Of a stretch of 64,000 nucleotides of DNA, positions 1 through 64,000 are shown piece by piece. The notes beneath the pieces were generated by a model that saw nothing but the letters and a program-made list of their open reading frames with translations, was not told where the DNA came from and made no database searches. Made by a program: the position numbers and the translations under genes. The stretch lies in the IMG/VR virus record IMGVR_UViG_3300021404_000005, positions 62,001 through 126,000 of that record. The stretch is one strand, 5' to 3'. The stretch comes from a virus. Positions within the stretch are counted from its first letter, which is position 1. Each line of letters begins with the position of its first letter.

Positions 1-110
1 CTAGGCTCTTTATACAGGTAGACTTCTAGATAGCCGTCGCGACGTGGGTAAGGCTTTAGTATTTTACCGCCCCTTACACCGCTTCGCGTGACTCGCGGAA
101 AGGAACGGAC

Positions 111-230
111 ATGCCCCAGGTCACTGACCTCGTACAGTCCCTCATAGCCTGGCACAGGCTGCCAATTTTCGCTCACACTCTTGAAAACGTATCTCGGGCT
201 GTAGTTATTCCGGATAGGGTGAAGTTCTAA
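111..230 (+). CDS. small conserved-looking protein, 39 aa
   Basis: Short reading frame starting MPQVTDLVQSLIAW. An AAAGGAAC Shine-Dalgarno-like stretch lies just upstream of its ATG. Its stop codon overlaps the start of the next gene as TAATG, so the large tail protein is probably translated by coupling from this frame. I recognise no family; position suggests a small tail-module protein or a coupling leader. Confidence 0.65.
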   Translation: MPQVTDLVQSLIAWHRLPIFAHTLENVSRAVVIPDRVKF

Positions 231-3058
231 TGCCCCCCACACCAAAGATAACTCCCACTAATATCGCGTCAGTAGCGCAATCCGCGAATAATCGCATTAG
301 CGCGTTGCTCCCGGATATAGCGTCTACTTCGAGTCCTATTACCGTATGGACTACGAATGTTATTTACGAGATGATAGCCCTGGCTGCGCCTCCTACTAAC
401 ATTTACAGTCCTGCGTACTACCCTTCTAGCGGAACGTGGACATGCCCTACTGGGCTTTCTAGCGTGCAAGTTGAATGCTGGGGAGGCGGCGGCGGCGGCG
501 GTGGCGGTAACGCTACTAGCGGCGGCGGTGGCGGCGGCGGTGGCGAATATGCTGCGGAGCAGAATTACCCCGTTGTACCCGGCCAGCAATATTCATACAC
601 GTGTGGCGATGGTGGTACTAATGGCATTTCAGGCGTCCCCGGAACTACTGGTCAGAACACAGTATTTGACCTGCAAGGTGTAGGGAAGTCGGGTGGTATA
701 ACCGCTCACGGTGGTCAAGGCGGTGACATTACTAGCGTAGGCAAGGGCGGTGCTGGCGGTACTGGCAGCACCAATACCACCGTATACGCAGGCGGTGCTG
801 GAGGTACCAACACTAATGGTGTAGGTGACGATAATCCGTACTTCTCACCTGTGGCTGCGGGTACTAAATACTGGTACATAATGGATGACGACCCTGCTTA
901 CTACACCACTATTCAAGATAACACGGGTATCACCGCCGCCCAGCAAGTTAATACGATAGGTACAAGTAACTCTACTACTCTAGGAAATATCAGTAGTCCT
1001 GTTACTCCTGCACAAGTCCCTACCAGTTCTGTCATCGGTCAGCTATACCAAGCTAACGTAGCCTGGAACTGGCTGTCTCCCAGTAGTACTGAAATGCCAT
1101 ACTACCGAGTAAATAACTCTAGTCTATCTGTGGCTGGCATGACATTCTCGTGCTGGGTTTATGCTGATGCTGGCGGTAACTTCAGTGGCACTAACGTCTC
1201 TGCTGGAACTATCGTGTCCACCTTTGACTACTCTATAACTACGAAATCTCCTGGCTACTCTGTATGGATTAACACTAGCAACCAAGTTAACTTGAAAGTT
1301 TCACGGCCTAATGGCGGTACCTACAGCACTCAACTTCTGACTCTTACTACAGCTCTAGACACTAATGCCTGGAATTATATTGTTTGTAGTTATGATGCAA
1401 CATCTTTGCGTATATACGTATATAACGGTAGTCATACGTCAGGAATATCAACTACAACTTCTACGTCACTTCCGGGTACCGGCAGTATTGTCCAGGTTAA
1501 TAGTAACAGTACATACTTCGGCATTAATCCGTCCATTAACGGGCCTAGTAATGGCTTCAGCGGACTAATGTCTAACCTGTGGATGTCAACGAGCGCTATT
1601 ACCTCCACAACCTGGCCTAACAGTGTGTATAACCCCACACCTACACCTCCCACTACAGGAGCCGGCGGCGGGGCGTCAGGCGGTGGCGGTGGCGTAGGTG
1701 GTACAGGAAGTCCCGGCAGTGTAGGAGGAGCAGGTGGCGCAGGCGGCAACGTACCCGCGGTTCCTGCCACATCTAATCTCACCGTAGGATACACAGGCAC
1801 AACCGGAGGCGTAGCTACAGGCAACGGTGTAAATCCTGCGTCTAATTCATATGGAGGCGGTGGAGGAGGAGCTGGCAACTTCAGCCCGCTGCCTACGTTG
1901 AAGACAATGACGCTCGTTGCAGCACAGAGCGCTTCTTACGCAGGTCCTGACGCTGTGAGCAATCCGTCCAGTCAGTACACCTTTAGCCTCGCTCCGTTGG
2001 TGACTAATTCATCAGAGAAGGTTAACACCAGTGCGGCTAACTTGTCTCCTGATTGCTACCAGGGCGGTCAAGCCCAAGTAGACAGTAACTATCAGGGCAC
2101 CATGTCTTCGGCAGTATTGCTCCCCAACGCAACGTCAACTGTCACGGCTCTTACGGGGGCCACTATCAGTAAGCTCACTATGAGTGCTGAAATTCTTAGC
2201 CCTAACGCCGCGTCGTTGATACTGGGCTACACTAACGACACAACGTTGCCCTCTGCTTTCACGGCTAGTAGTGTCACTACAGTAACTGAATTGCCGGTTC
2301 CCGCAGGCGCGCAGAATACTGTAGTTAGCTGGGACCTAACTAACAATCCCACGCTTCTTACGGCGTTGGAAAATGGCACTGCCTCTACCCTGATATTCGG
2401 TCCTGGCGCAACACCCGGCGATGCTTCGTACGTTAATACAGATACTGCTTCACAATTTAGTGTCGCATTTATCGGAGCTGGCGGGGTCGCATCAGGTTAC
2501 TTGCAAGACCTCACCCTTACTGTCCAGTACAGCACAAACAGCTACGCTACGGCGGCTTATGGTTGCCCTGGTGCAGTAAGAATTGCTTATATAAATCCCA
2601 ATGGTGTACCTATAGCCTCTATTCAGCCTTTGGCTACTACAGATGCGGCTACGGACCAGTTCGCACAAGGATTTACAGGGGACATAGTGGCCTTCCACCC
2701 TACAGGCGCTACGCCTGTGTCTCCTCGTCTTACTGAAACTTGGCAAAAGCCCAATGTGTTGTCCAATGGATGGGCACAAAGTAGCCCTGCATTCCAGTAT
2801 CAGTACTTGCCGGGCAATAAGGTGTTCCTAAGCGGTGTGGTTAATCCGGCTGCTGCAACAAACGCAGTAATGTTCACGCTACCCGCAGGCTACATTCCCG
2901 CTAACCAGGTTAACTTTCCGCTATCGTTTGGCGCTACAGGTGTGGCTAGTAACGTATTCGGGCGCGTCACAACAGGCGGTGCGGTCACTGTAGTTAACTT
3001 CACTACGACCACAGGACTAGTATTCTTTAACGCTATTATTCCGCTAGACCTGACGTAG
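230..3058 (+). CDS. Gly-rich tail fibre protein with LamG-like domain
   Basis: 942 residues. After an alpha/beta N-terminal 60 residues there is a pattern of the phage glycine-rich domain: a TWTCPTGLSSVQVECW beta strand followed by poly-Gly runs (residues about 70-200, resumed about 480-560). Between them (about 270-470) is a jelly-roll region with MTFSCWVYAD and NAWNYIVCSYD signatures, resembling concanavalin-like LamG domains that bind glycans. The last 90 residues (YLPGNKVFLSGVV, LPAGYIPANQVNFPL) look like the beta-sandwich tip found on actinophage tail proteins. Likely a receptor-binding or distal tail component, translated by TAATG coupling. Family placement is by pattern, not search. 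Confidence 0.85.
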   Translation: MPPTPKITPTNIASVAQSANNRISALLPDIASTSSPITVWTTNVIYEMIALAAPPTNIYSPAYYPSSGTWTCPTGLSSVQVECWGGGGGGGGGNATSGGGGGGGGEYAAEQNYPVVPGQQYSYTCGDGGTNGISGVPGTTGQNTVFDLQGVGKSGGITAHGGQGGDITSVGKGGAGGTGSTNTTVYAGGAGGTNTNGVGDDNPYFSPVAAGTKYWYIMDDDPAYYTTIQDNTGITAAQQVNTIGTSNSTTLGNISSPVTPAQVPTSSVIGQLYQANVAWNWLSPSSTEMPYYRVNNSSLSVAGMTFSCWVYADAGGNFSGTNVSAGTIVSTFDYSITTKSPGYSVWINTSNQVNLKVSRPNGGTYSTQLLTLTTALDTNAWNYIVCSYDATSLRIYVYNGSHTSGISTTTSTSLPGTGSIVQVNSNSTYFGINPSINGPSNGFSGLMSNLWMSTSAITSTTWPNSVYNPTPTPPTTGAGGGASGGGGGVGGTGSPGSVGGAGGAGGNVPAVPATSNLTVGYTGTTGGVATGNGVNPASNSYGGGGGGAGNFSPLPTLKTMTLVAAQSASYAGPDAVSNPSSQYTFSLAPLVTNSSEKVNTSAANLSPDCYQGGQAQVDSNYQGTMSSAVLLPNATSTVTALTGATISKLTMSAEILSPNAASLILGYTNDTTLPSAFTASSVTTVTELPVPAGAQNTVVSWDLTNNPTLLTALENGTASTLIFGPGATPGDASYVNTDTASQFSVAFIGAGGVASGYLQDLTLTVQYSTNSYATAAYGCPGAVRIAYINPNGVPIASIQPLATTDAATDQFAQGFTGDIVAFHPTGATPVSPRLTETWQKPNVLSNGWAQSSPAFQYQYLPGNKVFLSGVVNPAAATNAVMFTLPAGYIPANQVNFPLSFGATGVASNVFGRVTTGGAVTVVNFTTTTGLVFFNAIIPLDLT

Positions 3059-3089
3059 AATTATACCGAAATGAAAGGACGTGATTAAC

Positions 3090-3383
3090 GTGGCCGCAGG
3101 GATTCAGCCTAACCTGAGCACCCTTAACCAGCAAGCTGGAGCCTTGATGGTTAACTTGAGGAACTCCATACAGCAGGCTCAAGCATTTTTTGACTACCTT
3201 AGTACTGTAGGTACTGCTGGTCTTGAAGGTCTTGGCATGACAACGGATGATGCGGACTTGCTGATGGCGGCTTACACGAACCTATCTGCTTTGTCAGCGG
3301 TCTTCTACGGACAGGCGTATGCAGGTCCAGAACTCCCTTTCAACTTCTACAATCAGATAGTGCCCTTGACGGGCGGCCAATAA
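3090..3383 (+). CDS. small tail-module protein
   Basis: 97 residues, mostly helical (ALMVNLRNSIQQAQAFFDYLSTVG). A GTG at 3081 is also in frame but lies one base from the AAAGGA site; the GTG at 3090 has better spacing, so I prefer it. It lies between two large tail genes, and small helical proteins of this kind are common in actinophage tail operons. Function not known. Confidence 0.75.
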   Translation: MAAGIQPNLSTLNQQAGALMVNLRNSIQQAQAFFDYLSTVGTAGLEGLGMTTDDADLLMAAYTNLSALSAVFYGQAYAGPELPFNFYNQIVPLTGGQ

Positions 3384-3454
3384 AAGTCAAAAGCCTATAC
3401 GACCACGTAGTAGCGCTATCAGGCGGATTTTAGGTAAAAGAAGGAGCTTAACGG

Positions 3455-5200
3455 ATGGCACTTGAGAAGAGGGACGGCTCACAGATAGTGACGTTCCTGC
3501 CTCCGCGTCCGGCTAAGTCCTTCAGTATTACCCTAAGTGGGTCCTCCGCAACTTCGGAAGCGTTTGGCGGCAGTGACACCGATGGCAGGCGTTACGGCTG
3601 GATTAGGATTAACTCGTCTCAGTGGGAGACTGAGAACGACACGCAAGCCGACTACTTCAACGGCACTTCTGCTAACACACACTCTCCTTTGGAAAATGGC
3701 GAGCAGTTCCAACTATGGACAACTAATATCGTTGGCCTGAATTACCCGTCGAGCGCTACTCTTTACGACTCATCAGGTGCAGCAGACCTATACGAAATCT
3801 TTAACCTGCAAAACGCTTTGCCGAATGTATCTGGTGCACAAGCCCCTCTGGTAATGAAAGACCCTACAGTTTGCGTTGTGCAGGGAATAAAGCAGGTAGC
3901 GCACGGCAGCTGGGAAATTTATTTTTCACCTGATATTACGGAATCCATAAACACTAGTACTGACGGAATCATAACACTTCCGGTTCCGCGAGACCCGCGT
4001 TGGCTTAACGCTTACGGTCACGTAGACCAGGTTAACTACACCTTTACAATTCCTGGTGGTCCTAGTGCCTTCCAGTGCCTATTCGTAGTGCCTCCTGACT
4101 TCAGAACTACCGCTATGGACCCAGGCCGAATCCTTCAAGTATTCCGTGGAGGGCAATGTATCTGGGAAGGTATTACTACAGAACCCACGCCTAGCTCTAC
4201 TGGTTGGCAGATAGCTGCTAACGGCGCAGGTGCGTATGGCACGAATTTCACGTGTTTCTACGACGTATGGGATATTGGCCGACCTCTTCAGCTAGCGCTT
4301 GACCGAGGACTTCGCTGGCTGTTCCCGCCAATTATCCCTGCCACTACTAAGAACAATCCAGAGCAGGCTTATCTTGGTCCCGCACAAACTTCCGGGTCTA
4401 TGACAATAACGGACTTCCTCAACCTGGTGTGCACAACAGGGCGACTTTACTGGACGCTTATTCCACCTGTCAGTGCAGGCATTCCCGCATGCCCGTGGCG
4501 ACTTGAGTTCCTGGAATTCCCGACTGACCAAAGTGGTAACCCACTAGCTAAAGTCGCATCGGACCACGCTAACTATCTCAGCCGTGAATGGCGCAGGGTT
4601 GACCAGCCTTTGGGTTCTGATTTGAGTGCTACGCGTCGACCCCCTGATTTGTATCTAGTGAGCACGTCTCCTGTAGCTCGGAACATGAATGCCACCTACA
4701 ACACGCTGATACTAAATTACATGACACAAGCTGACCAGCTATCTAACTCGCAAAATGCGACAGGTACGGCTGCGGCTTTCAATACGGCGGTTGTTGACAT
4801 TCCTGAGTCCGTAGCTCGTTATGGTCGCGTCGAGTACTTCCTGGACCTCACCAATGGTGGGGCGCTAAGCCACGCTCAGGCGGTCAGCATCGGCCGTAAC
4901 GTCCTTAACAAGTACATCAGAGTGAACTTCACCACGCCGTTCTCCGTACAGCCAGGACAGCTCCTGAACAGCGGCGGGCAGCCTGTAGACCTCGCGTGTG
5001 ACTGGTCAGGCAGGACCATATCCGTAGTCGCGTACGGTATTCCTTTTGGTGGAGAAAGCCAGTTCGGGCCTTTGACGTTCTTTGCTGGTGGTTACCAGTA
5101 TGACGACAATAGTCAGACCGCTACTATAACGCCTTATCAGAATGCAGGAACTGATATCGCAACGGTAGTGGCTATGCTCTATCCCGGCACTTACGCCTAG
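3455..5200 (+). CDS. minor tail / baseplate protein
   Basis: 581 residues with a good AAGGAGCTTAACGG site before ATG. Beta-rich, with a C-terminal block (GRVEYFLDLTNGGALSHAQAV, then GRTISVVAYGIPFGGE) typical of siphoviral minor tail proteins that form the baseplate hub. No signal peptide or membrane segment. Its TAG stop shares the palindrome CTAG with the stop of the convergent gene on the other strand. Baseplate role is inferred from order and composition. Confidence 0.8.
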   Translation: MALEKRDGSQIVTFLPPRPAKSFSITLSGSSATSEAFGGSDTDGRRYGWIRINSSQWETENDTQADYFNGTSANTHSPLENGEQFQLWTTNIVGLNYPSSATLYDSSGAADLYEIFNLQNALPNVSGAQAPLVMKDPTVCVVQGIKQVAHGSWEIYFSPDITESINTSTDGIITLPVPRDPRWLNAYGHVDQVNYTFTIPGGPSAFQCLFVVPPDFRTTAMDPGRILQVFRGGQCIWEGITTEPTPSSTGWQIAANGAGAYGTNFTCFYDVWDIGRPLQLALDRGLRWLFPPIIPATTKNNPEQAYLGPAQTSGSMTITDFLNLVCTTGRLYWTLIPPVSAGIPACPWRLEFLEFPTDQSGNPLAKVASDHANYLSREWRRVDQPLGSDLSATRRPPDLYLVSTSPVARNMNATYNTLILNYMTQADQLSNSQNATGTAAAFNTAVVDIPESVARYGRVEYFLDLTNGGALSHAQAVSIGRNVLNKYIRVNFTTPFSVQPGQLLNSGGQPVDLACDWSGRTISVVAYGIPFGGESQFGPLTFFAGGYQYDDNSQTATITPYQNAGTDIATVVAMLYPGTYA

Positions 5201-5499
5201 AGAAACGCTAGATTATTGATAATTGTCTGCAAAGCCTGGATTTCTTGCTGGGCCTGAGCAGCCGTGGCGTCGCCGCCGACCATAATTATCTGCCAGAACG
5301 TGCTGCCGCTAATGTACAGGTAAAGAACAGAAGCGAACAGGTCAATTCCCGGCTTGTAGCCGTGAACATCAGAACCGTGCTGAACGCCTGCCCAGCCGTG
5401 TTGTTGCATTGACTGCGCGATAGCGCCGTACACATCACCGATATCTTCGGCCGCAGGCGACAGCTCATATTCGTGCGCAGCCCAGTAAAGTTCAGCCAT
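5197..5499 (-). CDS. small hypothetical protein, 100 aa
   Basis: Starts MAELYWAAHEYELSPAAEDIGDVYGAIAQ behind a strong GCAAGGAGAGACACC site. A single leftward gene set between rightward tail genes, overlapping the upstream gene end by four bases (CTAG). A helical C-terminus (AAQAQQEIQALQTIINNLAFL) could form a coiled coil. I do not recognise it. Confidence 0.75.
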   Translation of the reverse strand: MAELYWAAHEYELSPAAEDIGDVYGAIAQSMQQHGWAGVQHGSDVHGYKPGIDLFASVLYLYISGSTFWQIIMVGGDATAAQAQQEIQALQTIINNLAFL

Positions 5500-5594
5500 G
5501 GTGTCTCTCCTTGCTTAAGGTTATTGAGCACTCCGCTATTTCAAGGCTATCCGATATCATTAGGGGAGACATAAGGCAAAGGGCGGTATTCGAG

Positions 5595-6176
5595 ATGGCG
5601 TTGTCAGAAATACTTCCCGTGCTCATAAGCGCCCTAAGCATGATGTTTACAGGGTTGCTGTGGTTGCACGGCAGAAGTGAACGGTCAGACAAGAACACTA
5701 CGGCACACATTGAGCATGTGTTCACAGAGCACACGCAGCCTATCATAGACCGCATAACTACGCTAGAAGCACGAACTTCCCCCGAGTCCCGTGACAACGA
5801 GCGGGAAGCGATAAAGAATATAATCTCAGATAAGCTAGCTCCTATAGGAGAAAAGCTCGCCAAGCTCGAAGTTAAAATCGATGTGTACTGGACTAACTTT
5901 TCTATGGACGCTGCAAAGATTCTTCACCAACCAGACCCTGCGAGGCACCACATCGACGTTTTGCTAGAAGCCTACATGGACGGCACCATCTCTGATGCTG
6001 AGCGTCAGGAACTTAAGAAGTTCCTGTACATTATTCGTAACTGGGAGCCTGGACAGGAAGTTGGCTTTCCTGTGCATCCCGGTGAACAAGTAGCGGCTGC
6101 TATACTGCTCCGGACTATGGATTATGTAATAGCTGCGACTCGTAAAGCCCGAACTATTCCGGAAGTAATGGAATAA
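5595..6176 (+). CDS. membrane-anchored coiled-coil protein
   Basis: About 193 residues from the ATG at 5595; a TTG at 5511 would extend it by 28 residues but lacks a ribosome site. The N-terminus carries one hydrophobic span (ILPVLISALSMMFTGLLWL), followed by a long charged helix and a C-terminal globular part. The divergent 95-base gap to the leftward neighbour must hold promoters for both. Could be a holin-like or virion membrane protein; nothing in the sequence decides it. Confidence 0.7.
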   Translation: MALSEILPVLISALSMMFTGLLWLHGRSERSDKNTTAHIEHVFTEHTQPIIDRITTLEARTSPESRDNEREAIKNIISDKLAPIGEKLAKLEVKIDVYWTNFSMDAAKILHQPDPARHHIDVLLEAYMDGTISDAERQELKKFLYIIRNWEPGQEVGFPVHPGEQVAAAILLRTMDYVIAATRKARTIPEVME

Positions 6177-6221
6177 CAGTAAAGTTAGTTATGTAGACTT
6201 CCTTGCTGAATTGAGCTAACC

Positions 6222-6686
6222 ATGCCTGAAGACCCGACTCCCTCCGAGGTTCCGTCAACTGCGGCTGAGGATAGCTTTGCCGAGCATCTGACCAGCGACT
6301 TTGTTAAGGCTGCCGAAAAGCAAGTTGACATCCTTATCAAGGCTGCCACTAGAGTTCCGAAGCTTCAGATTCGCATACTCACCGTAGTGTGTGCTGCACT
6401 GCTAGTTATATCAGGAGTGCTAGGCTACCTAATATCCGAGCAGTACAGCACAACCCAGGAACTACGACACGACGCTGTTGCTAACTGTCGGGCCGGAAAT
6501 GAATTCAAGGCAGGACAGCAAGACGTATGGATATACTTTGTTAAGACCGCCCTTAACGGTAAAGGTAAAGATGCCCCTACACCTAAAGCTGTAGCATTTG
6601 GTAAGGCTCTACTTGCTAAAGCCGCTAAGATTGATGCTCCTAAGAATTGTGCTCAGGCTTACAACGTCAAGGCAAGTGGCGAATAA
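6222..6686 (+). CDS. single-span membrane protein
   Basis: 154 residues: acidic N-terminus, amphipathic helix, one membrane span (RILTVVCAALLVISGVLGYLI, about residues 50-70), then an outside domain with two cysteines (NCRAGN and PKNCAQAY) that could form a disulfide. Ends abutting the convergent secreted-protein gene. Next to another single-span protein; a role in lysis or envelope passage is possible but not shown. Confidence 0.75.
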   Translation: MPEDPTPSEVPSTAAEDSFAEHLTSDFVKAAEKQVDILIKAATRVPKLQIRILTVVCAALLVISGVLGYLISEQYSTTQELRHDAVANCRAGNEFKAGQQDVWIYFVKTALNGKGKDAPTPKAVAFGKALLAKAAKIDAPKNCAQAYNVKASGE

Positions 6687-7193
6687 TTAGAGTCGGTCGA
6701 AATCTGTAGTAGGGATATTACTTGCGAGGTAGGTAGGCTTAGTTGTGTGATATGTCCCGTGTCCATATGGCGGGTCAACTCCACCTAGTCCATTATTACC
6801 GTACCATTCTTGAGTGGCAGTAGCGCTGATACATGTGTAACGATAACCCTTCCCGTACAGCGCAATTACGACAGGGCCGCTAGCGTAGCGCCCAGCGAAA
6901 TAAAATTCGTACTTTCCGGTTCCGTGAACTTCAGTAGAGCTGACACCCGTCCAACGAATTTGATACAGTATTCCTACTGCTGCACTAGAAGGGGCGTTTA
7001 GTAGGTCCCCGCCCATAGGGTCGGCATTCTGTAGCTTGTACCACTGAGGCTTAAAAGAATTATTAATTTCTTCAACAACAGCAGTGGACGGTGTGTGCGG
7101 AGGAATGGTAGCAGCCGAGGCTACACCCATCGTGGTGGCTGTAAGAGCAGCAGTTCCTGTGAGTAGCGCGGCTAGACGCTTGAGTGTCTTCAT
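6687..7193 (-). CDS. secreted protein, paralogue of the 37.2-kb gene
   Basis: 168 residues with a clear signal peptide (MKTLKRLAALLTGTAALTATTMGVASAA, cleavage after ASA). The mature part begins ATIPPHTPSTAVVEEIN and shares QW(Y/F)KLQ..DP, RWT.V.ST...GTG, GPV.IA..G.GY.YT.IS.T.TQ.W and a YGHG.(Y/H)H(T/S)T ending with the protein at 37176-37670. Beta-rich, no catalytic signature that I recognise. AAAGG site before ATG. Likely exported by the host Sec system. Confidence 0.85.
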   Translation of the reverse strand: MKTLKRLAALLTGTAALTATTMGVASAATIPPHTPSTAVVEEINNSFKPQWYKLQNADPMGGDLLNAPSSAAVGILYQIRWTGVSSTEVHGTGKYEFYFAGRYASGPVVIALYGKGYRYTCISATATQEWYGNNGLGGVDPPYGHGTYHTTKPTYLASNIPTTDFDRL

Positions 7194-7234
7194 GTCTAAG
7201 TCAACCTTTCTACAAGTCTCAATATTCCTGCGGG

Positions 7235-8218
7235 TTACAGCTCATCTATAATCTCGCGTACGAGGTCCCCCATGCGCCTGACCTCTCGCGCTGCTGCCCA
7301 GCCTTGGTTAGTCTCCCAGAGAGCTTCACCTAGGTCCCAGCTAAGCGTGGTGAGCTTCAACAGAACTCGCTGGAGCCAGTCCTGGCCCATAGCTAGTACG
7401 TCTGGGCACCTACTTGACGCATAGCCATAATTCTTGTCGTGACCAAAATAAGTGCGCATCGTACTCATAGAGCAAAACACTTTAACCGAAGGGTAAAGCT
7501 CTTCTAGAGTTCCCTCAATTTCAGCGACCGCACAGTCAAGTATTTCTTCAGGGATACTGGCGTCAACAGCACTTTCTATCTTTCGCCCCGTAATCTGAGC
7601 GTGTGTGTTAACTGCCCCTTCAGTCTTAAAGGTGGGAGAGCGCCAAGGGCCTGCGGTTAGCTGATTCTTATACGTCTGCGTAAAATAGCCATCGAAGTTT
7701 CGCTTACGCTCTTCTTCCATAGTCCGGCGCAGGTGGTCTTTATCTATTGCTAGGCCCTTAAGGCGCACCTTACCGCAGCGAAAACCCTTATCGCCAATAA
7801 GTACAGTACCGAAGCCCTCTACTACGCCCTGGATTGTGATAGCCGTCTTGTCCAGTATTACGCTGGCATCAGCCGGCTTCCAGAACGCCCAGAAACCACA
7901 CCCGCAGCTAGGCTCAGGAGCCGCATGCTCGGGTACCTTACCGTACAACCGTGCCCTGCGGCATTCACCCTCGTAAAAGGCGTCACCAGGGTCCCAGCGG
8001 CCTCCGTAAGCGCCTATGAGCGCGTCTTGTTTCATCGGGTACATCTTCCACCACCGGTACCCTTGAACACTCCCTACGGCCAGCTCTGCCTCGCCTGTGA
8101 AGCCCTTCATGGCCGAGCTATTATCCGTTAGTCCTTGCCATCGGCTAAAGGAGGTGTTGCGCACTTCATCGACGCTGGCATTTAGCAGAAAAGTAAGCTC
8201 ATCAAGCTCGTTACTCAT
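7235..8218 (-). CDS. CGCGFWA/GFRC family protein (copy 1)
   Basis: 327 residues from an ATG that overlaps the previous stop (ATGAGTAA). Carries the signature of a four-member family in this window: GYRWW near residue 55, GGRWDPGDAFYEGECR, CGCGFWAFWKP (about 105-115), then VVEGFGTVLIGDKGFRCGKV. The cysteines could bind a metal. This copy has an extra 170-residue C-terminal extension. Similar C.CG.(F/Y) plus GFR proteins occur across actinobacteria and their phages without an assigned function. Confidence 0.8.
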   Translation of the reverse strand: MSNELDELTFLLNASVDEVRNTSFSRWQGLTDNSSAMKGFTGEAELAVGSVQGYRWWKMYPMKQDALIGAYGGRWDPGDAFYEGECRRARLYGKVPEHAAPEPSCGCGFWAFWKPADASVILDKTAITIQGVVEGFGTVLIGDKGFRCGKVRLKGLAIDKDHLRRTMEEERKRNFDGYFTQTYKNQLTAGPWRSPTFKTEGAVNTHAQITGRKIESAVDASIPEEILDCAVAEIEGTLEELYPSVKVFCSMSTMRTYFGHDKNYGYASSRCPDVLAMGQDWLQRVLLKLTTLSWDLGEALWETNQGWAAAREVRRMGDLVREIIDEL

Positions 8219-8369
8219 AGTGCGCCTCATCTATCGCCAAGCACAGGCGCTCCAGCGTATCCATGTCCTTGTCTGCGATATAAGCGTAGCCAGGAACAGA
8301 TGATTCTAGTGTATCCATCTCTTCCCACACGAATCGGTAAAGACTTTCCAGGGCTTCCGGCCTATTCAT
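8211..8369 (-). CDS. small acidic protein, 52 aa
   Basis: Starts MNRPEALESLYRFVWEEMDTLE; an acidic helical protein. Its start overlaps the end of the HTH gene and its stop overlaps the start of the next gene, so it belongs to one leftward operon. No family recognised. Confidence 0.65.
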   Translation of the reverse strand: MNRPEALESLYRFVWEEMDTLESSVPGYAYIADKDMDTLERLCLAIDEAHYE

Positions 8370-8673
8370 CGTCTTCCCACAGCTCCTCAAGGTCTGGCGC
8401 ATTAAGCTTACGGCGTTCCGCCAGCATCTTAATAGCCAACTTAGCTGCCTTGTTCGTCAGCAAGTCCTCCGGACCTACTCCTAGTGCTATGAAAAGCCGC
8501 CTGAAGTATGCACCGGATGGCTTTCGGATGCCTCTTTCGTATGAGCTGATACTCTCAACAGAGATGCCCGTTCGGCTAGCAAGCTCAGTCTGGGTCATTC
8601 CAGCTATCTCGCGGCATACCTTAAGCTTCTCCGGGTCAATCCTGACGCCACCCGTGAACGGCTTAGCAGGCAT
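8362..8673 (-). CDS. XRE-type HTH transcriptional regulator
   Basis: 103 residues from the ATG preceded by AAAGG. Contains a classical Cro/CI-like helix-turn-helix (REIAGMTQTELASRTGISVESISSYERG) followed by a RKPSGAYFRRLFIALGVG segment, the standard XRE layout. A C-terminal basic helix and acidic tail may dimerise. Likely binds DNA as a dimer and could control this leftward operon; targets unknown. Confidence 0.85.
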   Translation of the reverse strand: MPAKPFTGGVRIDPEKLKVCREIAGMTQTELASRTGISVESISSYERGIRKPSGAYFRRLFIALGVGPEDLLTNKAAKLAIKMLAERRKLNAPDLEELWEDDE

Positions 8674-9070
8674 GTTCCTCGCCTTTCTTGACTCCTGGCA
8701 GCCTGGCGAAAGAAGCTCCCCGCTTAATGCTGTTATTGACAAATCCGGGTTGCAGCAACCCGCAACGTTCCATTGCCTTAAGCAGCTTCTTATAGTCTTC
8801 CCACTTAACCCAGTGGTTGAGGTACAAGTGGTAGTGCCCCGGTGTTGAAGACTCGACTAGGGTAGCTTTGTAGTCAATGTCCAGTACAGGCATGTGGTAG
8901 TTATCGTCTACGCCGAACATCTTACTAGATACCAAGGTAGCTTCATCTTCAGGGCACACCTGACGGTCGCCCAGAGCATTGTCCGGGTCAAGCTTCTGCG
9001 AGTCTCCAAGCAATGGCTTTAGTGCCCGAAAAGGCGTACGGCCCTTCATGAAATACGGCCAAGGACTCAA
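8663..9070 (-). CDS. conserved phage protein with SSTPGHxHLY motif
   Basis: 135 residues if it starts at the TTG that overlaps the upstream stop (TTGA) behind a GGGGGGA site. The C-terminal half has DIDYKATLVESSTPGHYHLYL and a W..Y..LL..L helix, a block widely seen in actinophage proteins near replication genes. The D.D followed by a G-H-x-H strand recalls archaeo-eukaryotic primase folds, but this is only a resemblance. Function not established. Confidence 0.7.
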   Translation of the reverse strand: MSPWPYFMKGRTPFRALKPLLGDSQKLDPDNALGDRQVCPEDEATLVSSKMFGVDDNYHMPVLDIDYKATLVESSTPGHYHLYLNHWVKWEDYKKLLKAMERCGLLQPGFVNNSIKRGASFARLPGVKKGEEHAC

Positions 9071-9315
9071 GATTCCCCCCACGTAAGGTCGCTTCCAAAG
9101 CACATGAGGCACTGTGCGCCTCCTTGCTCCAGCATCTCACGGCATTTCTGGCACAAGAATATGACGCCTGCTTCGCCACAAGAGCACTTAACTCTCATCC
9201 TCACTACAGACGGCTCACCGCACGGCTTACCGTGGGCTACATCGTAAAACTCACAAGGAGGAGCGTTATCAAGGTCAAAGCCTGTAAGCTCCTCAATCTC
9301 TATGGTGGTAGCCAT
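9067..9315 (-). CDS. zinc-ribbon protein (paralogue of 61.6-kb gene)
   Basis: 82 residues. Shares with 61580-61837 the pattern D(L)DN.PPC, CG.PS, (M/I)R.KC..CG, F.C..C...L..G...C. Four CxxC-like pairs suggest one or two bound zinc ions. Its start lies inside the end of the upstream gene. Function unknown; perhaps a nucleic-acid or protein adaptor. Confidence 0.75.
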   Translation of the reverse strand: MATTIEIEELTGFDLDNAPPCEFYDVAHGKPCGEPSVVRMRVKCSCGEAGVIFLCQKCREMLEQGGAQCLMCFGSDLTWGES

Positions 9316-9635
9316 AAGTCATCCACGTCTGGCTGCGCCTCAGGGTGAGCGAAGGTAACGTTATTCTCTATCATGTAGTCATAGACACAATCGTCTTTGC
9401 AGAAGTGATGTGTGCCTTGCTCTTCCCACTCAATGCAAGGATGCTCAGTGATAGGGCATTCAGCGTCACACTGCTGGCACTTGAATACTTCGCCTACAGC
9501 CCGCATCCATTTACTGCCGCACTCAGGCGTGCATACAAACTGTATGCGCTCTCCTGCCATCTTTATCGGATGGTAGCCCTCCTCCAGAGACTTCGCGCAA
9601 TTCGCGCACGACAGGTAACCTTCATACGCCTCCAC
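9300..9635 (-). CDS. multi zinc-finger protein
   Basis: 111 residues with repeated cysteine pairs: CANC, CTPEC, CQQC...C, and CKDDC, enough for two or three zinc ribbons. No other domain. Part of the leftward small-gene operon, overlapping the next gene by 16 bases. Function unknown. Confidence 0.7.
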   Translation of the reverse strand: MEAYEGYLSCANCAKSLEEGYHPIKMAGERIQFVCTPECGSKWMRAVGEVFKCQQCDAECPITEHPCIEWEEQGTHHFCKDDCVYDYMIENNVTFAHPEAQPDVDDLWLPP

Positions 9636-10312
9636 TAGTCCTCCTCAGGTCGCTTGTCTCCCGGCCAATGCGGCTTCAACGGTGCATCCTCGTCTATCTG
9701 ATAGTCAGGACCGTCTTCCACCAAGGGTAGCTTAGGTCCTGTACCCACCTGACCATTAACGATGATACCCTCAGGAAGCTCATCGAGACGTGTAGGGGCG
9801 TCTACAGGGTCGATATTGAGATAGGAGTAGTCCTCGTCGTCATCGTCTTCAGGCGGCCCTCCTGGCCCTCCCCAGCCACTGAAGTCCTCTGGCTTCTCCC
9901 TGTACGCACCCTCGTGGTGGAAGCCAGCATCGACACCAGGCTCAGGGTCTACAGTGTAAGGATTGCTTCGAGCCGGAACCTGAGGCTCCTCGAATTCCTC
10001 ATCCTCTGCGGCGTACTGCAATTCCTGGCGCTTGAGCTGGCGCATGATGTCGGCAGGAGACAAGGTGCGCTTGCCGTTACTCGTAGGACGACTTACTGCC
10101 TCGCCTGGTGCGGCAATAGCGGGAGCGTGAGTGCCCCAGTTAGGTGTTAGCTTACAAGCATTAGTGGCTTCACCTAGGCTCACGGCATGCTGCCACGTTT
10201 CACCCGGCCCTGGCACGGCAGCACGCAGCAAGTGAGTCTCAGCGAGGCTAGCGGCCTCAGCTTCCGACTCTGCCGTTATTCCCGTGCCGCAGGTGCACGC
10301 TGCTATCCACAC
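9635..10312 (-). CDS. acidic hypothetical protein
   Basis: 225 residues from a GTG behind GGAG. N-terminal CTCG element, then a low-complexity Pro/Gly/Asp/Glu-rich half (GWGGPGGPPEDDDDEDYSYL), probably disordered. Strong negative charge could mimic DNA or bind basic proteins, but there is no direct support. No family recognised. Confidence 0.65.
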   Translation of the reverse strand: MWIAACTCGTGITAESEAEAASLAETHLLRAAVPGPGETWQHAVSLGEATNACKLTPNWGTHAPAIAAPGEAVSRPTSNGKRTLSPADIMRQLKRQELQYAAEDEEFEEPQVPARSNPYTVDPEPGVDAGFHHEGAYREKPEDFSGWGGPGGPPEDDDDEDYSYLNIDPVDAPTRLDELPEGIIVNGQVGTGPKLPLVEDGPDYQIDEDAPLKPHWPGDKRPEED

Positions 10313-10327
10313 GTCTTGTTCAACTCC

Positions 10328-10678
10328 TTATGCTCGATTTGTATTCCCGTCGCCACGGGCAATGAGCTTGCCGGGAGACGGAAACGTAAGGCCGATTATC
10401 GAATCTTCATGGTCATCATCGTGGCCGTCCGCAAGGCAGCACCTTACTCGGCGCATCACGCCTTTAAGGTCATCCTTCCACGATTCAACTGCACATGAGG
10501 CATAAGGTGGTGGATACCGCTTGATTATAGTGACGCCGGTCCTGCACTTCAAGCACAGTATCTGGGCCTTTTTCTTGGAAGTTACGAAACCTTCCTTATT
10601 TGCCTGCACTCCGGGAAGGATTGCGAGGCACCCGCAGGATAGCCTGAAGGTAAATGCGCTGGGGGTTGCTCTTGCCAT
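10328..10678 (-). CDS. cysteine-containing hypothetical protein
   Basis: 116 residues. SCGC and CLKC near the N-terminal half suggest a zinc site; then RRVRCCLADGHDDDHEDS. Lies just after thyX with a 12-base gap and no clear ribosome site. Function unknown. Confidence 0.65.
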   Translation of the reverse strand: MARATPSAFTFRLSCGCLAILPGVQANKEGFVTSKKKAQILCLKCRTGVTIIKRYPPPYASCAVESWKDDLKGVMRRVRCCLADGHDDDHEDSIIGLTFPSPGKLIARGDGNTNRA

Positions 10679-10690
10679 AGTGTCATTATT

Positions 10691-11479
10691 CTACACCTTC
10701 CTGTGAGCCGGAATCCATTCTCCGTTTTCCTCACGGGTAAAGTCTTGCATTAGCTTAGGAACTTCTGTCTTCATGGCCTCCGCAATAGTGTCGAATACCA
10801 GGCGAATTTCCTCTTCAGCTCCTGCCGCTGTGCGAACTTCAATAACGTGGCGTAGCGTGCGGATATTCGCCGTCCAGAGAAGAGAAGTGGCTACCCCATC
10901 TGGCGCGAAACGCCGCATGAACGAGGTCTTAGCCTTTTTCTCGTGGAAGGGCACACCATCGTCGTCCAGCTTGAAGTGCTCAGCCATCCATTTCTGGTGC
11001 TTTTCCAGCATGTGCAGAACCTGAAGAGATTCCTCATACAGCGCAGGGTCATCCTTAGCCCATTGTGGCAGCCAGAAAGGTATGTCCGTAAGCCGTACGA
11101 ACCGCATTGACTCCTGGCTGATAGCACAGCCCGCGCGATGCCGGACAAGCTCGTGAGTGAAAACGCGGCTTACGTTATGCAAGGCGAATGAGAAGTTAGC
11201 GTGCTCGACCACACTGCCATGGCCGCTCTTGAGGATGTTCTTGAAGTAATCAACCTTGTCAGTGCGTACCTTGGTGACGTTAGGGTTAAGCCCCGGCTCG
11301 AAGGACCGGTAGCAAAGACGACCACCGAACTCTACTAGGTCTTCAGCGTGGGGCCCAAACTCATCAAGAGTGTCCATCCAGTCTCCACCACCCACAAGCT
11401 CCAGGTAGCGAGCAACCTCATCGTAGTCCACCTCAGGCTGAGCAATGAGGAAAACTTCAGGTTCTACGAAACGCGGCAT
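10691..11479 (-). CDS. thyX: flavin-dependent thymidylate synthase ThyX
   Basis: 262 residues; start chosen at the ATG (MPRFVEPEVF) behind CTAGGAGTAAGA. Converts dUMP to dTMP using methylene-tetrahydrofolate and reduced flavin, supplying phage DNA synthesis. The ThyX signature RHRAGCAISQES is present (about residues 125-136; family form RHRxxSxNxxS), with GHGSVVEHANFSF before it and a C-terminal WTANIRTLRHVIEVR. Length fits the family. It follows the resolvase gene in one leftward operon. Confidence 0.95.
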   Translation of the reverse strand: MPRFVEPEVFLIAQPEVDYDEVARYLELVGGGDWMDTLDEFGPHAEDLVEFGGRLCYRSFEPGLNPNVTKVRTDKVDYFKNILKSGHGSVVEHANFSFALHNVSRVFTHELVRHRAGCAISQESMRFVRLTDIPFWLPQWAKDDPALYEESLQVLHMLEKHQKWMAEHFKLDDDGVPFHEKKAKTSFMRRFAPDGVATSLLWTANIRTLRHVIEVRTAAGAEEEIRLVFDTIAEAMKTEVPKLMQDFTREENGEWIPAHRKV

Positions 11480-11487
11480 TCTTACTC

Positions 11488-11943
11488 CTAGTAGAGTGGG
11501 TCCTTGCAACCGCCGTCGCGAACGGCAGTGAACAGCATGTGCCCGAGGGCGTCCCTGGCGTCCTTGAACTTGGGGCCGAGTGGGAATTGCACAGCCTTAA
11601 GGCGGTTGGTAGTGAGCCAGGGCTTCATCATAGCGGCTGGCCGCGCGTGCCACGTACACCCTGGCGTGTGCGCGAAGTAAGCCTCAACCATGTTCAGCAC
11701 GAACCTGGCTACTTCTGCGTCCTTGCCTTTACCGCCCGCACCACGACCTGCTACGAACTTCTCACCCTGAATGAACCATTCATCCTTGGGAAACAGGCGC
11801 ATCAGGCTGCGTACCTGGAACTCGACAGTGTGAGCGTGACATTGTACGATGCCGTCTATCGCAGGCTTATCGTTGTCACCCTTGTGGCCCCAGACCAGAC
11901 CGGTAGACGGTCCTACATCGATGCCGAGATATCTAGCTGCCAT
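11488..11943 (-). CDS. RuvC-like (RNase H fold) Holliday junction resolvase
   Basis: 151 residues from MAARYLGIDVGPSTGLVWG. The opening strand with D, a central FIQGEKFVAG strand with E, and the helix DARDALGHMLF with D place the acidic residues as in RuvC-type nucleases. Such phage enzymes resolve branched DNA before packaging. It overlaps the upstream gene end by 11 bases and precedes thyX. Assigned by motif pattern only. Confidence 0.75.
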   Translation of the reverse strand: MAARYLGIDVGPSTGLVWGHKGDNDKPAIDGIVQCHAHTVEFQVRSLMRLFPKDEWFIQGEKFVAGRGAGGKGKDAEVARFVLNMVEAYFAHTPGCTWHARPAAMMKPWLTTNRLKAVQFPLGPKFKDARDALGHMLFTAVRDGGCKDPLY

Positions 11944-12727
11944 CAGACCCTCTATAGTAAGGAAGCTGGTGTTTAAAGCCGTTTTCTGTAAAGAGAGTGG
12001 GGAAATAAACCCACGGTTCACGTTCTATTGCGCGGGAAAAATCGGCAATTGTAATAAGCAGTTGTGTGACCTGTCCTTTAGGGTCTTCAGTGACATTCTT
12101 AAGCCAACTAAAATCAAACCACTCCGAAAGGACAGTAGGACGAGAACTTATAAACGGCCGTGGTGTTTTGGCCCACTTACTGAGCACGGCTTGCATGAAC
12201 CTTTCGTCACTGAAACCGCCTTTGGCCTGCCAGAGGTATTCAGGCTTACAGCCTATCCCTACCTTAGTACGAACTGTGTCCTTAACATACCCGATAGGGT
12301 CACCGTCAGGAGTTTGGGCACATCCGCTTTTGAGTATAAAAAGTTCAGGTACCCATATCCCGTAGTTACGATACACGCGTCCCTCCTTCTTATGCCTACC
12401 ACTCACCGGATTTTTAGCGTTACGACACTTAATACAGAATCCACGGCGTCCCCACACCCACCTATTTGTAGCCTGTATTTTAGTTATATCTATGTACTCT
12501 TTGTTAGTGCACCCGTCAGTTTTGCATGGGCGAGCCTCAGGTTTAGGTGTACCTTTAAGCTCTTCTTTAGAAGCACAAGAAGGCACAGGCTCTTTAGGCT
12601 CTACACGAGCTTCAACTTCACCTACTGAGCCAGAACGCTTCAACCGGGACCTATGCATAGAGCACAATTTGTGCCCACCATCCGGGGTGCGTTCACAACC
12701 TTCAACCCCACACCCATTAGTTGACAT
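11933..12727 (-). CDS. zinc-binding protein, possibly homing-endonuclease-like
   Basis: 264 residues. The N-terminus (CGVEGCERTPDGGHKLCSMHRSRLKRSG) is a C..C..C..H zinc module often found in phage HNH or DNA-binding proteins; a second CxxxC...CIKCRNAK module follows. The C-terminal half (WVPELFILKSGC) has no motif that I recognise, and a full HNH core is not visible. It overlaps the helicase gene, so it is probably cotranscribed. Confidence 0.6.
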   Translation of the reverse strand: MSTNGCGVEGCERTPDGGHKLCSMHRSRLKRSGSVGEVEARVEPKEPVPSCASKEELKGTPKPEARPCKTDGCTNKEYIDITKIQATNRWVWGRRGFCIKCRNAKNPVSGRHKKEGRVYRNYGIWVPELFILKSGCAQTPDGDPIGYVKDTVRTKVGIGCKPEYLWQAKGGFSDERFMQAVLSKWAKTPRPFISSRPTVLSEWFDFSWLKNVTEDPKGQVTQLLITIADFSRAIEREPWVYFPTLFTENGFKHQLPYYRGSDGS

Positions 12728-14678
12728 GTAGTGGTTCCCCTCCCAAAAGTTCTCTCACAATGCGCGGGTCTTGGATAAGCTCAGACAGATTCTGAGCCTT
12801 GTCCTTCAAGGCCATACGGACCTTGGATTCGATGGTATTACGGGCTACGACATCAATTATATTGACGGGTTCGGACTGACCTCTACGGTGCAGCCGGTCT
12901 TCTGACTGCGCCGCTTGCCAGTAAGCCCATGGCCGCTCAAGGAACACCGCAGTGTGGCTCTTGGTCAGGGTAATACCCACGCCCCCGGCCTGCGTAGTGA
13001 CGCACATCAGGTCAAACTGACCGTCTTGGAAGCCCTGGCGAGAAGCCGTGCGCTGCTTCTGGGTCTGTCCGCCTACGATGTAGGCAACGCGATAACCCTC
13101 GCGCTCAGCACGCTTCCCTGCCAGTTCCATGAGCTGGCGGTGAGGACTGAACGTAACTATAGGAGACCCTTGGCTATCATCAAGAATTTCCATGAGCACG
13201 TCCACTTTCCAGGACGGTTCCTTCATCTCCACGTGGACTTTAGGAATCATCTGGCCGAAAGTTTCGCTCTTAGGACGGTCATCCAGCTCTTCGGTAATAG
13301 TGACATCACACGCAGCACTGGCTAGCTGAGACAACCGCTGCATTTGCGCGAGCGTGGACATGACAGGCAGTGGCTCGTCAGAATCCGGCAAGTGCGCAAT
13401 CATGTCCTTGGCCATCTCATCGTAGGCAGCACGCCATGCAGGCGGAATATCTACTACTCGCGTTGAGTATGCCTTAGGCGGAAGGTCTGTGAGAACGTCA
13501 GCCTTGGACACGCGCCGCATCGTGCCCTGCATCAACGTATAGAACTCTTCTTTGGTGTGAGGACTGATGCCGTTTACGATGTCCTGGTAATCAGTTGCCA
13601 CGAAGTCCGCATAGCGTTCCTTGTATCTGTCCTGGTTGGGGAACGAGCGAGTATCGATGATTGTCAGTCCCCGCCAGAAGCCACGGATATCCCGTGTAAT
13701 GGGAGTTCCTGACATCAGGATGGCGTTGTCCACCACCTTTGCTATGCGCCCAGCCGCTACAGACTGCTTGGTCGTGGTGTTGCACAGCGAATGCGCCTCA
13801 TCAATGATGATGCTCTTAGGAGTCAGGTGCATCAAAAGAGGCGGAAGTTGCTTGCTGCTCTTGTCTGCTTCTTCTTCAGGCAGGTACGCACTACCGCAAT
13901 GCTTGCACCTGTCAGGAAAACCCGCAACGAACTTAAGGTCGCGATTCCTAGTCCAGCGCACGGACTTAGGAGGGTCGCACTCGCACCACGCCAAGTGCGG
14001 AATAGTCATATCAGCCCGGAATACGTCATAAGACATGACGTAAATATTATAGCGAGTACTCAGCTTACGCCTGTCAGGTATAGCGAGCTGTACTCCTTTG
14101 ATATAAGGCTGAGTACGGTATGCTGTATACGACCAGCTAGGAAAACACTCTTTTATCTCTTCCAGCCACGGGTCCACAACAGAAGCTGGGCACACTACGA
14201 AAGCAGGAAACGGTTCCATGCCGCGCTCACGCATCTCCGCTAGCGCCAAAAGTGCAGTGCAGCTCTTTCCGGTGCCCATATCGTCAGCAAAAAAGAACCT
14301 GCGGTTCATCGCACCTACAAAAGCACCTGCTTCCTGATGCGGCATGGGCACACGGTCACCTTCAAACGAAGCCTTAAGTTCGCCCTCAGTAGTGCCACGC
14401 CGTAGTACTTCGTTGAATATCCACTGGCTAAGTGCTTCATCAGGCTGCCATACATGGCCGCGTGCAGGCAGTGCATTCGCTAGCTGGCTTACCATCGCCC
14501 ACGTGCAGGGAAGAGTCAGCTCTCCGCTGTCGTCGTGAGTCTTCTGGGGAAGGGCCGTAAGCTGCTTGAACGCAGTTACTATCTCGCCCATCTGCCAGTC
14601 AAGGCCCTCAACGCTAAGCCTTATAGTGTCCCCGTCAAGTCGTCCGTGAACAACTCCGGGAGCATAACGCGGGTCCAC
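12717..14678 (-). CDS. SNF2-type superfamily 2 DNA helicase/translocase
   Basis: 653 residues starting at the GTG behind AAGGAACGCA. Motif I DDMGTGKSCTALLAL (about residue 150), motif II IIIDEAHSL, motif III LMSGTPI, then the C-terminal RecA-like lobe with GGQTQKQR, TQAGGVGITL and the SNF2 motif VI DRLHRRGQSEPV. A CKHC...CGSAY insert adds a zinc site between lobes. ATP-driven DNA translocase, likely acting in replication or recombination restart with the neighbouring resolvase and nuclease. Confidence 0.92.
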   Translation of the reverse strand: MDPRYAPGVVHGRLDGDTIRLSVEGLDWQMGEIVTAFKQLTALPQKTHDDSGELTLPCTWAMVSQLANALPARGHVWQPDEALSQWIFNEVLRRGTTEGELKASFEGDRVPMPHQEAGAFVGAMNRRFFFADDMGTGKSCTALLALAEMRERGMEPFPAFVVCPASVVDPWLEEIKECFPSWSYTAYRTQPYIKGVQLAIPDRRKLSTRYNIYVMSYDVFRADMTIPHLAWCECDPPKSVRWTRNRDLKFVAGFPDRCKHCGSAYLPEEEADKSSKQLPPLLMHLTPKSIIIDEAHSLCNTTTKQSVAAGRIAKVVDNAILMSGTPITRDIRGFWRGLTIIDTRSFPNQDRYKERYADFVATDYQDIVNGISPHTKEEFYTLMQGTMRRVSKADVLTDLPPKAYSTRVVDIPPAWRAAYDEMAKDMIAHLPDSDEPLPVMSTLAQMQRLSQLASAACDVTITEELDDRPKSETFGQMIPKVHVEMKEPSWKVDVLMEILDDSQGSPIVTFSPHRQLMELAGKRAEREGYRVAYIVGGQTQKQRTASRQGFQDGQFDLMCVTTQAGGVGITLTKSHTAVFLERPWAYWQAAQSEDRLHRRGQSEPVNIIDVVARNTIESKVRMALKDKAQNLSELIQDPRIVRELLGGEPLHVN

Positions 14679-14686
14679 TGCGTTCC

Positions 14687-14857
14687 TTAATCGTCCGCGA
14701 AGGTGATAGATACATCTTCTACACAAGCGTTCACAGACAAGTCCCTTAGCTTGTGCGAAATATCCTCCTCTATTTCTAGAGCAGAAGCGCCGTATGAAGT
14801 TACATCTACCGTAAGCACGTAGATACCAGTTGAACCTTCAGGCATGTCAGTTCTCAT
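14687..14857 (-). CDS. small hypothetical protein, 56 aa
   Basis: Starts MRTDMPEGSTGIYVLTVDVTSYG and ends ITFADD. The ATG overlaps the preceding stop (ATGA) and it sits eight bases before the helicase start. Alternating strands and an acidic helix suggest a small folded alpha/beta protein. No family recognised. Confidence 0.65.
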   Translation of the reverse strand: MRTDMPEGSTGIYVLTVDVTSYGASALEIEEDISHKLRDLSVNACVEDVSITFADD

Positions 14858-15027
14858 TGAATATTACGCCCCCATGTGTACGCCCAGAAGCAGATGATGG
14901 CGTAAGGAGTTCCTAGCACGAGCCACCACCAATCCTCCGTCCAGCCTGCTAGACCCGCCCCTAGAATCAGGAGAGCCACCGTGGACCAGACTATGATGTG
15001 AGCTATAACGCCGTCAGAGACCTTCAT
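14854..15027 (-). CDS. small two-span membrane protein
   Basis: 57 residues from the ATG behind AGGGGG (a GTG at 15066 would add 13). Two hydrophobic spans (IIVWSTVALLILGAGLAGW and WWWLVLGTPYAIICFWAY). The AGGGGG site is one arm of a CCCCCTTAGGGGG palindrome at about 15031-15043, which could modulate its translation. Function unknown. Confidence 0.65.
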   Translation of the reverse strand: MKVSDGVIAHIIVWSTVALLILGAGLAGWTEDWWWLVLGTPYAIICFWAYTWGRNIQ

Positions 15028-15119
15028 ATTCCCCCTAAGGGGGTGAGGGACACGGTATTGAGCCACTGTCTTTTACATCCGGTCCTGGCACGCCCGGAAT
15101 CCCTCACCTTTACTTGTTA

Positions 15120-15335
15120 CTACAGACTGTTCCGCTGAACAGTCACGGCCCACGCCGACCCGTTAGGAAAGGACAGGAGCATGGCGCATTCATCCGGATT
15201 CTGCATTGCAAGATGCTCAGTACGCGGAAGGTCATCACAGATAAGACCGTGAAGAACATCACCCTCCGGGGCGTTCACATCTAGCAGCGCGTTTACTACA
15301 CCTGCGGCACACGCAGGTTCGTAGTTCCGGTTCAA
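15120..15335 (-). CDS. small hypothetical protein, 71 aa
   Basis: Starts at a TTG directly after the TAA of the SSB-like gene, with a GGCGGTC stretch upstream. Sequence NRNYEPACAAGVVNALLDVNAPEGDVLHGL with no motif that I recognise. The tight TAATTG junction supports cotranslation with its neighbour. Confidence 0.6.
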   Translation of the reverse strand: MNRNYEPACAAGVVNALLDVNAPEGDVLHGLICDDLPRTEHLAMQNPDECAMLLSFPNGSAWAVTVQRNSL

Positions 15336-16190
15336 TTACTGACCGCCGTTGAGCTTGGCCAGCATTGCCTGCTGCGCCTCAGTCAGATTGACGCCGGACA
15401 GGTCCACCGGGCTAATCGCAGGTGCAGGCGGGGCAGGTGCAAAAGTCTGCGGGGCCACCGGAGCACCAGGAACAGGACTCGGCAGCGGCGCAGCCGCGAC
15501 AGGGGTAGGGAGCGGAGCAGCCTGCGGGGCTGCAACCGGAACCTCTACCTGAACCTGAGCAGGAGCACCGCCCTGCGAAGGGTACAGCGTCACCTGGTAA
15601 AGCTTAGTGGCACTGAATCCGGGACGGTTGCTGGCCTTTTCACCAGCGCTGGCCATGATGATGCGCGTACCACCAGTCAGCTCCCGAATTCCGGCAGCCG
15701 CCATGGCACGAGCGAACTCGTCCTTAAGCGCGCCCTTCACCCAGATGGTGCCAGCACCTTCAGTGAAGAGAGCACCGTGCGTACCATCAGAGGAACCCGT
15801 CACTGTAACGGGAATGATGAGGACGAACTTCGGGCGACCATCCTTGTACGCCTGCGGGACACCGTTGATGTCCGTCTGCTGACGCGTGTCGCTGTGAAGC
15901 AGGTCACGGGTGACAGTCATGTCAAGCCATGAACCCTGGACCTTACCGTTGAAGTACTTGGTAACGCCCGCTCCACCACCTGTTACGCTCGGCTGGTCCC
16001 AGAAGTCCTCTAGGGTACCGCGAGCGAGAACAGGCTCGGGAGCTGCCTGCTGTGCAGGCTGTGCGAACTGGGGCTGAGGCGCGTACTGAGGCTGGAACTG
16101 CGGCTGCTGGAATTGAGCCTGGGGTGCGGGGGCAGGTGCCTGGGGAGCGTAGTACTGGGGCTGCTGCGGCTGGTACTGGGGCTGGTTCAT
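15336..16190 (-). CDS. single-strand DNA-binding-like protein
   Basis: 284 residues: a Gln/Pro/Tyr-rich disordered head (about 1-50), a compact beta-rich core (FWDQPSVTGGG to KLYQVTLYP, about 62-205), and a Pro/Ala-rich linker ending in a short helix (LTEAQQAMLAKLNGGQ). The core with a flexible tail, in a replication operon beside a Cas4-like nuclease, fits a phage SSB or recombination mediator. OB-fold identity is inferred, not proven. Confidence 0.6.
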   Translation of the reverse strand: MNQPQYQPQQPQYYAPQAPAPAPQAQFQQPQFQPQYAPQPQFAQPAQQAAPEPVLARGTLEDFWDQPSVTGGGAGVTKYFNGKVQGSWLDMTVTRDLLHSDTRQQTDINGVPQAYKDGRPKFVLIIPVTVTGSSDGTHGALFTEGAGTIWVKGALKDEFARAMAAAGIRELTGGTRIIMASAGEKASNRPGFSATKLYQVTLYPSQGGAPAQVQVEVPVAAPQAAPLPTPVAAAPLPSPVPGAPVAPQTFAPAPPAPAISPVDLSGVNLTEAQQAMLAKLNGGQ

Positions 16191-16235
16191 TAGATGAACT
16201 AATCCTTGTCTTTAGAGTGAACTGCGTATGGCGGT

Positions 16236-16280
16236 CTTACTGCCTCATGCCTTACTGCGTCGGCTTAACTGCCTTACTGC
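16236..16280 (+). repeat. three CTTACTGC direct repeats in SSB-like leader
   Basis: CTTACTGC occurs at 16236, 16251 and 16273 in the 214-base gene-free stretch 16191-16404 upstream of the SSB-like gene. A related CTTAACTGC lies between copies two and three. Spacing of 15 and 22 bases is compatible with protein-binding sites on one DNA face or an RNA operator. The rest of the stretch holds only a 25-codon frame that I do not call. Confidence 0.45.
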
Positions 16281-16404
16281 GACCTGGCTGACTGGCTTTC
16301 GTACGCGCCTCTTAAGTTGTCCTCAAGGGGTCTCCCTCTTGGGTACTCCATAACTCTACCACGAGGTCCGGAGTGCTTGTCTCACGTTGTCGAGGTAAAG
16401 TATG

Positions 16405-16572
16405 TCAGTCGTTGTCAGGACGCCGCTGGCGTAGCAGAAAACCGTACTCCCACGAGTTGATGCACTCCTGGCAGTCCACGCCGTCAGTGACCTGAACCGC
16501 GTCTTCCATCGTGACTTCACGCCCGCAGGCGCTGAAATTATTCTTGCGAGTACGCGCTAGGTGCGTCGCCAC
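16405..16572 (-). CDS. small cysteine protein, 55 aa
   Basis: GTG start overlapping the previous stop as TAGTG. Protein contains SACGRE and VDCQECINSW, a plausible single zinc site. Ends 215 bases before the SSB-like gene. No recognised family. Confidence 0.6.
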   Translation of the reverse strand: MATHLARTRKNNFSACGREVTMEDAVQVTDGVDCQECINSWEYGFLLRQRRPDND

Positions 16573-17279
16573 TAGTAGCCCTTGGACGCTAGGTACTGCG
16601 AGAACTCCACCCAGTTCGAAGCAATCATCTGCTGGGCCGTGGCAAGCGGGACCGCACCGTCACAAACAGCCGTATGTGCCCTGTTCTCTACCGCGTCCTT
16701 GTCGTTGTTGACACCACCGTGGTGGTCCGTAGCGGCCTTAGGCTCTGGCCACAGGTTCTGCTCTACAGACGCGCCGCCTAGCTCAAGGGAAACCAGGTGG
16801 TCCAGCTCAGTAGTGCTGCCGCTGCCTGTGTAGCCGTACGCCGGAAAAGCAATGTCGTACTTGAACTTGTCTGTAAGCGATGCTGGCGGACGCACCGACG
16901 AACTGTAACCAGGTACGCAGATGGTCTGCTGGATATTCGCCTGCGTTACATCACTGGCCACTGCTCCAGGAGTGCACTGACTGTCCGGCAACGGCTCACC
17001 TTGGAACATGCCAAAATGGCAACTGCCAGGCGTCATGGGTGTCAGGACAAGCGAATCCCCGTTACCAGGAACCGTCACCAGACGTGAAGGAACCGGAGTT
17101 GAAGTGGTTGGAGGCTCCGTAGTAGGCGATGGCGTGGCAGTTGGAGCTGGGGTAGTTACTGACGGCGCAGGAGGATAAGGATAGGGCTTAGGAGAATAGT
17201 GATGTGGAGTGTAACCACAAGCGCTAAGTGCTACTACACCTGCTGCTACAGCGATACCGCCTACTAGCTTTACCTTCAT
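16572..17279 (-). CDS. secreted lipoprotein with HNH-like ELDHLVSLELGG motif
   Basis: 235 residues. Lipobox LSAC at residues about 18-21 after a signal peptide, then a Pro/Thr-rich linker. The C-terminal domain has SQCTPGAV, TICVPGY, then TELDHLVSLELGGA and NLWPEP, KDAVENRAH and a late cysteine. The DH...N arrangement recalls His-Me finger nucleases, in a secreted family common in actinobacteria. It could cut DNA outside the cell, or the fold may serve another role. It sits between replication genes, which is odd for a lipoprotein. Confidence 0.75.
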   Translation of the reverse strand: MKVKLVGGIAVAAGVVALSACGYTPHHYSPKPYPYPPAPSVTTPAPTATPSPTTEPPTTSTPVPSRLVTVPGNGDSLVLTPMTPGSCHFGMFQGEPLPDSQCTPGAVASDVTQANIQQTICVPGYSSSVRPPASLTDKFKYDIAFPAYGYTGSGSTTELDHLVSLELGGASVEQNLWPEPKAATDHHGGVNNDKDAVENRAHTAVCDGAVPLATAQQMIASNWVEFSQYLASKGY

Positions 17280-18124
17280 TACTTACCTGCCGTTCCGGGA
17301 CACCCCGTTACTGTTGGGTCAGTAGCAGCCTGCGGACGGAACAAGGGACAGTAGAAGCAATCCTCATACGAAGGAGTCATAGGCACGTCCCAGATTGACA
17401 TCCTGCCCTCGTTGACCTCCACGGCTACAGCTTCACGAACTTCAGTCTTTGCCAGGACGTTCTTTACTAGCTCGAAGTCCTCAGCGGTAATGATATGCTC
17501 CCACACATAACCCTCGTCTAGCGAAGACTTGGTGCGCGGCCAGCTAGCTAGTACTACACGGTCAACGCGGTAACCGAGATACATGTAGCCAATTGCATAA
17601 AGCAACATCTGAATGTAGTAGTGCTGTGGAGGACCTTGCCTGCGAAGTTTATCTCGCGGTCCTTCACCTTGGCACTTGTGGTCTACCAGCGAGAATGTAT
17701 CGCTATCGTAAAGGTCGGCCGTGCCCGGATGAGACTGTAGTGCATTAGGGTCCGGACAGACCTTCGTCTCCGTCTTCCACCGCTCCTTGTAAGCACGCTC
17801 AACTAGGTGTTCCTTGTTGTCCCAGTCAAAAGCTTGCTCAAGGAACGCATGGATAGCGGTGCCGACCATGGACGCCCATGGGTCAGATACGTGATTGTCT
17901 GAATGCAGCTTGTGGCCTGACATCTTCGCGATGAGGAGCCTGTCACACTCGTGTCCTAGCTCGCTAGGACCGAGATGACGCTGCACGTTGCGCGGAAGCC
18001 TGTTGGCGTAGTTAATCGCAACGCTTTTCAGCTCACGCCAGTATGATTGCGCCCACATGGAGTTGCCGTTAAGAACGGCAGGCGTAGCGTCCGAGAAAAA
18101 AGACGACGGATTGGTGGTCGGCAT
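17279..18124 (-). CDS. Cas4/RecB-like PD-(D/E)XK exonuclease with Fe-S cysteines
   Basis: 281 residues. Core nuclease motif: GTADLYDSD then FSLVDHKC, with MVGTAIHAFLEQAF and QMLLYAIGYMYLGY helices. One cysteine near residue 60 (HECDRLL) and three at the C-terminus (CFYCP, GCPG) match the four-cysteine Fe-S arrangement of Cas4-like nucleases. In phages these act in replication or recombination. No CRISPR array is present nearby. No Shine-Dalgarno site; TACACT lies 7 bases before the ATG, suggesting leaderless initiation. Confidence 0.85.
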   Translation of the reverse strand: MPTTNPSSFFSDATPAVLNGNSMWAQSYWRELKSVAINYANRLPRNVQRHLGPSELGHECDRLLIAKMSGHKLHSDNHVSDPWASMVGTAIHAFLEQAFDWDNKEHLVERAYKERWKTETKVCPDPNALQSHPGTADLYDSDTFSLVDHKCQGEGPRDKLRRQGPPQHYYIQMLLYAIGYMYLGYRVDRVVLASWPRTKSSLDEGYVWEHIITAEDFELVKNVLAKTEVREAVAVEVNEGRMSIWDVPMTPSYEDCFYCPLFRPQAATDPTVTGCPGTAGK

Positions 18125-18143
18125 GAACGTAAGTGTAACTTAC
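18125..18143 (-). promoter_or_regulatory. palindromic leaderless promoter of Cas4-like gene
   Basis: The 15 bases between genes hold GTAAGT-TAC-ACTTAC (18129-18143), with the hexamer TACACT (18132-18137 on the minus strand) seven bases before the ATG. The palindrome would overlap the -10 element and the start, as an operator does. Confidence 0.45.
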
Positions 18144-18514
18144 GACTTCGGGTGCTTGCTAACAGGAGACAATGACCACTGACCGTTACCCGGTCGCTTA
18201 TACTCTTCGTACAAGTCAGGATGGTCTTCTGCGAAAGACTTCTGCTGGAAGCGCCTAGGGTTGCTGAAGGTAAGAGCGTAAGCTCCCCACGCACCGTTCG
18301 GGTGTGCCGGAATGTCGAACGCCTTGCCTGGCTGCTGTGGCCAGCGAGCCAGTTCTGCCATGATGGCGGCCTTGGTTTCGTCAGCGGCAATTTCTGCTGC
18401 TGCGGCCTCAGCTTTTTGTGCGTGATAGATAGTGAGCAAGGTCGCCAGTCGACTGTTACTATCCGGCTCTACTGCTACGCGCTCAGGGCGCTCAGGCGGC
18501 TGCGGTATAGTCAC
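18140..18514 (-). CDS. conserved hypothetical protein
   Basis: 124 residues from a GTG with a near-perfect GGAGGAAAG site. Long Ala-rich helix (AQKAEAAAAEIAADETKAAIMAELARW) then a beta region (WGAYALTFSNPRRFQQ). Between the Cas4-like nuclease and another conserved small gene, GTGA-coupled to the latter. Possibly a nuclease partner; no direct evidence. Confidence 0.7.
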   Translation of the reverse strand: MTIPQPPERPERVAVEPDSNSRLATLLTIYHAQKAEAAAAEIAADETKAAIMAELARWPQQPGKAFDIPAHPNGAWGAYALTFSNPRRFQQKSFAEDHPDLYEEYKRPGNGQWSLSPVSKHPKS

Positions 18515-18870
18515 CTTTCCTCCATGTAAATGTCAAAGGTGTTTCCTGACCTAGGACGAATGCTGACCCAGGAGCTAAGAGCCATCACGTTCAAGTACTT
18601 ACTGCCGTCATTACGCTCATGTACGCGAAGGTGAACTGCTCTTTCGTGCTCATCTTCACCTAGCTTGAACTTGATAATTGGACTCTTACCAAGCGGACGC
18701 GTAGGGTACGTGCTGTAATGTTCAACGAAGGTGTCAGAGTCGTCAGGTCCTTGCGATAGCTCATCTACGTGAGCGTTAAGATTTTCGATGTACATCTGCT
18801 GCGTACGGATGTAACGTTGTGCCCACTTAGGTAGCTTAGCTAGCTGCTCGGCTGTAGGTTCCATGTTCAC
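18511..18870 (-). CDS. conserved hypothetical protein with coiled coil
   Basis: 119 residues. Begins MNMEPTAEQLAKLPKWAQRYIRTQQMYIENLN, a layout common to small actinophage proteins, followed by a beta-rich C-terminus (HLRVHERNDGSKYLNVMAL). GTG at 18870 overlaps the upstream stop (GTGA); an ATG two codons later is equally possible. Function unknown. Confidence 0.7.
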   Translation of the reverse strand: MNMEPTAEQLAKLPKWAQRYIRTQQMYIENLNAHVDELSQGPDDSDTFVEHYSTYPTRPLGKSPIIKFKLGEDEHERAVHLRVHERNDGSKYLNVMALSSWVSIRPRSGNTFDIYMEER

Positions 18871-19070
18871 GCGTTCCTTGGCTTAGACGGGATGTGCAAG
18901 AGTGCCCAGTGAGTGACGCTTGGCAGTACCCTCTCGGTGTTCCAGTGCAACCAGTGCTCACCGTCGTTCACCGCAAGTACAACACGGTCGTAGGTGTAGT
19001 CCCACACCCAGCACAGCCTGCGCACTGGAGGCGTAGTCCCGTCCTTGGCGTCTCGCCACTCAGTCGTCAT
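18867..19070 (-). CDS. small hypothetical protein, 67 aa
   Basis: Start chosen at MTTEWRDAKDG because the upstream part of the frame runs into the divergent promoter gap (19071-19200). Trp-rich (VWDYTYDRVVLAVNDGEHWLHW). First gene of the leftward replication operon. A GGGAATACT element with CAACGTTG lies just upstream (19082-19109). Confidence 0.6.
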   Translation of the reverse strand: MTTEWRDAKDGTTPPVRRLCWVWDYTYDRVVLAVNDGEHWLHWNTERVLPSVTHWALLHIPSKPRNA

Positions 19071-19081
19071 CACGCGCTTGT

Positions 19082-19109
19082 CAACGTTGTCGGCAACGTA
19101 AGTATTCCC
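19082..19109 (-). promoter_or_regulatory. GGGAATACT + CAACGTTG element
   Basis: On the minus strand GGGAATACT is followed 11 bases later by the palindrome CAACGTTG. The pair occurs in the divergent gap between the leftward replication operon and the rightward primase gene and recurs at other gene boundaries (51383, 53718, 60124, 33789). Confidence 0.4.
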
Positions 19110-19200
19110 GGAACTAGACCTGGCCAAAACGTCGTTACAGCCAGCGGAGTGCTCACCTTGAGGAGTACCCTGGAGTCTTCCCCGACAGGACGGAGCAACG

Positions 19201-21531
19201 ATGCAGTTTGCCCTCACGCCTCGTGAGACAGTGCAGGACCTAGCTTGGGAGATGGTAGACAAGGGCTGGCAGCCGGTGTTCTGCCTAGCCAGGCAGAGCG
19301 GTTCCTTCACCCCGCAGCACGGTTCCACTGGTGGCTCAGCCCCCTACGGGTGGGACGGCAGGCAGCCTGATGGTGCACATCGACTGGCGTTCCGGCCGCC
19401 AACTAACGTCGTCGTCTTCGACGTAGACCATTACGACGGCAAGCGCGGAGCCGACACCATTGACGCGGCCGAAGCCCGTCTTGGACCGCTGCCTCTCACC
19501 TGGAAGGTGTCATCTCGTGGAGATGAAAACCCGTCAGGGCGGTATCTATTCCGCAAGCCCGTAGACCTTGACTTTACCGACAGTGCGCTTTCCGCATTCG
19601 GCACTGATGGTGTCACCAACGTGGAAATCGTGCGCACTGCGCACCGCTTCTCCTGGGCACCAGGTGACATCAACCACAAGAATGGCCAGGTGGTAATGTG
19701 CTTCGACCCTGACGGGGAGCCTGGAAAGCTGCCGAACGTTAATGACCTGCCCGAGCTGCCGGAAGCTTGGGTAGCTTATCTGCGTAACCCTCCTGTTCCG
19801 CAAACTGCCATGGCTTACAACGCTCCTTGCGACGGCCCGGAATGGTGGCTAGCGCAGGCTGATGACTCCTTGGGAACGCGCCAGGAGCTGGCCGGCTTCG
19901 GCATGAAGATAATGAACAGCCGCCAGCCTGTGGAAGTAGCTATGGAGCAGATGCTCCGGTGCTCACTTGCCCTGGACCCTGCACGTCCTTGGCGCGAGTC
20001 CGACCTTTGGCCGCTGCTGGACACCAATACTCAGCGCAAGGTAGCGGAGAACCTGGCCCGCCAGGACTTCGAGTACGAGTTCGTCAAGGACCAGTCCCAC
20101 GCCACTGACGAGCAGCTAACTAAAGAAGCAGAGCGTACGCAAGAGGAATACCAGCGCAAGAAGGCGTTTGATGAGGCTGCTAAGCAGCGTCTTCAGGCTG
20201 TTACTAACTTCGTGGTAGAGCAGAAGCCGGGTATTCCTATCTGCTTTGACCCTGATGACCCCGACTTCGAGCCTGAGCCGCAGGTAACCACCGCTAACTT
20301 CCACGACATGATTCGTGGTCTTCCTGTGTACAAGCAGGAAGTAGGCCGGATGCTAGCGCGCAAGATTGCGGAAAAGGATGTCCGCGACCTTTTGAAGAAA
20401 GAGTTCAAGGGGTTTCAGGACATCACTCAACAGCAGGAAATTCCGGAGCCGGAACGACTGCAAGTAGTAGGCAAGGACCAGAAGTCTTCAGCGGTAATTC
20501 CGCGCAAGACTGTAAGCGTGCTGTCAGGACACCGGGCGTCAGGTAAGACCTGGGTCGCAGCTGCTTTCGCAGCTCAGGAAATGCGGGCAGACCGACACGT
20601 AATCTGGGTGGACTTCGAGCGCCAGCCTGCACTGCTGCGGGAAAAGCTGAAGATTTGCGGCATAGTCTCAGATGAGGTTGTACGTAATCAGCTTCACTAC
20701 ACTGATGAACTTCCTCCGGACCTTGCGTTCGAAGCTGCTCAGTATCCTGACTGCCTTATCGTCATCGACGCCTGGCGCGGTCTGCAACAGGACGTGGCCC
20801 CTGCTACCTCAGCTAACGACGGCGACGCCGTAGAGCAGGTGTACGCAGACGTGCTTAATCCTGCTGTAGGCGTAGGCGCTACCATCGTAATCCTTGACCA
20901 CCTTGCCAAGACGGGCATAGGGGGCACGTTCGGTTCTGAGCGGAAGGAATCCGCTGCTGACTACGTGTTCAAGGTGGAGCAACTACAAGCATTCTCCCGT
21001 AAGTCCGAGGGTTACTCTGCCATGACGGTCACCAAGGACCGTTACGGGCACCACACAGTGGACACTGCGGTTGCTTACCTGTGGGTGCCGGCTGGTGATA
21101 GCGGCGGACCGTCCATCAAGGACTACCCCCGGATGCCTGAGCTACGTAACTGGTCGCCTGTGGCTGATGAAGTACCGACACCTGGAGAGGTGCTGAACGG
21201 CGACGAGACGCCCGCTAAGACTGTCAAGCAGCCGAGAGAGCGCACTAGCGACGAAGACGTAGCACGCCGTGACAGAGCCATCCTGGCCATCGTGGGCGAA
21301 GAACCTCTGAAATACGGCCAGCGTGAGCTAAGTCGCGAAGTGTGGGCACAGTACCCAGAAATCTTTGCGTCAGATGAAGCAGTGCGTTCTCCTATAAAAA
21401 GGCTAAAGCGTACCGGTCATCTAATTGCGGACAGCAGTGGCAAGTTTGAAGTACGTCAGTCTCCCATCCCTACACCTACTACTAAGGACATCGACCTGAG
21501 CCTCCCGGAGGACTCTGATGAAGATGACTAA
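19201..21531 (+). CDS. primase-polymerase / RepA-like helicase fusion
   Basis: 776 residues. N-terminal archaeo-eukaryotic-type prim-pol (about 1-200): FDVDHYDGKRG gives the DxD metal site, followed by SSRGDENPSGRYLF and VEIVRTAHRFSWAPG. Middle helical linker. C-terminal RecA/RepA-like ATPase: Walker A SGHRASGKTW (about 440), Walker B CLIVIDAW (about 517), ILDHLAK. A winged-helix-like end (REVWAQYPEIFASDEAVRSPIKRL) may bind DNA. It primes and unwinds at the phage fork and heads the rightward replication unit. Confidence 0.9.
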   Translation: MQFALTPRETVQDLAWEMVDKGWQPVFCLARQSGSFTPQHGSTGGSAPYGWDGRQPDGAHRLAFRPPTNVVVFDVDHYDGKRGADTIDAAEARLGPLPLTWKVSSRGDENPSGRYLFRKPVDLDFTDSALSAFGTDGVTNVEIVRTAHRFSWAPGDINHKNGQVVMCFDPDGEPGKLPNVNDLPELPEAWVAYLRNPPVPQTAMAYNAPCDGPEWWLAQADDSLGTRQELAGFGMKIMNSRQPVEVAMEQMLRCSLALDPARPWRESDLWPLLDTNTQRKVAENLARQDFEYEFVKDQSHATDEQLTKEAERTQEEYQRKKAFDEAAKQRLQAVTNFVVEQKPGIPICFDPDDPDFEPEPQVTTANFHDMIRGLPVYKQEVGRMLARKIAEKDVRDLLKKEFKGFQDITQQQEIPEPERLQVVGKDQKSSAVIPRKTVSVLSGHRASGKTWVAAAFAAQEMRADRHVIWVDFERQPALLREKLKICGIVSDEVVRNQLHYTDELPPDLAFEAAQYPDCLIVIDAWRGLQQDVAPATSANDGDAVEQVYADVLNPAVGVGATIVILDHLAKTGIGGTFGSERKESAADYVFKVEQLQAFSRKSEGYSAMTVTKDRYGHHTVDTAVAYLWVPAGDSGGPSIKDYPRMPELRNWSPVADEVPTPGEVLNGDETPAKTVKQPRERTSDEDVARRDRAILAIVGEEPLKYGQRELSREVWAQYPEIFASDEAVRSPIKRLKRTGHLIADSSGKFEVRQSPIPTPTTKDIDLSLPEDSDEDD

Positions 21532-21537
21532 GGCACT

Positions 21538-21681
21538 GGGTCACTGGGTTGGGTCACTGGGTCATGACCCAATAATCACCCTCAGTGTCACTGGGTCAGT
21601 GGGGTGGGTCATGGGTGCCCTTCTATGAAATAGAAGCCCTGACCCAACCCAGTGACCCGACACACGGTGACCCAACCCAAA
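21538..21681. repeat. iteron cluster with 19-bp perfect inverted repeat (candidate origin)
   Basis: The 210-base spacer between primase-helicase and polymerase contains about nine GGGTCA(C/T) or inverted GTGACCC units. The block GGGTCACTGGGTTGGGTCA at 21538-21556 is repeated exactly in inverse at 21640-21658, and GGGTCATGACCC is a palindrome in between. A CTTCTAT-gaa-ATAGAAG hairpin also lies inside. Clustered iterons beside the initiator genes are typical of replication origins. A regulatory RNA is the alternative. Confidence 0.65.
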
Positions 21682-21727
21682 AGAAAAGACACACCTGATG
21701 GTGAGAGTCGAAGCAGTGGAGACTGGA

Positions 21728-21741
21728 GGTAGGCTGAGCCA
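21728..21741 (+). promoter_or_regulatory. leaderless-type promoter of DNA polymerase gene
   Basis: GGTAGGCT ends six bases before the GTG start, the same 8-mer and spacing as at 26249 and 42236. The nearest GGAGG is 12 bases from the GTG, too far for a good ribosome site. Confidence 0.5.
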
Positions 21742-23910
21742 GTGGCAAGCCGACTGAGTGAAGATGAAAAGCTGGAGCGTGCTCGCATCAAGGCCGACAA
21801 GGCTGCTGCGAAGCTAGCCGAGCGGGAGGCCGCTGCGGCTGCCCGCAAGGCAGAGATGGAATTCCGCAAGCAAGAGCGTGCTGCCGAGAGCGCCAGGCTT
21901 AAGGCCGAAAAGGCCGAGGTAAAGATTCGTGAGAAGCTAGCGCTAGCAGTGGCCAAGCTGGAAGAGGCCGAGGGGCCTAAGCACCAGCTACCTGCTGTAG
22001 TGGGCCGCGATGGCGTAGTGGTCTCCGTCGATACCGCGACTGCCTGGAAAGTCCTTCAGGACTACCTGAGCGCTTTGTGCCTGGACGTGGAGACTTCTGG
22101 TTACCCGCCAGGGCACGAGCACTACGCGCTTCGTACGGTCCAGCTAGGCGGCGAGCATTACGCCGTAGTACTGGATGCTGATGACGAAGAGCAGATGGTC
22201 CTGGCGTCCCTGGCGCTCAAGATGTCTGTCAAGCTTCATGCGCACAGTGCTGTGGCTGACCTGGTGCCTTGCGTTATCGCGGGCCTTATTGGCTGGGACG
22301 AGGCTTGGGTCAAGATGCACGATTCCGTGCTCTACGCCAAGCTGACGGACCCTAAGCAATCTGGGTCCGATGCCGAGGGCCTTAAGGAGCTAGCCGCAGC
22401 CCTGCTGTCGCACTACGCCACCGCGCCTCTGGCCGAGAAAGCCAAGAACGCGTTGTTCAAGGTAATGGGTTGCCTGGTCAGTACTGAAATCACCACTCCA
22501 GTTGAGCGTAATGGCTGGTACATGGTGAACAAGAACTGCGAGACCATGATTGTCTATGCAGGTTCTGACGTACTGGACCTAGGTGCAGTGCTACGCATGC
22601 TGCCATCGCTGCCGGTGGACAACAGTGTGCTCGACCGTGAACGAGAGTTTGAGGCTATCTGCTCACGCGTTGCCTGGACCGGGTTCAAGCTAGACACTGA
22701 GCACGTTAAGTCAATGATTGCTAAGTACGAAAAGGAGCGCGAAGAACTTCTCGCTATCGTTCAGTACTTGTCAAGCGGACTCATAGAGAACCCGTCTTCA
22801 CCGGATACAGGCGAGAAGTTGTTGCAACTTTTCCCTGAGCTTGACGGCAAGCTGGAGCTAAGTGAGAAGACTGGTAAGCCATCCGCAGCTAAAGCATCTC
22901 TAGAGCGCCCTGCCAAGGAAGGTAACGTGCTGTGCAAGGCAATCCTTGCCTACAGGCACGCTGTGACCACCTTGGGTCTTCTTCTGCGGCCATTGGAGAA
23001 CCTGTGTGACTACGGTGATGGTCGCATGCGACCTACGGTGTACACCATCAACGCAGACACTGGTCGTACATCCTGCGTGCGTCCCAACGGTCAGCAGTTC
23101 TCTCGCCAGGGCGGCATCAGGCAGTGCGTGCGTGCTGACGAGGAGTTCCTAGGCATCTCAGCTGACTTCCAAGGGTGTGAAATCCGCGTTGCGGCAGCCC
23201 TGTCAGGAGACAAGGAAGTTCTAGAGGCTGAGATTTCGCCTAAGTGCTACCTGTGCGAAGGTAATCCTTGCACTTGCGGTAAGCACCACACCGGACTCCA
23301 CTGGCTGGCGGCTCACATCGCGTGGGGCGAAGGAGCTACCAAGGAGAACCGTTACGTTGCCAAGCGCATCATCTTCTCCAAGCTGTTCGGTGGCTCGCCT
23401 GCTGCTGGCGCACGTCAGACAGGCGTTACGCTTGAAGAGTCTCAGGCAGTACACGATGCGTTCTCCAAGATTGCTCCTGTGTACACGGCGTGGGACAAGT
23501 GGTTGCGCAAGTGCTTCTACGAGGGCAAGATGGTGTGGCGGGACTACGAGAACGGGCAGAACTACTGCAACGACCTACCTGGCAGCCGTCGCGGTATCTA
23601 TCGCACATACTCAGGCCGCAATATCTACATCAACAGCGGGCATGCTTTCGGTAATTACGCTATCCAGGGCACTGCTCGCGAACTCCTGGTAGATGGTGTC
23701 CTGCGGTGGAACAAGACGCGCTGGGCGCAGTATCCTATCCTACCTGTGCATGATGAGGTAATTTGCTTCGTAAAACAGGAGGAGGCAGACGAGGCAGTTC
23801 AGACCCTAAAAGAGTGCATGGAGACTGATGTTCTTAGCACACCTGACTTTTACGTAAAGATTGGGGCCGACCCTGACAAGCCTTTCGCCTATTGGCCCGA
23901 CAGCTCCTGA
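21742..23910 (+). CDS. polA-like: family A DNA polymerase
   Basis: 722 residues. 3'-5' exonuclease domain with LDVETSG and later D residues; polymerase motifs A (GISADFQGCEIRVAAALSG), B (RYVAKRIIFSKLFGG) and C (LPVHDEV). A CYLCEGNPCTCGKHH zinc knuckle is inserted between motifs A and B. Unusually, the first 80 residues form a charged Ala/Lys/Glu coiled coil before the exonuclease, which could tether it to the primase-helicase or another partner. Replicative polymerase of the phage. Confidence 0.95.
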   Translation: MASRLSEDEKLERARIKADKAAAKLAEREAAAAARKAEMEFRKQERAAESARLKAEKAEVKIREKLALAVAKLEEAEGPKHQLPAVVGRDGVVVSVDTATAWKVLQDYLSALCLDVETSGYPPGHEHYALRTVQLGGEHYAVVLDADDEEQMVLASLALKMSVKLHAHSAVADLVPCVIAGLIGWDEAWVKMHDSVLYAKLTDPKQSGSDAEGLKELAAALLSHYATAPLAEKAKNALFKVMGCLVSTEITTPVERNGWYMVNKNCETMIVYAGSDVLDLGAVLRMLPSLPVDNSVLDREREFEAICSRVAWTGFKLDTEHVKSMIAKYEKEREELLAIVQYLSSGLIENPSSPDTGEKLLQLFPELDGKLELSEKTGKPSAAKASLERPAKEGNVLCKAILAYRHAVTTLGLLLRPLENLCDYGDGRMRPTVYTINADTGRTSCVRPNGQQFSRQGGIRQCVRADEEFLGISADFQGCEIRVAAALSGDKEVLEAEISPKCYLCEGNPCTCGKHHTGLHWLAAHIAWGEGATKENRYVAKRIIFSKLFGGSPAAGARQTGVTLEESQAVHDAFSKIAPVYTAWDKWLRKCFYEGKMVWRDYENGQNYCNDLPGSRRGIYRTYSGRNIYINSGHAFGNYAIQGTARELLVDGVLRWNKTRWAQYPILPVHDEVICFVKQEEADEAVQTLKECMETDVLSTPDFYVKIGADPDKPFAYWPDSS

Positions 23911-24400
23911 TTTTTTCGCAGATAAGTGCGGTGAATGGATGCCTAAAGCCCGCACTTGGTGTGCCCGGAAACCGGGTCACAAGAAAAAAGCTCACAGTAG
24001 TCCACAGAGTATGGAGGCTGAGAGAGCCTACAACAGTATTAAGAATGGCAGTACGTACGAAGCGCGAATGGCTAATCCGGATTTGCGTAATCGAGAGAAG
24101 GAATACGCTACCGCTAAATATCAACGCCGAATACATATGGTAAATATCATAAAACTTATGTCTGGTTGTGTTGACTGCGGATACGATAAGCACCCAGCGG
24201 CTCTAGAATTCGACCATTTGCCGGGAACAGTTAAGTATCGAGACATAGGTAAACTTTACATGCAATCGCTTAAAGTTTTGTTTACTGAGATAGCTAAGTG
24301 CGAGGTAGTTTGTGCTAATTGTCACAGAATAAGGACGGCTACTAGAGACCAGTATAAGAATCCCGGTGTTTTGGTCCTGAAAGGAATTCCTGATGGCTAA
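23861..24400 (+). CDS. HNH endonuclease
   Basis: HNH core: GCVDCGYDKHPAALEFDHLPG, then EIAKCEVVCANCHRIRT, giving the two CxxC pairs and the catalytic DH. An N-terminal KCGEW...WCARKPGH zinc element favours an upstream start (TTG at 23861, overlapping the polymerase end by 50 bases); the first ATG is at 23939 and would drop the first cysteine. Located directly after the polymerase, as free-standing homing endonucleases often are. Confidence 0.8.
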   Translation: MGPTLTSLSPIGPTAPDFFADKCGEWMPKARTWCARKPGHKKKAHSSPQSMEAERAYNSIKNGSTYEARMANPDLRNREKEYATAKYQRRIHMVNIIKLMSGCVDCGYDKHPAALEFDHLPGTVKYRDIGKLYMQSLKVLFTEIAKCEVVCANCHRIRTATRDQYKNPGVLVLKGIPDG

Positions 24401-24548
24401 AATCCAGAAGCCGGAGCGGAGCCGGAAGCCAGAGCCGTGTAAGAGTTGCGGTGACGACGTGTGGAATCCTTACACTGGCTCGTGCGATGCGTGTCATGCT
24501 AAGGTATATGCAGTGTTCGTAGAGGCGATGGGATGGGACGATGAATAA
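24393..24548 (+). CDS. small zinc-ribbon protein, 51 aa
   Basis: Starts MAKIQKPERSRKPEPCKSCGDDV with AAAGGA eight bases upstream and contains CKSC plus CDACH, a compact zinc ribbon. Start lies inside the HNH gene end; its stop overlaps the next ATG (ATGAATAA). Confidence 0.7.
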   Translation: MAKIQKPERSRKPEPCKSCGDDVWNPYTGSCDACHAKVYAVFVEAMGWDDE

Positions 24549-24780
24549 CCCTAATGGTTTGTACATCAGGTTTCGCCTGTGGCTGGCGCGCAAATTGGAC
24601 GTTGGGCCTGATGCGGGCGAGGGCTGGTGTCTTAACTGTGCGATTAATGGGGGCAAGACTCTCATAACTTCCGCAGACGGTATTATGAACCACGTTAGGC
24701 TTGACCATCACGGCGCGACAGTTACTGCACGCACATCCGTACCTGTGTGTAATGATGAGGACCCTGACGAATGGGTTTAA
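24541..24780 (+). CDS. small C2H2-like zinc protein
   Basis: 79 residues. CLNCAINGGK...IMNHVRLDHHG has the spacing of a zinc finger with CxxC and late His residues. Coupled to the preceding zinc-ribbon gene. Function unknown. Confidence 0.7.
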   Translation: MNNPNGLYIRFRLWLARKLDVGPDAGEGWCLNCAINGGKTLITSADGIMNHVRLDHHGATVTARTSVPVCNDEDPDEWV

Positions 24781-24788
24781 GTGGTAAG

Positions 24789-24838
24789 CTGTCGCTCATA
24801 AGTCCTCAAATTTACAGGGAGACTATAATGAGCGACAG
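24789..24838 (+). promoter_or_regulatory. 11-bp inverted repeat bracketing a gene start
   Basis: CTGTCGCTCAT (24789-24799) and its exact inverse ATGAGCGACAG (24828-24838), where the ATG is the start codon of the next gene. The GGGAG ribosome site lies in the 28-base spacer. The 12-mer AGCTGTCGCTCA recurs in the ribonucleotide reductase leader at 34858. Confidence 0.5.
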
Positions 24839-25100
24839 TTCTTACTATTTCTGGCTGGACGACGAGTTGCTGACCCACGTGCTAGGTGCACTGGGTAGTG
24901 AGTTCGTTACTGTTAGCCTGCTGAAGACCGTAAAAGGCAAGCGTATATTCAAGACCCGGATTACTTCTGACCAGTTGACACGCCTGTTCCTTACGGGTAA
25001 TTACCCTGACGAGCTAGACGGTTGCCGTGAGGTAGACGTAATAGAGAAGGGGCAGTTGTTCCGCAGGCCCAAGAGCATGGGGACGCCTAGTGTGGTTTAA
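24828..25100 (+). CDS. hypothetical protein, 90 aa
   Basis: Start MSDSSYYFWLDDELLTHVLGAL chosen because of GGGAG and the inverted repeat at its ATG; the longer frame from 24771 overlaps the previous gene. A beta-hairpin-like middle (TVKGKRIFKTRIT) and no motif that I recognise. Confidence 0.65.
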   Translation: MSDSSYYFWLDDELLTHVLGALGSEFVTVSLLKTVKGKRIFKTRITSDQLTRLFLTGNYPDELDGCREVDVIEKGQLFRRPKSMGTPSVV

Positions 25101-25347
25101 CAACGACTGCGTGCGCAGGACTGCGGCGGCTGAGGTAACCTCGCTTGGCGTGAGTACTGATACTGATTTCAAGGAAGCAGTTTTCGTTAAAATTCGTGAA
25201 GCAGTACGTGAATTCCGGTGGGGCGGTTACGGACTTGATTACGTAGCGGAAACAATCGGTGACGCCGAGGAATGGCTAGATGACCTATCCATGGATATCG
25301 TCTATGCTGTAGAAGAGACAACAAACTCCTGGAAGGAAAAGCAGTGA
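25090..25347 (+). CDS. hypothetical protein, 85 aa
   Basis: GTG start seven bases after GGGGA and overlapping the upstream stop. Helical, acidic (IGDAEEWLDDLSMDIVYAVEE). Its stop overlaps the next gene start (GTGA). No family recognised. Confidence 0.65.
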   Translation: MWFNNDCVRRTAAAEVTSLGVSTDTDFKEAVFVKIREAVREFRWGGYGLDYVAETIGDAEEWLDDLSMDIVYAVEETTNSWKEKQ

Positions 25348-26120
25348 GCCTAAAGTACGGTCGGCTTCCGGCCCATCCCGAAACAACTCACCCGCGAGTC
25401 CACCTGGCTGATTACGTTCCTGCCGAGGCTCGTGCGGCGGCAGTAGCAACACTGCCCGGCACCATCGACTGGGCATCCAAGGTGCCCACTTGGCCGATGT
25501 ACCTCAATGACCAGATTGGCGACTGTACTTGTGCAGGCGTTGGTCACGCTATTCAGGCGTTCACGGCATTTGCGAGCACTGAGAAGACTGTTGCCGACAA
25601 TGACGTTCTCAAGGTTTACGAGGCCGTCTCTGGTTACAACCCGTCCACTGGCGCTAACGACAACGGCGCGGTAGAACAAGACGTTCTCCAGTACTGGCAC
25701 GACACAGGCATGGCGGGACACAAGATTTCCGCTTTCGCTTCCGTGAACATCAGTAGCCTTACCGACATGCGCCTGGCGCTTCGCTGGTTCGGCTCTGTTT
25801 ACCTAGGCATTAACGTTCCGCAGTCTGCTGAGGACCAGTTCTCTGCTGGCCAGCCGTGGGCAGTGGACCCGAATGCTAACAACTCCATCATCGGCGGTCA
25901 CTGTGTGGTCATGCAGGAGTGGGACCCCCAGTTTGCTCGCGTAGTTACCTGGGGCGCTCTTCAGCGCATGACCTGGGGTTGGTTTGAGAAGTATGGCGAA
26001 GAGGCTTGGGTCGTAGTGACCCCCGACTTCGCAAAGTCCAATGGTCTTGAGGCTTCGGGTGTTTCTGTTGCCCAGCTCGTGGCTGACTTCAAGGCTCTTG
26101 GAGGCAAGTCCTACACGTAA
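25344..26120 (+). CDS. papain-like (C1A-type) cysteine peptidase fold protein
   Basis: 258 residues. TIDWASKVPTWPMYLNDQIGDCTCAG has the Gln and Cys of the papain active site, and SIIGGHCVVMQEWD the His. No signal peptide or propeptide is visible, so it is intracellular or virion-borne. Such proteins occur beside tail genes in actinophages; structural or proteolytic role is open. Site GGAAGGA, GTGA overlap with the preceding gene. Confidence 0.8.
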   Translation: MSLKYGRLPAHPETTHPRVHLADYVPAEARAAAVATLPGTIDWASKVPTWPMYLNDQIGDCTCAGVGHAIQAFTAFASTEKTVADNDVLKVYEAVSGYNPSTGANDNGAVEQDVLQYWHDTGMAGHKISAFASVNISSLTDMRLALRWFGSVYLGINVPQSAEDQFSAGQPWAVDPNANNSIIGGHCVVMQEWDPQFARVVTWGALQRMTWGWFEKYGEEAWVVVTPDFAKSNGLEASGVSVAQLVADFKALGGKSYT

Positions 26121-26131
26121 GGAGGTTGAAC

Positions 26132-26209
26132 ATGGTTACTGGCTGGTTGGCAGTGCTCGTTGCTGTCGCTCTCATCCTGCTAATCATCTTTTTCATCCGG
26201 CGTCTATAG
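26132..26209 (+). CDS. 25-residue single-span membrane peptide
   Basis: MVTGWLAVLVAVALILLIIFFIRRL behind a perfect GGAGG, ending just before a terminator. One membrane span with a positively charged end. Could be a small regulator of the membrane or lysis; not recognised. Confidence 0.65.
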   Translation: MVTGWLAVLVAVALILLIIFFIRRL

Positions 26210-26213
26210 TGCG

Positions 26214-26241
26214 AAGGTCCCCGGTGTTCCGGGGACCTTTT
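26214..26241 (+). terminator. rho-independent terminator
   Basis: Stem AAGGTCCCCGG / CCGGGGACCTT with a TGTT loop followed by TTTT. It ends the transcript containing the peptidase gene and isolates the next gene, which has its own promoter. Confidence 0.9.
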
Positions 26242-26248
26242 GCGTTAC

Positions 26249-26262
26249 GGTAGGCTTGTGCC
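26249..26262 (+). promoter_or_regulatory. leaderless-type promoter
   Basis: GGTAGGCT with six bases to the ATG of the beta-helix gene, directly after the terminator; no ribosome site present. Confidence 0.55.
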
Positions 26263-27237
26263 ATGCTCAATATCTTGACTTACGGTGGCGTTGGCGACGG
26301 CGTTACAGACAACTCAGTGCCTATTCAAAAGGCTATCAACGCTGCCCTCACGGCAGTACCGGGTGCAGACGCCGAGATTTACTTTCCAACAGGTAAGTAC
26401 CTAATCAAGAGCAGGTCGGTTGTTCCTGCCATCTACAACTTCACCACCGGAGTCTGGACAGGTAATGCAGGCGGGACGGTCACCTTCAAGGGCGCGGGTA
26501 TTGGCAATACTTCACTAGTAGCAGGGGCCTATTTCCAGTACAGCGGCATGGTCAGTTATGCGACGACTGTTCCTGTGTCTCAGTTCAATGCTGAGGACAT
26601 TACATTCGATGGTAACTTCCAAGGCGCTGGCGGTACGCTGCCTATGCTTACATCAGGAGGTGCTGGGGCGCTTATCTCCTTGCCGTGGCCGGGTAATCCT
26701 ATGGCGGCGGGGAACACTCGTAATGGCCGTTATCACACCTTCACACGCTGTCGCTTCTACCGACCTACCGGCTACGGCTTCCAGCCTACGCAAGGCGTGC
26801 GTCTGCTGGGCTGTGATTTGGAGGCTATGGGCCAGCCTGGTCAGACAGTGATTACCTATGACAGTCTAGGTTCAGGCGCGGGTGAGGCTTTTGTCATCGG
26901 GTGTAGCTGGAAGGACTCACAGGGTAATTACGCTGACTTCGTAAGTGGCACTCCGGGTGATTTCATTCGGCTCGTCATGACAGGCTGCAATAGCTCCAAT
27001 CACCTTACGGGCGGCATCTATGCCTGCGGACAGCACTCAGTAATCACTGGTAATTCTCTGACTAACACCTATATGGGTGACCACGTGGGCTATGATGGCG
27101 GCACAGCCGCAGCTAACCGGGCCTACAACGTAGTGTCGGGTAATTGCTTCGTTAACCTGAACCTTGAAAACGGCGGCCTTTCCGCCCAGTACCACGACCT
27201 GTTCGAGGGTCTTAACATCGCGACGGGAGCATCTTAA
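26263..27237 (+). CDS. beta-helix tail spike-like protein
   Basis: 324 residues. Opens ILTYGGVGDGVTDNSVPIQKAI, the pectate-lyase-like N-cap, and continues as a right-handed beta-helix (FVIGCSW, VMTGCN, SVITGNSL). Its whole length matches residues about 150-545 of the protein at 27510 (for example GRYHTF.RC.FYRPTGYGFQ and DFVSGTPGDFIR.(V/I)M.GC). It lacks that protein's N-terminal adaptor and C-terminal domain. May cleave or bind host polysaccharide. Confidence 0.85.
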   Translation: MLNILTYGGVGDGVTDNSVPIQKAINAALTAVPGADAEIYFPTGKYLIKSRSVVPAIYNFTTGVWTGNAGGTVTFKGAGIGNTSLVAGAYFQYSGMVSYATTVPVSQFNAEDITFDGNFQGAGGTLPMLTSGGAGALISLPWPGNPMAAGNTRNGRYHTFTRCRFYRPTGYGFQPTQGVRLLGCDLEAMGQPGQTVITYDSLGSGAGEAFVIGCSWKDSQGNYADFVSGTPGDFIRLVMTGCNSSNHLTGGIYACGQHSVITGNSLTNTYMGDHVGYDGGTAAANRAYNVVSGNCFVNLNLENGGLSAQYHDLFEGLNIATGAS

Positions 27238-27239
27238 TC

Positions 27240-27476
27240 ATGAAGTACTTCGTTAAGACAGTGAAGCTACCGCACCTTAAGCCAGGCGCATCTCCTGTTG
27301 ACGGCGTTGAATTGCATGAAAGCCAGCGAATTGTTAGCGTCGTAGGAGCTACGGCACCACTAGCGGGCGCTACAGATATCGAACTCATCGTGCTAATCGA
27401 GGAGTCTCCCTATTTTGCCAGGGGCGGCCTTGTTCCGTTTAGCGTAGCTCCAGTTGAAACTAGGGACGGCTGCTAG
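27240..27476 (+). CDS. small beta protein in tail-spike region
   Basis: 78 residues, MKYFVKTVKLPHLKPGASPVDGVEL, beta-rich with no signal. It starts two bases after the spike gene. Could be a chaperone or cap for the spike. Not recognised. Confidence 0.6.
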   Translation: MKYFVKTVKLPHLKPGASPVDGVELHESQRIVSVVGATAPLAGATDIELIVLIEESPYFARGGLVPFSVAPVETRDGC

Positions 27477-27492
27477 ACTGTACTAAAGTACA
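27472..27492 (+). promoter_or_regulatory. TGCTAGACT promoter with palindrome at start site
   Basis: Extended -10 TGCTAGACT (also at 33192) followed immediately by the palindrome TGTACT-AA-AGTACA (27479-27492), which would cover the transcription start. The AGGAG site and GTG follow. Confidence 0.5.
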
Positions 27493-27509
27493 CCCTTTTA
27501 GGAGCTGTC

Positions 27510-29711
27510 GTGACTTATAACACCGTTACGTTGCAAGGTAACGTAATCTACACCAATAACAGTGGTGACGTTGTTACGGTCACGCTGGTGCCTACTACGT
27601 GGTACTACGACATCCCTAATGACACGATTGTAAACCCGCAGACGCTTTCAGCCACGGCTAATTCGTCTGGTTTTTGGTCTATTGCTGGGATTATCGACCC
27701 TACACCAGATGGCTCGGGCATTCAGTGGACACTTACCGTCAAGGACGCTAACGGGTCCACTGTGCTGTACAGCCAGCACGTCCAGATTGGTTACACGAAC
27801 GGGGCTACACAGCAATTCCTGTCACTGGCCCCTTCAGTTACTAATCCCTCTTTGCTGACTGCGTTGCCTCTGCCTGGAGGCACGGCTACAGTCGGTCAGG
27901 TGCCTATCGCCACCGGCAGCACGTCTAACACGACTTGGGGAAATAACACCGGATTCCTTAACGTGAAGACTGCGTACGGAGCTAAGGGTGACGCTAAGAA
28001 TGTTAACGATGGTGCTATCACCGCAAGTAGTAAGACCCTTACTAGTGCTAGTGCCAGTTTCACCGCAGCGGATGTCGGTAAGACTGTTATCGTGGCGGGA
28101 GCCGGGGCCTCAGGCACCTTTACTACGCTAACTACTACTATTGCGGCATTTGTATCTTCTACGTCTGTGACGCTTACAGCGGCTGCTACGAATACAGTCA
28201 GTGGTGCGGGCGTATGTTATGGTACTGATGATGTTAACGCTATTCAGGCTGCTGTTAATGATGCTCTGCTGGCTAGTGCTGGCACTCCCGGTAATGGAGC
28301 GACGGTCTACTTGCCGCCAGGGCGCTACTTGATAGCTGCCGCAGGTATATTCCCTGCTTACTATAACTTCACGAGCGGAGTAGCAACAGGCTATCCGAGT
28401 TCTACGGTGACGTTCCAAGGCGCTGACATGTCCAGCACATCCTTGGTGGCAGGCTCTCAGTTTATCTTTAATGGAATGCTGTCCTATAGCCGTGGAGCCA
28501 CTCACGTAAATGTGTGCCAGTTTAATTTCTCAGATGTAACGTTTGACGGTAACTGCGCTAGTGGTCTAGGCGGGGCGCTTAATATTGACGTGGCGGCCGG
28601 AGGGGCACTTGTCTCACTTCCTTGGCCTGGCACTAGCGCTTACACAGGTGCAGGTCTTATAAACAATGTTCGTTCAGGGCGCTATCATACGTTCATGCGC
28701 TGTAAGTTTTACCGACCTACAGGTTACGGCTTCCAGGCGACTACAGGTATCAGGTTGCTAGGCTGTGAACTCGTCAATATGGGCCAGTACAGCACAGGGC
28801 TTGGTGGCTATGACAATCTAGGTTCGGGGCCGGGAGACGCTATCGTAATCGGCTGTAACTGGCATGATTCTAGTGGTAACTTTGCTGACTTCGTTTCTGG
28901 AACTCCCGGTGACTTCATCCGGATGATTATGATTGGCTGCACTAGCACTAATCACACGGGCGGCGGCATCTGGGCGCTAGGCCAAGGGTCGATAATTGTC
29001 GGTAATAGCATGCAAAATAATACCGATGTAGGTTCCGGCGTGTTCTATGATGCGGGTACTAATGCGGCAAATAGGAGTCGCAATATTGTCGTAGGTAATG
29101 TATTCGTTAACATGAATGGGACGGCCACCAACGCTAATACTGTCCACTGGAATGGATTGTACGGAGATATTTACTCTAACAACTCAGTCGGAGACGGCAC
29201 GCTAGGCACCACGCTTGTTTTGGACAGCACGTCGGGTAACTCTAACAACCTTAATTACTCTCCGGCAGTGCTGAACGCCGCTCTAACAAATGTAGCGCTG
29301 CCAGGTGCAGGTGATGGTGTTTACACGAGGCTTATTACCTGGGGTAATCCAGCCCCTAATGTTACAGTGAACATCGCCAACTCTTCAGGCAATATCTGCA
29401 TTGCCCTGTACGCACCTAGTTCTACGGGTGGGCCTGGTACTCAAATGGCTACTACGGGTTCTGTTGCCTCTCCAGGCACGGGCTTGCAGACAATCAATTT
29501 CACCACTACGGTCACGCCGGGGCTTGGCTGGTGGATTGCTATTGCGGCAGACAATAACTCAGTGACCTTCAAGGGCTTTGCTTCTAGTGCGACAACAGCT
29601 CCGGATGGAGACTCGTACTGCTTCGCGGCTGCTAGCCAGATGCCGTTGCCCTCTACAGCCCCTGCTATTTCGGCGTCTATATCACCTAACTTCGTGCTGC
29701 TCTCAGCATAA
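27510..29711 (+). CDS. tail spike: adaptor, beta-helix, C-terminal domain
   Basis: 733 residues from a GTG behind AGGAG. Residues 1-115: beta-sandwich adaptor (VTLQGNVIYTNNSGDVVTV). About 145-545: pectate-lyase-like beta-helix duplicated from, or ancestral to, the 26263 protein. C-terminal 170 residues: jelly-roll-like (YTRLITWGNPAPNVTVNI, GLGWWIAIAADN), perhaps carbohydrate-binding. A virion fibre that recognises or degrades surface glycan is the likely role. Confidence 0.85.
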   Translation: MTYNTVTLQGNVIYTNNSGDVVTVTLVPTTWYYDIPNDTIVNPQTLSATANSSGFWSIAGIIDPTPDGSGIQWTLTVKDANGSTVLYSQHVQIGYTNGATQQFLSLAPSVTNPSLLTALPLPGGTATVGQVPIATGSTSNTTWGNNTGFLNVKTAYGAKGDAKNVNDGAITASSKTLTSASASFTAADVGKTVIVAGAGASGTFTTLTTTIAAFVSSTSVTLTAAATNTVSGAGVCYGTDDVNAIQAAVNDALLASAGTPGNGATVYLPPGRYLIAAAGIFPAYYNFTSGVATGYPSSTVTFQGADMSSTSLVAGSQFIFNGMLSYSRGATHVNVCQFNFSDVTFDGNCASGLGGALNIDVAAGGALVSLPWPGTSAYTGAGLINNVRSGRYHTFMRCKFYRPTGYGFQATTGIRLLGCELVNMGQYSTGLGGYDNLGSGPGDAIVIGCNWHDSSGNFADFVSGTPGDFIRMIMIGCTSTNHTGGGIWALGQGSIIVGNSMQNNTDVGSGVFYDAGTNAANRSRNIVVGNVFVNMNGTATNANTVHWNGLYGDIYSNNSVGDGTLGTTLVLDSTSGNSNNLNYSPAVLNAALTNVALPGAGDGVYTRLITWGNPAPNVTVNIANSSGNICIALYAPSSTGGPGTQMATTGSVASPGTGLQTINFTTTVTPGLGWWIAIAADNNSVTFKGFASSATTAPDGDSYCFAAASQMPLPSTAPAISASISPNFVLLSA

Positions 29712-29724
29712 ATAACCTCTATCA

Positions 29725-29763
29725 TATACCCTGGGATTCAGGAGCTGAATTCCGGGGTATATA
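29725..29763 (+). promoter_or_regulatory. long imperfect hairpin before the second spike gene
   Basis: ATATACCC...GGGGTATAT with inner GG-ATTCA/TGAAT-CC pairing, between two spike genes. No U-tract follows, so it is not a classic terminator; a TATCAT hexamer just upstream may be a -10. It could be an operator or processing site. Confidence 0.45.
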
Positions 29764-29782
29764 TTGACGTGGAGGTCCTTAA

Positions 29783-32701
29783 GTGACTACGAATAACGTG
29801 ACCGTCATCTGTGACCTTTACAACGGCGACGGAAGCATTAACTCAAGCGGCGGTACTATTGCGTTCACGCCTGCTTCTGTTGTTGCTAACGCCAGCAACC
29901 AGATTCAGAGCAGCACGCCGATTACTACTATGTTTACGGGCGGTTCTCTGCCCAGCGTCTCTTTGTTGGCTACTGATAACTCAGGACTAACGCCTACTAA
30001 CTGGGCATGGGCTGTGTCTTTCAGTGGCGTACAAGGCGCACCGTCGCCTTTTGCCGCTTTCGTGCCCGCTGGGCCTGTAAGTTTCACAGCTTCTGGAAGC
30101 CCAGCCGCGTTCACTTGGACACCTACCACTGAGCTAACTGTACTGCCTAACGGCACGGGTGTTCAGCTTACGGGCGGTTCTTTGCCTGGCGGTTTCAGCG
30201 CGGCTACCACGTATTATGTAGTGCAGTCCAGTGGAACTTCTTTCGAGCTAGCGGCTACGCCTGGGGCGGCATCAATAAATGCTTCAAGCTCTGGCTCGGG
30301 CACGGCGACTATCGTCAGCATCAACCTGAGTGCGCTACAGGCCAACTATAAGACGACTGTTGTTGCGGCTGCAACCGCACTTCCTGTTGTAACTACAGGT
30401 GTTGTCGTAAGCACAGCGGGCGCACTTAAGCTGAACACGTTGACTAGCGTGGACACCACTAGCGGTGGCCTTACCATGACGCTGCCTACGTCTGCTCCTA
30501 GCGGCTCTATAATTACGGCTGAGAAGTACGACAGTACAGGTAACGCAGTTACTCTGTCTGGCAGCATTCGAGGTATTTCGAGTGCTACTCTGAGCCTTTT
30601 GTATCAGAACGAGTCCGTTATGTTCACGTGCTTCGGTGGCACGTGGTGGCCCATGGCTTCTCACAAGCCGCTATCAGCGCTGGATAAGCGTTACCCGCAG
30701 GTTTACAGCGTAGTAGCTTATGGTGCTGACCCGACAGGACTTACCGACTCTACGACAGCATTCACTAACTGCATTAGTGCAATCCTAGGCGGCAATAACA
30801 CTCCGTCTACGACCACTCGGGTGGCGCTGGGCAAGATGTACCTGCCTGCCGGAAGCTACCTAATCTCCAGTGACATTCTTATCCAGTCCGTGCAGGGCTT
30901 CGTGATGGAAGGTGCGGGAGCTGAGCAGTCAATCATCGTAGCGTCAGGAACAGGCTTCACTACTGCGGTATTGAATATTGACGGCTCTTACGCGGGACTC
31001 TACAAGGGATTTACGGTCAAGGGTGACACCACAGAGACGGTTACTAACGGTATTAACCTCACATTCACCACAGGCTCTCACCGGTCTACGACGGGCAACC
31101 GTTTCCAGAACATCCGAATCCGGAATCTGAACTTTACTAACGGCTTCAGCATGATGGGCATCGGCACGCGTCAGGTCGACGGTACGCACCTTGAGAATAT
31201 CGTAATCGCAGGCCAGCAGACCACAGGTTCATGGTCTAACACGGGTAACTGGCAAACCGGATTCGCTGTCGGAAACGGTTCCTTCGGTAACATCTACGAC
31301 GAGGTAATGACTCGTTGCGATGCTGCGAACTGCTACTACGGTTACCAGGTTAACGCGTCGGGAATTGCACTATACGGTGCACAGCCGGCTAACAACTTCT
31401 GTGACTTCTGGATTAAGCCCGGTGCTCAAACCACCATCTCCAATATTCAGTCTCAGAACAGCGGTTACTTCCTTATCGCTCCGTCTAATTTCTCCGCTAT
31501 TCCGGTAACGTTCAGCGACGTACAGTACATTTCTAATTACGTGCAGAATGGCAGTTACCAGATTATCCAGCTCAACGGTGGCACCTGGAATTTCAATAAC
31601 TTCAACGGAGCCTACACTGTTGTTAGCTCCACTTACGAACCTGGCACCATTTTCCTAGCGGGCAGTACAGCTACACGTCCTTGTGTGGTTAACTTCAACG
31701 GCCTTACCATGAACAATGACCGGGTTAGTTGCTTTGGTTCACTTAGCCACGTTAACCTAACGGTCCAAAATTATAATAACTACGCGCCTAACACGGGTCT
31801 TTACACTTACGCTTCAGGTGATGTGTCATCCTTTAACACAGGTAACCTGTGGATTAACGGTGGCGGCGTTACTGTACCTCAGGTTAACTTCATCTCCGCG
31901 ACGGGCAACACGCAGTACACCGTACCTACAGGTGCACAGACAGTTTACGTAGCACTTTGTGCCGGCGGCGGCGGCGGCGGTAGCGGTGCGCTAAGTGCGT
32001 CGGCTGCGGCAGGTGGTGGTTCAGGTGGCTCAGGCGGTGCGTACAGCACAGCTACATTCCAAGCTTCTCAACTTACAAGTTCCATTACTGTATCTGTAGG
32101 CGCAGGAGGGACTGCCGGAGCCGCACAAACTACGCCAGGAAGTCCGGGAAACGCGGGTGGTAATGGTGGCACTAGCGCATTCGGTTCTTACTTGTGGGCA
32201 CACGGCGGTAGCGCCGGCGGTGCTGGCACAGTAGCGAATACGTCAGTTGTAGCGGGCGCTGCGGCCCCCACGGCGGGCATGTTTGTCGGAAGTGCGGGTG
32301 GCCCTACTGTAACAGGTTCTGCGATAGGTGGAGCGGGCGTATCTAACGTGACCAGCGGTGGCGGCGCGGGCGGTGGCGTTATCGCGGCTGGTACGCCGTT
32401 TGGTGGCGGCGGTACAGGTTCAGTAGTACTTAACGCCACTAATAACGTAGGTGTCGGCGGTGTAGTGAGCGGTGCTCTTCCCTCTGCGGGGCCGGTATCC
32501 GCGCAGGGCTGTACTACAGGTGGTGGTGGTGGTGGTGCTGCGGTTGCAGGAGCGTCTACTACAGCTCAGAACGGCGCTAACGGGGCTACGAGTACAGGTG
32601 GCGGTGGCGGCGGCGGTGGCGGCTGTTCTGGCGGGACATCTTCCGGCGCAGGTGGTGTAGGCGGTTCCGGTTTCGCGCTTATAATTGCGTTCTTCCAGTA
32701 A
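29783..32701 (+). CDS. tail spike with beta-helix and Gly-rich C-terminus
   Basis: 972 residues, GTG start behind GGAGG. N-terminal adaptor, a linker, then about 310-700 a beta-helix (VYSVVAYGADPTGLTDSTTAF opening, then FTVKGDT and NIRIRNL strands). The last 230 residues are a Gly-rich domain (TQYTVPTGAQTVYVALCAGGGGGG) like that of the 230-3058 protein, ending GSGFALIIAFFQ. Two tail proteins sharing this tip suggests a common assembly or receptor surface. Confidence 0.85.
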   Translation: MTTNNVTVICDLYNGDGSINSSGGTIAFTPASVVANASNQIQSSTPITTMFTGGSLPSVSLLATDNSGLTPTNWAWAVSFSGVQGAPSPFAAFVPAGPVSFTASGSPAAFTWTPTTELTVLPNGTGVQLTGGSLPGGFSAATTYYVVQSSGTSFELAATPGAASINASSSGSGTATIVSINLSALQANYKTTVVAAATALPVVTTGVVVSTAGALKLNTLTSVDTTSGGLTMTLPTSAPSGSIITAEKYDSTGNAVTLSGSIRGISSATLSLLYQNESVMFTCFGGTWWPMASHKPLSALDKRYPQVYSVVAYGADPTGLTDSTTAFTNCISAILGGNNTPSTTTRVALGKMYLPAGSYLISSDILIQSVQGFVMEGAGAEQSIIVASGTGFTTAVLNIDGSYAGLYKGFTVKGDTTETVTNGINLTFTTGSHRSTTGNRFQNIRIRNLNFTNGFSMMGIGTRQVDGTHLENIVIAGQQTTGSWSNTGNWQTGFAVGNGSFGNIYDEVMTRCDAANCYYGYQVNASGIALYGAQPANNFCDFWIKPGAQTTISNIQSQNSGYFLIAPSNFSAIPVTFSDVQYISNYVQNGSYQIIQLNGGTWNFNNFNGAYTVVSSTYEPGTIFLAGSTATRPCVVNFNGLTMNNDRVSCFGSLSHVNLTVQNYNNYAPNTGLYTYASGDVSSFNTGNLWINGGGVTVPQVNFISATGNTQYTVPTGAQTVYVALCAGGGGGGSGALSASAAAGGGSGGSGGAYSTATFQASQLTSSITVSVGAGGTAGAAQTTPGSPGNAGGNGGTSAFGSYLWAHGGSAGGAGTVANTSVVAGAAAPTAGMFVGSAGGPTVTGSAIGGAGVSNVTSGGGAGGGVIAAGTPFGGGGTGSVVLNATNNVGVGGVVSGALPSAGPVSAQGCTTGGGGGGAAVAGASTTAQNGANGATSTGGGGGGGGGCSGGTSSGAGGVGGSGFALIIAFFQ

Positions 32702-33063
32702 TGGCTGTTAAGTCTGTAACCTACACCTACTGTATTGGTGACGAAGGTGTCACGCAGTATGCTCGTGAAGAGGGCGGCACTTACGTTACTGTCGGAGGAG
32801 CGATAGTAGCTCCTGAAGGTTGGAGAGTGACAGCGGTAGTTGCCGGTTATGGGTGGCTTGGAATGACTGAAGCCGCAGAATTTTATTCCGGTGCGCCCAG
32901 CGATTTTAGAGGTGACAACTGGCTAGCAGGCGTTTCTGTGGAGTTCCCCACCTTTACGTATCCTATTGCTAACGGTATTCCTGTAGCACAGATAATAGTC
33001 ATGGTTACTGACAGTCAAGAAGAGCGCTATGATGGACTACCGGGGGCGAACGTTCACCTATAA
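32701..33063 (+). CDS. small beta protein coupled to tail spike
   Basis: 120 residues, start overlapping the spike stop as TAATG. Beta-rich (SVTYTYCIGDEGVTQYAREEGG), no signal or motif. Probably cotranslated with the spike as a chaperone or accessory protein; not recognised. Confidence 0.65.
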   Translation: MAVKSVTYTYCIGDEGVTQYAREEGGTYVTVGGAIVAPEGWRVTAVVAGYGWLGMTEAAEFYSGAPSDFRGDNWLAGVSVEFPTFTYPIANGIPVAQIIVMVTDSQEERYDGLPGANVHL

Positions 33064-33089
33064 AGTGGAAGAATTACACGGAGGACAGT

Positions 33090-33164
33090 GTGCTTGATAA
33101 CCAAGAGTCGGAGCAGGTGTCGGACAAGTTCACTCGTGAAGACCAAGGCGGTAGCCAAAAGTAA
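33090..33164 (+). CDS. very small acidic peptide, 24 aa
   Basis: GTG start a few bases after GGAGG; MLDNQESEQVSDKFTREDQG. Supported only by the ribosome site and its fit between neighbours. Confidence 0.4.
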   Translation: MLDNQESEQVSDKFTREDQGGSQK

Positions 33165-33173
33165 TTAGGTATC

Positions 33174-33238
33174 TTGTTCTCTCTCCCTTGTGCTAGACTC
33201 GGTCCTAGCTCATGAGGAGCACAAGGGAGAGAGAACAA
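33174..33238 (+). promoter_or_regulatory. perfect 21-bp inverted repeat around a promoter
   Basis: Arms 33174-33194 and 33218-33238 are exact inverses over 21 bases, spacer 23. TGCTAGACT (extended -10) overlaps the end of the left arm, so transcription would begin in the spacer. The AAGGGAGAG ribosome site of the next gene lies in the right arm. Works as a strong operator; if transcription starts upstream, it would be a hairpin hiding the ribosome site. Confidence 0.65.
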
Positions 33239-33239
33239 C

Positions 33240-33803
33240 GTGAAGAATATAGTTATCCATACTTCGTTTAGCGAGCCGAACGGTTTCACTACAGAGGGCG
33301 ACTACTGGAAGACCACAGCCACTAATGGCGCAGGTCTAGTAGCAGATATTTATAAGGACCCTGAAAAGAGGGTTGCTACTTTCGCGCATGTTACGGGCAT
33401 TAAGTTCGAGGATGTCCCAACGGATGCCCGTGTTGCTACTGAAAAGCTTAAGCGTATACAAGCCCGAGACACCACTATTAAGGCTGCGGATAAGGTAGCC
33501 GCTAGTATGAAGGCGCTTAAGTTTGAGTGCCGAAATCTAGTTGTCTGGGTGAGTGAAGTCGACCTAGAAGGCAATCAGGTACTAAGTGTGTATGTTCAGG
33601 CAGCTTGGGCAGTAGTGCTGTACCACGTGGCCACGGTTAAGGTGACGCCTGATGCGTTTGACGTCACTGAGAATGCTACAGTAGCACGAGCTGTGCTACG
33701 TCCGTTCTACACGGACCTCAACAACCTAGCAGGCGACCTTCAAAAAGCTGCCGATATCGTTAAGAACAGCGAAAACAAGCCAAAGGCGGGGAATACGCCG
33801 TAG
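33240..33803 (+). CDS. hypothetical protein under 21-bp inverted repeat control
   Basis: 187 residues from a GTG two bases after the repeat. Mixed alpha/beta (VATFAHVTGIKFEDVPTDARVATEKLKRI, CRNLVVWVSEVDLEGNQVLSVYVQ), no signal peptide, no recognised domain. The elaborate control region suggests a product whose level matters, possibly binding its own operator. Confidence 0.75.
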   Translation: MKNIVIHTSFSEPNGFTTEGDYWKTTATNGAGLVADIYKDPEKRVATFAHVTGIKFEDVPTDARVATEKLKRIQARDTTIKAADKVAASMKALKFECRNLVVWVSEVDLEGNQVLSVYVQAAWAVVLYHVATVKVTPDAFDVTENATVARAVLRPFYTDLNNLAGDLQKAADIVKNSENKPKAGNTP

Positions 33804-33826
33804 CCTGACAACGTTGTAGCGAGGGC

Positions 33827-33914
33827 AGGCGGGAGAAGAGTTCCCAGCGGCCACGAGGGTCGCACCCGCGCCACGCGGGTTATCCGGGGAGTTGAACTAG
33901 CTCTTCTCCCGCCT
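33827..33914 (+). ncRNA. candidate structured RNA closed by a 14-bp stem
   Basis: AGGCGGGAGAAGAG (33827-33840) pairs perfectly with 33901-33914. Inside, TCCC-ag-CGG pairs with CCG-GGGA (33842-33850 with 33884-33890) and ACCCGCG-cca-CGCGGGT forms a 7-bp hairpin (33864-33880). This long rod fills most of the 133-base gap before the PD-(D/E)XK gene. No tRNA arms fit. It could be a small RNA, riboregulator or terminator-like element. Confidence 0.55.
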
Positions 33915-33936
33915 ACATCTGACTTAGGAGACCGGT

Positions 33937-34353
33937 TTGTCGGGGTTCATGACGCAGTACCTGCGGGGGGACGGGCGTCCTACGCATGACCTGAGCAACC
34001 TGATGCTCGGCTACAATCCGGAAGTCCGGTACGACCGGGGCTGTCGATTGTCTGACATCGATGGGGTACTGGACAGTCGCGGTAAGGTCTGCTTTGTGGA
34101 GATGAAGCACCCGCACGAGGGAAGTGACCGGGGCCAGAGGCGTCTGTACGAGGCGCTAGCGCGGCTAGGAGCGGTCATGGAGCTGACGGAGTACCCCGAC
34201 AAGCAATGGTCTGGACGTGTCTTCTCGCTGCGCTGGGGCTTCGACTGGGTACTACCTGATGTAGCGGCGATAGAACAGTTTGGTTTCTACTGGGCTAAGG
34301 ACGCTAATATCTACATCAGTCAGGGGAGCACTCCGGAAGGAGCATTGCCGTGA
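33937..34353 (+). CDS. PD-(D/E)XK nuclease-like protein
   Basis: 138 residues from the TTG with AGGAG seven bases upstream. LSDIDGVLDSRGKVCFVEMKHPHEG gives D...E-x-K, and GQRRLYEALARLG a following helix, as in small phage nucleases of this fold. Likely cuts branched or damaged DNA. Assignment rests on this motif only. GTGA-coupled to the next gene. Confidence 0.65.
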   Translation: MSGFMTQYLRGDGRPTHDLSNLMLGYNPEVRYDRGCRLSDIDGVLDSRGKVCFVEMKHPHEGSDRGQRRLYEALARLGAVMELTEYPDKQWSGRVFSLRWGFDWVLPDVAAIEQFGFYWAKDANIYISQGSTPEGALP

Positions 34354-34571
34354 GCATCACACCTAAGATAATTCCTGAGGTCATGTGTCCTTGTGGTAGG
34401 ACGATGATGCCGTGGAGTACTTGGCTGTGTAGGATTTGCTATCTCGAAAAGGAGATAGGCTATGCGTTGTCTGAGCTTGAGCGTGGGGGAAACGCACCGG
34501 GTTACGACCCGCCGAAGACTTGGCATGAGCTAGGACTGTCTAGGCTGCGGAAGCTTATCGGGGTAACCTGA
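34350..34571 (+). CDS. small zinc-ribbon protein
   Basis: 73 residues. VMCPCGRTMM and WLCRICYLEKE form a CxC/CxxC zinc ribbon, followed by a helical tail. GTG start overlaps the nuclease stop. Perhaps a partner of the nuclease; unknown. Confidence 0.7.
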   Translation: MSITPKIIPEVMCPCGRTMMPWSTWLCRICYLEKEIGYALSELERGGNAPGYDPPKTWHELGLSRLRKLIGVT

Positions 34572-34575
34572 GTAG
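34562..34575 (+). promoter_or_regulatory. leaderless-type promoter
   Basis: GGTAACCT ends six bases before the ATG at 34576, inside the end of the previous gene; no ribosome site is seen. Confidence 0.4.
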
Positions 34576-34854
34576 ATGAATGAAAATGAATGGGACTACA
34601 AGCCTGTAACCGTGCCTGCTGAAGACGCGCCGAACGTTGATGACAAGGCTGATGCACCGGACCCCACCGGTGCTGTAACTGAAGTTGAGAACGTGGAAGG
34701 GCCTGACCTTGAAGCAGCGTGGGAGGCTGAGCAGCCGGATAGGGATGCCCGTGATGCTGGTTTTGAGGCTATCCTGTGTGCCCATCACTCGGCAGCGGAC
34801 CACCACATCTCTGACCGACAGCACCACGGCTCTTGGGGTCCTCACCATCATTAA
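34576..34854 (+). CDS. acidic protein with histidine-rich tail
   Basis: 92 residues: acidic, probably disordered first 70 (PAEDAPNVDDKADAPDPTG), then ILCAHHSAADHHISDRQHHGSWGPHHH with nine histidines. The tail could bind nickel, cobalt or zinc. It precedes the cobalamin-dependent reductase, but a link is only a guess. Confidence 0.65.
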   Translation: MNENEWDYKPVTVPAEDAPNVDDKADAPDPTGAVTEVENVEGPDLEAAWEAEQPDRDARDAGFEAILCAHHSAADHHISDRQHHGSWGPHHH

Positions 34855-34899
34855 GTGAGCTGTCGCTCACCAGGTTTTCAAGCCTTACCCTAGTAAGGC
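34855..34899 (+). promoter_or_regulatory. two hairpins in the ribonucleotide reductase leader
   Basis: GTGAGC-TGTC-GCTCAC (34855-34870) and GCCTTAC-CCTA-GTAAGGC (34882-34899) precede the GGAGG site. The first contains the AGCTGTCGCTCA 12-mer found at 24788. They may control reductase expression; no cobalamin-riboswitch signature was recognised. Confidence 0.45.
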
Positions 34900-34930
34900 A
34901 ACCCCTTGTATCGCCACCTCTGGAGGACCC

Positions 34931-36949
34931 GTGTCTTACTTGTTCAATGCCGAATATCTATCCTTCCAGCTAGGCTGGGACTTCCTCCAGGAATACAAGG
35001 ACAAGAAGCCTAACTGGGGTTTTCAGGCAGGCGCAGGTAACTCACTAGGTGAGTACTCGTGGATTTCAAAGTACGCGCGGCGCAAGGATGACGGAACACG
35101 TGAGCGATTCTGGGAAGGACTCGCGCGCGTAATCAACGGCATGTACTCAATTCAGAAGGACCACTGCTCTCAGTATCGGCTGCCGTGGGATGAACGTAAG
35201 GCACAGGAGTCAGCAGAAGAAGCTTACATGCGAGCATTCGCAGGCAAGTGGTCACCTCCAGGTCGTGGCTTGTGGATGATGGGTACCGAGCTGGTCAACG
35301 GCAAGGGTGATTCCTCCGCACTCCAGAACTGCGCCATGGTAAGTACGGAACCGTTCAATGGTGACGCAATACTGCCTTACGTTCGCATCATGGATATGTC
35401 TATGATGGGTGTAGGAGTTGGCTTCGACACCAAGGGTGCAGGCAAGGTAGAAGTACACGAGCCGGGGCAGCCTTTCCCTCACCAGATTGCTGACAGCCGA
35501 GAAGGCTGGGTTAAGTCTGTAGCAGCTTTGCTGCGTGCTTTCTTCACAGGTGCTCGGATGCCTAACTTTGACTACTCACAAATTCGACCCGCAGGGGCAC
35601 CAATCAAGGGCTTCGGTGGTATCGCGGCAGGGCCAGACCCTTTGCGTAAAGGGCATGAGACCATCGTAAAGCTGTTGTCAGGTCGTCAGGGCCAAGTTCT
35701 CACCAGCACAGACGTGGTGGACATTGCCAACGTTATCGGCAAGCTGGTGGTCAGTGGTAATGTACGGCGCAGTGCACAGATTGCTCTTGGCGACATTGAT
35801 GACAGAGATTTCCTGAAGCTAAAGGACTGGGAGCTTAACGCTGAGCGCATGGGTGCAGATGGATGGGGCCACCTTTCCAACAACAGCGTTATCGCCCACA
35901 GCGGAGATGACCTAAGTCACGTTGCTGATGCTATCCGCATGAATGGTGAGCCGGGAGTAATCTGGCTGGACATGTGCCGCGACTATGGCCGTGTATCTGA
36001 CGGCAAGGACGGCAAGGACTGGCGTGTAGCTGGTATTAATCCGTGTGCAGAGCAGCCTCTTGAGAATATGGAATGCTGCACCTTGGTGGAGACTTACCCC
36101 ACTAACCACAGCGACTACCTGGACTACCAGCGCACGCTTAAGTTCGCGTACCTGTACGGTAAGACCGTGACGCTGCTGCCTACTCGCTGGCCGGAGACTA
36201 ACGCTGTCATGCAGCGTAACCGCCGTATCGGCCTGTCTATGACCGGGCTGGCACAATTTGCTGAGCACCAGGGCACGCAGGAACTCACGATGTGGCAAGA
36301 CAATGCCTATGAGCATATCCGCATGCGCGATGCCCAGTACTCGGAGTGGCTAGGTGTCCGCGAGTCTATTCGCGTCACTACCATTAAGCCGTCTGGCACT
36401 GTGTCGCTTCTGTACGGTGTTACACCAGGGGTTCACTGGCCTGTGGCTAGCGGCTACTATATCCGCACAGTACGTGAAGCTAAGGGAAGCGCTGTTGCGC
36501 GTGCCTTTGAGGCCGCAGGTTACCTTGTTGAGCCGTCTATCATGGACCCGGACAGCACGGTTGTTATCACGTTGCCTGTGCAGACGCCGCCTATGCGTAG
36601 TCAGAACGATGTTTCCGTGTGGGAAAAGGTGAGTCTTGCGGCTAGCTGCCAGCGCTGGTGGTCCGACAATGCCGTGTCAGTAACAGCTACGTTCCGGCCT
36701 GACGAGTCGAACCAGATTCCTGCTGTATTGCGTGCATTCGATGGTCAGCTAAAGAGCCTAAGCTTTCTGCCCGCAGACACTGCAACGTACCCGCAGATGC
36801 CGTATCAGATGTGCAGCCTGGAGTACTGGGAGAGCCTGCGAGACAACATCATGCCCATTGACTGGGAAGGTTTGTACAACGATGAGTCTCTGCCGGACGC
36901 TGAGGGTGAGCGTTACTGCACCACGGATGTGTGTGAAATCAAGCGCTAA
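34931..36949 (+). CDS. nrdJ-like: class II (B12-dependent) ribonucleotide reductase
   Basis: 672 residues, GTG start behind GGAGG. Monomeric, adenosylcobalamin-dependent type: QNCAMVST supplies the first redox cysteine, NPCAEQPLENMECC the thiyl-radical cysteine and Glu, and the C-terminal CTTDVCEIKR pair re-reduces the site. Reduces ribonucleoside triphosphates to deoxy forms without oxygen. Shorter than the Lactobacillus enzyme (739). Together with ThyX it makes the phage largely independent of host dNTP supply. Confidence 0.95.
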   Translation: MSYLFNAEYLSFQLGWDFLQEYKDKKPNWGFQAGAGNSLGEYSWISKYARRKDDGTRERFWEGLARVINGMYSIQKDHCSQYRLPWDERKAQESAEEAYMRAFAGKWSPPGRGLWMMGTELVNGKGDSSALQNCAMVSTEPFNGDAILPYVRIMDMSMMGVGVGFDTKGAGKVEVHEPGQPFPHQIADSREGWVKSVAALLRAFFTGARMPNFDYSQIRPAGAPIKGFGGIAAGPDPLRKGHETIVKLLSGRQGQVLTSTDVVDIANVIGKLVVSGNVRRSAQIALGDIDDRDFLKLKDWELNAERMGADGWGHLSNNSVIAHSGDDLSHVADAIRMNGEPGVIWLDMCRDYGRVSDGKDGKDWRVAGINPCAEQPLENMECCTLVETYPTNHSDYLDYQRTLKFAYLYGKTVTLLPTRWPETNAVMQRNRRIGLSMTGLAQFAEHQGTQELTMWQDNAYEHIRMRDAQYSEWLGVRESIRVTTIKPSGTVSLLYGVTPGVHWPVASGYYIRTVREAKGSAVARAFEAAGYLVEPSIMDPDSTVVITLPVQTPPMRSQNDVSVWEKVSLAASCQRWWSDNAVSVTATFRPDESNQIPAVLRAFDGQLKSLSFLPADTATYPQMPYQMCSLEYWESLRDNIMPIDWEGLYNDESLPDAEGERYCTTDVCEIKR

Positions 36950-37155
36950 TGCAATTCGCGATAACGTTCTGGAAAGATGGTGGCACGCCTGACTGTCACG
37001 AATTTCTTAGCGTAGCTTATGCCACGTCATGGGCGCTTCAACAACAGCATCAAGGGCGCGGCATAAGCCTGACCTATGACGACGGAGAAGATACGCACGA
37101 TTTGTTCTACCCTCCGGGTTCCGGCGAGTGGCAGCATTTGTGCTGTCGGTCCTAA
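36949..37155 (+). CDS. small protein coupled to ribonucleotide reductase
   Basis: 68 residues, TAATG overlap with the reductase. MQFAITFWKDGGTPDCHEFLSV with later cysteine pair LCCRS at the end. Might be a thioredoxin-like partner in role, but it lacks CxxC. Not recognised. Confidence 0.6.
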   Translation: MQFAITFWKDGGTPDCHEFLSVAYATSWALQQQHQGRGISLTYDDGEDTHDLFYPPGSGEWQHLCCRS

Positions 37156-37160
37156 AGGAA

Positions 37161-37182
37161 GGTATACTGAGAGTCATGACTC
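37161..37182 (+). promoter_or_regulatory. leaderless promoter with palindrome over the start codon
   Basis: GGTATACT (-10 TATACT at 37163-37168), seven bases, then ATG at 37176. The palindrome AGAGTC-AT-GACTCT (37170-37183) is centred on the ATG. Confidence 0.6.
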
Positions 37183-37670
37183 TACTACGCAGAATTACAA
37201 TCGCGCTAGGAGCAGTGTTCGTTTTCGCAGGGTTCGGGGCAGGTGTGGCAGCAGCCGCTACCGTCCCACCCCATACGCCGTCCTATGCGGTGATGCATGA
37301 ACGCAATATCAACGATACCCCTCAGTGGTTCAAGCTACAGGACGTAGACCCGTTCACTGGGCGGTTTGGTTATCAACCGCTAGGTAACGGTATGGTCTCG
37401 CACGTCAGATGGACTAGCGTTAACAGTACGACAGCTAACGGCACGGGACAGTGGGACTACGGTTTCATGGGTAACTGTCAGAACGGTCCTGTGTCTATCG
37501 CTATTCACGGTAGCGGATATGCGTATACCACCATCAGTGTGACCCTGACTCAGAATTGGACGACTACGACCGGAGGTGCTTGCCCGTCTTACGGGCACGG
37601 CGCTCACCACAGCACGGCTCATGTCCACCTCGCCGTCAATGACCCGACCCTCAACCTGACCAAGTTCTAA
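37176..37670 (+). CDS. secreted protein, paralogue of the 6.7-kb gene
   Basis: 164 residues with signal peptide MTLLRRITIALGAVFVFAGFG...AAA. Mature part ATVPPHTPSYAVMHERN, QWFKLQDVDP, RWTSVNSTTANGTGQW, GPVSIAIHGSGYAYTTISVTLTQNW and YGHGAHHST align along the 6687-7193 protein. Start at 37176 chosen since the signal peptide begins there; the TATACT element lies seven bases upstream. Role outside the cell unknown. Confidence 0.85.
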   Translation: MTLLRRITIALGAVFVFAGFGAGVAAAATVPPHTPSYAVMHERNINDTPQWFKLQDVDPFTGRFGYQPLGNGMVSHVRWTSVNSTTANGTGQWDYGFMGNCQNGPVSIAIHGSGYAYTTISVTLTQNWTTTTGGACPSYGHGAHHSTAHVHLAVNDPTLNLTKF

Positions 37671-37681
37671 CGGAATAATTT

Positions 37682-37712
37682 CATGGCCCTGAGTGCTATA
37701 CTCAGGGCCATG
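37682..37712 (+). promoter_or_regulatory. 13-bp inverted repeat / leaderless promoter
   Basis: CATGGCCCTGAGT and its exact inverse flank a 5-base spacer; TGCTATACT overlaps the spacer and right arm, and the right arm ends in the ATG of the HNH gene seven bases after TATACT. An operator over both promoter and start codon. Confidence 0.6.
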
Positions 37713-38090
37713 ACTATTCTCGTGATTCTTATCCTTTTGGCGGTAGGCGGGTACTGGTATTACCAGGCCCGCAGTGAGAGACTGAGACAGCAGCAGGCCA
37801 TGAGGCGTCTCTACAGAGGCCCAATACGCCGTGCCCGTCGTGCTGCCTACAGGCAGCGTAAGTCTACTCGCGGTGGACGTTACGTCTCCAAGGAGCTGCG
37901 TGCCGCCATCCTGCAACGAGACAACTTCACCTGCCAGCACTGCGGCATCAACCGACAGTCGCACCCAGACGTGCGCCTGGAGCTAGACCACATCACGCCT
38001 TATTCTTGGGGCGGCAAGACCACTTACGCTAACCTTCAGGTTCTTTGCAGGCGGTGTAACCAACTAAAAGCGAATAAGTTCGCGGGGTAG
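37710..38090 (+). CDS. membrane-anchored HNH endonuclease
   Basis: 126 residues. N-terminal membrane span (ILVILILLAVGGYWYYQA), then a very basic stretch (RRLYRGPIRRARRAAYRQRK), then a complete HNH: FTCQHCG, LELDHITPYSWGG, NLQVLCRRCNQ. The positive charges put the nuclease on the cytoplasmic side, at the membrane. It lies between a secreted protein and another membrane gene. It may act on incoming or exiting DNA; most phage HNH proteins are soluble. Confidence 0.85.
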   Translation: MTILVILILLAVGGYWYYQARSERLRQQQAMRRLYRGPIRRARRAAYRQRKSTRGGRYVSKELRAAILQRDNFTCQHCGINRQSHPDVRLELDHITPYSWGGKTTYANLQVLCRRCNQLKANKFAG

Positions 38091-38093
38091 TGA

Positions 38094-38480
38094 ATGAAGA
38101 GTAAGCAGATACTACTAGGACTCGCCATAGGCGCAGTCGTAGTCGCGCTGATTCAGTTCTACCCTGCCTGGCAGCATTGGCTAGCTTTCGAAACCGGAAG
38201 CCAGAACTCACCCGGCACAGCTCATGACTACAATTACTGGTCGGGTTTCGGTAGTGTCTTCCCGTGGTCTATGGGAATGCTTGCGTCGCTTTGCACGCTC
38301 ATCTGGGTGCACACTAAGAAAGCTAACTGTCATACGCATAAATGCTTGCGTATCGGTAGTTATCCAGTCGGTGATTATAAGGTGTGTAAGAGGCACCACC
38401 TTGAAGCGACAGGTTCACATCCGACTATGGAACATCTTAGAGAGCATTATCATAGGAAGTTTTCACTTACCCAAGAATAG
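38094..38480 (+). CDS. two-span membrane protein with zinc motif
   Basis: 128 residues: two spans (ILLGLAIGAVVVALIQFYPAW and FPWSMGMLASLCTLIWVH), then CHTHKCLRIGSYPVGDYKVCKRHH, a C..H.C.RIG...V.C..HH pattern met in other actinophage small proteins. It immediately precedes the lysin; a holin role is possible. Confidence 0.75.
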   Translation: MKSKQILLGLAIGAVVVALIQFYPAWQHWLAFETGSQNSPGTAHDYNYWSGFGSVFPWSMGMLASLCTLIWVHTKKANCHTHKCLRIGSYPVGDYKVCKRHHLEATGSHPTMEHLREHYHRKFSLTQE

Positions 38481-38484
38481 CTAA

Positions 38485-38530
38485 GCACGGTATCCTTTGA
38501 GTGAGCAGTCACACCTGGAGGATACCGTGC
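38485..38530 (+). promoter_or_regulatory. 12-bp inverted repeat bracketing the lysin start
   Basis: GCACGGTATCCT (38485-38496) and its exact inverse (38519-38530) enclose 22 bases. GGTATCCT in the left arm resembles the promoter hexamers of this phage; the right arm overlaps the GGAGG site and the GTG start. Confidence 0.55.
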
Positions 38531-39615
38531 CTATCGTTCGCTCTCTTAAGACCCTCAAGACGAGGGTCGCATCGGCAGTATCGCCGCAGCTAGGCGCGCT
38601 TAAGGGCACGCCTGTTATCTATATGGAAGATGCGGTTACTGTATCTGACCTACAACCAGGCTTTCCTGCCTACGCAGGCTACTACAACGGTACTTATGCC
38701 AACTTGACGGAGATGCGCGCACGATTCCCGCGTGCTTATATTGTAAGTGTCTCTCCGAACGGCGCTAACGGCGCTATGTGCATTGACATCGAGCCTGGCG
38801 ACGCTGTGCCGGCTAACGCTCCCGGCTTCTGGCATAACTCTAGTCACGGTGGCGCTGTTAAGCCGTGGTTCTACGGCAGCGCTAGCTGGACTTCGTCCAT
38901 TGTGAACGCTCTGACCTCAGCGGGAATTCCTCGCTCGTCTTACTTCATCTGGTCAGCGCACTACATCGGCGCGCATATCTGCGGTCCCGGTACGTGCGGT
39001 TATCCGCAGGCAGACGCTACTCAGTACGCCACTAACAATGCTTACGATACGTCTATCGTGCCGACGTACATGGTTGGCACCGGGCCTCTTCCCCCGCCGC
39101 AGGAGCCTACCATACAGGAAGGTAGCACGAACAAGGCTGCTGTTGACAAGCTGCGAATTCTACTGGATTCTCACAACGCTCAGCTAGGCAATGCTGATGG
39201 TGGTCCGGATGCGTTCGGTCCTACCGTCAAGAAGGCTGTACAGGAGTTCCAGTCAGTGAACAAGCTAGCAGCCGATGGTATCGTAGGACCTGCTACGTGG
39301 GGCGCTCTAGTAAACAAGAAGTCCAAGCCTATTCCGAACCCCACTCCCGCTCCCCCGGTTCCCCCGGTACCACCGACGCCTGCTCCGGCACAACTAACGG
39401 TATCTGATTACGTAACAGCGACGATTAGCTGGGACGTAATTCCGGGTGCGACTAAGTACGTAGTACTGCTGTCACAGCAGGACGGTAAGGTTACTTCTCA
39501 GGTAGTTAGCACTAACGCTGCTCAGGTAAGCGTTCATCGTGAGTGGACTTACAAGGTAACTGTTCGCGCCGATGTTGTCGGCGCTAAGGCAGCCACCTAC
39601 AGCCTCGTTGTCTAG
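38527..39615 (+). CDS. endolysin-like glycoside hydrolase with peptidoglycan-binding domain
   Basis: 362 residues from the GTG behind GGAGG (TTG at 38497 is weaker). Residues about 30-205: GH25/DUF1906-like barrel (AGYYNGTYANLTEMRARFP, MCIDIEPGD, YFIWSAHYIGAHICGPG). About 215-280: peptidoglycan-binding repeat (DAFGPTVKKAVQEFQSVNKLAADGIVGPATWGAL). Proline-rich linker, then an Fn3-like domain. Likely digests host peptidoglycan in lysis; no signal peptide, so it needs a holin. Confidence 0.85.
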   Translation: MPIVRSLKTLKTRVASAVSPQLGALKGTPVIYMEDAVTVSDLQPGFPAYAGYYNGTYANLTEMRARFPRAYIVSVSPNGANGAMCIDIEPGDAVPANAPGFWHNSSHGGAVKPWFYGSASWTSSIVNALTSAGIPRSSYFIWSAHYIGAHICGPGTCGYPQADATQYATNNAYDTSIVPTYMVGTGPLPPPQEPTIQEGSTNKAAVDKLRILLDSHNAQLGNADGGPDAFGPTVKKAVQEFQSVNKLAADGIVGPATWGALVNKKSKPIPNPTPAPPVPPVPPTPAPAQLTVSDYVTATISWDVIPGATKYVVLLSQQDGKVTSQVVSTNAAQVSVHREWTYKVTVRADVVGAKAATYSLVV

Positions 39616-39854
39616 TTGTAGCTTTCGTCCCAAAGAATTATGCGTCGTTTACTGCCTGTGCTTTCCTGCGAAGGGAAGGTACAGGCAGTAACGTTATTAG
39701 TGTGCTCAAAGATAGCTAGCTTAGTGTCATCTAGGTAGACTTCGGCCGTTACAGTTTCGTGTTCCTCACGCCATACTATGCGCCCCCTATTCCCGGCAAC
39801 CATAGCGTACAGCCGTTCCATGCAGCGCTTATCGCTGCTATTTAGCTTAACCAT
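39612..39854 (-). CDS. hypothetical protein, 80 aa
   Basis: MVKLNSSDKRCMERLYAMVAG, beta-rich later (ETVTAEVYLDDTKLAIFE). Convergent with the lysin gene, sharing the stop palindrome CTAG. Last gene of a leftward ten-gene island. Not recognised. Confidence 0.65.
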   Translation of the reverse strand: MVKLNSSDKRCMERLYAMVAGNRGRIVWREEHETVTAEVYLDDTKLAIFEHTNNVTACTFPSQESTGSKRRIILWDESYN

Positions 39855-40053
39855 TCATGACACCATGCAAGTCGATACCAAATTCGATAGCTGCATACTC
39901 AACCATATCGCGGACGCGCTCTAGAGCTTCCCAGCAGTCGTCTCCAAGCTTGTCTTGGAGCGCTCCGTGATACATCTGACTATTAATTAGTCGCCACGCT
40001 AGCCTAACGTCCCGCGCTGATTTGATAGGCGGGTTCTCGATATCGCTAGGCAT
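39847..40053 (-). CDS. hypothetical protein, 68 aa
   Basis: MPSDIENPPIKSARDVRLAWRLINSQM, helical. TAATG overlap with the upstream gene and eight-base overlap downstream. Not recognised. Confidence 0.65.
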   Translation of the reverse strand: MPSDIENPPIKSARDVRLAWRLINSQMYHGALQDKLGDDCWEALERVRDMVEYAAIEFGIDLHGVMNG

Positions 40054-40292
40054 TAATCTTCGCTGTCCGGGTAAGGGCAGTGGTCAAGGGCGTTAGTTAG
40101 GTAGTCCTGCACTAGCTGGAAGTCGTCTTTAGCATCTATACAGCGCAAAGCAGCGTGGTACACGTCTTCAGGCAGGTCAGGAGGTAGGTCACTTAGCGCA
40201 AGCCCGTAGCTCATGACAAGTTCAGTGAAGTTTCCTTCCCAGTCAGCCTTTGAGGCCAGCTCGTAGCTGTTGCGGTATCCGTCAGTAGTCAT
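40053..40292 (-). CDS. hypothetical acidic protein, 79 aa
   Basis: MTTDGYRNSYELASKADWEGNFTEL; helical and acidic. Start set at the ATG overlapping the small cysteine protein's stop, in keeping with the overlap style of this operon. Not recognised. Confidence 0.65.
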   Translation of the reverse strand: MTTDGYRNSYELASKADWEGNFTELVMSYGLALSDLPPDLPEDVYHAALRCIDAKDDFQLVQDYLTNALDHCPYPDSED

Positions 40293-40419
40293 CGATGCAC
40301 TCGCTTCCTTTCTCCGGGTCAACTTCTGAGCAGTTAGTGCAGATGGTCATGACCCCTTGTAGCGAACCAAAGTACTTCACGGGCACGTGACCTTCTGGAT
40401 GAAATCCTGTTCCAGCCAC
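40282..40419 (-). CDS. small cysteine protein, 45 aa
   Basis: GTG start overlapping the MazG-like stop as TAGTG. Contains ICTNCSEVDPEKGSECIDDY, a possible CxxC...C metal site. Overlaps both neighbours. Confidence 0.6.
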   Translation of the reverse strand: MAGTGFHPEGHVPVKYFGSLQGVMTICTNCSEVDPEKGSECIDDY

Positions 40420-40961
40420 TATATCCTCTTCCCGCCATTGCGATAGGCCCTAGTGGCGTTGTATTCCATCTTGCGCATGTAGTCCAGCTCAAGGTTAAGC
40501 TCGAACAACTGCGCACAGGCATCTACCGTACCTAGCAGCAAGCCTAGGCCACGTCCTACTTCTCGTTCACCAGTAATCCTGTAGGACTCTGTTACAGCAG
40601 CAGCACAAGCATGCATGTCATTCAGGCAGCGGCTAACCATGTCGTACTCGTCTAGTGTGCCCATGTCCCAGGTGACGTAAGGAACAAGGTCGTGAGAAAC
40701 AGGAACTTCGTAGCGTCCGATATTGTCCATAGTGCGAATGAAGACATCAGCCAGTTCAATACCGAATCCGTCAGGACCGCCAGACGGAGACTGGTAAGGG
40801 ATGAAGCGAGCGTTCTTGTACGCTTGCCAGGCTTCCACAATCTCTGTGTGCACCAGCGCCATAGCCTCAGGAACCTGGACAACCATGTCGTCCCAGCCAT
40901 GCTCGGCACACCAGTTTCTGACTTCATCCTTAATTTCAAGGAGGCGTATGGTCGTGAACAT
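40419..40961 (-). CDS. MazG-like NTP pyrophosphohydrolase
   Basis: 180 residues. AMALVHTEIVEAWQAY and GIELADVFIRTMDN give the acidic helices (E..E...E, E..D) that bind magnesium in MazG-type enzymes. Would hydrolyse NTPs, dNTPs or alarmones such as ppGpp to monophosphates. TAATG overlap with the preceding gene. A second MazG-like protein is at 49993. Confidence 0.8.
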   Translation of the reverse strand: MFTTIRLLEIKDEVRNWCAEHGWDDMVVQVPEAMALVHTEIVEAWQAYKNARFIPYQSPSGGPDGFGIELADVFIRTMDNIGRYEVPVSHDLVPYVTWDMGTLDEYDMVSRCLNDMHACAAAVTESYRITGEREVGRGLGLLLGTVDACAQLFELNLELDYMRKMEYNATRAYRNGGKRI

Positions 40962-41146
40962 TACAGCCCCAGCTCTCTCAGAATCTTGTCGGCAAAATCC
41001 AGCGTCTCGCGTGTGTACTCACCGACAGGTACCCACGTATCTACATTAAACCATCCGTCATCGACAATATATTCCTGAACCCTGACAGTTCCTTTGTTAA
41101 CGAACGCGCGGTAGCGTCCATCTTCAGATTCCCAGTCAGCACTCAC
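40961..41146 (-). CDS. hypothetical protein, 61 aa
   Basis: GTG start after GGAGA; MSADWESEDGRYRAFVNKGTVRVQEY, beta-hairpins then a helix. Not recognised. Confidence 0.6.
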   Translation of the reverse strand: MSADWESEDGRYRAFVNKGTVRVQEYIVDDGWFNVDTWVPVGEYTRETLDFADKILRELGL

Positions 41147-41155
41147 TGATGTCTC

Positions 41156-41302
41156 CTACTGATTCCTGTAGGCTTCTGCGAAGCACTCGTAGTCTGCTTG
41201 AGTAACTTTGCCGTCTGGGAGCGGGCCGAAACGAGCCACTACCCACTGAACGAACTCGGGATATTGTACGGTTAGGTCTTTCCAGGTTACGTTAGCACTC
41301 AT
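41156..41302 (-). CDS. small hypothetical protein, 48 aa
   Basis: MSANVTWKDLTVQYPEFVQWVV, ATG overlapping the previous stop (ATGA). Composition is that of a folded small protein. Not recognised. Confidence 0.6.
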   Translation of the reverse strand: MSANVTWKDLTVQYPEFVQWVVARFGPLPDGKVTQADYECFAEAYRNQ

Positions 41303-41424
41303 AGTGTCTTCCTTCCTGCGGTCTTAAAATAGTGACGGGCCATGACCTTTTCTTTAAGCCTCATAGGTAGTAGCCAGAACCACCACGATTCCATGTACGC
41401 AAAGCTGTCCTTTTTCTTAGGCAT
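41299..41424 (-). CDS. small basic protein, 41 aa
   Basis: MPKKKDSFAYMESWWFWLLPMRLKEK; aromatic patch flanked by lysines may associate with membrane. Its first residues echo the MPKKEH start of the adjacent GGQ protein. Overlaps both neighbours. Confidence 0.6.
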   Translation of the reverse strand: MPKKKDSFAYMESWWFWLLPMRLKEKVMARHYFKTAGRKTL

Positions 41425-41770
41425 CGTCCACCACCTTCCACTGCTTGCCGTCCTTTATCTCCACGCGAAGGTTCTTGTCCTGCATGTCTTTATCTACGCG
41501 CTGCTCGGGAGACTGACCGCGATACCACAGTTGCCTGTTGACCCACAGCTTGAACAAAGCATGCTCTGTCATGCGTCGGAATGCACGTCGCTTGTTCATT
41601 AGCTGGGAGCGCTCTTCTCGCGACTCGCCACGTGCTCCGGACGGGTGATGGATGATTCTGATGCCTGTGTTACTAGTGTTCTGATGTTGCCCACCGGGAC
41701 CTCCGGCAGAGAAGTCTTGGACCTCACAGTCTTTAAGGGTCACAGAGAACACATGTTCTTTCTTAGGCAT
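41417..41770 (-). CDS. class I release factor-like GGQ protein (ArfB-type)
   Basis: 117 residues. SAGGPGGQHQNTSNTGIRIIHHPSG is the peptidyl-tRNA hydrolysis loop of class I release factors, followed by a basic helix region (REERSQLMNKRRAFRRM). It lacks codon-recognition domains, as in ArfB (YaeJ)-type ribosome rescue factors. It may free ribosomes stalled on truncated mRNA during infection. Length is close to that of ArfB. Confidence 0.85.
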   Translation of the reverse strand: MPKKEHVFSVTLKDCEVQDFSAGGPGGQHQNTSNTGIRIIHHPSGARGESREERSQLMNKRRAFRRMTEHALFKLWVNRQLWYRGQSPEQRVDKDMQDKNLRVEIKDGKQWKVVDDA

Positions 41771-41930
41771 GCTTATCGCTTTCGCCGTCTTTGTAGCCTA
41801 TTTCGTAAGCGTCACCTAGCACGTCCATCAGTGCAATAGGTATTCCCTTGTGCTGAGTTTTCTGCCACTTCTTGCACAGCTCCCAGACAATAGTGTCCCG
41901 CCGCCGCTCGTACTCAGTCTTCATGTCCAT
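41763..41930 (-). CDS. small hypothetical protein, 55 aa
   Basis: MDMKTEYERRRDTIVWELCKKW, alternative start two codons on. Helical. First gene of the leftward island, facing the rightward gene at 41961 across a 30-base divergent gap. Not recognised. Confidence 0.6.
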   Translation of the reverse strand: MDMKTEYERRRDTIVWELCKKWQKTQHKGIPIALMDVLGDAYEIGYKDGESDKHA

Positions 41931-41946
41931 ACTAACGCTGAGCCAT

Positions 41947-41960
41947 GGTACGATATTCCT
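41947..41960 (+). promoter_or_regulatory. leaderless-type promoter
   Basis: GGTACGAT ends six bases before the ATG at 41961, in a 30-base divergent gap with no ribosome site. Confidence 0.45.
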
Positions 41961-42218
41961 ATGAACGAACTAATTCTTCGCCTTAAGGCCCTGTTCCTCG
42001 GAGTCGAGAAGACCGCCAAGGCCGACGAGCAAATCGTCGCCAACATCGTTGCCAAGGACCGCGTGGCCGTTCTCACTGCCCTTCAGGCAGCGGAGGACGC
42101 TGCTATCGCTGCCGTCAAGGCAGACACCCCCGAAGTAGAGGCACTGGTTAAGACGGCTGTCAAGGACGTTGTAGACGCCCTGCTGGCCAAGCTCCCCACC
42201 ATCCTCACCACCATCTAG
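41961..42218 (+). CDS. helical hypothetical protein, 85 aa
   Basis: MNELILRLKALFLGVEKTAKADEQI, almost wholly helical and Ala-rich with a heptad pattern, suggesting a coiled coil or bundle. ATG set by the promoter hexamer. Not recognised. Confidence 0.7.
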   Translation: MNELILRLKALFLGVEKTAKADEQIVANIVAKDRVAVLTALQAAEDAAIAAVKADTPEVEALVKTAVKDVVDALLAKLPTILTTI

Positions 42219-42235
42219 TTCACTGCCGCGCATGA

Positions 42236-42249
42236 GGTAGGCTAGGGAC
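42236..42249 (+). promoter_or_regulatory. leaderless-type promoter
   Basis: GGTAGGCT ends six bases before the ATG at 42250, identical to the elements at 21728 and 26249. Confidence 0.55.
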
Positions 42250-42645
42250 ATGAACGAGAACTTCGGGCAGGTCCCCGGTGCTTACTCGCCGGAAGAGATG
42301 ATGGCTCTCGAAGGCTATACGCCAGAGAGACTAGAGTCATTCCGTGAAAAGGCCAAGACAGATATTGAAGAGGCGCACCGCGCTAGGCTTAAGGACAAGC
42401 TGCATTCTCAAAAGCCTGTAGTGCTGGCAGAAGAAGAGAAGAAGCTTCGGAACGTAACTGTTTTGCTAGGTAACGGCAAGCTGGTTACGTTCCGTAAGGT
42501 AGCTGACCTTGACTTCGGTTCCAAGAACGATGAGGGATTCAGCACTCTGTTCTTTCTTGACGCAGACGATAACGTCATTGCTCAGTTCGAGCCTACGACG
42601 TGGGCGGCGTACTACTTCACAGACCATTGCCAGGGAATACAGTAA
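42250..42645 (+). CDS. hypothetical protein, 131 aa
   Basis: Helical N-terminus (YSPEEMMALEGYTPERLESFREKAK) and a beta C-terminal domain (VTVLLGNGKLVTFRKVADLDFGS, FFLDADDNVIAQF) resembling small phage proteins that fold as a beta-sheet. No motif recognised. The 3' end carries GGGAATAC next to the stop, a motif recurring at gene ends here. Confidence 0.7.
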   Translation: MNENFGQVPGAYSPEEMMALEGYTPERLESFREKAKTDIEEAHRARLKDKLHSQKPVVLAEEEKKLRNVTVLLGNGKLVTFRKVADLDFGSKNDEGFSTLFFLDADDNVIAQFEPTTWAAYYFTDHCQGIQ

Positions 42646-42668
42646 GCCGCGAGAGTGTTATCGTTGTC

Positions 42669-42812
42669 ATGACTGTGCAGCAGCTACTCACCCAGCTCAC
42701 CGGACTCGGCTTGGGCGGTCTTGACGAGAGCGATTCTCAAGTCGTGTTCAAGGACGGCACTCCGTTGACCGCGGTAGCTACAGACCTTACAGGTAAGGTA
42801 ATCCTGTCATGA
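42669..42812 (+). CDS. small hypothetical protein, 47 aa
   Basis: MTVQQLLTQLTGLGLGGLDESDSQVVF; short helix then strands. Stop overlaps the next ATG. No ribosome site, and the spacing to a TAnnnT hexamer is not clean. Confidence 0.55.
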   Translation: MTVQQLLTQLTGLGLGGLDESDSQVVFKDGTPLTAVATDLTGKVILS

Positions 42813-43021
42813 AGTGGACTGAACGTGAGCGGCAAGTACGAGACGGGGAACGACTGTACAAGCTCACAGCGCTAAACGAGGAAATGTACGGTATCACCGG
42901 CGCTAGTGACCTGGCTGCTACGGACTACTATCTCCTGGAGGCGCTTATCGAGAAAGCTTTCAGCCAAGGTGAGGCGTTCGGTTATGACGAGGGATGGGCA
43001 GACGCTCCGGATGGGTGGTAA
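42809..43021 (+). CDS. hypothetical protein, 70 aa
   Basis: MKWTERERQVRDGERLYKLTALNEE, acidic and helical, C-terminal GYDEGWADAPDGW. ATGA overlap with the preceding gene. Not recognised. Confidence 0.6.
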   Translation: MKWTERERQVRDGERLYKLTALNEEMYGITGASDLAATDYYLLEALIEKAFSQGEAFGYDEGWADAPDGW

Positions 43022-43023
43022 TC

Positions 43024-43182
43024 ATGTACCTGCGTTATGCATTGTTTAGTTTTGCCGCACTTATCTGTGCGCTGTCAACACTCATCAGTATCGTGAAGCA
43101 AGATAACTCAGCTATACGAGCTATTACTACTGTGCTGAACTTGTTCATCATTTGGCTGCTAATTTGGGGCGCGTTGTCCTGA
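43024..43182 (+). CDS. small two-span membrane protein (holin candidate)
   Basis: 52 residues with two hydrophobic spans (ALFSFAALICALSTLISIV and VLNLFIIWLLIWGALS) separated by a short charged turn. Size and topology fit small class II-like holins, but it is far from the lysin. Followed by TGATG coupling. Confidence 0.6.
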   Translation: MYLRYALFSFAALICALSTLISIVKQDNSAIRAITTVLNLFIIWLLIWGALS

Positions 43183-43307
43183 TGTTTACGCCAGAGCCTT
43201 ACGACGTGTGCACCTGCGGGCATCCGCGTTCGTCTCATGGGTCTTCCACCGTAGATACCGAGAGTAGCTGTTTCAAGTGCGGGTGCTGGGGGTTTGAAGA
43301 GCAATGA
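43182..43307 (+). CDS. small zinc protein, 41 aa
   Basis: MFTPEPYDVCTCGHPRSSHG then SSCFKCGCWGF: CxCxH and CxxCxC groups typical of a tiny zinc ribbon. First of three consecutive Cys/His-rich genes. Confidence 0.65.
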   Translation: MFTPEPYDVCTCGHPRSSHGSSTVDTESSCFKCGCWGFEEQ

Positions 43308-43447
43308 CCGAGTTGCGAGTATACATTTGTGATTACAATCTTCAACGGCCGGACGGCACATGGGGCCCTTGCAAGCAGGAAGCTGATTACGAACTAGCCT
43401 GGTGCAGCGCGAAGATACACGTTTGCCGTGACCACTGGAGTAATTGA
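43304..43447 (+). CDS. small Cys/His protein, 47 aa
   Basis: MTELRVYICDYNLQRPDGTWGPC, later AWCSAKIHVCRDHW. Four cysteines plus His suit one zinc ion. ATGA overlap with the previous gene. Confidence 0.65.
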   Translation: MTELRVYICDYNLQRPDGTWGPCKQEADYELAWCSAKIHVCRDHWSN

Positions 43448-43659
43448 TGACGGCTCACTTTGAGATAGGGACTCCTGTTGAAATAGGCACTCCCGGCATG
43501 TGCCAGCGTCCTGTTTACTGGCCCAGCAGTAACACCAGCTACCCGTGCGGGCAGCCGGGAACGCTTCAGCGCGACCCTTTTACCGGTGAAATCTGGAATA
43601 GCGAAGACTACGTGTACTTCTGTGACTACCATTTCTCGGAGCGCGCAGATGATATATAA
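43447..43659 (+). CDS. small Cys/His protein, 70 aa
   Basis: GMCQRPVYWPSSNTSYPCGQPG and YFCDYHF: four metal-ligand positions again. TGATG overlap. The three proteins in a row share C...C...C..H layout and may be related. Confidence 0.65.
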   Translation: MTAHFEIGTPVEIGTPGMCQRPVYWPSSNTSYPCGQPGTLQRDPFTGEIWNSEDYVYFCDYHFSERADDI

Positions 43660-43843
43660 CCACGATGGCAAGCTTAAGCTAGTCGGCCGCTATCTAGCCA
43701 CTAACGAGAAGTACGAGCAGTTCGTTACTGACGATGCCGATGAGCTGCATGCGTGGGTGAACGCACAGCAAGGTCCCTGCCACATGCAGGATATCGAATT
43801 CTACCTAGGCCCTATCCTAGAGGATATGAACCGTGGAAGTTGA
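43649..43843 (+). CDS. hypothetical protein, 64 aa
   Basis: MIYNHDGKLKLVGRYLATNEKYEQF; start overlaps the preceding stop by 11 bases and the end overlaps the metallo-beta-lactamase gene. Not recognised. Confidence 0.6.
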   Translation: MIYNHDGKLKLVGRYLATNEKYEQFVTDDADELHAWVNAQQGPCHMQDIEFYLGPILEDMNRGS

Positions 43844-45278
43844 GCACATCGGCCACGCCGGTTTCATCATCACGTCAGGTGACAAGAAGCTAGTCTGCGA
43901 CCCGTGGTTTAACCCTGCGTTCCTTAAGTCGTGGTTCCCATGGCCTGATAACAGGCACCACATGAATGCGGCGCGCACCGCTGACGCCTTGTACATCTCG
44001 CATGCGCATGAGGACCATTTCGACCGTGAGTTCTTGAAGACGATGCCTGACAAGGGCATCGAAGTTCTCGTTCCTAGGTTTCGTTCGCGCTATTTGGCTA
44101 AGGAAATCAAAGAGCTGGGCTTCACCAACGTCAAGGAAATGTCACACCGAGACAGCTACTGGCTATTCGATAGCCTTGATGTCACCATGCTAATTGACCA
44201 GTCCCACAAGGAAGACTCTGCTCTTCTGTGTGAAGACCTAGTAACAAATTATCGTTTTCTGAATAGCAATGATTGTGAGCTAGCTGCAAGTGATTGGCCG
44301 CAGGGCATAGACCTGCTAGCTGCACAGTACTCTGGGGCTTTCTGGTACCCTCACTGCTATGATTACACACAGTCCCAGCAAGTTGCCAAAGCCGATGAAG
44401 TCGTCAAGAACAATATCGACAGGCTTTGCCGTCGCATCAAGCTCACAGGCGCTAAGCAGTACCTGCCATCGGCTGGGCCAGCTGTATTCCTGGACCCTGA
44501 GTTGCGACACTATAACTTCAGCGGTATCTTTCCTCAGTTTGTTGATGTAGAAGAGGAAATTGAACGGCAGTGTCCTGATATTAAGCTGCATCGAGCTATG
44601 CACGGCGGTATCTATTTCTTCACGGACTACCTTAACGACCGTCGCCACGAGTGGCGTTCTTGGTTTGAGGAAGACGATGCTCCTGCTGAATCTCACGAGC
44701 TAGCAGCGCACTTCAAGAATCTTGAGCGTGCAAATAGCAGGTTCATGGGTGACTATCGTAACGACCTAGCCGTTTACTCCGGGCGGGATGACTGGCAAAT
44801 CCAGCTAGGCGTAGTGGAGGACGAGCTTGAGGAAAGCTTTGACCCTCATTACTTCATGAACGTCCCACCGCGCGTGCTACGTGCTGTACTGGACGGCCGG
44901 GCAACGTGGGAGACGGCGCTGCTTTCTAACCGCATCAAGCTTAAGCGCAAGCCTGACAAGTACGATTACAAGCTCATGGGACTACTTTCGTTTGGAGACA
45001 GGCCGGCTCAGACGCGTGCTATGCATCGGGCACAGCGAGCTAGCGAGACCATTACTCGTGACGGTCTTATTCTGCCTAAGTACTGCCCCCATGCCGGTGA
45101 GAGTTTGTCCATCGCAACTATCTGCGACGGGGTTATTGAATGTCCTAGGCATAACTGGACATGGACAACTTCTGGTGAATGTATCACTGCACAAATTCCC
45201 ATTGAAGTGAGAAAAAGCATAGACTTAATACATGAGCTTCGCATGGTACTTCGCTATTTATCATTGGCTAGAACTTAA
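43833..45278 (+). CDS. metallo-beta-lactamase fold / Rieske [2Fe-2S] fusion
   Basis: 481 residues. N-terminal half is an UlaG-like metallo-hydrolase: VEHIGHAGFIITSGDKKLVCDPWF, then YISHAHEDHFD (HxHxDH) and IDLLAAQYSGAF. The C-terminus has a Rieske site: KYCPHAGESLS ... IECPRHNWTW (CxH and CxxH). The same two domains occur, in the opposite order, in CMP-sialic acid hydroxylase. Suggests a redox modification of a sugar nucleotide or other small molecule. An electron donor is not visible nearby. Confidence 0.85.
   Translation: MEVEHIGHAGFIITSGDKKLVCDPWFNPAFLKSWFPWPDNRHHMNAARTADALYISHAHEDHFDREFLKTMPDKGIEVLVPRFRSRYLAKEIKELGFTNVKEMSHRDSYWLFDSLDVTMLIDQSHKEDSALLCEDLVTNYRFLNSNDCELAASDWPQGIDLLAAQYSGAFWYPHCYDYTQSQQVAKADEVVKNNIDRLCRRIKLTGAKQYLPSAGPAVFLDPELRHYNFSGIFPQFVDVEEEIERQCPDIKLHRAMHGGIYFFTDYLNDRRHEWRSWFEEDDAPAESHELAAHFKNLERANSRFMGDYRNDLAVYSGRDDWQIQLGVVEDELEESFDPHYFMNVPPRVLRAVLDGRATWETALLSNRIKLKRKPDKYDYKLMGLLSFGDRPAQTRAMHRAQRASETITRDGLILPKYCPHAGESLSIATICDGVIECPRHNWTWTTSGECITAQIPIEVRKSIDLIHELRMVLRYLSLART
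45220..45231 (+). promoter_or_regulatory. leaderless-type promoter inside the Rieske gene end
   Basis: TAGACT ends six bases before the ATG at 45232. It lets the next gene be expressed apart from the upstream one it overlaps. Confidence 0.45.
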
Positions 45279-45666
45279 CGGTTTCTACAGGGACATCCTG
45301 GCCAGTGCTATTGGCTTGGGCGCTGCCCGGACTATAGCCGCACGTCCTCTGCGGGGCGTCAAGGCTGCTCAGGCGCGTCAGGAAGACCTGCTAGACACCA
45401 GCACACCTGGTGGTCTTACTGAGGTCAAGGAGGAGCTTAGGGCGCTACGTCACCTGTTGTCAGGTGGAACCAATCAAGAGCATGAAGAGGGCGAAGACGA
45501 GTCACCCGAGATGGATGACAGCGATAAGCCAGCCGTGCCAGATGAAAAGTCAAGCTGGCTGGACCATTATCGCAGGTCTCGTAAGGGACACGGCGGTGCG
45601 GGTGGTGCCAAGGAGTCTGAAACGGTAAGAGAAACGCCACACATTTTGCCACCGGGACGACACTAA
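45232..45666 (+). CDS. membrane-proximal acidic protein
   Basis: 144 residues. Hydrophobic N-terminus (MSFAWYFAIYHWLELNGFYRDILASAIGLGAARTIAA), then coiled-coil helix (EVKEELRALRHLL) and an acidic, Gly-rich, probably disordered tail. Overlaps the Rieske gene by 47 bases. Similar arrangements exist in actinophage membrane proteins; role unknown. Confidence 0.7.
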   Translation: MSFAWYFAIYHWLELNGFYRDILASAIGLGAARTIAARPLRGVKAAQARQEDLLDTSTPGGLTEVKEELRALRHLLSGGTNQEHEEGEDESPEMDDSDKPAVPDEKSSWLDHYRRSRKGHGGAGGAKESETVRETPHILPPGRH

Positions 45667-46025
45667 TGACTTCTAAGTACGCCTCTGGTTCCGTGTATAG
45701 GCGCATGACCAAGTTCGTATTCGAGCGCTGGGGCGACCGTTGCCACCTTTGCAGCCATCATGATGCTAAGCACCTGGACCACGTTGAGCCACAGACTGAA
45801 AATGAAGCTCGTAAGCACGACGTTACAAACCTACGTCCCGTTCATGGTTCGCCTGGTAATCCTTGCCGTGAGTGCTCTCGTGCTGCGGGCAAGAACATTT
45901 ACTGTAATCAAATTAGGGGTGGCTACACCATTGAGCGGGCCATACGCAGGCTACGTGAGCTGACAGGACTGCCGATTCCTGATTACGGGAAGCCTACTCT
46001 TCAAGCTCCTGCTCGGGAGTGGTAA
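45666..46025 (+). CDS. HNH endonuclease
   Basis: 119 residues, TAATG-coupled. CHLCSHHDAKHLDHVEPQTE, then NLRPVHGSPGNPCREC: the zinc CxxC pairs, the catalytic DH and the Asn of an HNH. Small free-standing phage nuclease, homing or packaging-associated. It converges on and overlaps the leftward gene by 32 bases. Confidence 0.85.
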   Translation: MTSKYASGSVYRRMTKFVFERWGDRCHLCSHHDAKHLDHVEPQTENEARKHDVTNLRPVHGSPGNPCRECSRAAGKNIYCNQIRGGYTIERAIRRLRELTGLPIPDYGKPTLQAPAREW

Positions 46026-46335
46026 TTTCTACCAGCTCCGGGATTCCGTACTCATCGCTAAGGTCAATCCAGTAGCCGCGAAGGTTGCCGATGATAATCC
46101 CGGCCTGCTCAGGATGAGCACGCTGCACATCCTTCAGCCATTCCTCGCTCATGCGCCACCGGAAGCGCTTGTCTAGCCAGCCTGCACGAGAGTTCTCAAT
46201 TTCGTACTCTAGGTGGTCGCGTAGCGCCACGTAGAATTCAATCTCGTCCTTGGTGTAAGGGTCAGCGCCGACGTACTTCCGGTACTTACAGTTCTTGTCC
46301 GCAGCCTTGAACTGCTTCGCAGTAATCCTAGCCAT
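45994..46335 (-). CDS. hypothetical protein, 113 aa
   Basis: MARITAKQFKAADKNCKYRKYVGADPYTKDEIEFYVAL; basic start, acidic end. Overlaps the HNH gene tail to tail and the HTH gene head to tail. Not recognised. Confidence 0.65.
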   Translation of the reverse strand: MARITAKQFKAADKNCKYRKYVGADPYTKDEIEFYVALRDHLEYEIENSRAGWLDKRFRWRMSEEWLKDVQRAHPEQAGIIIGNLRGYWIDLSDEYGIPELVEITTPEQELEE

Positions 46336-46646
46336 CAGACTATATTCCTGTAGGTAACGCCATTCACAATCTGGCGCACTGTACTGCGAGACGGCATTCC
46401 AGGCTGCTTTGAAATCTTCCAGTCACTAAGTCCCTGTGCATTAAGCCGCTTGATTTCTCGTACGGTGTCGTCACCAAGAGTGCGGTCACTGCGGGCCTTA
46501 ATGGGCTTGCTGTGGCTGACGCCGTTCAGCACGTTGTAGATGGTAGCCGGGTTAACATCGTACTCTTTAGCCAGCGCACTAACTTTTGCGATAGAGCCTA
46601 GCACCTTAATCATCTCGGCGTCATCTGCCGTTAGCTTACGAGTCAT
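46335..46646 (-). CDS. double helix-turn-helix DNA-binding protein
   Basis: 103 residues with two HTH-like units: VSALAKEYDVNPATIYNVLNG and LSDWKISKQPGMPSRSTVRQIVNG. The I.NGVTYRNI ending is like DNA-binding modules of homing endonucleases. No nuclease core, so it may be a regulator or the DNA-reading part of a broken or split system with the neighbouring HNH gene. Confidence 0.7.
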   Translation of the reverse strand: MTRKLTADDAEMIKVLGSIAKVSALAKEYDVNPATIYNVLNGVSHSKPIKARSDRTLGDDTVREIKRLNAQGLSDWKISKQPGMPSRSTVRQIVNGVTYRNIV

Positions 46647-46689
46647 GTCACTAAACCCTTCCGCATCCGCAATGGTTCATTACCTGTGA

Positions 46690-46701
46690 TAGTCTTGCGC
46701 C
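46690..46701 (+). promoter_or_regulatory. leaderless-type promoter
   Basis: TGATAGTCT (extended -10) ends six bases before the ATG at 46702; the sequence TAGTCTTGCGCCATG is near-identical to TAGGCTTGTGCCATG at 26251. Confidence 0.55.
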
Positions 46702-46911
46702 ATGGATGAAACGCACTTGGTTCAAAATCCTGCGACGGACCCTATCACTATGGAAGAGTACCCCGTTGAGGTGTCGCAGAATATCGGACTTAGGCTCGCA
46801 GCCTCCGAAGGACTTACTGAAGCCGAGGCACTAGATGCTTTCATTGAAGCCCTTCCTGACATCGTGACTACCGACAAGGGTGACATCCGCCTTATGTTCG
46901 TGGTCAGCTAG
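46702..46911 (+). CDS. hypothetical protein, 69 aa
   Basis: MDETHLVQNPATDPITMEEYPVEVS; acidic, helical middle (EAEALDAFIEALPDIV). Leaderless start by promoter spacing. Not recognised. Confidence 0.65.
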   Translation: MDETHLVQNPATDPITMEEYPVEVSQNIGLRLAASEGLTEAEALDAFIEALPDIVTTDKGDIRLMFVVS

Positions 46912-46918
46912 GAGTGAC

Positions 46919-47230
46919 ATGAGCGGTACTCTTGACGATAACCCTGGGGGTGCAACTAAGTTCACCCTGCCGTACGTAGAAAAAGTCTTGGAGAAGTTTC
47001 CGTTCATTGGGGTGTCTGAGCGGGACCAGATTCTGGCCAACCTCAAGGACGGTAAGCAAGTACTCCTGCACTTGGAGAAACGGCCTGATGCTCAGTGCTT
47101 CCTGATGATTGTCAAGGTAGGTGAAGGACTTTACAGCGCTAAGCTGATGCCTCACGACATTGGCCAGGCGCTGCTTGCAGCTAACGAGATTCTGTTTTCT
47201 TTGGAGCAGCCTGATGAACCAGAAGAATAG
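46919..47230 (+). CDS. hypothetical protein, 103 aa
   Basis: Start MSGTLDDNPGGATKFTLP behind GGAG. A helix-rich N-terminus (YVEKVLEKFPFIGVSERDQILANL) followed by strands (QCFLMIVKVGEGLYSAKL). Last rightward gene before the convergent RNA-like region. Not recognised. Confidence 0.65.
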   Translation: MSGTLDDNPGGATKFTLPYVEKVLEKFPFIGVSERDQILANLKDGKQVLLHLEKRPDAQCFLMIVKVGEGLYSAKLMPHDIGQALLAANEILFSLEQPDEPEE

Positions 47231-47422
47231 TTCACAGGGACGCGTATCCACTTTCCGTAGAGCCTCACACATGCCGGCAATGATTCTCAACTCAGTCAGT
47301 TCACCCTGCTGTAGCGCAACAGGTGCACGGAACTAACGAGGAAAACCTTCACCTATTCCCTACCCGAAGCAAGTGGCTATTGTAAGCGGCGAAAGGAGGA
47401 AGACCGCCCGCGTCCCTGTGAA
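47231..47422. ncRNA. candidate structured RNA (about 190 nt)
   Basis: TTCACAGGGACGCG (47231-47244) is the exact inverse of 47409-47422, a 14-bp closing stem starting right after a stop codon. Inside are a GTTCAC(C)CTG.../CAGGTG...GAAC hairpin (about 47299-47333), an AGG-AAAA-CCT tetraloop and a GCGG.../CCGC stem. No frame of note on either strand. It fills the 207-base gap between convergent genes. I recognise no known RNA class. Confidence 0.55.
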
Positions 47423-47437
47423 TCTTAGCCCAGCTTG

Positions 47438-47812
47438 TTAGCTGGAAGTACGGTACATTAGCTTCGGCTTATGCTCTTCAAAGAACTTATCTATAGGGCG
47501 TGCTAGTCCTGAACCCGCCCGTAGTATGGAGCTGTAGCTAACTGAACAAGACGTGAAGGACTCAATGACAATACCGTCAGCAGCCGCCCACAGCTTTCGC
47601 ACGTACCAGTCAGTTCCCTGATTGCTGCGCCACACATCGCCTACCTTGACCTCAGGCCGGACTTTATCCATTAGGCTATAAGGCAGGAAAGCCTGGCGAG
47701 GTGAACCTTCCGGGTCAGGAATGGTGACCCACGCTCCGGTAGAACCCGGCATGTCAATCTTGGTGCGCAGTTCCCGGACGATGACCTCATCGCCCTTACT
47801 GAATAGCGTCAT
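47438..47812 (-). CDS. hypothetical protein, 124 aa
   Basis: MTLFSKGDEVIVRELRTKIDMPGSTG with an SH3-like beta start, later KVGDVWRSNQGTDWYVRKLW. ATGA-type overlap with the upstream gene. Last gene of the long leftward accessory operon. Not recognised. Confidence 0.65.
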   Translation of the reverse strand: MTLFSKGDEVIVRELRTKIDMPGSTGAWVTIPDPEGSPRQAFLPYSLMDKVRPEVKVGDVWRSNQGTDWYVRKLWAAADGIVIESFTSCSVSYSSILRAGSGLARPIDKFFEEHKPKLMYRTSS

Positions 47813-48054
47813 TGCGAATCCCCTTCTAGCACTACTTCCCCCTCAGGCCCAAAGCGCTTGACCAGGACCCTCTCGTCACCGTACAACGCGAAGACGTTCT
47901 GGCTTATTCCGGCGTTCACCGCTAGCATCTGTGCGTCCTTGAGAGCTTGCGTGACGCCCTTGAGCGTACCGGGGTATATCGTGGCGCTAGGCCATGGACA
48001 GGGCTTCTCCGTGCCGCTACGGCGCAGGTAGCGGTCAGCCTTACGTTCCGACAC
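47809..48054 (-). CDS. hypothetical protein, 81 aa
   Basis: GTG start; MSERKADRYLRRSGTEKPCPWPS then a helix and ALYGDERVLVKRFGPEGEVVLEG strands. Overlaps both neighbours. Not recognised. Confidence 0.6.
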   Translation of the reverse strand: MSERKADRYLRRSGTEKPCPWPSATIYPGTLKGVTQALKDAQMLAVNAGISQNVFALYGDERVLVKRFGPEGEVVLEGDSQ

Positions 48055-48421
48055 GAGCTAGCTCGTCCGGTACTAGTTCTCCGTCACGGAAACGCCAGTT
48101 ATGCCCGTAATAGTTTGCGTACTTTTCAGGACCCTCACTACTTAGCATGTCTTCAACAGCTCGCATTACTTCCAGAGCCTCTTCTACGATGAATCCCATG
48201 ACCGATACCTGCCACAGCTCATGTTCCAGGCCGCCAGCCCGGTTCCAACGCTTGCTACTGGAATGAATGAACACCGTTGGGCCGCCCCAGATATTGTTGG
48301 ACAGGTCAGCCGCGTAATCGTAGGAGACTTCTGCTGTTCGCACGTTAATAGTTTGCAGGTGCCTCGTGCACGAGTCCCACAGGCTGGAAATAACAGGCGC
48401 ACGGAACATGCGTTCAGTCAC
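48041..48421 (-). CDS. hypothetical protein, 126 aa
   Basis: GTG start behind AGGAG, GTGA overlap with the preceding gene. Central NIWGGPTVFIHSSSKRWNRAGG and a helix EEALEVMRAVEDML. Not recognised. Confidence 0.65.
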   Translation of the reverse strand: MTERMFRAPVISSLWDSCTRHLQTINVRTAEVSYDYAADLSNNIWGGPTVFIHSSSKRWNRAGGLEHELWQVSVMGFIVEEALEVMRAVEDMLSSEGPEKYANYYGHNWRFRDGELVPDELARVGT

Positions 48422-48585
48422 GGCAGCTCCTGAATGTCCAGTTCAGCTACCCAGCCATCGAATTCCCTGTACCACGACGGTGCGTTAGACCGACTACTGA
48501 ACTCAGCGCTGATGTCAATAAAGTCTTGCCTCGCCTGAGCTAGCAGTCTCGTCAGGGCTTTCTTGTCTACACTAACCCGACTCAT
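48418..48585 (-). CDS. small hypothetical protein, 55 aa
   Basis: MSRVSVDKKALTRLLAQARQDFIDI; helix then WYREFDGWVAELDI. Overlaps both neighbours in the operon style of this region. Confidence 0.6.
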   Translation of the reverse strand: MSRVSVDKKALTRLLAQARQDFIDISAEFSSRSNAPSWYREFDGWVAELDIQELP

Positions 48586-48811
48586 TTACGACCTTCAATC
48601 GCTTGGTAAGTTCTTCCTGCATGTACTGATAGCCTCGCGACAGTGGGCGCGCTACACCATGCTCTTTGAGCATGTGCACGCACAGCTCTACCTCACAGTC
48701 AGCATCACTTTGATAGCGTCCGCACTGCCACTCCCAGTCACAAAGCTGTATGCCGTCATCATCTTCGCTAAGGTCACAATAGGCTTCGTAGCTGGTGTAA
48801 GGCTCAACAGG
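48572..48811 (-). CDS. acidic cysteine-containing protein, 79 aa
   Basis: MPVEPYTSYEAYCDLSEDDDG, with LCDWEWQCGRY and DCEVELCVHM: enough cysteines for a metal site. Start set at this ATG because it follows AGGAG. Not recognised. Confidence 0.6.
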   Translation of the reverse strand, partial: PVEPYTSYEAYCDLSEDDDGIQLCDWEWQCGRYQSDADCEVELCVHMLKEHGVARPLSRGYQYMQEELTKRLKVVNESG

Positions 48812-48821
48812 CATGTTACTC

Positions 48822-49298
48822 CTAGTTACAGTACTTGTAGCCAGACACTTCCACCAGGAAGCCGCCTTGTACAGCACGCTCCAGTAGATAATCCACCGTG
48901 CCCGCTTCTGAGTATTCGTCTAGGTCGGCGGGGATGCGCAGGTTACGGCTAGTGGTGCTGTTGACAATGCCCGGCGCGGAGAACACTACGTTGATTGTCT
49001 TGACATTCTCCGTCAGTGACAATGGCTCATCACACCCACAGTTCTGGCACGTGAATCCCTCAGGCGGGAGGTAAAAGCACTTGTGACAGGATGCCTTGAC
49101 CTCCCACTCCCTGACTTCAAAGGCGTTAGCGATAGCTGCTAGCGGTGGCGTGCCGCGAGTGCCCTTTTCCATGCGCAGGACGTGGCTCTTGTGCACGCCT
49201 AGCAGCAGCCCTACAGCCGCTAGTGACATCTTGTTTTCAGTGCGCAGCCGTCGCAGGGAACGACGTGCTAGCTCTTGGTCTTGCTGGAGCTTATCCAT
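48822..49298 (-). CDS. XRE-type HTH regulator with zinc ribbon
   Basis: 158 residues. N-terminal HTH (MSLAAVGLLLGVHKSHVLRMEKG) of the Cro/CI type, then SCHKCFYLPPEGFTCQNCGCDE zinc ribbon, then an alpha/beta C-terminal part. Likely a DNA-binding regulator of the accessory operon. The HTH-plus-ribbon layout differs from the 8.4-kb regulator. Confidence 0.75.
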   Translation of the reverse strand: MDKLQQDQELARRSLRRLRTENKMSLAAVGLLLGVHKSHVLRMEKGTRGTPPLAAIANAFEVREWEVKASCHKCFYLPPEGFTCQNCGCDEPLSLTENVKTINVVFSAPGIVNSTTSRNLRIPADLDEYSEAGTVDYLLERAVQGGFLVEVSGYKYCN

Positions 49299-49596
49299 CT
49301 ACAATCCTAATAGTGACTTGCTTAAGCGGAGGTGATGCGAAGGTAAGGATGGCAACATCTGCGTCTTCCATAACCAGGTCCAGGTAATGCAGAAGCTTGC
49401 CGACTTTCTTTCGAATCGCCGGGTCATACCTGAACCAGTCAAATACAAGAAATTCTGTATCCGGCAGGCCGTCGCTTCCGCTCACCGGGCTGAGAAGGAC
49501 CTCACCCTGTAGCGGTGTCTCATGGGAGACACCATGCTCGTCTATGCCACCGACGTGGAAGCCGAACTGGTACTTCTCTAGCTCCACTTCTATCAT
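49291..49596 (-). CDS. hypothetical protein, 101 aa
   Basis: MIEVELEKYQFGFHVGGIDEHGVSH; beta-rich then helix DPAIRKKVGKLLHYLDLVM. ATGA overlaps on both sides. Not recognised. Confidence 0.6.
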   Translation of the reverse strand: MIEVELEKYQFGFHVGGIDEHGVSHETPLQGEVLLSPVSGSDGLPDTEFLVFDWFRYDPAIRKKVGKLLHYLDLVMEDADVAILTFASPPLKQVTIRIVDG

Positions 49597-49778
49597 TCGA
49601 ATTTCTCCACTCCGCAGAACAAGGGGCCTAGCTCAATGTGAAGCCAGTACACCGAACTGTTAAAGCTAATGTAAAGGTGTACCCAGTCGCGCCAGCTTCT
49701 GCTACGGATAGGACTCTTGGCTAGAGGCGACCAGTAAAAGTAACAGTGCTCTTTAGTGAGGACAATTTCAGGTTTCAC
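49593..49778 (-). CDS. small hypothetical protein, 61 aa
   Basis: GTG start overlapping the upstream stop (GTGA) with GGGAGG upstream; MKPEIVLTKEHCYFYWSPLAKS, aromatic and beta-rich. Not recognised. Confidence 0.6.
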   Translation of the reverse strand: MKPEIVLTKEHCYFYWSPLAKSPIRSRSWRDWVHLYISFNSSVYWLHIELGPLFCGVEKFE

Positions 49779-49993
49779 GTCAACGCTTTCCTCCCCGTAG
49801 TGCCAAGCACTGCTATCTCCACGAGCCTCATGGTGTAGACGTGCTCCAGAGCGTAGCGCATAGTGCGCTTCCAGTAAGGAGAAGCCCCGTACTGACGGCA
49901 CTCAGGGTTGCTGCAATACCACTCCCACAGTTTGCCAGAGGCAGCGGTTGGCCGCTTGTGCACGTGACAGTGATGTTCGTGGTCCCAGTGCAC
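49775..49993 (-). CDS. small Cys/His zinc protein, 72 aa
   Basis: MHWDHEHHCHVHKRPTAAS then WYCSNPECRQYG: a His-rich start with CxxxxC, probably metal-binding. TAGTG overlap with the MazG-like gene. Not recognised. Confidence 0.6.
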   Translation of the reverse strand: MHWDHEHHCHVHKRPTAASGKLWEWYCSNPECRQYGASPYWKRTMRYALEHVYTMRLVEIAVLGTTGRKALT

Positions 49994-50430
49994 TACTGTT
50001 CATCCCAAGGCAGCTCTTCCTGATTCTCCAGTAGCCGCTTGATGGCAGGTTCTGCGGGCATGTAGTGCGGTCCCTTTAGAATCTTGCCGTCGTCGCGCAG
50101 AATAGGTATCGCGTCTGAACCAAGCTTGGACATGTTAGACGCGTGAACCAACCGCAAAACCTCGTCCAGGTTGATGCCGTAAGTAATCGCAGTTCCATAG
50201 GCTACGTAAACGACATCAGCAAGTTCCTTGGCGATAGCCACGAGTTCATCTGATTCAAGAGCCTCAACAAGCTCACGCGTTTCCTCCCACTGAAGAGATG
50301 AACGCAGGCTTATCTCCTGATTGTCAATGCTTGCAGGCTGCGCGGGTGTGTTGCGCATGGGCAGGTCGAACATCGCATGGAAGTTAGCGACTTCCCACGC
50401 AGCCATAGAGACCCCATCAGGTACAGGCAT
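49993..50430 (-). CDS. MazG-like / PRA-PH-type pyrophosphohydrolase
   Basis: 145 residues. EETRELVEAL and AKELADVVYVAYGTAITYGINLDEV supply the E..E and E..D magnesium ligands, and MSKLG...ILRDDGKILKGPHY matches the tail of phage phosphoribosyl-ATP-pyrophosphohydrolase-like proteins. Likely trims nucleotides or alarmones. TAATG overlap. Confidence 0.85.
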   Translation of the reverse strand: MPVPDGVSMAAWEVANFHAMFDLPMRNTPAQPASIDNQEISLRSSLQWEETRELVEALESDELVAIAKELADVVYVAYGTAITYGINLDEVLRLVHASNMSKLGSDAIPILRDDGKILKGPHYMPAEPAIKRLLENQEELPWDEQ

Positions 50431-50714
50431 TACACGTCCACCCCTTTCTCTTTACTGCCCGCCAGGTGCGCTGTATGCAATTTGTCAAGAATCCATGCTT
50501 CACCCTGGCGCATTGCTTTCTTGCGGAACTTCTCGCACCCTATTAGCATCCCGGACTGAGACTGTATTACCCAGCCTCGAACAGGCCCACGGCTGACAGC
50601 AGCAAGCTTCTCGTATCGCCCCCCTGTTTTCCTGAGCACGAGAATTCGGGAGCCGTCAGCTTCATGTTCCCAGAACATCGTGCTCTCACCAGGGGCAAGC
50701 TTAACGCGACGCAT
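50430..50714 (-). CDS. basic hypothetical protein, 94 aa
   Basis: MRRVKLAPGESTMFWEHEADGSRILVL, strands followed by a Lys/Arg-rich end. Start set at the ATG within the preceding gene's last codons. Not recognised. Confidence 0.6.
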   Translation of the reverse strand: MRRVKLAPGESTMFWEHEADGSRILVLRKTGGRYEKLAAVSRGPVRGWVIQSQSGMLIGCEKFRKKAMRQGEAWILDKLHTAHLAGSKEKGVDV

Positions 50715-51027
50715 CCGGCTGCCACAGCAGAGTGAGATTTCCCCTAGCGCTGTTCCGCGAGTAATGGCCAACGTCTCCGAACCTGCGTAGCGGTACCTCC
50801 GCGTTAGTGACCTGCCAGACTACGCCTGCATCATCTCGGTATATAGCGCCGGGGATTAGCGGTTTTTCAATAGACTTAACTGTCACGATGTGAGCCGGGT
50901 GAACGTAAGACTCCATGCCGGAGTCATCCTTTACGTTAAAGCCATTAGCGTCCGACAGCCTAACCCAGCCCTTGATTGTAACTTCTACGAACTCGCCGTC
51001 GTGTGGGTAGATGAATGCGTTAGGCAT
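50701..51027 (-). CDS. beta-rich hypothetical protein, 108 aa
   Basis: MPNAFIYPHDGEFVEVTIKGWVRLSD behind AGGAG; a small-barrel-like beta layout (ESYVHPAHIVTVKSIEK). Not recognised. Confidence 0.65.
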   Translation of the reverse strand: MPNAFIYPHDGEFVEVTIKGWVRLSDANGFNVKDDSGMESYVHPAHIVTVKSIEKPLIPGAIYRDDAGVVWQVTNAEVPLRRFGDVGHYSRNSARGNLTLLWQPDASR

Positions 51028-51193
51028 TGCCTTGTGACTCCTGTCGTGCTCGCTCAATTACCTTAAGGGACAGTGCAGGAAACAGCTTGTCACCTTTAAG
51101 GAACAGTCCCATGTCCAGATAACGTTCGAATGCCTTTAGGGCAGTACGGTAGAGGACCGGATTAGCGTCCCCCGACTCTTGGTTCTTACTCAT
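51020..51193 (-). CDS. small hypothetical protein, 57 aa
   Basis: MSKNQESGDANPVLYRTALKAFERYLDMG behind GGAGG; helical. Overlaps the next gene by eight bases. Confidence 0.65.
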   Translation of the reverse strand: MSKNQESGDANPVLYRTALKAFERYLDMGLFLKGDKLFPALSLKVIERARQESQGNA

Positions 51194-51215
51194 CCGGTCC
51201 TCCACGTGTGTACTG

Positions 51216-51353
51216 CTAGGCTGGAACTGGCTCGCGGGCAGGCTCGGGAGCAGCAGGCTCAGTGACCGGGGACTCCGCTGGCTCCTCCAGCGGCTCCAGC
51301 TCAATCTTCCGCAGGGGCTTGCCGATATCCCCGTTGCGTGGTGTCGGAATCAT
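51216..51353 (-). CDS. Pro/Glu-rich small protein, 45 aa
   Basis: MIPTPRNGDIGKPLRKIELEPLEE with a perfect GGAGG before this ATG (an ATG five codons earlier has none). Acidic, Pro/Ala-rich, disordered tail. Not recognised. Confidence 0.65.
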   Translation of the reverse strand: MIPTPRNGDIGKPLRKIELEPLEEPAESPVTEPAAPEPAREPVPA

Positions 51354-51382
51354 CTTTACCTCCGTCATGTCGTATGTTGTAA

Positions 51383-51407
51383 CAAGTTGCCAAGGGTGAG
51401 TATTCCC
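51383..51407 (-). promoter_or_regulatory. GGGAATACT + CAACTTG element
   Basis: On the minus strand TAG stop, then GGAATACTC, then CAACTTG nine bases on, ahead of the small Pro/Glu-rich gene. Same layout as at 53718-53745. Confidence 0.4.
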
Positions 51408-51667
51408 TAGGCTGGCGCGTGAGGCGGTCCCGGCTGGGAGAAGTCAGCGTAAGGAAGTCGTTCCTCACAACCGTCTTGTCCCCGCCATATCTGGTAGTCG
51501 TACTTGACTTTAGGGAGATAACCGTCCCTGTCACACGACCTCGCCATCCAGATAACATCACACGTAGTGCAGTGCAGCATGTAGTTAAGCGCTTCATAGC
51601 GCTGTCCTCCACCACCGCACAGCCAGCATTCAAGGATGGGTTCCCCGTAGCCAGTTGCAGGACCCAC
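51407..51667 (-). CDS. zinc-ribbon protein, 86 aa
   Basis: GTG start behind AAGGAGG; CWLCGGGG then HCTTCDVIW, a CxxC...CxxC ribbon. Frame could extend upstream to 51703. Not recognised. Confidence 0.65.
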   Translation of the reverse strand: MGPATGYGEPILECWLCGGGGQRYEALNYMLHCTTCDVIWMARSCDRDGYLPKVKYDYQIWRGQDGCEERLPYADFSQPGPPHAPA

Positions 51668-51695
51668 GGGGAACACCTCCTTAGTAGTGGTGAGG

Positions 51696-51857
51696 CTAGG
51701 CACTCTGGAACCGTCGCACGGGTGGTGCGAAGAATGCCCCAGGAGAGTACTCGTCCTGTATGTCTAGCAAAAAACCCTGCGTCTGTATCCAGTCTTGCAG
51801 AGTCCTGTTGCTAAGACCATCACACGGGAACTCTTCGTCAAACGTTGAGTCGTCCAT
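51696..51857 (-). CDS. small acidic protein, 53 aa
   Basis: MDDSTFDEEFPCDGLSNRTLQDWI, ends VRRFQSA. Fits exactly between neighbours. Not recognised. Confidence 0.6.
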   Translation of the reverse strand: MDDSTFDEEFPCDGLSNRTLQDWIQTQGFLLDIQDEYSPGAFFAPPVRRFQSA

Positions 51858-51862
51858 GTCGT

Positions 51863-52195
51863 CTACTTAGGCTCGTAGACAGTGATGGTCTTAGGCTTAG
51901 CCTCTACCTCTTCAAAGGTACCGTCCCAGTCGTAGCCATAGTGGGAGGCGTAGTAACCTTCCTTACGGAATAGCTGGTCACCGATGCGGATAACCATCCA
52001 CGCTTCCGACCCCAGGTCAAGGCCACCGTAATTCTCTTCACCCTTAAGGCGAACCTCTTCGCCTCGCAAGGTGATGGTGTAAGTATGGCGACTGCCGTAG
52101 CTGCTATATAGGTCGGAGTTCAGCTCACCCCAGCCAACATCGTCAAGGATTTCCTGAAGGGCTTCTAGAACTTCCGCGCGAGTGTAGTCAGTTAT
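51863..52195 (-). CDS. paralogue of the 52.2-kb protein, apparent ATA start
   Basis: 110 residues if it starts at ATA behind AGGAGAAGCG. The resulting (M/I)TDYTRAEVLEALQEIL matches MTEYSLAEVKEAAEAL of the next gene, and both end IG(D/N)QLF(R/K)KEG...WDG...EV.A...TVYEPK at the same length. No ATG, GTG or TTG exists in frame between the upstream stop and this ATA. The first usual start (TTG near 52069) would remove 42 residues. Either ATA is used, or the copy is decaying. Confidence 0.75.
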   Translation of the reverse strand: MTDYTRAEVLEALQEILDDVGWGELNSDLYSSYGSRHTYTITLRGEEVRLKGEENYGGLDLGSEAWMVIRIGDQLFRKEGYYASHYGYDWDGTFEEVEAKPKTITVYEPK

Positions 52196-52203
52196 CGCTT
52201 CTC

Positions 52204-52533
52204 CTAGTCGTTCTTCGGCTCGTAGACGGTGGTGTACTTCTTGGACGCCTTTACCTCAGTCACATTTCCATCCCACTCGGAGTCTCCGTAAGAATCAGAC
52301 CATCCCTCTTTCTTAAAGAGCTGGTTGCCTATCTCGAAGATGACGAAGTTCTCTTGCGCGTCTTGCTCGTAACCATCGAAATGACTACCGACCTTGGCGT
52401 CCACGATGGTGAACGTAACAGGCTCGTCATGAAGCCACAGGGCACCGAGATGCCCGGCCCCACGCCGGGCCACCACGTCCCAGTTGAGAGCTTCAGCGGC
52501 TTCCTTAACCTCAGCGAGGGAGTACTCAGTCAT
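52204..52533 (-). CDS. paralogue of the 51.9-kb protein
   Basis: 109 residues, ATG behind AGGAGAGG. MTEYSLAEVKEAAEALNWDV, then FVIFEIGNQLFKKEGWSDSYGDSEWDG and TTVYEPKND. Tandem duplicate of its downstream neighbour; about half the aligned positions in the C-terminal half are shared. Function unknown. Confidence 0.75.
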   Translation of the reverse strand: MTEYSLAEVKEAAEALNWDVVARRGAGHLGALWLHDEPVTFTIVDAKVGSHFDGYEQDAQENFVIFEIGNQLFKKEGWSDSYGDSEWDGNVTEVKASKKYTTVYEPKND

Positions 52534-53326
52534 TGACCTCTCCTGTCAGTTGCAGCTTGTGCTTGTTGTCTAGGTGCCTGCTCACGTAGTCACAGTCAGG
52601 CGTCATGAGTAGGTCCAGGTTAAGCATCAAAAACAGTGCCCACTCTCCCTTAAACAGGCTCGTGGCCGTACGCCGTAGCGCCCAGTGGTAGGCCGCTCGT
52701 GGCGACCCCCGGTACTGCTGAGGAATCAGGATGCGCTCCAGTGCCGTGGTGTAGATTTCCTCGCGTACCAGCTTAACCTGAGTTTCGAAGTCCATCGACC
52801 AGAACTTGGCGTTGTCCACGAGAACGTCCGAGCCGTCCCGCAGGATGGCCTCGTATAGAGGCCGCTCGCCGTAGGCTACCGAGTCGTGCACCGAGTCGTG
52901 CACGTATTTACGGACTACAGCGTCAGCAAAGAACTTGTCAGCGTTCTGGTTCAGGTTAGTCGAGTGCTTCTTGTAGCGTTCTTTCCAGATAGGGAAGAGG
53001 ATATCGTACAGCGAACGTAGGAACTGACAGCCTTTACGTGACAAGAACACGATGTCATAAGCATGCTTATCCCAGTCACGCGGGCCGTTAATTTCCCAGA
53101 AGCTATGAGAAATCTTAAGCGTGTACAACTCATTAGGACTTGCCAGCGAACACCACGGCCAAGCATCCAGTCGCTCGTCAGTGAACACATCATAACGGCG
53201 CTCGGGGAAGAGGTCCGCAGGTGGGTTGGTTGGCTCGGCGCTGATGTAGTCCCAGTCACCATTAGGCTCCCGCGCATCTGGATACCAGCGCTTCATCGCA
53301 CGGGAACCTGTCAAGGTCACCGTCAT
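52526..53326 (-). CDS. nucleotidyltransferase-fold protein
   Basis: 266 residues. LTGSRAMKRWYPDAREPNGDWDYIS fits the GS...D.D motif of DNA-polymerase-beta-like nucleotidyltransferases; helical rest with KYVHDSVHDSVAYGERP, where HDSV is doubled. Similar phage proteins are of unknown target (RNA, protein or small molecule). AGGAG before ATG. Confidence 0.7.
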   Translation of the reverse strand: MTVTLTGSRAMKRWYPDAREPNGDWDYISAEPTNPPADLFPERRYDVFTDERLDAWPWCSLASPNELYTLKISHSFWEINGPRDWDKHAYDIVFLSRKGCQFLRSLYDILFPIWKERYKKHSTNLNQNADKFFADAVVRKYVHDSVHDSVAYGERPLYEAILRDGSDVLVDNAKFWSMDFETQVKLVREEIYTTALERILIPQQYRGSPRAAYHWALRRTATSLFKGEWALFLMLNLDLLMTPDCDYVSRHLDNKHKLQLTGEVND

Positions 53327-53334
53327 GACATCTC

Positions 53335-53502
53335 CTACTTCTCTGCGACGTTAACTATAAAGGTCTGTGCGTTGCGAAGCTTCACTTCAAACTGGAACAC
53401 GTTACCTACTTGTCCCATGAAGTGCGTGTTCTTCACAACAGTAAGCTGTTCTACCGCTGCCGCTAGTACAGCGGCCATATCTCGTTCAGACCACTGAGCC
53501 AT
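53335..53502 (-). CDS. small hypothetical protein, 55 aa
   Basis: MAQWSERDMAAVLAAAVEQLTVVKN; helix then strands (NVFQFEVKLRNAQTFIVNV). Directly before the nucleotidyltransferase gene. Confidence 0.6.
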   Translation of the reverse strand: MAQWSERDMAAVLAAAVEQLTVVKNTHFMGQVGNVFQFEVKLRNAQTFIVNVAEK

Positions 53503-53709
53503 CTATCCCCCGATTTGCTCTATGAGATGCCTGATGAGGGTGCGCGCTGACTCTGATGACGCAGCCTGGTGAAGGACGAAAGGCTGTTGCGGACCCACAA
53601 CAGAAGCGCACACTTCCCACGTACCTCTGGTGACGTTCTCCCTGAAAAACAGGCGAGCAACGTGGTCTACGCCGATGAAACTACCGTCAAGTGCGGGGAT
53701 GAACTTCAT
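53503..53709 (-). CDS. small hypothetical protein, 68 aa
   Basis: MKFIPALDGSFIGVDHVARLFF, C-terminal helix ARTLIRHLIEQ. The ATG lies in an arm of a CATGACCGG/CCGGTCATG inverted repeat and there is no ribosome site. Not recognised. Confidence 0.6.
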   Translation of the reverse strand: MKFIPALDGSFIGVDHVARLFFRENVTRGTWEVCASVVGPQQPFVLHQAASSESARTLIRHLIEQIGG

Positions 53710-53745
53710 GACCGGAACAACGCTGTCCCGGTCATGAGTATTCCC
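53707..53745 (-). promoter_or_regulatory. GGGAATACT element with 9-bp inverted repeat at start codon
   Basis: On the minus strand TAG, GGAATACTC, then CATGACCGG-N12-CCGGTCATG, where the last ATG is a start codon. A CAACGCTG-like core lies in the loop. Confidence 0.45.
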
Positions 53746-54632
53746 TAGTGGCCTAGCGCGTGAGTGGCTGGCCCGCCCAGATAGTTCAACCAAATTCCGA
53801 ACCCTAGCAAGAACATGAGCACCGGAATCGCAATGAATAGGGCCACCTTCAAGACCTTGCTCTGGTTTGCCACGCGAAGCGCAGCTTCCTGCTGGTCGTC
53901 GTATTTGTCATCAAGGTAGGCGTAACGGTGTCGGTAGTTCGGCGGGAACCACTTAGGCGGCGGGGACTTGCGGGCAAGTCGCTTCTCCGCTTGCATGGTC
54001 TGGAACGTCCCGAACACCGGAGCCAGAATCTTATGTGCAGGAATACCAGCGGCGATACCAATGATAGTTAGCTGCCACGACCCCTTGTTAACCCAGTCAG
54101 CAACCCACGGGTTACCACTCTTGGTACCCCAGTGCTCAGCAAACGCAAGCCCGTGAGACAGCAGGACAATCATGATGGCAGCAACAGCAGCCGAAGCTAG
54201 GAACGCAAGGACAAGATGTCCCAGCATTGCAGGCCACTTAAGCTTCTTCACATACTTAAAGCCCACCATGATACCCAGCACGAGCAAGGTACCCAGGAAA
54301 CCAATGAGCACATGTCGTGCGTCATGCCGAGCGGTAACCCACCAGGTAGGTGCTGACTGACTGTGCAGTCCGAATGCCTGGTAGACATGTCCTAGGTACT
54401 TGTTGTGCAGTGCGTTCTGAATGTGAACAGGCAGGCGGTCCCACGTGTCCTTCAGGCCGATGAAGGTGGTAGTGGTGTTACCGTACCTGGTCTGGTATGC
54501 GACCTGAGTGACCAGAAAGTAGATAGCCGAGCCAATAGGCACAGCGACCTGCGATAGTACAGCACCCCACATCAGCAGCAAGCCACGGTCAGTGACCCTA
54601 AGCTTGTGCTTCTTTAGCAGAGCATCAGACAT
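53745..54632 (-). CDS. multi-span integral membrane protein
   Basis: 295 residues with about five spans (LMWGAVLSQVAVPIGSAIYFLV, VLIGFLGTLLVLGIMVG, MLGHLVLAFLASAAVAAIMIVLL, a weaker one near WQLTIIGIAAGIPA, and ALFIAIPVLMFLLGFGIWL). Charged cytoplasmic-looking loop KRLARKSPPPKWFPPNYRHRY. Next to glycan genes, so a transport or assembly role is plausible. No family recognised. Confidence 0.75.
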   Translation of the reverse strand: MSDALLKKHKLRVTDRGLLLMWGAVLSQVAVPIGSAIYFLVTQVAYQTRYGNTTTTFIGLKDTWDRLPVHIQNALHNKYLGHVYQAFGLHSQSAPTWWVTARHDARHVLIGFLGTLLVLGIMVGFKYVKKLKWPAMLGHLVLAFLASAAVAAIMIVLLSHGLAFAEHWGTKSGNPWVADWVNKGSWQLTIIGIAAGIPAHKILAPVFGTFQTMQAEKRLARKSPPPKWFPPNYRHRYAYLDDKYDDQQEAALRVANQSKVLKVALFIAIPVLMFLLGFGIWLNYLGGPATHALGH

Positions 54633-54641
54633 GCTAACTCC

Positions 54642-55067
54642 TTATCCTCGAACAATCTTGCCGCCGGTGAGAGCAGCAAACCCTAGTACATCAGCGGTGC
54701 TGATGCTGTCAGTGGAGCACGTCCAGCCGTCTAGCCTGACGCCGCCCGTAGCGTTAAGGGTGAAGCCCTTGCCGGGGTAGCAGGTCCATGTAGTCCCGTC
54801 CAGGGCGGCCACGACGTACGGAGTGCCTTGTGCGTCCACCTTGACGACAGGATTCAAGCCATCGGTGCGGAACACAGACACCAGTGCACCGGGCTTGACT
54901 GGCTTAGGCTGAGGGTGGACTCTCGGGTGTGGCTTCGCAATCTTCGTAGCCGTAGGGGTCGTCGTCGGAGAAGGAATCGAATGATGCCAACCAGGAACGG
55001 AACAACCGGCCAAGCATGCAATGGCTCCAATCGTAATCAGAGGGTAGATGAGGTTTCGCAGCTTCAT
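54642..55067 (-). CDS. secreted lipoprotein
   Basis: 141 residues. Signal peptide with lipobox LAGC, Pro/Thr/His linker, and a C-terminal domain (GALVSVFRTDGLNPVVKVDAQGTPY, TWTCYPGKGFTLNATGG) with two cysteines. ATGA overlap with the methyltransferase gene. Could bind or guide the exported polymer; inference only. Confidence 0.75.
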   Translation of the reverse strand: MKLRNLIYPLITIGAIACLAGCSVPGWHHSIPSPTTTPTATKIAKPHPRVHPQPKPVKPGALVSVFRTDGLNPVVKVDAQGTPYVVAALDGTTWTCYPGKGFTLNATGGVRLDGWTCSTDSISTADVLGFAALTGGKIVRG

Positions 55068-55789
55068 GAAAGTAGCCTGTTCATTTCTTGTGCGATGTAG
55101 AACGCGAAGTGTGGTGGGATGCTTTCACTAAGCGCTCGCTGAGGAATGAGGTCATCAGGGTCGTAACCCATCCCCGCTCTTGTTACGTGCAGGTTGGATA
55201 CGTGCCCTTGGCAGGAAATCCTCTTGCCTAGTTCTGCCGGACGACCCATCTTAACTACAGTTTGCTTGTGCGGGTAGTGGTCAGGCTGCGCCAAGCTTAG
55301 ATTGCTCTCGAAATGCCTCGGCCGATACACGCGAAGACCGTAGAACATACAACCGCAAAGCATCAACGGAGTTACCAGCGGAGCCTCAGGCACATTCTCT
55401 ATCACGTAAGGCTTGCCAATACTAAGTAGTCTTTCACGCACAGGACTTACAAGGTCTTCATATCCCTCCCCACTTAGCGGACTAGTCACGCTGTAAAGCT
55501 GGCACGGTGGACTCGCCCATATCCAGTCTGCCCAGTCGGCATGCTTGTCTAGCGCATCTTGCCAGGGCAATACCTCGATAGTAGATAGCGCGTTTTCCGC
55601 TATCCACTCCCAAGGTTGACGAACAGGTGCGTTGAATCCACCGTGTGGTGAACCATCATATGAATCGATACCAATAGGGTTGTGGTACAGGTAACCAGCA
55701 TCGATGTCAGTAGCTATCACCTGATTACCAGCTGCAACTAGGCCGCGCGATGCCCCACCCGCGCAAGCGAACAGCTCTAGAACCTTCAC
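55064..55789 (-). CDS. C5-cytosine DNA methyltransferase
   Basis: 241 residues. Motif I LELFACAGGASRGL, motif IV SPPCQLYS with the catalytic Cys, motif VI YVIENVPEAP, and C-terminal ESIPPHFAFYIAQ. Shorter than most, with a small target-recognition part. Likely methylates phage DNA to evade host restriction; no partner restriction gene is near. It sits inside the glycan module, GTG start behind AGGGAAT. Confidence 0.85.
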   Translation of the reverse strand: MKVLELFACAGGASRGLVAAGNQVIATDIDAGYLYHNPIGIDSYDGSPHGGFNAPVRQPWEWIAENALSTIEVLPWQDALDKHADWADWIWASPPCQLYSVTSPLSGEGYEDLVSPVRERLLSIGKPYVIENVPEAPLVTPLMLCGCMFYGLRVYRPRHFESNLSLAQPDHYPHKQTVVKMGRPAELGKRISCQGHVSNLHVTRAGMGYDPDDLIPQRALSESIPPHFAFYIAQEMNRLLS

Positions 55790-55805
55790 GCGGCTATTCC
55801 CTGCC

Positions 55806-57230
55806 TCACGGCTTCATCCCACGGTGTCGTCGCAGGATTCGCTTGACCATCATCAGGCACTGCAAGGCAGTAAGCACGGCAAGGATACGCCACCCTGTAA
55901 GCAGGGTGTAGTCCTGCCAGTCACCGGGAAGGTGCTGCCACGCAGTAACTACTCCGTAAACGAATCCGATGAGTAGCAAGGAGAACCCGACAATCTTAGG
56001 GCCAAAGCCCATCGACTTACCGGACTCTGCTTTCTTCTGTGTCGCCCAGCCATCACTGCCCGTGCCCGTAAGGACCTTGAACGTTGCCACTGTCATGGAC
56101 GTAGCCCGGAAGATGAGGTAAAGCTCTACCGGAACCAGCGTTGCCGCTGATACCACATCCAGTGGTGTCCTGTTAGGCATCCGCATTGTCTGCCGGATGT
56201 TCAGCAAGATAGCTAGCGCTGGCGGGATAAGCCAGTACCAAGACCAGTCAAACTTATGCACCGACAGTGAAGCGGTAAGCATCACGACAAACATCAGTCG
56301 CATGAACCCATTGAATAGCAGTCCTGCTACCTGAGTAGCCAGAGTTGCCGTCCACTTGTTCAGTCCCGATGTCATGATGAGCCGTGCGATACCCTGGTCC
56401 CACTTCTGGCGCTGTGCCCACAGGGACTTCAGGTTGTGCATGGCACCGGGGTAGGCCCTAGCCTCAGGGTTAACTGTAGTCTTGTAGCCAAGGCCACGCA
56501 GGTCACCCGTGAGCTGCATGTCCTCAACCTGGCTGGAGGTGTCCCACGGGACGCCCATGCGCTTCTCAGCCACCTTCAGCAGCGCGCTAGCACGGAACAG
56601 GCTGAGCTGACCGCCAAGGACGTAGGTGTTGCGCTTGTTGTGCAGGAGTGAGTCAGTCCAGTCACTGAACTCCACTCGCTGCATGCGAACTAGCATTCCC
56701 CCCTCTTGGTGGAACGTGTAACGTGCCATTACGCCACCAACGTTTCGGTCCTCGCGTAGTTCCTTCTCCAGATGCTGCAACGCATCTGGCTCAAGAACAG
56801 TGTCAGCATCGACACCCGCGATGTATTCGAAGCCCTTGTGGTGGTGTTCCCACCCCTGGTTAAGGGCACCGGTCTTCTTGTCGCGATTACCGACAGTCTC
56901 CATCACAGTGGCACCGTACTGCCGCGCAACACCAGCAGTGTTGTCACCACAGTTGTCAGCAATAACAACGATGCGGTCTGGCGTACGAGTCTGACGCTTA
57001 AGAGCAGTGATGGTAACGCCGATGGAATCCTGCTCGTCGTGGGCGGGAATCATTACGAGAACTCTGCCAGTCTTAACAGCCTTAGCAGGGTCACGGTAGC
57101 GAATCTTGTCCACCGCACGGGAAACTTCACTGACAAGAACCCTAGCGGACTGCTTGAGCTTTGCAGTCGGGCTGAGTCGTGGTGCGCGAGCGGCTGGCGG
57201 TGTCCACAGAACGACATCGGTCCCAGTCAT
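55806..57230 (-). CDS. cellulose-synthase-like processive glycosyltransferase (GT2)
   Basis: 474 residues. GT2 catalytic core: MIPAHDEQDSIG, ADNCGDNT, GVDADTVLE (DxD), SQVEDMQLTG (ED) and QRQKWDQG (Q.xRW-type), followed by four or five membrane spans in the C-terminal 180 residues. This is the layout of BcsA, hyaluronan and Streptomyces CslA synthases, which polymerise and export beta-glycans from UDP-sugars. There is no PilZ domain. The next gene upstream encodes a secreted GH5 enzyme, recalling bcsA-bcsZ. Confidence 0.9.
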   Translation of the reverse strand: MTGTDVVLWTPPAARAPRLSPTAKLKQSARVLVSEVSRAVDKIRYRDPAKAVKTGRVLVMIPAHDEQDSIGVTITALKRQTRTPDRIVVIADNCGDNTAGVARQYGATVMETVGNRDKKTGALNQGWEHHHKGFEYIAGVDADTVLEPDALQHLEKELREDRNVGGVMARYTFHQEGGMLVRMQRVEFSDWTDSLLHNKRNTYVLGGQLSLFRASALLKVAEKRMGVPWDTSSQVEDMQLTGDLRGLGYKTTVNPEARAYPGAMHNLKSLWAQRQKWDQGIARLIMTSGLNKWTATLATQVAGLLFNGFMRLMFVVMLTASLSVHKFDWSWYWLIPPALAILLNIRQTMRMPNRTPLDVVSAATLVPVELYLIFRATSMTVATFKVLTGTGSDGWATQKKAESGKSMGFGPKIVGFSLLLIGFVYGVVTAWQHLPGDWQDYTLLTGWRILAVLTALQCLMMVKRILRRHRGMKP

Positions 57231-57252
57231 TGAATTACCTTTCGGGTTATTG

Positions 57253-58866
57253 TTACGGGTTTAGCGTGCTGAACCAGGACTGGAGGTCTTGGCCCGCGCC
57301 TTGGGTGGGTGTGTCAGGAGTCAAACAGGAGTAAGGTGTTGTGTTGTAGTTGTTAGCCGTAGCAGGACTACCATCATCTTGATTCAGGATGCCGTTGCCG
57401 TTAACGTCACCCGTACCAAGCGTCCAGCCCAGCAGTCCTATTCCCTCGCCTTGCAGGTAGCGCAAGTAATGCGGAACTGACACCGGAGCGTCACCCCAGC
57501 ATTCATTTACGTCTCCATTAGAAAAGGGAGTTCCGGTACGCAAAGTGCGCTGGCTCCATTCACCGTTAACTACAGCGGCTTCCTGGTGCTTTACCAGGTT
57601 GCCGAACTGCACATCCCAGTTAGCCCACGTGCGAGCGACACCGTCTGAAGTAGGGTGGTGGAATTCGTACACGGTTAGCTTGTCTGGGTCTGTGATGTGC
57701 CAGTCGGTGAAGTCAGAAGCAACTCGTCCCAGTGATTGTTCTCCAACGTTTCCGGTGAAGTCAGGAGTCTCTGCCCACAGCATGTTGGTGTAGCCCTCAC
57801 TCCGTAGTGTCGCAACTAGTGAGTTCATGCCAACGTAGGTAGTGTCACCCGAGAAGCCACCGTTAAGCCATAGGTTCCACATTGAGTTGTCAGTCATTGT
57901 GTCGTCCGAACGTGGCTCGTTGAACGGGTCAACGATTACTGAGTTGTCACCTGCGAAGTAAGGTGCAAGTGCGTTCCACACGTTGACGGTAGTGTGCGTG
58001 GGTAGTGGTTGGTTGTCGTGGGCAATAGCGTCTGGCTCAGTCTGGTCCACTAGTACTACCATCAGTCCGTCTGCTTGAGCATGACTAACTACTTCCCTGA
58101 GTCCGGCAAGGTAATTAGCGTCTACATCTCCAGAAGCAGGGTCCACGAGTGTGTCTTGGCTAATGAAGATGCGAACTGTATTGGCGTGCCAGGTGTTAAC
58201 GCTAACGTCTTCCTGGTCTTCTGCTTGTGTTTCCCACGAGGTGTACTGTGGCTGACCTTGACCGTCAAGGTACCAGGCATTGTCAAGCTGACCGGGGTCA
58301 ACGCCGTAAGGATACTGCGTGCCATTAAGGTTGATGCCTAGCGGAATGTAGTACTTGTCTCCCACAACCATGTTCAGGCCATGAAGGGACACGTCTCCGC
58401 GTGTAGTACTGAAGCCGGGGAAAGCCCCGCCGTTCATCACCCAGTCTCCATGGAAGCTTGCACCAGAACCTTTAGCCGTTATGATTCCTGGTAGGGAGTA
58501 GGTCCAGTGCTGTGCGTTATCTACATTGCACTCCCACATCTGAGCTTCTAGCGGGTTGTGGTTAGACGAATTGTCCAGGCAGTAAGCACCACCGCTAGCC
58601 CTCATGGTGAGAGTTCCGTCTAGTGACAAGTTCCACTGCTGCTCGTTAGTACCATTGCAAGTCTCTCCTGCCACAGCAACGCCGTTCTTAGGCGTACCCG
58701 TAAGGCAGTGCCCGCCACTTGTGATGGTGCCCCATGACATGGAATTAACGGGCTTGAAATGGAGCTTAGGACTCTTGTGCGACGGAGCTGAGTACGCTGG
58801 TGCGGCAGCGAATACCGATAGTAGTACGGTAGGCAGCAAAGCTGCCGCAAGCCAGCGTATCTTCAT
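57253..58866 (-). CDS. secreted ricin-lectin / GH5 cellulase-like enzyme
   Basis: 537 residues. Signal peptide ending PAYSA; ricin-type lectin with EQQWNLSLDG and AQHWTYSLPG repeats (about 45-125); GH5 barrel with VIVDPFNEPRSDD (acid/base Glu) and VVNGEWS (nucleophile Glu), ending NPYSCL-type tail. Likely cleaves beta-glucan outside the cell, trimming the product of the neighbouring synthase or opening host exopolysaccharide. AAGGAG site. Confidence 0.9.
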   Translation of the reverse strand: MKIRWLAAALLPTVLLSVFAAAPAYSAPSHKSPKLHFKPVNSMSWGTITSGGHCLTGTPKNGVAVAGETCNGTNEQQWNLSLDGTLTMRASGGAYCLDNSSNHNPLEAQMWECNVDNAQHWTYSLPGIITAKGSGASFHGDWVMNGGAFPGFSTTRGDVSLHGLNMVVGDKYYIPLGINLNGTQYPYGVDPGQLDNAWYLDGQGQPQYTSWETQAEDQEDVSVNTWHANTVRIFISQDTLVDPASGDVDANYLAGLREVVSHAQADGLMVVLVDQTEPDAIAHDNQPLPTHTTVNVWNALAPYFAGDNSVIVDPFNEPRSDDTMTDNSMWNLWLNGGFSGDTTYVGMNSLVATLRSEGYTNMLWAETPDFTGNVGEQSLGRVASDFTDWHITDPDKLTVYEFHHPTSDGVARTWANWDVQFGNLVKHQEAAVVNGEWSQRTLRTGTPFSNGDVNECWGDAPVSVPHYLRYLQGEGIGLLGWTLGTGDVNGNGILNQDDGSPATANNYNTTPYSCLTPDTPTQGAGQDLQSWFSTLNP

Positions 58867-59567
58867 TACATAAACTCCTTAAGCTTCTCTACTTCATTAA
58901 CGATTGGAACCCCCGGAACAATCTGCTCAACTAGCTGCTTAATTTCATCAGCCATTTCTTCAGCTGTCTTGTCGAAGAACTTTTCCATGGAGGCGTCGAA
59001 TATAGGATGCCTATTCGGCGTCACCACAGCTAGCGCAATCATCTTCATCTTCTGAGACCGGAATCCCTTTTCACCTATGATGGTGCGGCCGGCCCCCTCG
59101 CCTACCCCTTGAATGTGGGCCTTAACCCAGGCAGGCTTATCACGCAGTGAAAATTCTGCCCAGTAACCGTCAAGGGTAAACGCTGGGTAGCTGAAGTCCA
59201 CCGGTCCATTCTTGTGAACATTGCGTGTAGGCTCCCAGAACGCCCAGAAACCACAACCACACATCTCTGCCGGGATATCGGAAGGGCTGTGAAATTCAGG
59301 CAACATCGTCTGAAGGGTATTACTATGAGCGTCCTGCTCTAGGTGAGCCATTCTCTCAGCGAGGTCGCAACGTGCTTCCTGCCAATCACTACCCGTCCAC
59401 TGCCCACCCCAGTGACCCATAAGATAGTTGTCGGGAACCAGAGGCTCCTGAGGGAACTTGCGAGAGTACTTAAGTTGCCATTCCCTGTAGCCCTTCACTG
59501 TTCCGGCTCCGAACTCCCACTCCCCCGCCTCACTGAAACCCTCCATACCAGAAATGCGTCCGGGCAT
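58866..59567 (-). CDS. CGCGFWA/GFR family protein (copy 2)
   Basis: 233 residues, ATG behind AGGGGGA. GYREWQLKY, GHWGGQWTGSDWQEARC, MCGCGFWAFWEP, IQGVGEGAGRTIIGEKGFRSQKM: same order as the 7.2-kb protein. Here the cysteine after GFR is Ser. TAATG overlap with the GH5 gene. Function unknown. Confidence 0.8.
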   Translation of the reverse strand: MPGRISGMEGFSEAGEWEFGAGTVKGYREWQLKYSRKFPQEPLVPDNYLMGHWGGQWTGSDWQEARCDLAERMAHLEQDAHSNTLQTMLPEFHSPSDIPAEMCGCGFWAFWEPTRNVHKNGPVDFSYPAFTLDGYWAEFSLRDKPAWVKAHIQGVGEGAGRTIIGEKGFRSQKMKMIALAVVTPNRHPIFDASMEKFFDKTAEEMADEIKQLVEQIVPGVPIVNEVEKLKEFM

Positions 59568-59575
59568 AATTCCCC

Positions 59576-60091
59576 CTAGAAGAATGAAACGAGTGCCAGC
59601 ACTCTAGGCCCTGGCTGCTCAGCAGGGTCGAATTCCAGTTGCATGAGCGTGACAGCGCGATTAAGAATCGCGTCGTAAGAGTTCAAGGTAGCGGGGTCGA
59701 ACCAGTTACGATTAATTTCCAGGATGTCGTAACCTGACCCTAGCTTTATGCCAAAGGCCCACTGGTCATAATCATATGATGCGCCCCGGCTATCGAAAAC
59801 CAGCTTGTCAATGCCAGCGGCCTGCTCGGCCGCTTTCTTGCGTGCGAAGTAGTCACTAGCGGACGACGCCCGATACTCTTCTGTGAATCCTGCCATCTCT
59901 CGTAGAAGATAGTCACCTGCTTGCTCAGCAAAACCCTCGTCCTCAGAATCGTCGGGGTAACCGTCTTCGTTCAGCTTCACCCAGGACGGCCACGCTGTCT
60001 CGTACTTACCAGCCTTGTTGAACTTCCAGCCGGCTTCCGACCCGCCAAGGTCGTAGCCATACACTACCGTCACGTCTAGGGAGCGTCCCAC
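59576..60091 (-). CDS. acidic hypothetical protein, 171 aa
   Basis: GTG start behind AGAGGA. MGRSLDVTVVYGYDLGGSEAGWKF and repeated acidic helices; hydrophobic end VLALVSFF. Not recognised. Confidence 0.65.
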   Translation of the reverse strand: MGRSLDVTVVYGYDLGGSEAGWKFNKAGKYETAWPSWVKLNEDGYPDDSEDEGFAEQAGDYLLREMAGFTEEYRASSASDYFARKKAAEQAAGIDKLVFDSRGASYDYDQWAFGIKLGSGYDILEINRNWFDPATLNSYDAILNRAVTLMQLEFDPAEQPGPRVLALVSFF

Positions 60092-60130
60092 AGTGGTCCT
60101 CTCGTAGTCTCGACCGATGCCAACAACTTG

Positions 60131-60301
60131 TCAGTCGGAAGTATTCCCGTAGTTATGAAGGACGTATTCGAGCATTTCTTCAATAGCGTCTATAGCACCG
60201 AAGTTGTAAGCCTCAGCCACTTCATCGAATCGGGAATCGGCTAGCTTTCTTTCATAACGATTCTTTGCTTGCTCTAGGAACTGCTTGATGTACGCGTCCA
60301 T
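60131..60301 (-). CDS. small helical protein, 56 aa
   Basis: MDAYIKQFLEQAKNRYERKLADS behind AAGGA, TAATG overlap with the previous gene. Its last codons contain GGGAATACT. Not recognised. Confidence 0.65.
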   Translation of the reverse strand: MDAYIKQFLEQAKNRYERKLADSRFDEVAEAYNFGAIDAIEEMLEYVLHNYGNTSD

Positions 60302-60471
60302 TACAGGTCCTTAACATCAGTCATATCATCCGGATAAACCTGTCCGAATACGTACGGTGGAAGCTGGCTCATCAGTGCTTCTAGCGTGCCGAGCCCAATC
60401 TCACTGTTGTCCGGGTCCGTCGTAAATCCCGAGCACATCACGCTGATGAACTTAGCCGTAACATTCTTCAT
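60301..60471 (-). CDS. small hypothetical protein, 56 aa
   Basis: MKNVTAKFISVMCSGFTTDPDN behind AGGAGGGGA. Not recognised. Confidence 0.65.
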   Translation of the reverse strand: MKNVTAKFISVMCSGFTTDPDNSEIGLGTLEALMSQLPPYVFGQVYPDDMTDVKDL

Positions 60472-60505
60472 GTCAGCATTCCCCTCCTAAAAAGCGATTA
60501 GGCAA

Positions 60506-60898
60506 CTAGTTGTCATTAAACTTGACTAGCAAGTCTCTCGGGAAGTAGACAAACAAATCCTCTAGGTAGTTCTCATGAAAGCACCACCCTACCGGATAAA
60601 GCTCTTCAACGCCTAGAAGCTCACGCAGAGCGTGGACGCCGTAGTCCCTGTTTTCCTTATCGTTTTCGCCTGTGAAAACCACTTGAACCTTACCGTCTTC
60701 AGTGAAGTGCCCGTAAGGGTTGTACTCACAGCTCCACTCGTTCCAGCACTCACAAGAGAACCGGGTAACTACTCCCTGCTTCCACAGTGCTTTAAGCAGC
60801 TTAACCATGCCGCTATCCACACGGATGCGCTTGTAGGGTGCCCATGGCGGGGCGCTGACTCTTGATTGGGTGTGTTGCCAGCCGTTAGCTGCGAGCAT
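60506..60898 (-). CDS. hypothetical protein, 130 aa
   Basis: MLAANGWQHTQSRVSAPPWAPYKRIRV behind GGGGAGG; CECWNEWSCEYNPYGHF and QVVFTGENDKENRDYGV. Found likewise in other phages as proteins that start with a helix and continue as beta strands. Not recognised. Confidence 0.65.
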   Translation of the reverse strand: MLAANGWQHTQSRVSAPPWAPYKRIRVDSGMVKLLKALWKQGVVTRFSCECWNEWSCEYNPYGHFTEDGKVQVVFTGENDKENRDYGVHALRELLGVEELYPVGWCFHENYLEDLFVYFPRDLLVKFNDN

Positions 60899-60943
60899 CG
60901 AGCAATCCTCCCCTAAAACCCTATTAGTCAACAAGTGAACAGA

Positions 60944-61090
60944 TTACGGACGCCTGGCTTCTACAATCAGTCGCGCCATCGGTATCGCGAGAAATATGAA
61001 CCAGGGGCTATGTGTGATAACCACCATAGTGACCATGATGGCGTACAGGCTTACTATTAGAATTGCGCAGGCCCACGGTTTCGTAATCAC
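60944..61090 (-). CDS. two-span membrane protein, 48 aa
   Basis: MITKPWACAILIVSLYAIMVTMVVI then SPWFIFLAIPMARLIV; GTG start overlapping the upstream stop (GTGA). Function unknown; holin-like in size only. Confidence 0.6.
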   Translation of the reverse strand: MITKPWACAILIVSLYAIMVTMVVITHSPWFIFLAIPMARLIVEARRP

Positions 61091-61326
61091 ATGACTTCCA
61101 GCAACATTCCGGCCACTTCATCATTAGAGATTTCCAGTAGCCGAGCCACTATCTGCATAAGCACGCCGCTGATAGTCATAGACCCCAGAAGCATCTCCGT
61201 AACGCGGTCAGGCTCCCGGATAAAGGTGGCTAGCTTGTCCCGGACGGCACTATCGTCGTCATTGGCCACCATCAAGGCGATACCCACGGCTTCGCGGTCT
61301 ACGACATCCTGACGTTCGTCACTCAT
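61087..61326 (-). CDS. acidic helical protein, 79 aa
   Basis: MSDERQDVVDREAVGIALMVANDDDS; helical throughout (MTISGVLMQIVARLLEIS). ATGA overlap. Not recognised. Confidence 0.65.
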   Translation of the reverse strand: MSDERQDVVDREAVGIALMVANDDDSAVRDKLATFIREPDRVTEMLLGSMTISGVLMQIVARLLEISNDEVAGMLLEVM

Positions 61327-61580
61327 GAGGTCTCCAGCACTGTGAAAGAGCTACGGCGCACGTAAAACAGTGCGTTTTCCCGCAACCCGAATTTACGCTC
61401 CATGCCATCCGGCCATAGCTCGTAAGCAACGCCATCGGGCCAGTGCTCTTGTACCGTACACTCAGTAAGGTCGTATCGCTGGTGAGGGTCACAGTAACCT
61501 GCAACGCGATACTCACCGTGCGCGTAGTCGATGCTACCGTGGTAGCGGACTAGGGTCTCTAGTGCAACACGCTCTGTCAT
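61323..61580 (-). CDS. hypothetical protein, 85 aa
   Basis: MTERVALETLVRYHGSIDYAHGEYRVAGYCDPH; beta-rich, His/Cys near residues 28-32. TAATG overlap with the upstream gene. Not recognised. Confidence 0.65.
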   Translation of the reverse strand: MTERVALETLVRYHGSIDYAHGEYRVAGYCDPHQRYDLTECTVQEHWPDGVAYELWPDGMERKFGLRENALFYVRRSSFTVLETS

Positions 61581-61837
61581 TACAGGTACTCCCAGGTTAT
61601 TAGCAGGCCCTTAACGGCACCGTGGTGCGGACACCAAACCTTGCCGTCTAGCAGCTTCTGGTGGCAGCCCTCGCAAACGAATTTAGCGGTAAGCCAGCCA
61701 CAGTCTGCGCACTTAGGGCGGATATGGTATGCGCTGGGGTGTCCGCAATCTCGCCTGATAATCGACGGCAACGCACACGGAGGGACGTTATCTAGGTCGA
61801 TGCCCTCAATTACGACTTCTTCTATTGCTGCTGTCAT
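61580..61837 (-). CDS. zinc-ribbon protein (paralogue of 9.1-kb gene)
   Basis: 85 residues from the ATG overlapping the upstream stop (TAATG). IDLDNVPPC, RDCGHPSAYHIRPKCADCG, FVCEGCHQKLLDG, CPHHG: same ligand layout as 9067-9315. Both copies lie close to a CGCGFWA-family gene, so the pair may work together. Confidence 0.75.
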   Translation of the reverse strand: MTAAIEEVVIEGIDLDNVPPCALPSIIRRDCGHPSAYHIRPKCADCGWLTAKFVCEGCHQKLLDGKVWCPHHGAVKGLLITWEYL

Positions 61838-62616
61838 TAGAACCCCGTGATAACTCGTATCGTCTTTCGCCACATCGGGTCATTGGGATGCCAAGTAGGC
61901 CCGTAAACAGGGTCAGCTTCGGTGTTTTGCTTGATTGAATCGTGAACCGGATTGGTGAAAGGCGTATTCTTGCCACCCCTGAAGACCGGAATCCCGAATG
62001 TCTTCTCCAAGTCGTCAGTAACGTCCTTGGGGGTGTTATGCACTACGAACAGGTGGGTTAGTGTGGCCTTTTCGCACCGGAAGCCCTTTTCCCCAATTAC
62101 GACGCGACTGCTACCCTCAATACGCCCCGCCACTGGCCAGTAAACAGCACTACCGCTTCTATCCATGGCGAAATCAGCGTCTGCTGGCAGGTCCCAGTAG
62201 GCCCAGATGCCACACCCGCACTCATCCGGCTTGTCCAGTACTCGCGGGCAGTTAATAACTGCGGAAACTCTAGAGGGCCAGCCACCGATAAAAGGCCACC
62301 CCACTGATTCATCGCGTGAGCACTTAGCTTCCATGACCTTAGTGGGCCATTGCTGCCCCCACTTACCGAACAGTCCATGAGAACAACGGCACGCACCACC
62401 AGAATACCAAGACGAGTGGTAACCGAGCCGTTTAAGCAGCTCCTCAGAACTGTAACTGTATGCGTCGAACCTATCGTATGCGTCCATAGCATTGTTCATA
62501 ATCCGGCACGTGTTGTTATGCCGCCGGAAATTCCAAGAGCGGTAGCCGATGACCTTACCTAGCCCCAGGTCCCAGCCATCGGGTTCCCGCTTTTCTGTAA
62601 AGCCCTCTAGCGGCAT
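61837..62616 (-). CDS. CGCGFWA/GFRC family protein (copy 3)
   Basis: 259 residues. GYRSWNFRR, GKWGQQWPTKVMEAKC, ECGCGIWAYWDLP, RIEGSSRVVIGEKGFRCEKATL. Extra CRCSHG near residue 75. Followed at once by the zinc-ribbon paralogue. Function unknown. Confidence 0.8.
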   Translation of the reverse strand: MPLEGFTEKREPDGWDLGLGKVIGYRSWNFRRHNNTCRIMNNAMDAYDRFDAYSYSSEELLKRLGYHSSWYSGGACRCSHGLFGKWGQQWPTKVMEAKCSRDESVGWPFIGGWPSRVSAVINCPRVLDKPDECGCGIWAYWDLPADADFAMDRSGSAVYWPVAGRIEGSSRVVIGEKGFRCEKATLTHLFVVHNTPKDVTDDLEKTFGIPVFRGGKNTPFTNPVHDSIKQNTEADPVYGPTWHPNDPMWRKTIRVITGF

Positions 62617-62771
62617 TACTCCCCCTCTTGAAGCGCTTCTAGCTCTTCGACTTTCTTAGCCGTTATCGCCAGCTTCTTTGCAAGCATTCGCACTGTTGCC
62701 CTGAGGTCAGCGGCTTCTTCCTTTAGGCACTTTAGCAGTTCAATTTCTAGTTCAGATTGCTTCTCCGGCAC
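62616..62771 (-). CDS. small coiled-coil protein, 51 aa
   Basis: GTG behind AGGAG: MPEKQSELEIELLKCLKEEAADLRAT, heptads to the end. TAATG overlap with the next gene. Likely an oligomeric helix. Confidence 0.65.
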   Translation of the reverse strand: MPEKQSELEIELLKCLKEEAADLRATVRMLAKKLAITAKKVEELEALQEGE

Positions 62772-62781
62772 TTTATGGCTC

Positions 62782-63210
62782 CTACTTAGCGAATGCCTTG
62801 CAGAACTGCTTGCCAGCAGCGTCACTCAGCGCGTTCTTGGAGTACACCGTGACGGTGTAGCCCTTGGTGGACGTAGCCGAGCACACCGACTTGTAGGACG
62901 CCGGGATATCGGTCACCTGCGTAACCGTGACGTGCTTCTGGTGCGTGGCGACCTTGGTAAGCTCGTGGCACTGGGAACTAGCCGTAAGGCCGTCTACGGT
63001 ACCGTGGAAGTCCAGGTAAGCGGTAATGCCCTTGGCGGTCAGGCTGACAGCACAGTCAGCGGCGGGCACTGCCCCGCCAGCAACGCCCACGTTTTCTAGC
63101 TTGACCTTGTGCGTAGCACCGGAGCTGTTGTGAGCAGGGCCACATGCAGTGAGCGAGATACCCACGATGCCCGCCGCCACAACGCCGCCGATGACAATCT
63201 TACGGTTCAT
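62782..63210 (-). CDS. secreted lipoprotein
   Basis: 142 residues. Signal peptide with lipobox LTACG, then a beta-rich domain with three or four cysteines (AADCAVSL, SSQCHEL, KSVCSAT, QFCKAF) likely in disulfides. Third lipoprotein of the window. ATGA overlap with the upstream gene. Not recognised. Confidence 0.75.
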   Translation of the reverse strand: MNRKIVIGGVVAAGIVGISLTACGPAHNSSGATHKVKLENVGVAGGAVPAADCAVSLTAKGITAYLDFHGTVDGLTASSQCHELTKVATHQKHVTVTQVTDIPASYKSVCSATSTKGYTVTVYSKNALSDAAGKQFCKAFAK

Positions 63211-63389
63211 GACTTTGTCCCCTTAAATGCGTCACGCGCTTCTCGTCGCGCTTTACTGATTTGTTCCCTGCGCTTCTTACTGTGCATGAGAGAGATGTCG
63301 AACCTGTTGAAGAAAGACAGTAGGAACACGTAGTAGTCGCTGTTGATGCTCAGGTAGAACGAACCCTTGTCTATCTTAATCCTGTTCAT
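63207..63389 (-). CDS. small basic protein, 60 aa
   Basis: MNRIKIDKGSFYLSINSDYYVFLL behind GGGAGG; strands then a very basic helix (SKKRREQISKARREARDAFKG). Could bind nucleic acid. Not recognised. Confidence 0.65.
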   Translation of the reverse strand: MNRIKIDKGSFYLSINSDYYVFLLSFFNRFDISLMHSKKRREQISKARREARDAFKGTKS

Positions 63390-63435
63390 GGTGTCACCTC
63401 CCGGTGCACTAACAACGAACTTGCCAAGAGTATTC

Positions 63436-63699
63436 CTACCGCCCTGGTACAGGCGGCCCTGGTGACAGCCTTTTTCCGCCGGTATCCACGTCCACCCACG
63501 GTTCCTCGTCCGCTAGCCCTCTAGCGCCGGGAGGGTGCCCAAAGGCCGTAGGAGGCTTAGGCTCAGGAACCAGCAAGCCAGCCTCACGCAAGGCAGTAAC
63601 AATCTGCTCTGCTACGGGAGCCACCTGAGCACTTCCGGTAACGCCCATTTCTCGCAGAGCATCACGGACAATCACCTTGGCTATTAGGTCGATGTTCAT
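63436..63699 (-). CDS. hypothetical protein, 87 aa
   Basis: Helical first half (MNIDLIAKVIVRDALREMG ... AEQIVTALREAGLLVPEPKP), Pro/Gly-rich end. Resembles small phage proteins with a C-terminal disordered tail. Its TAG is followed by GAATACTC. ATGA-type overlap with the next gene. Confidence 0.65.
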   Translation of the reverse strand: MNIDLIAKVIVRDALREMGVTGSAQVAPVAEQIVTALREAGLLVPEPKPPTAFGHPPGARGLADEEPWVDVDTGGKRLSPGPPVPGR

Positions 63700-64000
63700 T
63701 TAGTACTCCTATAGCTCGCATAAGCCGCTGCCAGGTTATTGATTGAGCTTTCGAGCGGTACGTCAATTCCTGCTTGCGTTAGGCCGTAACTAACTAGGTC
63801 AATAACGCTAACGCCTATTAGTTCTTCAATCTCCGCTCTAACTTGGGTTTGCTTACTTGCTATGAACCCGCCTCCTATAATAGGTTCAGGAATTGCGAGA
63901 TTCTTGATTACTGCTTTCTGGCAGCGGAATCCTCTTTCACCAATAATGGTGCGTCCGAATCCCTCGATAATGCCCTTTAGGGGCACATCCAAACCTGCAA
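63696..64000 (-). CDS. CGCGFWA/GFRC family protein (copy 4), partial
   Basis: Runs off the right edge; only the C-terminal 100 residues are present. GIIEGFGRTIIGERGFRCQKAVI matches the second half of the three other copies. The codons before the first in-frame start are also open and read as the family, so the start is beyond the window. Confidence 0.75.
   Translation of the reverse strand, partial: AGLDVPLKGIIEGFGRTIIGERGFRCQKAVIKNLAIPEPIIGGGFIASKQTQVRAEIEELIGVSVIDLVSYGLTQAGIDVPLESSINNLAAAYASYRSTK

Follow-up and report, generated by a model that had tools for sequence, protein, structure and literature searches.

In lambda, the initiator O and its iterons vary together among relatives, and P4 carries two separate iteron regions (ori1 and crr). 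The P4 alpha protein is a primase-helicase that, according to PMC4234260, uses its C-terminal winged helix to bind iterons. The C-terminal domain of SaPI Rep recognises iterons located directly downstream of its own gene (PMC7581432), and in PICI origins an AT-rich region is flanked by two sets of iterons (PMC6092414). pRN1 depends on a stem-loop located immediately 3′ of its prim-pol gene; the stem-loop sequence varies between conserved flanks, and no sequence-specific binding to this stem-loop could be shown (PMC4234260). In the Vibrio PLE satellites, experiments demonstrated that the DNA-binding domain of RepA and the origin iterons swap together, possibly driven by an origin-directed nuclease (PMC8263062). 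The principle of an initiator C-terminus paired with downstream iterons is already known.

The locus described here belongs to a large phage for which no isolate was found and lies within a stretch of 64,000 nucleotides, hereafter the window, which covers record positions 62001–126000 of a 163,509-bp virus contig (genome G000). A gene of 776 aa for a prim-pol/RecA-like (AAA_25/KaiC-like) helicase, the proposed initiator (19201–21531, + strand), is followed by a gene for a family A DNA polymerase (PolA; 21742–23910, + strand; Pfam DNA_pol_A 1.5e-30). The initial annotation had placed a candidate theta-type replication origin between these two genes, and its region, 21532–21741, is exactly the interval from the prim-pol/helicase stop to the PolA start. 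Nine GGGTCA units were found within 138 bp of this gap (array 1), five on the + strand and four on the − strand. Eight of them read TGGGTCA (starts 21537+, 21550+, 21558+, 21565−, 21592+, 21605+, 21640− and 21668−) and one reads CGGGTCA (21653−), the first beginning 6 bp past the prim-pol stop codon. The units form two oppositely oriented sets, a left half-array of six TGGGTCA units (21537–21611) and a right half-array of three units on the − strand (21640–21674). Between units 6 and 7, the sets flank a 17-bp hairpin with a 7-bp stem, CTTCTAT-GAA-ATAGAAG (21620–21636). A 19-bp perfect inverted repeat (21538–21658), with arms at 21538–21556 and 21640–21658 and 83 nt between them, is explained as two pairs of units in opposite orientation. 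The iterons, the inverted repeat, the hairpin and their location were thus all recovered as initially described. Array 1 is followed by a conserved PolA gene leader (CACACCTGA ... GGAGGTAGGCTGA; 21690–21741, + strand), where alignment identity to a close relative resumes.

Array 1 contains no AT-rich melting segment (lowest 40-bp GC content of 0.45), and no DnaA box was found within 1.5 kb of it in either the window phage or its relative. Neither the GC skew, which the initial annotation had proposed as a check, nor the strand-separated third-position skew changed at array 1, and the extremes of the cumulative skew differed between the window phage and its relative. Each strand of array 1, taken as single-stranded DNA, folded better than shuffled sequences (z = −6.2 and −5.1), much of the excess being due to the inverted units themselves. 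A terminator or promoter reading of array 1 was rejected, with no terminator-like or promoter-like site found. The replication region also holds pectin-lyase-like and tail-fibre-like genes that adjoin PolA (26263–32701). The genome of the window phage encodes 35 tRNA genes, a near-complete set (L007:8813-13323).

Chance clustering of the units was rejected by 40 first-order Markov simulations of the whole genome, in which 7-mer copies were counted within 250 bp. The largest cluster in the simulated genomes had three or four copies, and the real genome has clusters of eight and nine, both of TGGGTCA; the same 7-mer scan found no further cluster above five in the window phage genome. The cluster of nine (array 2; record positions 149251–149426) is 65.7 kb from array 1 and was missed in the initial annotation because it lies outside the window. 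Array 2 is composed mostly of direct repeats of the same word as array 1 and holds a 40-bp segment of 38% GC between units. It also carries a box, CCGCAGGTCAG, which is absent from array 1 and occurs as a single copy in each of the whole genomes of the window phage and its relative G001. To the right of array 2 is a long hairpin (GTGTGGT..CTGTGTC / GACACAG..ACCACAC; record positions 149446–149514, L014:9446-9514), which is conserved in G001 (L024:5069-5137; z = −4.0 and −5.1 for folding as RNA). The region around array 2 gave no match in Rfam, and this hairpin is possibly part of an origin or a small RNA.

The relative G001 is a 181-kb IMG/VR contig that is syntenic with the window phage over its length (median identity of 82% over 242 matched reading-frame pairs; 93% for PolA). 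No named phages with DNA similar to the window phage and no prophage relatives in GTDB contigs were found. Between prim-pol and PolA, G001 also has nine units, with the word GGTGTGC(T/C), or TGTGC(T/C) in short, instead of TGGGTCA. The order and orientation of the units are identical in the two phages (+ + + − + +, hairpin, − − −), and array 1 of G001 has a 38% GC segment. In the more distant relative G002 (PolA 61% identical overall), the word is GGGGTCA, and a hairpin separates six + units from three − units that follow. The hairpin between units 6 and 7 occupies the same slot in G001 and G002 as in the window phage, with a different sequence. The G002 contig ends at its array and does not include prim-pol; it stops at the array (L006:1) as if the repeats broke the assembly. 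The initial annotation had counted a lack of iteron conservation in relatives against an origin. The iteron sequence is indeed not kept in the close relative, but the number, order and orientation of units and the central hairpin are, which argues for function.

Array 2 is present at syntenic positions in the window phage and G001, and the alignment over it is nearly gap-free. All eight + strand TGGGTCA units align in register with TGTG(C/T)(C/T)(A/G) in G001, differing at position 3 (G to T) in 8/8 and at position 5 (T to C) in 7/8. The inter-unit spacers are 37% identical and the right flank is 79% identical. A 20-bp segment with ACCGCAGGTCAGG, of which the box CCGCAGGTCAG is the 11-mer core, is 100% identical in the two phages. 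The word has therefore been switched at both arrays, and array 2, being far from the prim-pol C-terminus and array 1, must have changed in a separate event. Elsewhere in the window, a 474-aa protein (55806–57230) corresponds to a 786-aa version in G001, with the match split around a long insertion that is possibly an intein or an inserted domain.

The prim-pol/helicase protein showed similarity to Pfam Prim-Pol (residues 49–179, E = 9.6e-7) and PHROG 1156 DNA primase (6.2e-25). Its helicase part matched AAA_25 (5.3e-5) and a KaiC-type ATPase (1e-4), both below curated cut-offs, and no D5_N or SF3 helicase match was found in Pfam. Identity to the G001 ortholog was 88–100% per 50-residue segment up to residue 600 and 92% in residues 601–650; it then fell to 52%, 36% (residues 701–750) and 52% in the remaining segments. 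Overall identity is 87%, with about 94% over residues 1–650 and 36–40% in the C-terminal winged-helix-like domain (residues ~676–756; 21226–21468, + strand). In a set of 84 ortholog pairs, each with at least 150 aligned positions, this was the largest ungapped local drop next to a core identity above 0.9; bigger drops belonged to a giant tail-type protein, to one pair in which a long insertion interrupts the match, and to proteins of lower core identity, and some of them were gap-driven. Third-position divergence was about 0.24 in the core and reached 0.60 in residues 700–750, which makes the C-terminal segment older than the remainder of the gene. Therefore, recombinational exchange of a cassette comprising the C-terminus and the adjacent array 1 appears at least as likely as their step-by-step co-evolution, judging from this divergence.

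Since the full-length AlphaFold2 (AF2) model with two sequences had a mean pLDDT of 33, the C-terminal segment was modelled separately. It showed the topology H-H-H-E-E at a low-confidence pLDDT of 60. A Foldseek search of this model against the PDB returned mostly winged helices as best matches, all of them weak (best E = 0.056, none significant at 0.05), and a sequence search of solved structures gave weak matches only, to RNA 2′-phosphotransferases (E = 0.45). On this low-confidence model and these weak fold matches, the domain may be described as winged-helix-like; together with its divergence, they make it the proposed iteron reader. No paralogue of the domain, such as an origin-directed nuclease, was found in the genomes of the window phage or its relative. 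The acidic tail that follows it, DxDLSLPEDxDED (21480–21531), is kept in both phages although the preceding domain diverges, and is reminiscent of acidic tails that contact PolA-type polymerases.

A survey of prim-pol-bearing actinophages, in which the DNA 3′ of prim-pol was scanned for arrays, revealed arrays directly or closely 3′ of the gene in most of them. Inverted arrays lie directly 3′ in Terapin (ATTACGG), LilyPad and LittleFella (GGTTACG type), NorManre and Wojtek (CGGTTAC), TinyDot and Tarzan (CGTGGAC), Santhid and Reyja (CCTGGAA), DumpTruck (AACGGTA) and MrMiyagi (AACCGAA). Weaker or displaced arrays were found in Suzy, Phreeze and Madruga. No array was found directly 3′ of prim-pol in REQ1, P1201, SchoolBus, SirHarley, Foxboro, Kimchi1738 and Patio; the scan takes the commonest 7-mer, and weak arrays could therefore be missed. 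Several surveyed phages have an AT-rich core between the array halves, for example TATATATA. Two annotated hypothetical genes, Santhid gene 52 (L104:22265-22495) and TinyDot gene 58 (L109:4819-5169), coincide with arrays. Terapin, NorManre and MrMiyagi encode D5_N + DUF5906 helicases. The surveyed phages have D5/SF3-type or DUF3987 helicases and the window protein is AAA_25/KaiC-like, so the layout spans helicase types, with arrays following prim-pol across phages with three different ones.

The same position is occupied in two distant phages with the capsid gene in common. G003 (L091:4084-8871) and G010 (L099:1837-6525) each have a single reading frame, of 1595 and 1562 codons, respectively, for the prim-pol, an SF3-type helicase (DUF5906) and a polymerase A domain. 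The strongest or joint strongest 7-mer cluster of each lies in frame at the prim-pol/PolA junction, where (A/G)TGGAGGGT units of either orientation surround a tract of alternating CA/CG. The junction position of the array is thus kept even where the DNA is coding. The arrays annotated as genes in Santhid and TinyDot may be either misannotations or arrays in frame as in these two phages. The two polymerase parts of the fused gene are of different types.

In two pairs of known Gordonia phages, too, the array word and the prim-pol C-terminus changed together. As a control, Santhid and Reyja share the word CCTGGAA, and their proteins are 98% identical in the core and 96% in the last 100 aa. Santhid and Tarzan, the first Gordonia pair, have the same core identity of 98%, but their words differ (CCTGGAA and CGTGGAC) and the last 100 aa are only 76% identical. 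The other Gordonia pair, Terapin and Suzy, has different words, with 96% identity in the core and 73% in the last 100 aa. The sample is small, three switch pairs including the window phage and G001 and one no-switch pair, and the Suzy array was weakly scored. Tarzan and TinyDot share a word with C-termini that are only 36% identical (core 56%); therefore, two domains need not be closely alike to go with one and the same word. When TinyDot was used to triangulate the specificity residues, five sites in the last 80 columns favoured Tarzan and five favoured Santhid. The initial annotation had suggested that the C-terminal winged helix of the adjacent prim-pol/helicase reads the iterons, and this comparison of three switch pairs and one control supports it well. 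It is very probable, from sequence comparison, that the TGGGTCA units are read by the prim-pol C-terminal domain.

We consider it likely that array 1 comprises the sites of the initiator C-terminal domain and acts as an origin, or as half of a two-part origin together with array 2. The initiator would bind the units via its C-terminus, as the co-variation suggests, and SaPI Rep offers an analogy for the next step, in which the oppositely oriented half-arrays may load helicase rings that face one another. Priming by the prim-pol domain could follow, possibly at exposed hairpin DNA, and the adjacent PolA would extend the primers. Of the theta origin proposed initially, the initiator-binding array is thus well supported, and firing at this site is only plausible given that array 1 has no AT-rich segment and no DnaA boxes. 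The absence of these elements and of a skew signal makes it possible that array 1 is a control site and array 2 the origin. Array 1 would then be an autoregulatory operator, a titration or handcuffing locus, or a crr-like helper for the same protein. Array 2 indeed looks more origin-like than array 1. It combines the box CCGCAGGTCAG and the 40-bp segment of 38% GC with a conserved structured segment beside it, and array 1 has neither box nor AT-rich segment. In 20 known phages, the 9.5 kb of DNA that follows prim-pol contained 13 copies of the box, as CGCAGGT(C/A), in 8/20 regions, an enrichment of about 9-fold over the 1.4 copies that the rest of the loci would predict (Poisson p = 3e-9, with the related phages not independent). 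We would guess that the box is read by an invariant component of the machinery, for example the priming domain. However, known phages with one array, such as Terapin and TinyDot, have it directly 3′ of prim-pol, in the position equivalent to array 1, and array 1 of G001 does contain a 38% GC segment. The inverted halves and hairpin of array 1 are also conserved and more elaborate than an operator needs. We therefore regard a mere control site as unlikely, though still a serious alternative, and lean slightly towards initiation at array 1 rather than only at array 2.

It is far less probable that the units serve another phage protein (a repressor, a ParB-like protein or a nucleoid protein) as operators or centromere-like sites and are unrelated to initiation. 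Repressor and partition systems also typically use short repeated sites at two loci, but the prim-pol C-terminus tracks the word in three pairs and is constant in the no-switch pair, and the arrays accompany prim-pol across three helicase types. That array 1 acts as RNA in the space from prim-pol to PolA, be it a terminator, an attenuator or a structured leader, is highly improbable in spite of the strong inverted repeats, the hairpin and the folding scores in the PolA leader, since the inverted unit in the left half serves no simple stem, array 2 uses the same word in mostly direct repeats, and word changes track the DNA-binding domain.

Within the favoured reading of array 1 as initiator sites, the two unlinked arrays read by one prim-pol/helicase may tentatively be seen as a two-part replicator of large soil phages. 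The word and its reading domain would be exchanged, or co-evolve, together at three places, namely the C-terminus, the adjacent array and the array ~66–77 kb away. The order, orientation and spacing of units and the CCGCAGGTCAG box would persist, and in other lineages the array lies within the coding frame of a fused prim-pol/PolA gene. If origin-targeting antagonists drive the switching, phage origins would be the scene of a code-changing arms race. An origin 3′ of the gene has been proposed for prim-pol replicons, among them pRN1 and many phages, and what the C-terminal domain targets there is the issue. The phages compared here provide natural word-switch pairs with near-identical cores (98% between Santhid and Tarzan, and 97–98% when Reyja is included), and the arrays can serve as practical markers of candidate origins across many actinophages, cultured or not.

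Compared with the known systems, the locus resembles SaPI and PICI origins in having iterons directly downstream of the initiator gene and two iteron sets. It differs in its prim-pol with a RecA-like helicase, where SaPI and PICI have DUF927- or D5-type/SF3 proteins, in the hairpin rather than AT-rich segment between the halves, and in a second array of the same word 65.7 kb off. With the pRN1 ORF904 and phage BIP-1 loci it shares an archaeo-eukaryotic prim-pol and a C-terminal winged helix, the latter predicted here, and array 1, like the pRN1 origin, has a stem-loop directly 3′ of the gene with variable sequence between conserved flanks. However, pRN1 has an SF3 helicase and is reported without iterons, whereas the window phage has a RecA-like helicase and clear repeats that co-vary with the C-terminus. 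P4 alpha is similar in having two iteron regions, but it has a Toprim primase instead of a prim-pol (AEP), and the spacing and layout of the regions differ. The PLE RepA belongs to the RepA_N type, has neither primase nor helicase and acts at one origin, in contrast to the two unlinked arrays switched together here. In lambda, the iterons are inside the O gene and are read by the N-terminus of O, which has no primase or helicase; array 1 starts after the stop codon, and in the window protein the N-terminus is conserved and the C-terminus varies. Theta origins of iteron plasmids differ from array 1 in their AT-rich segment and DnaA boxes. Within a limited search of the open-access literature, the new features are the unlinked second array that switches together with the first, a unit grammar that is conserved while its word has changed, the version with a RecA-like helicase, the in-frame arrays and the shared box.
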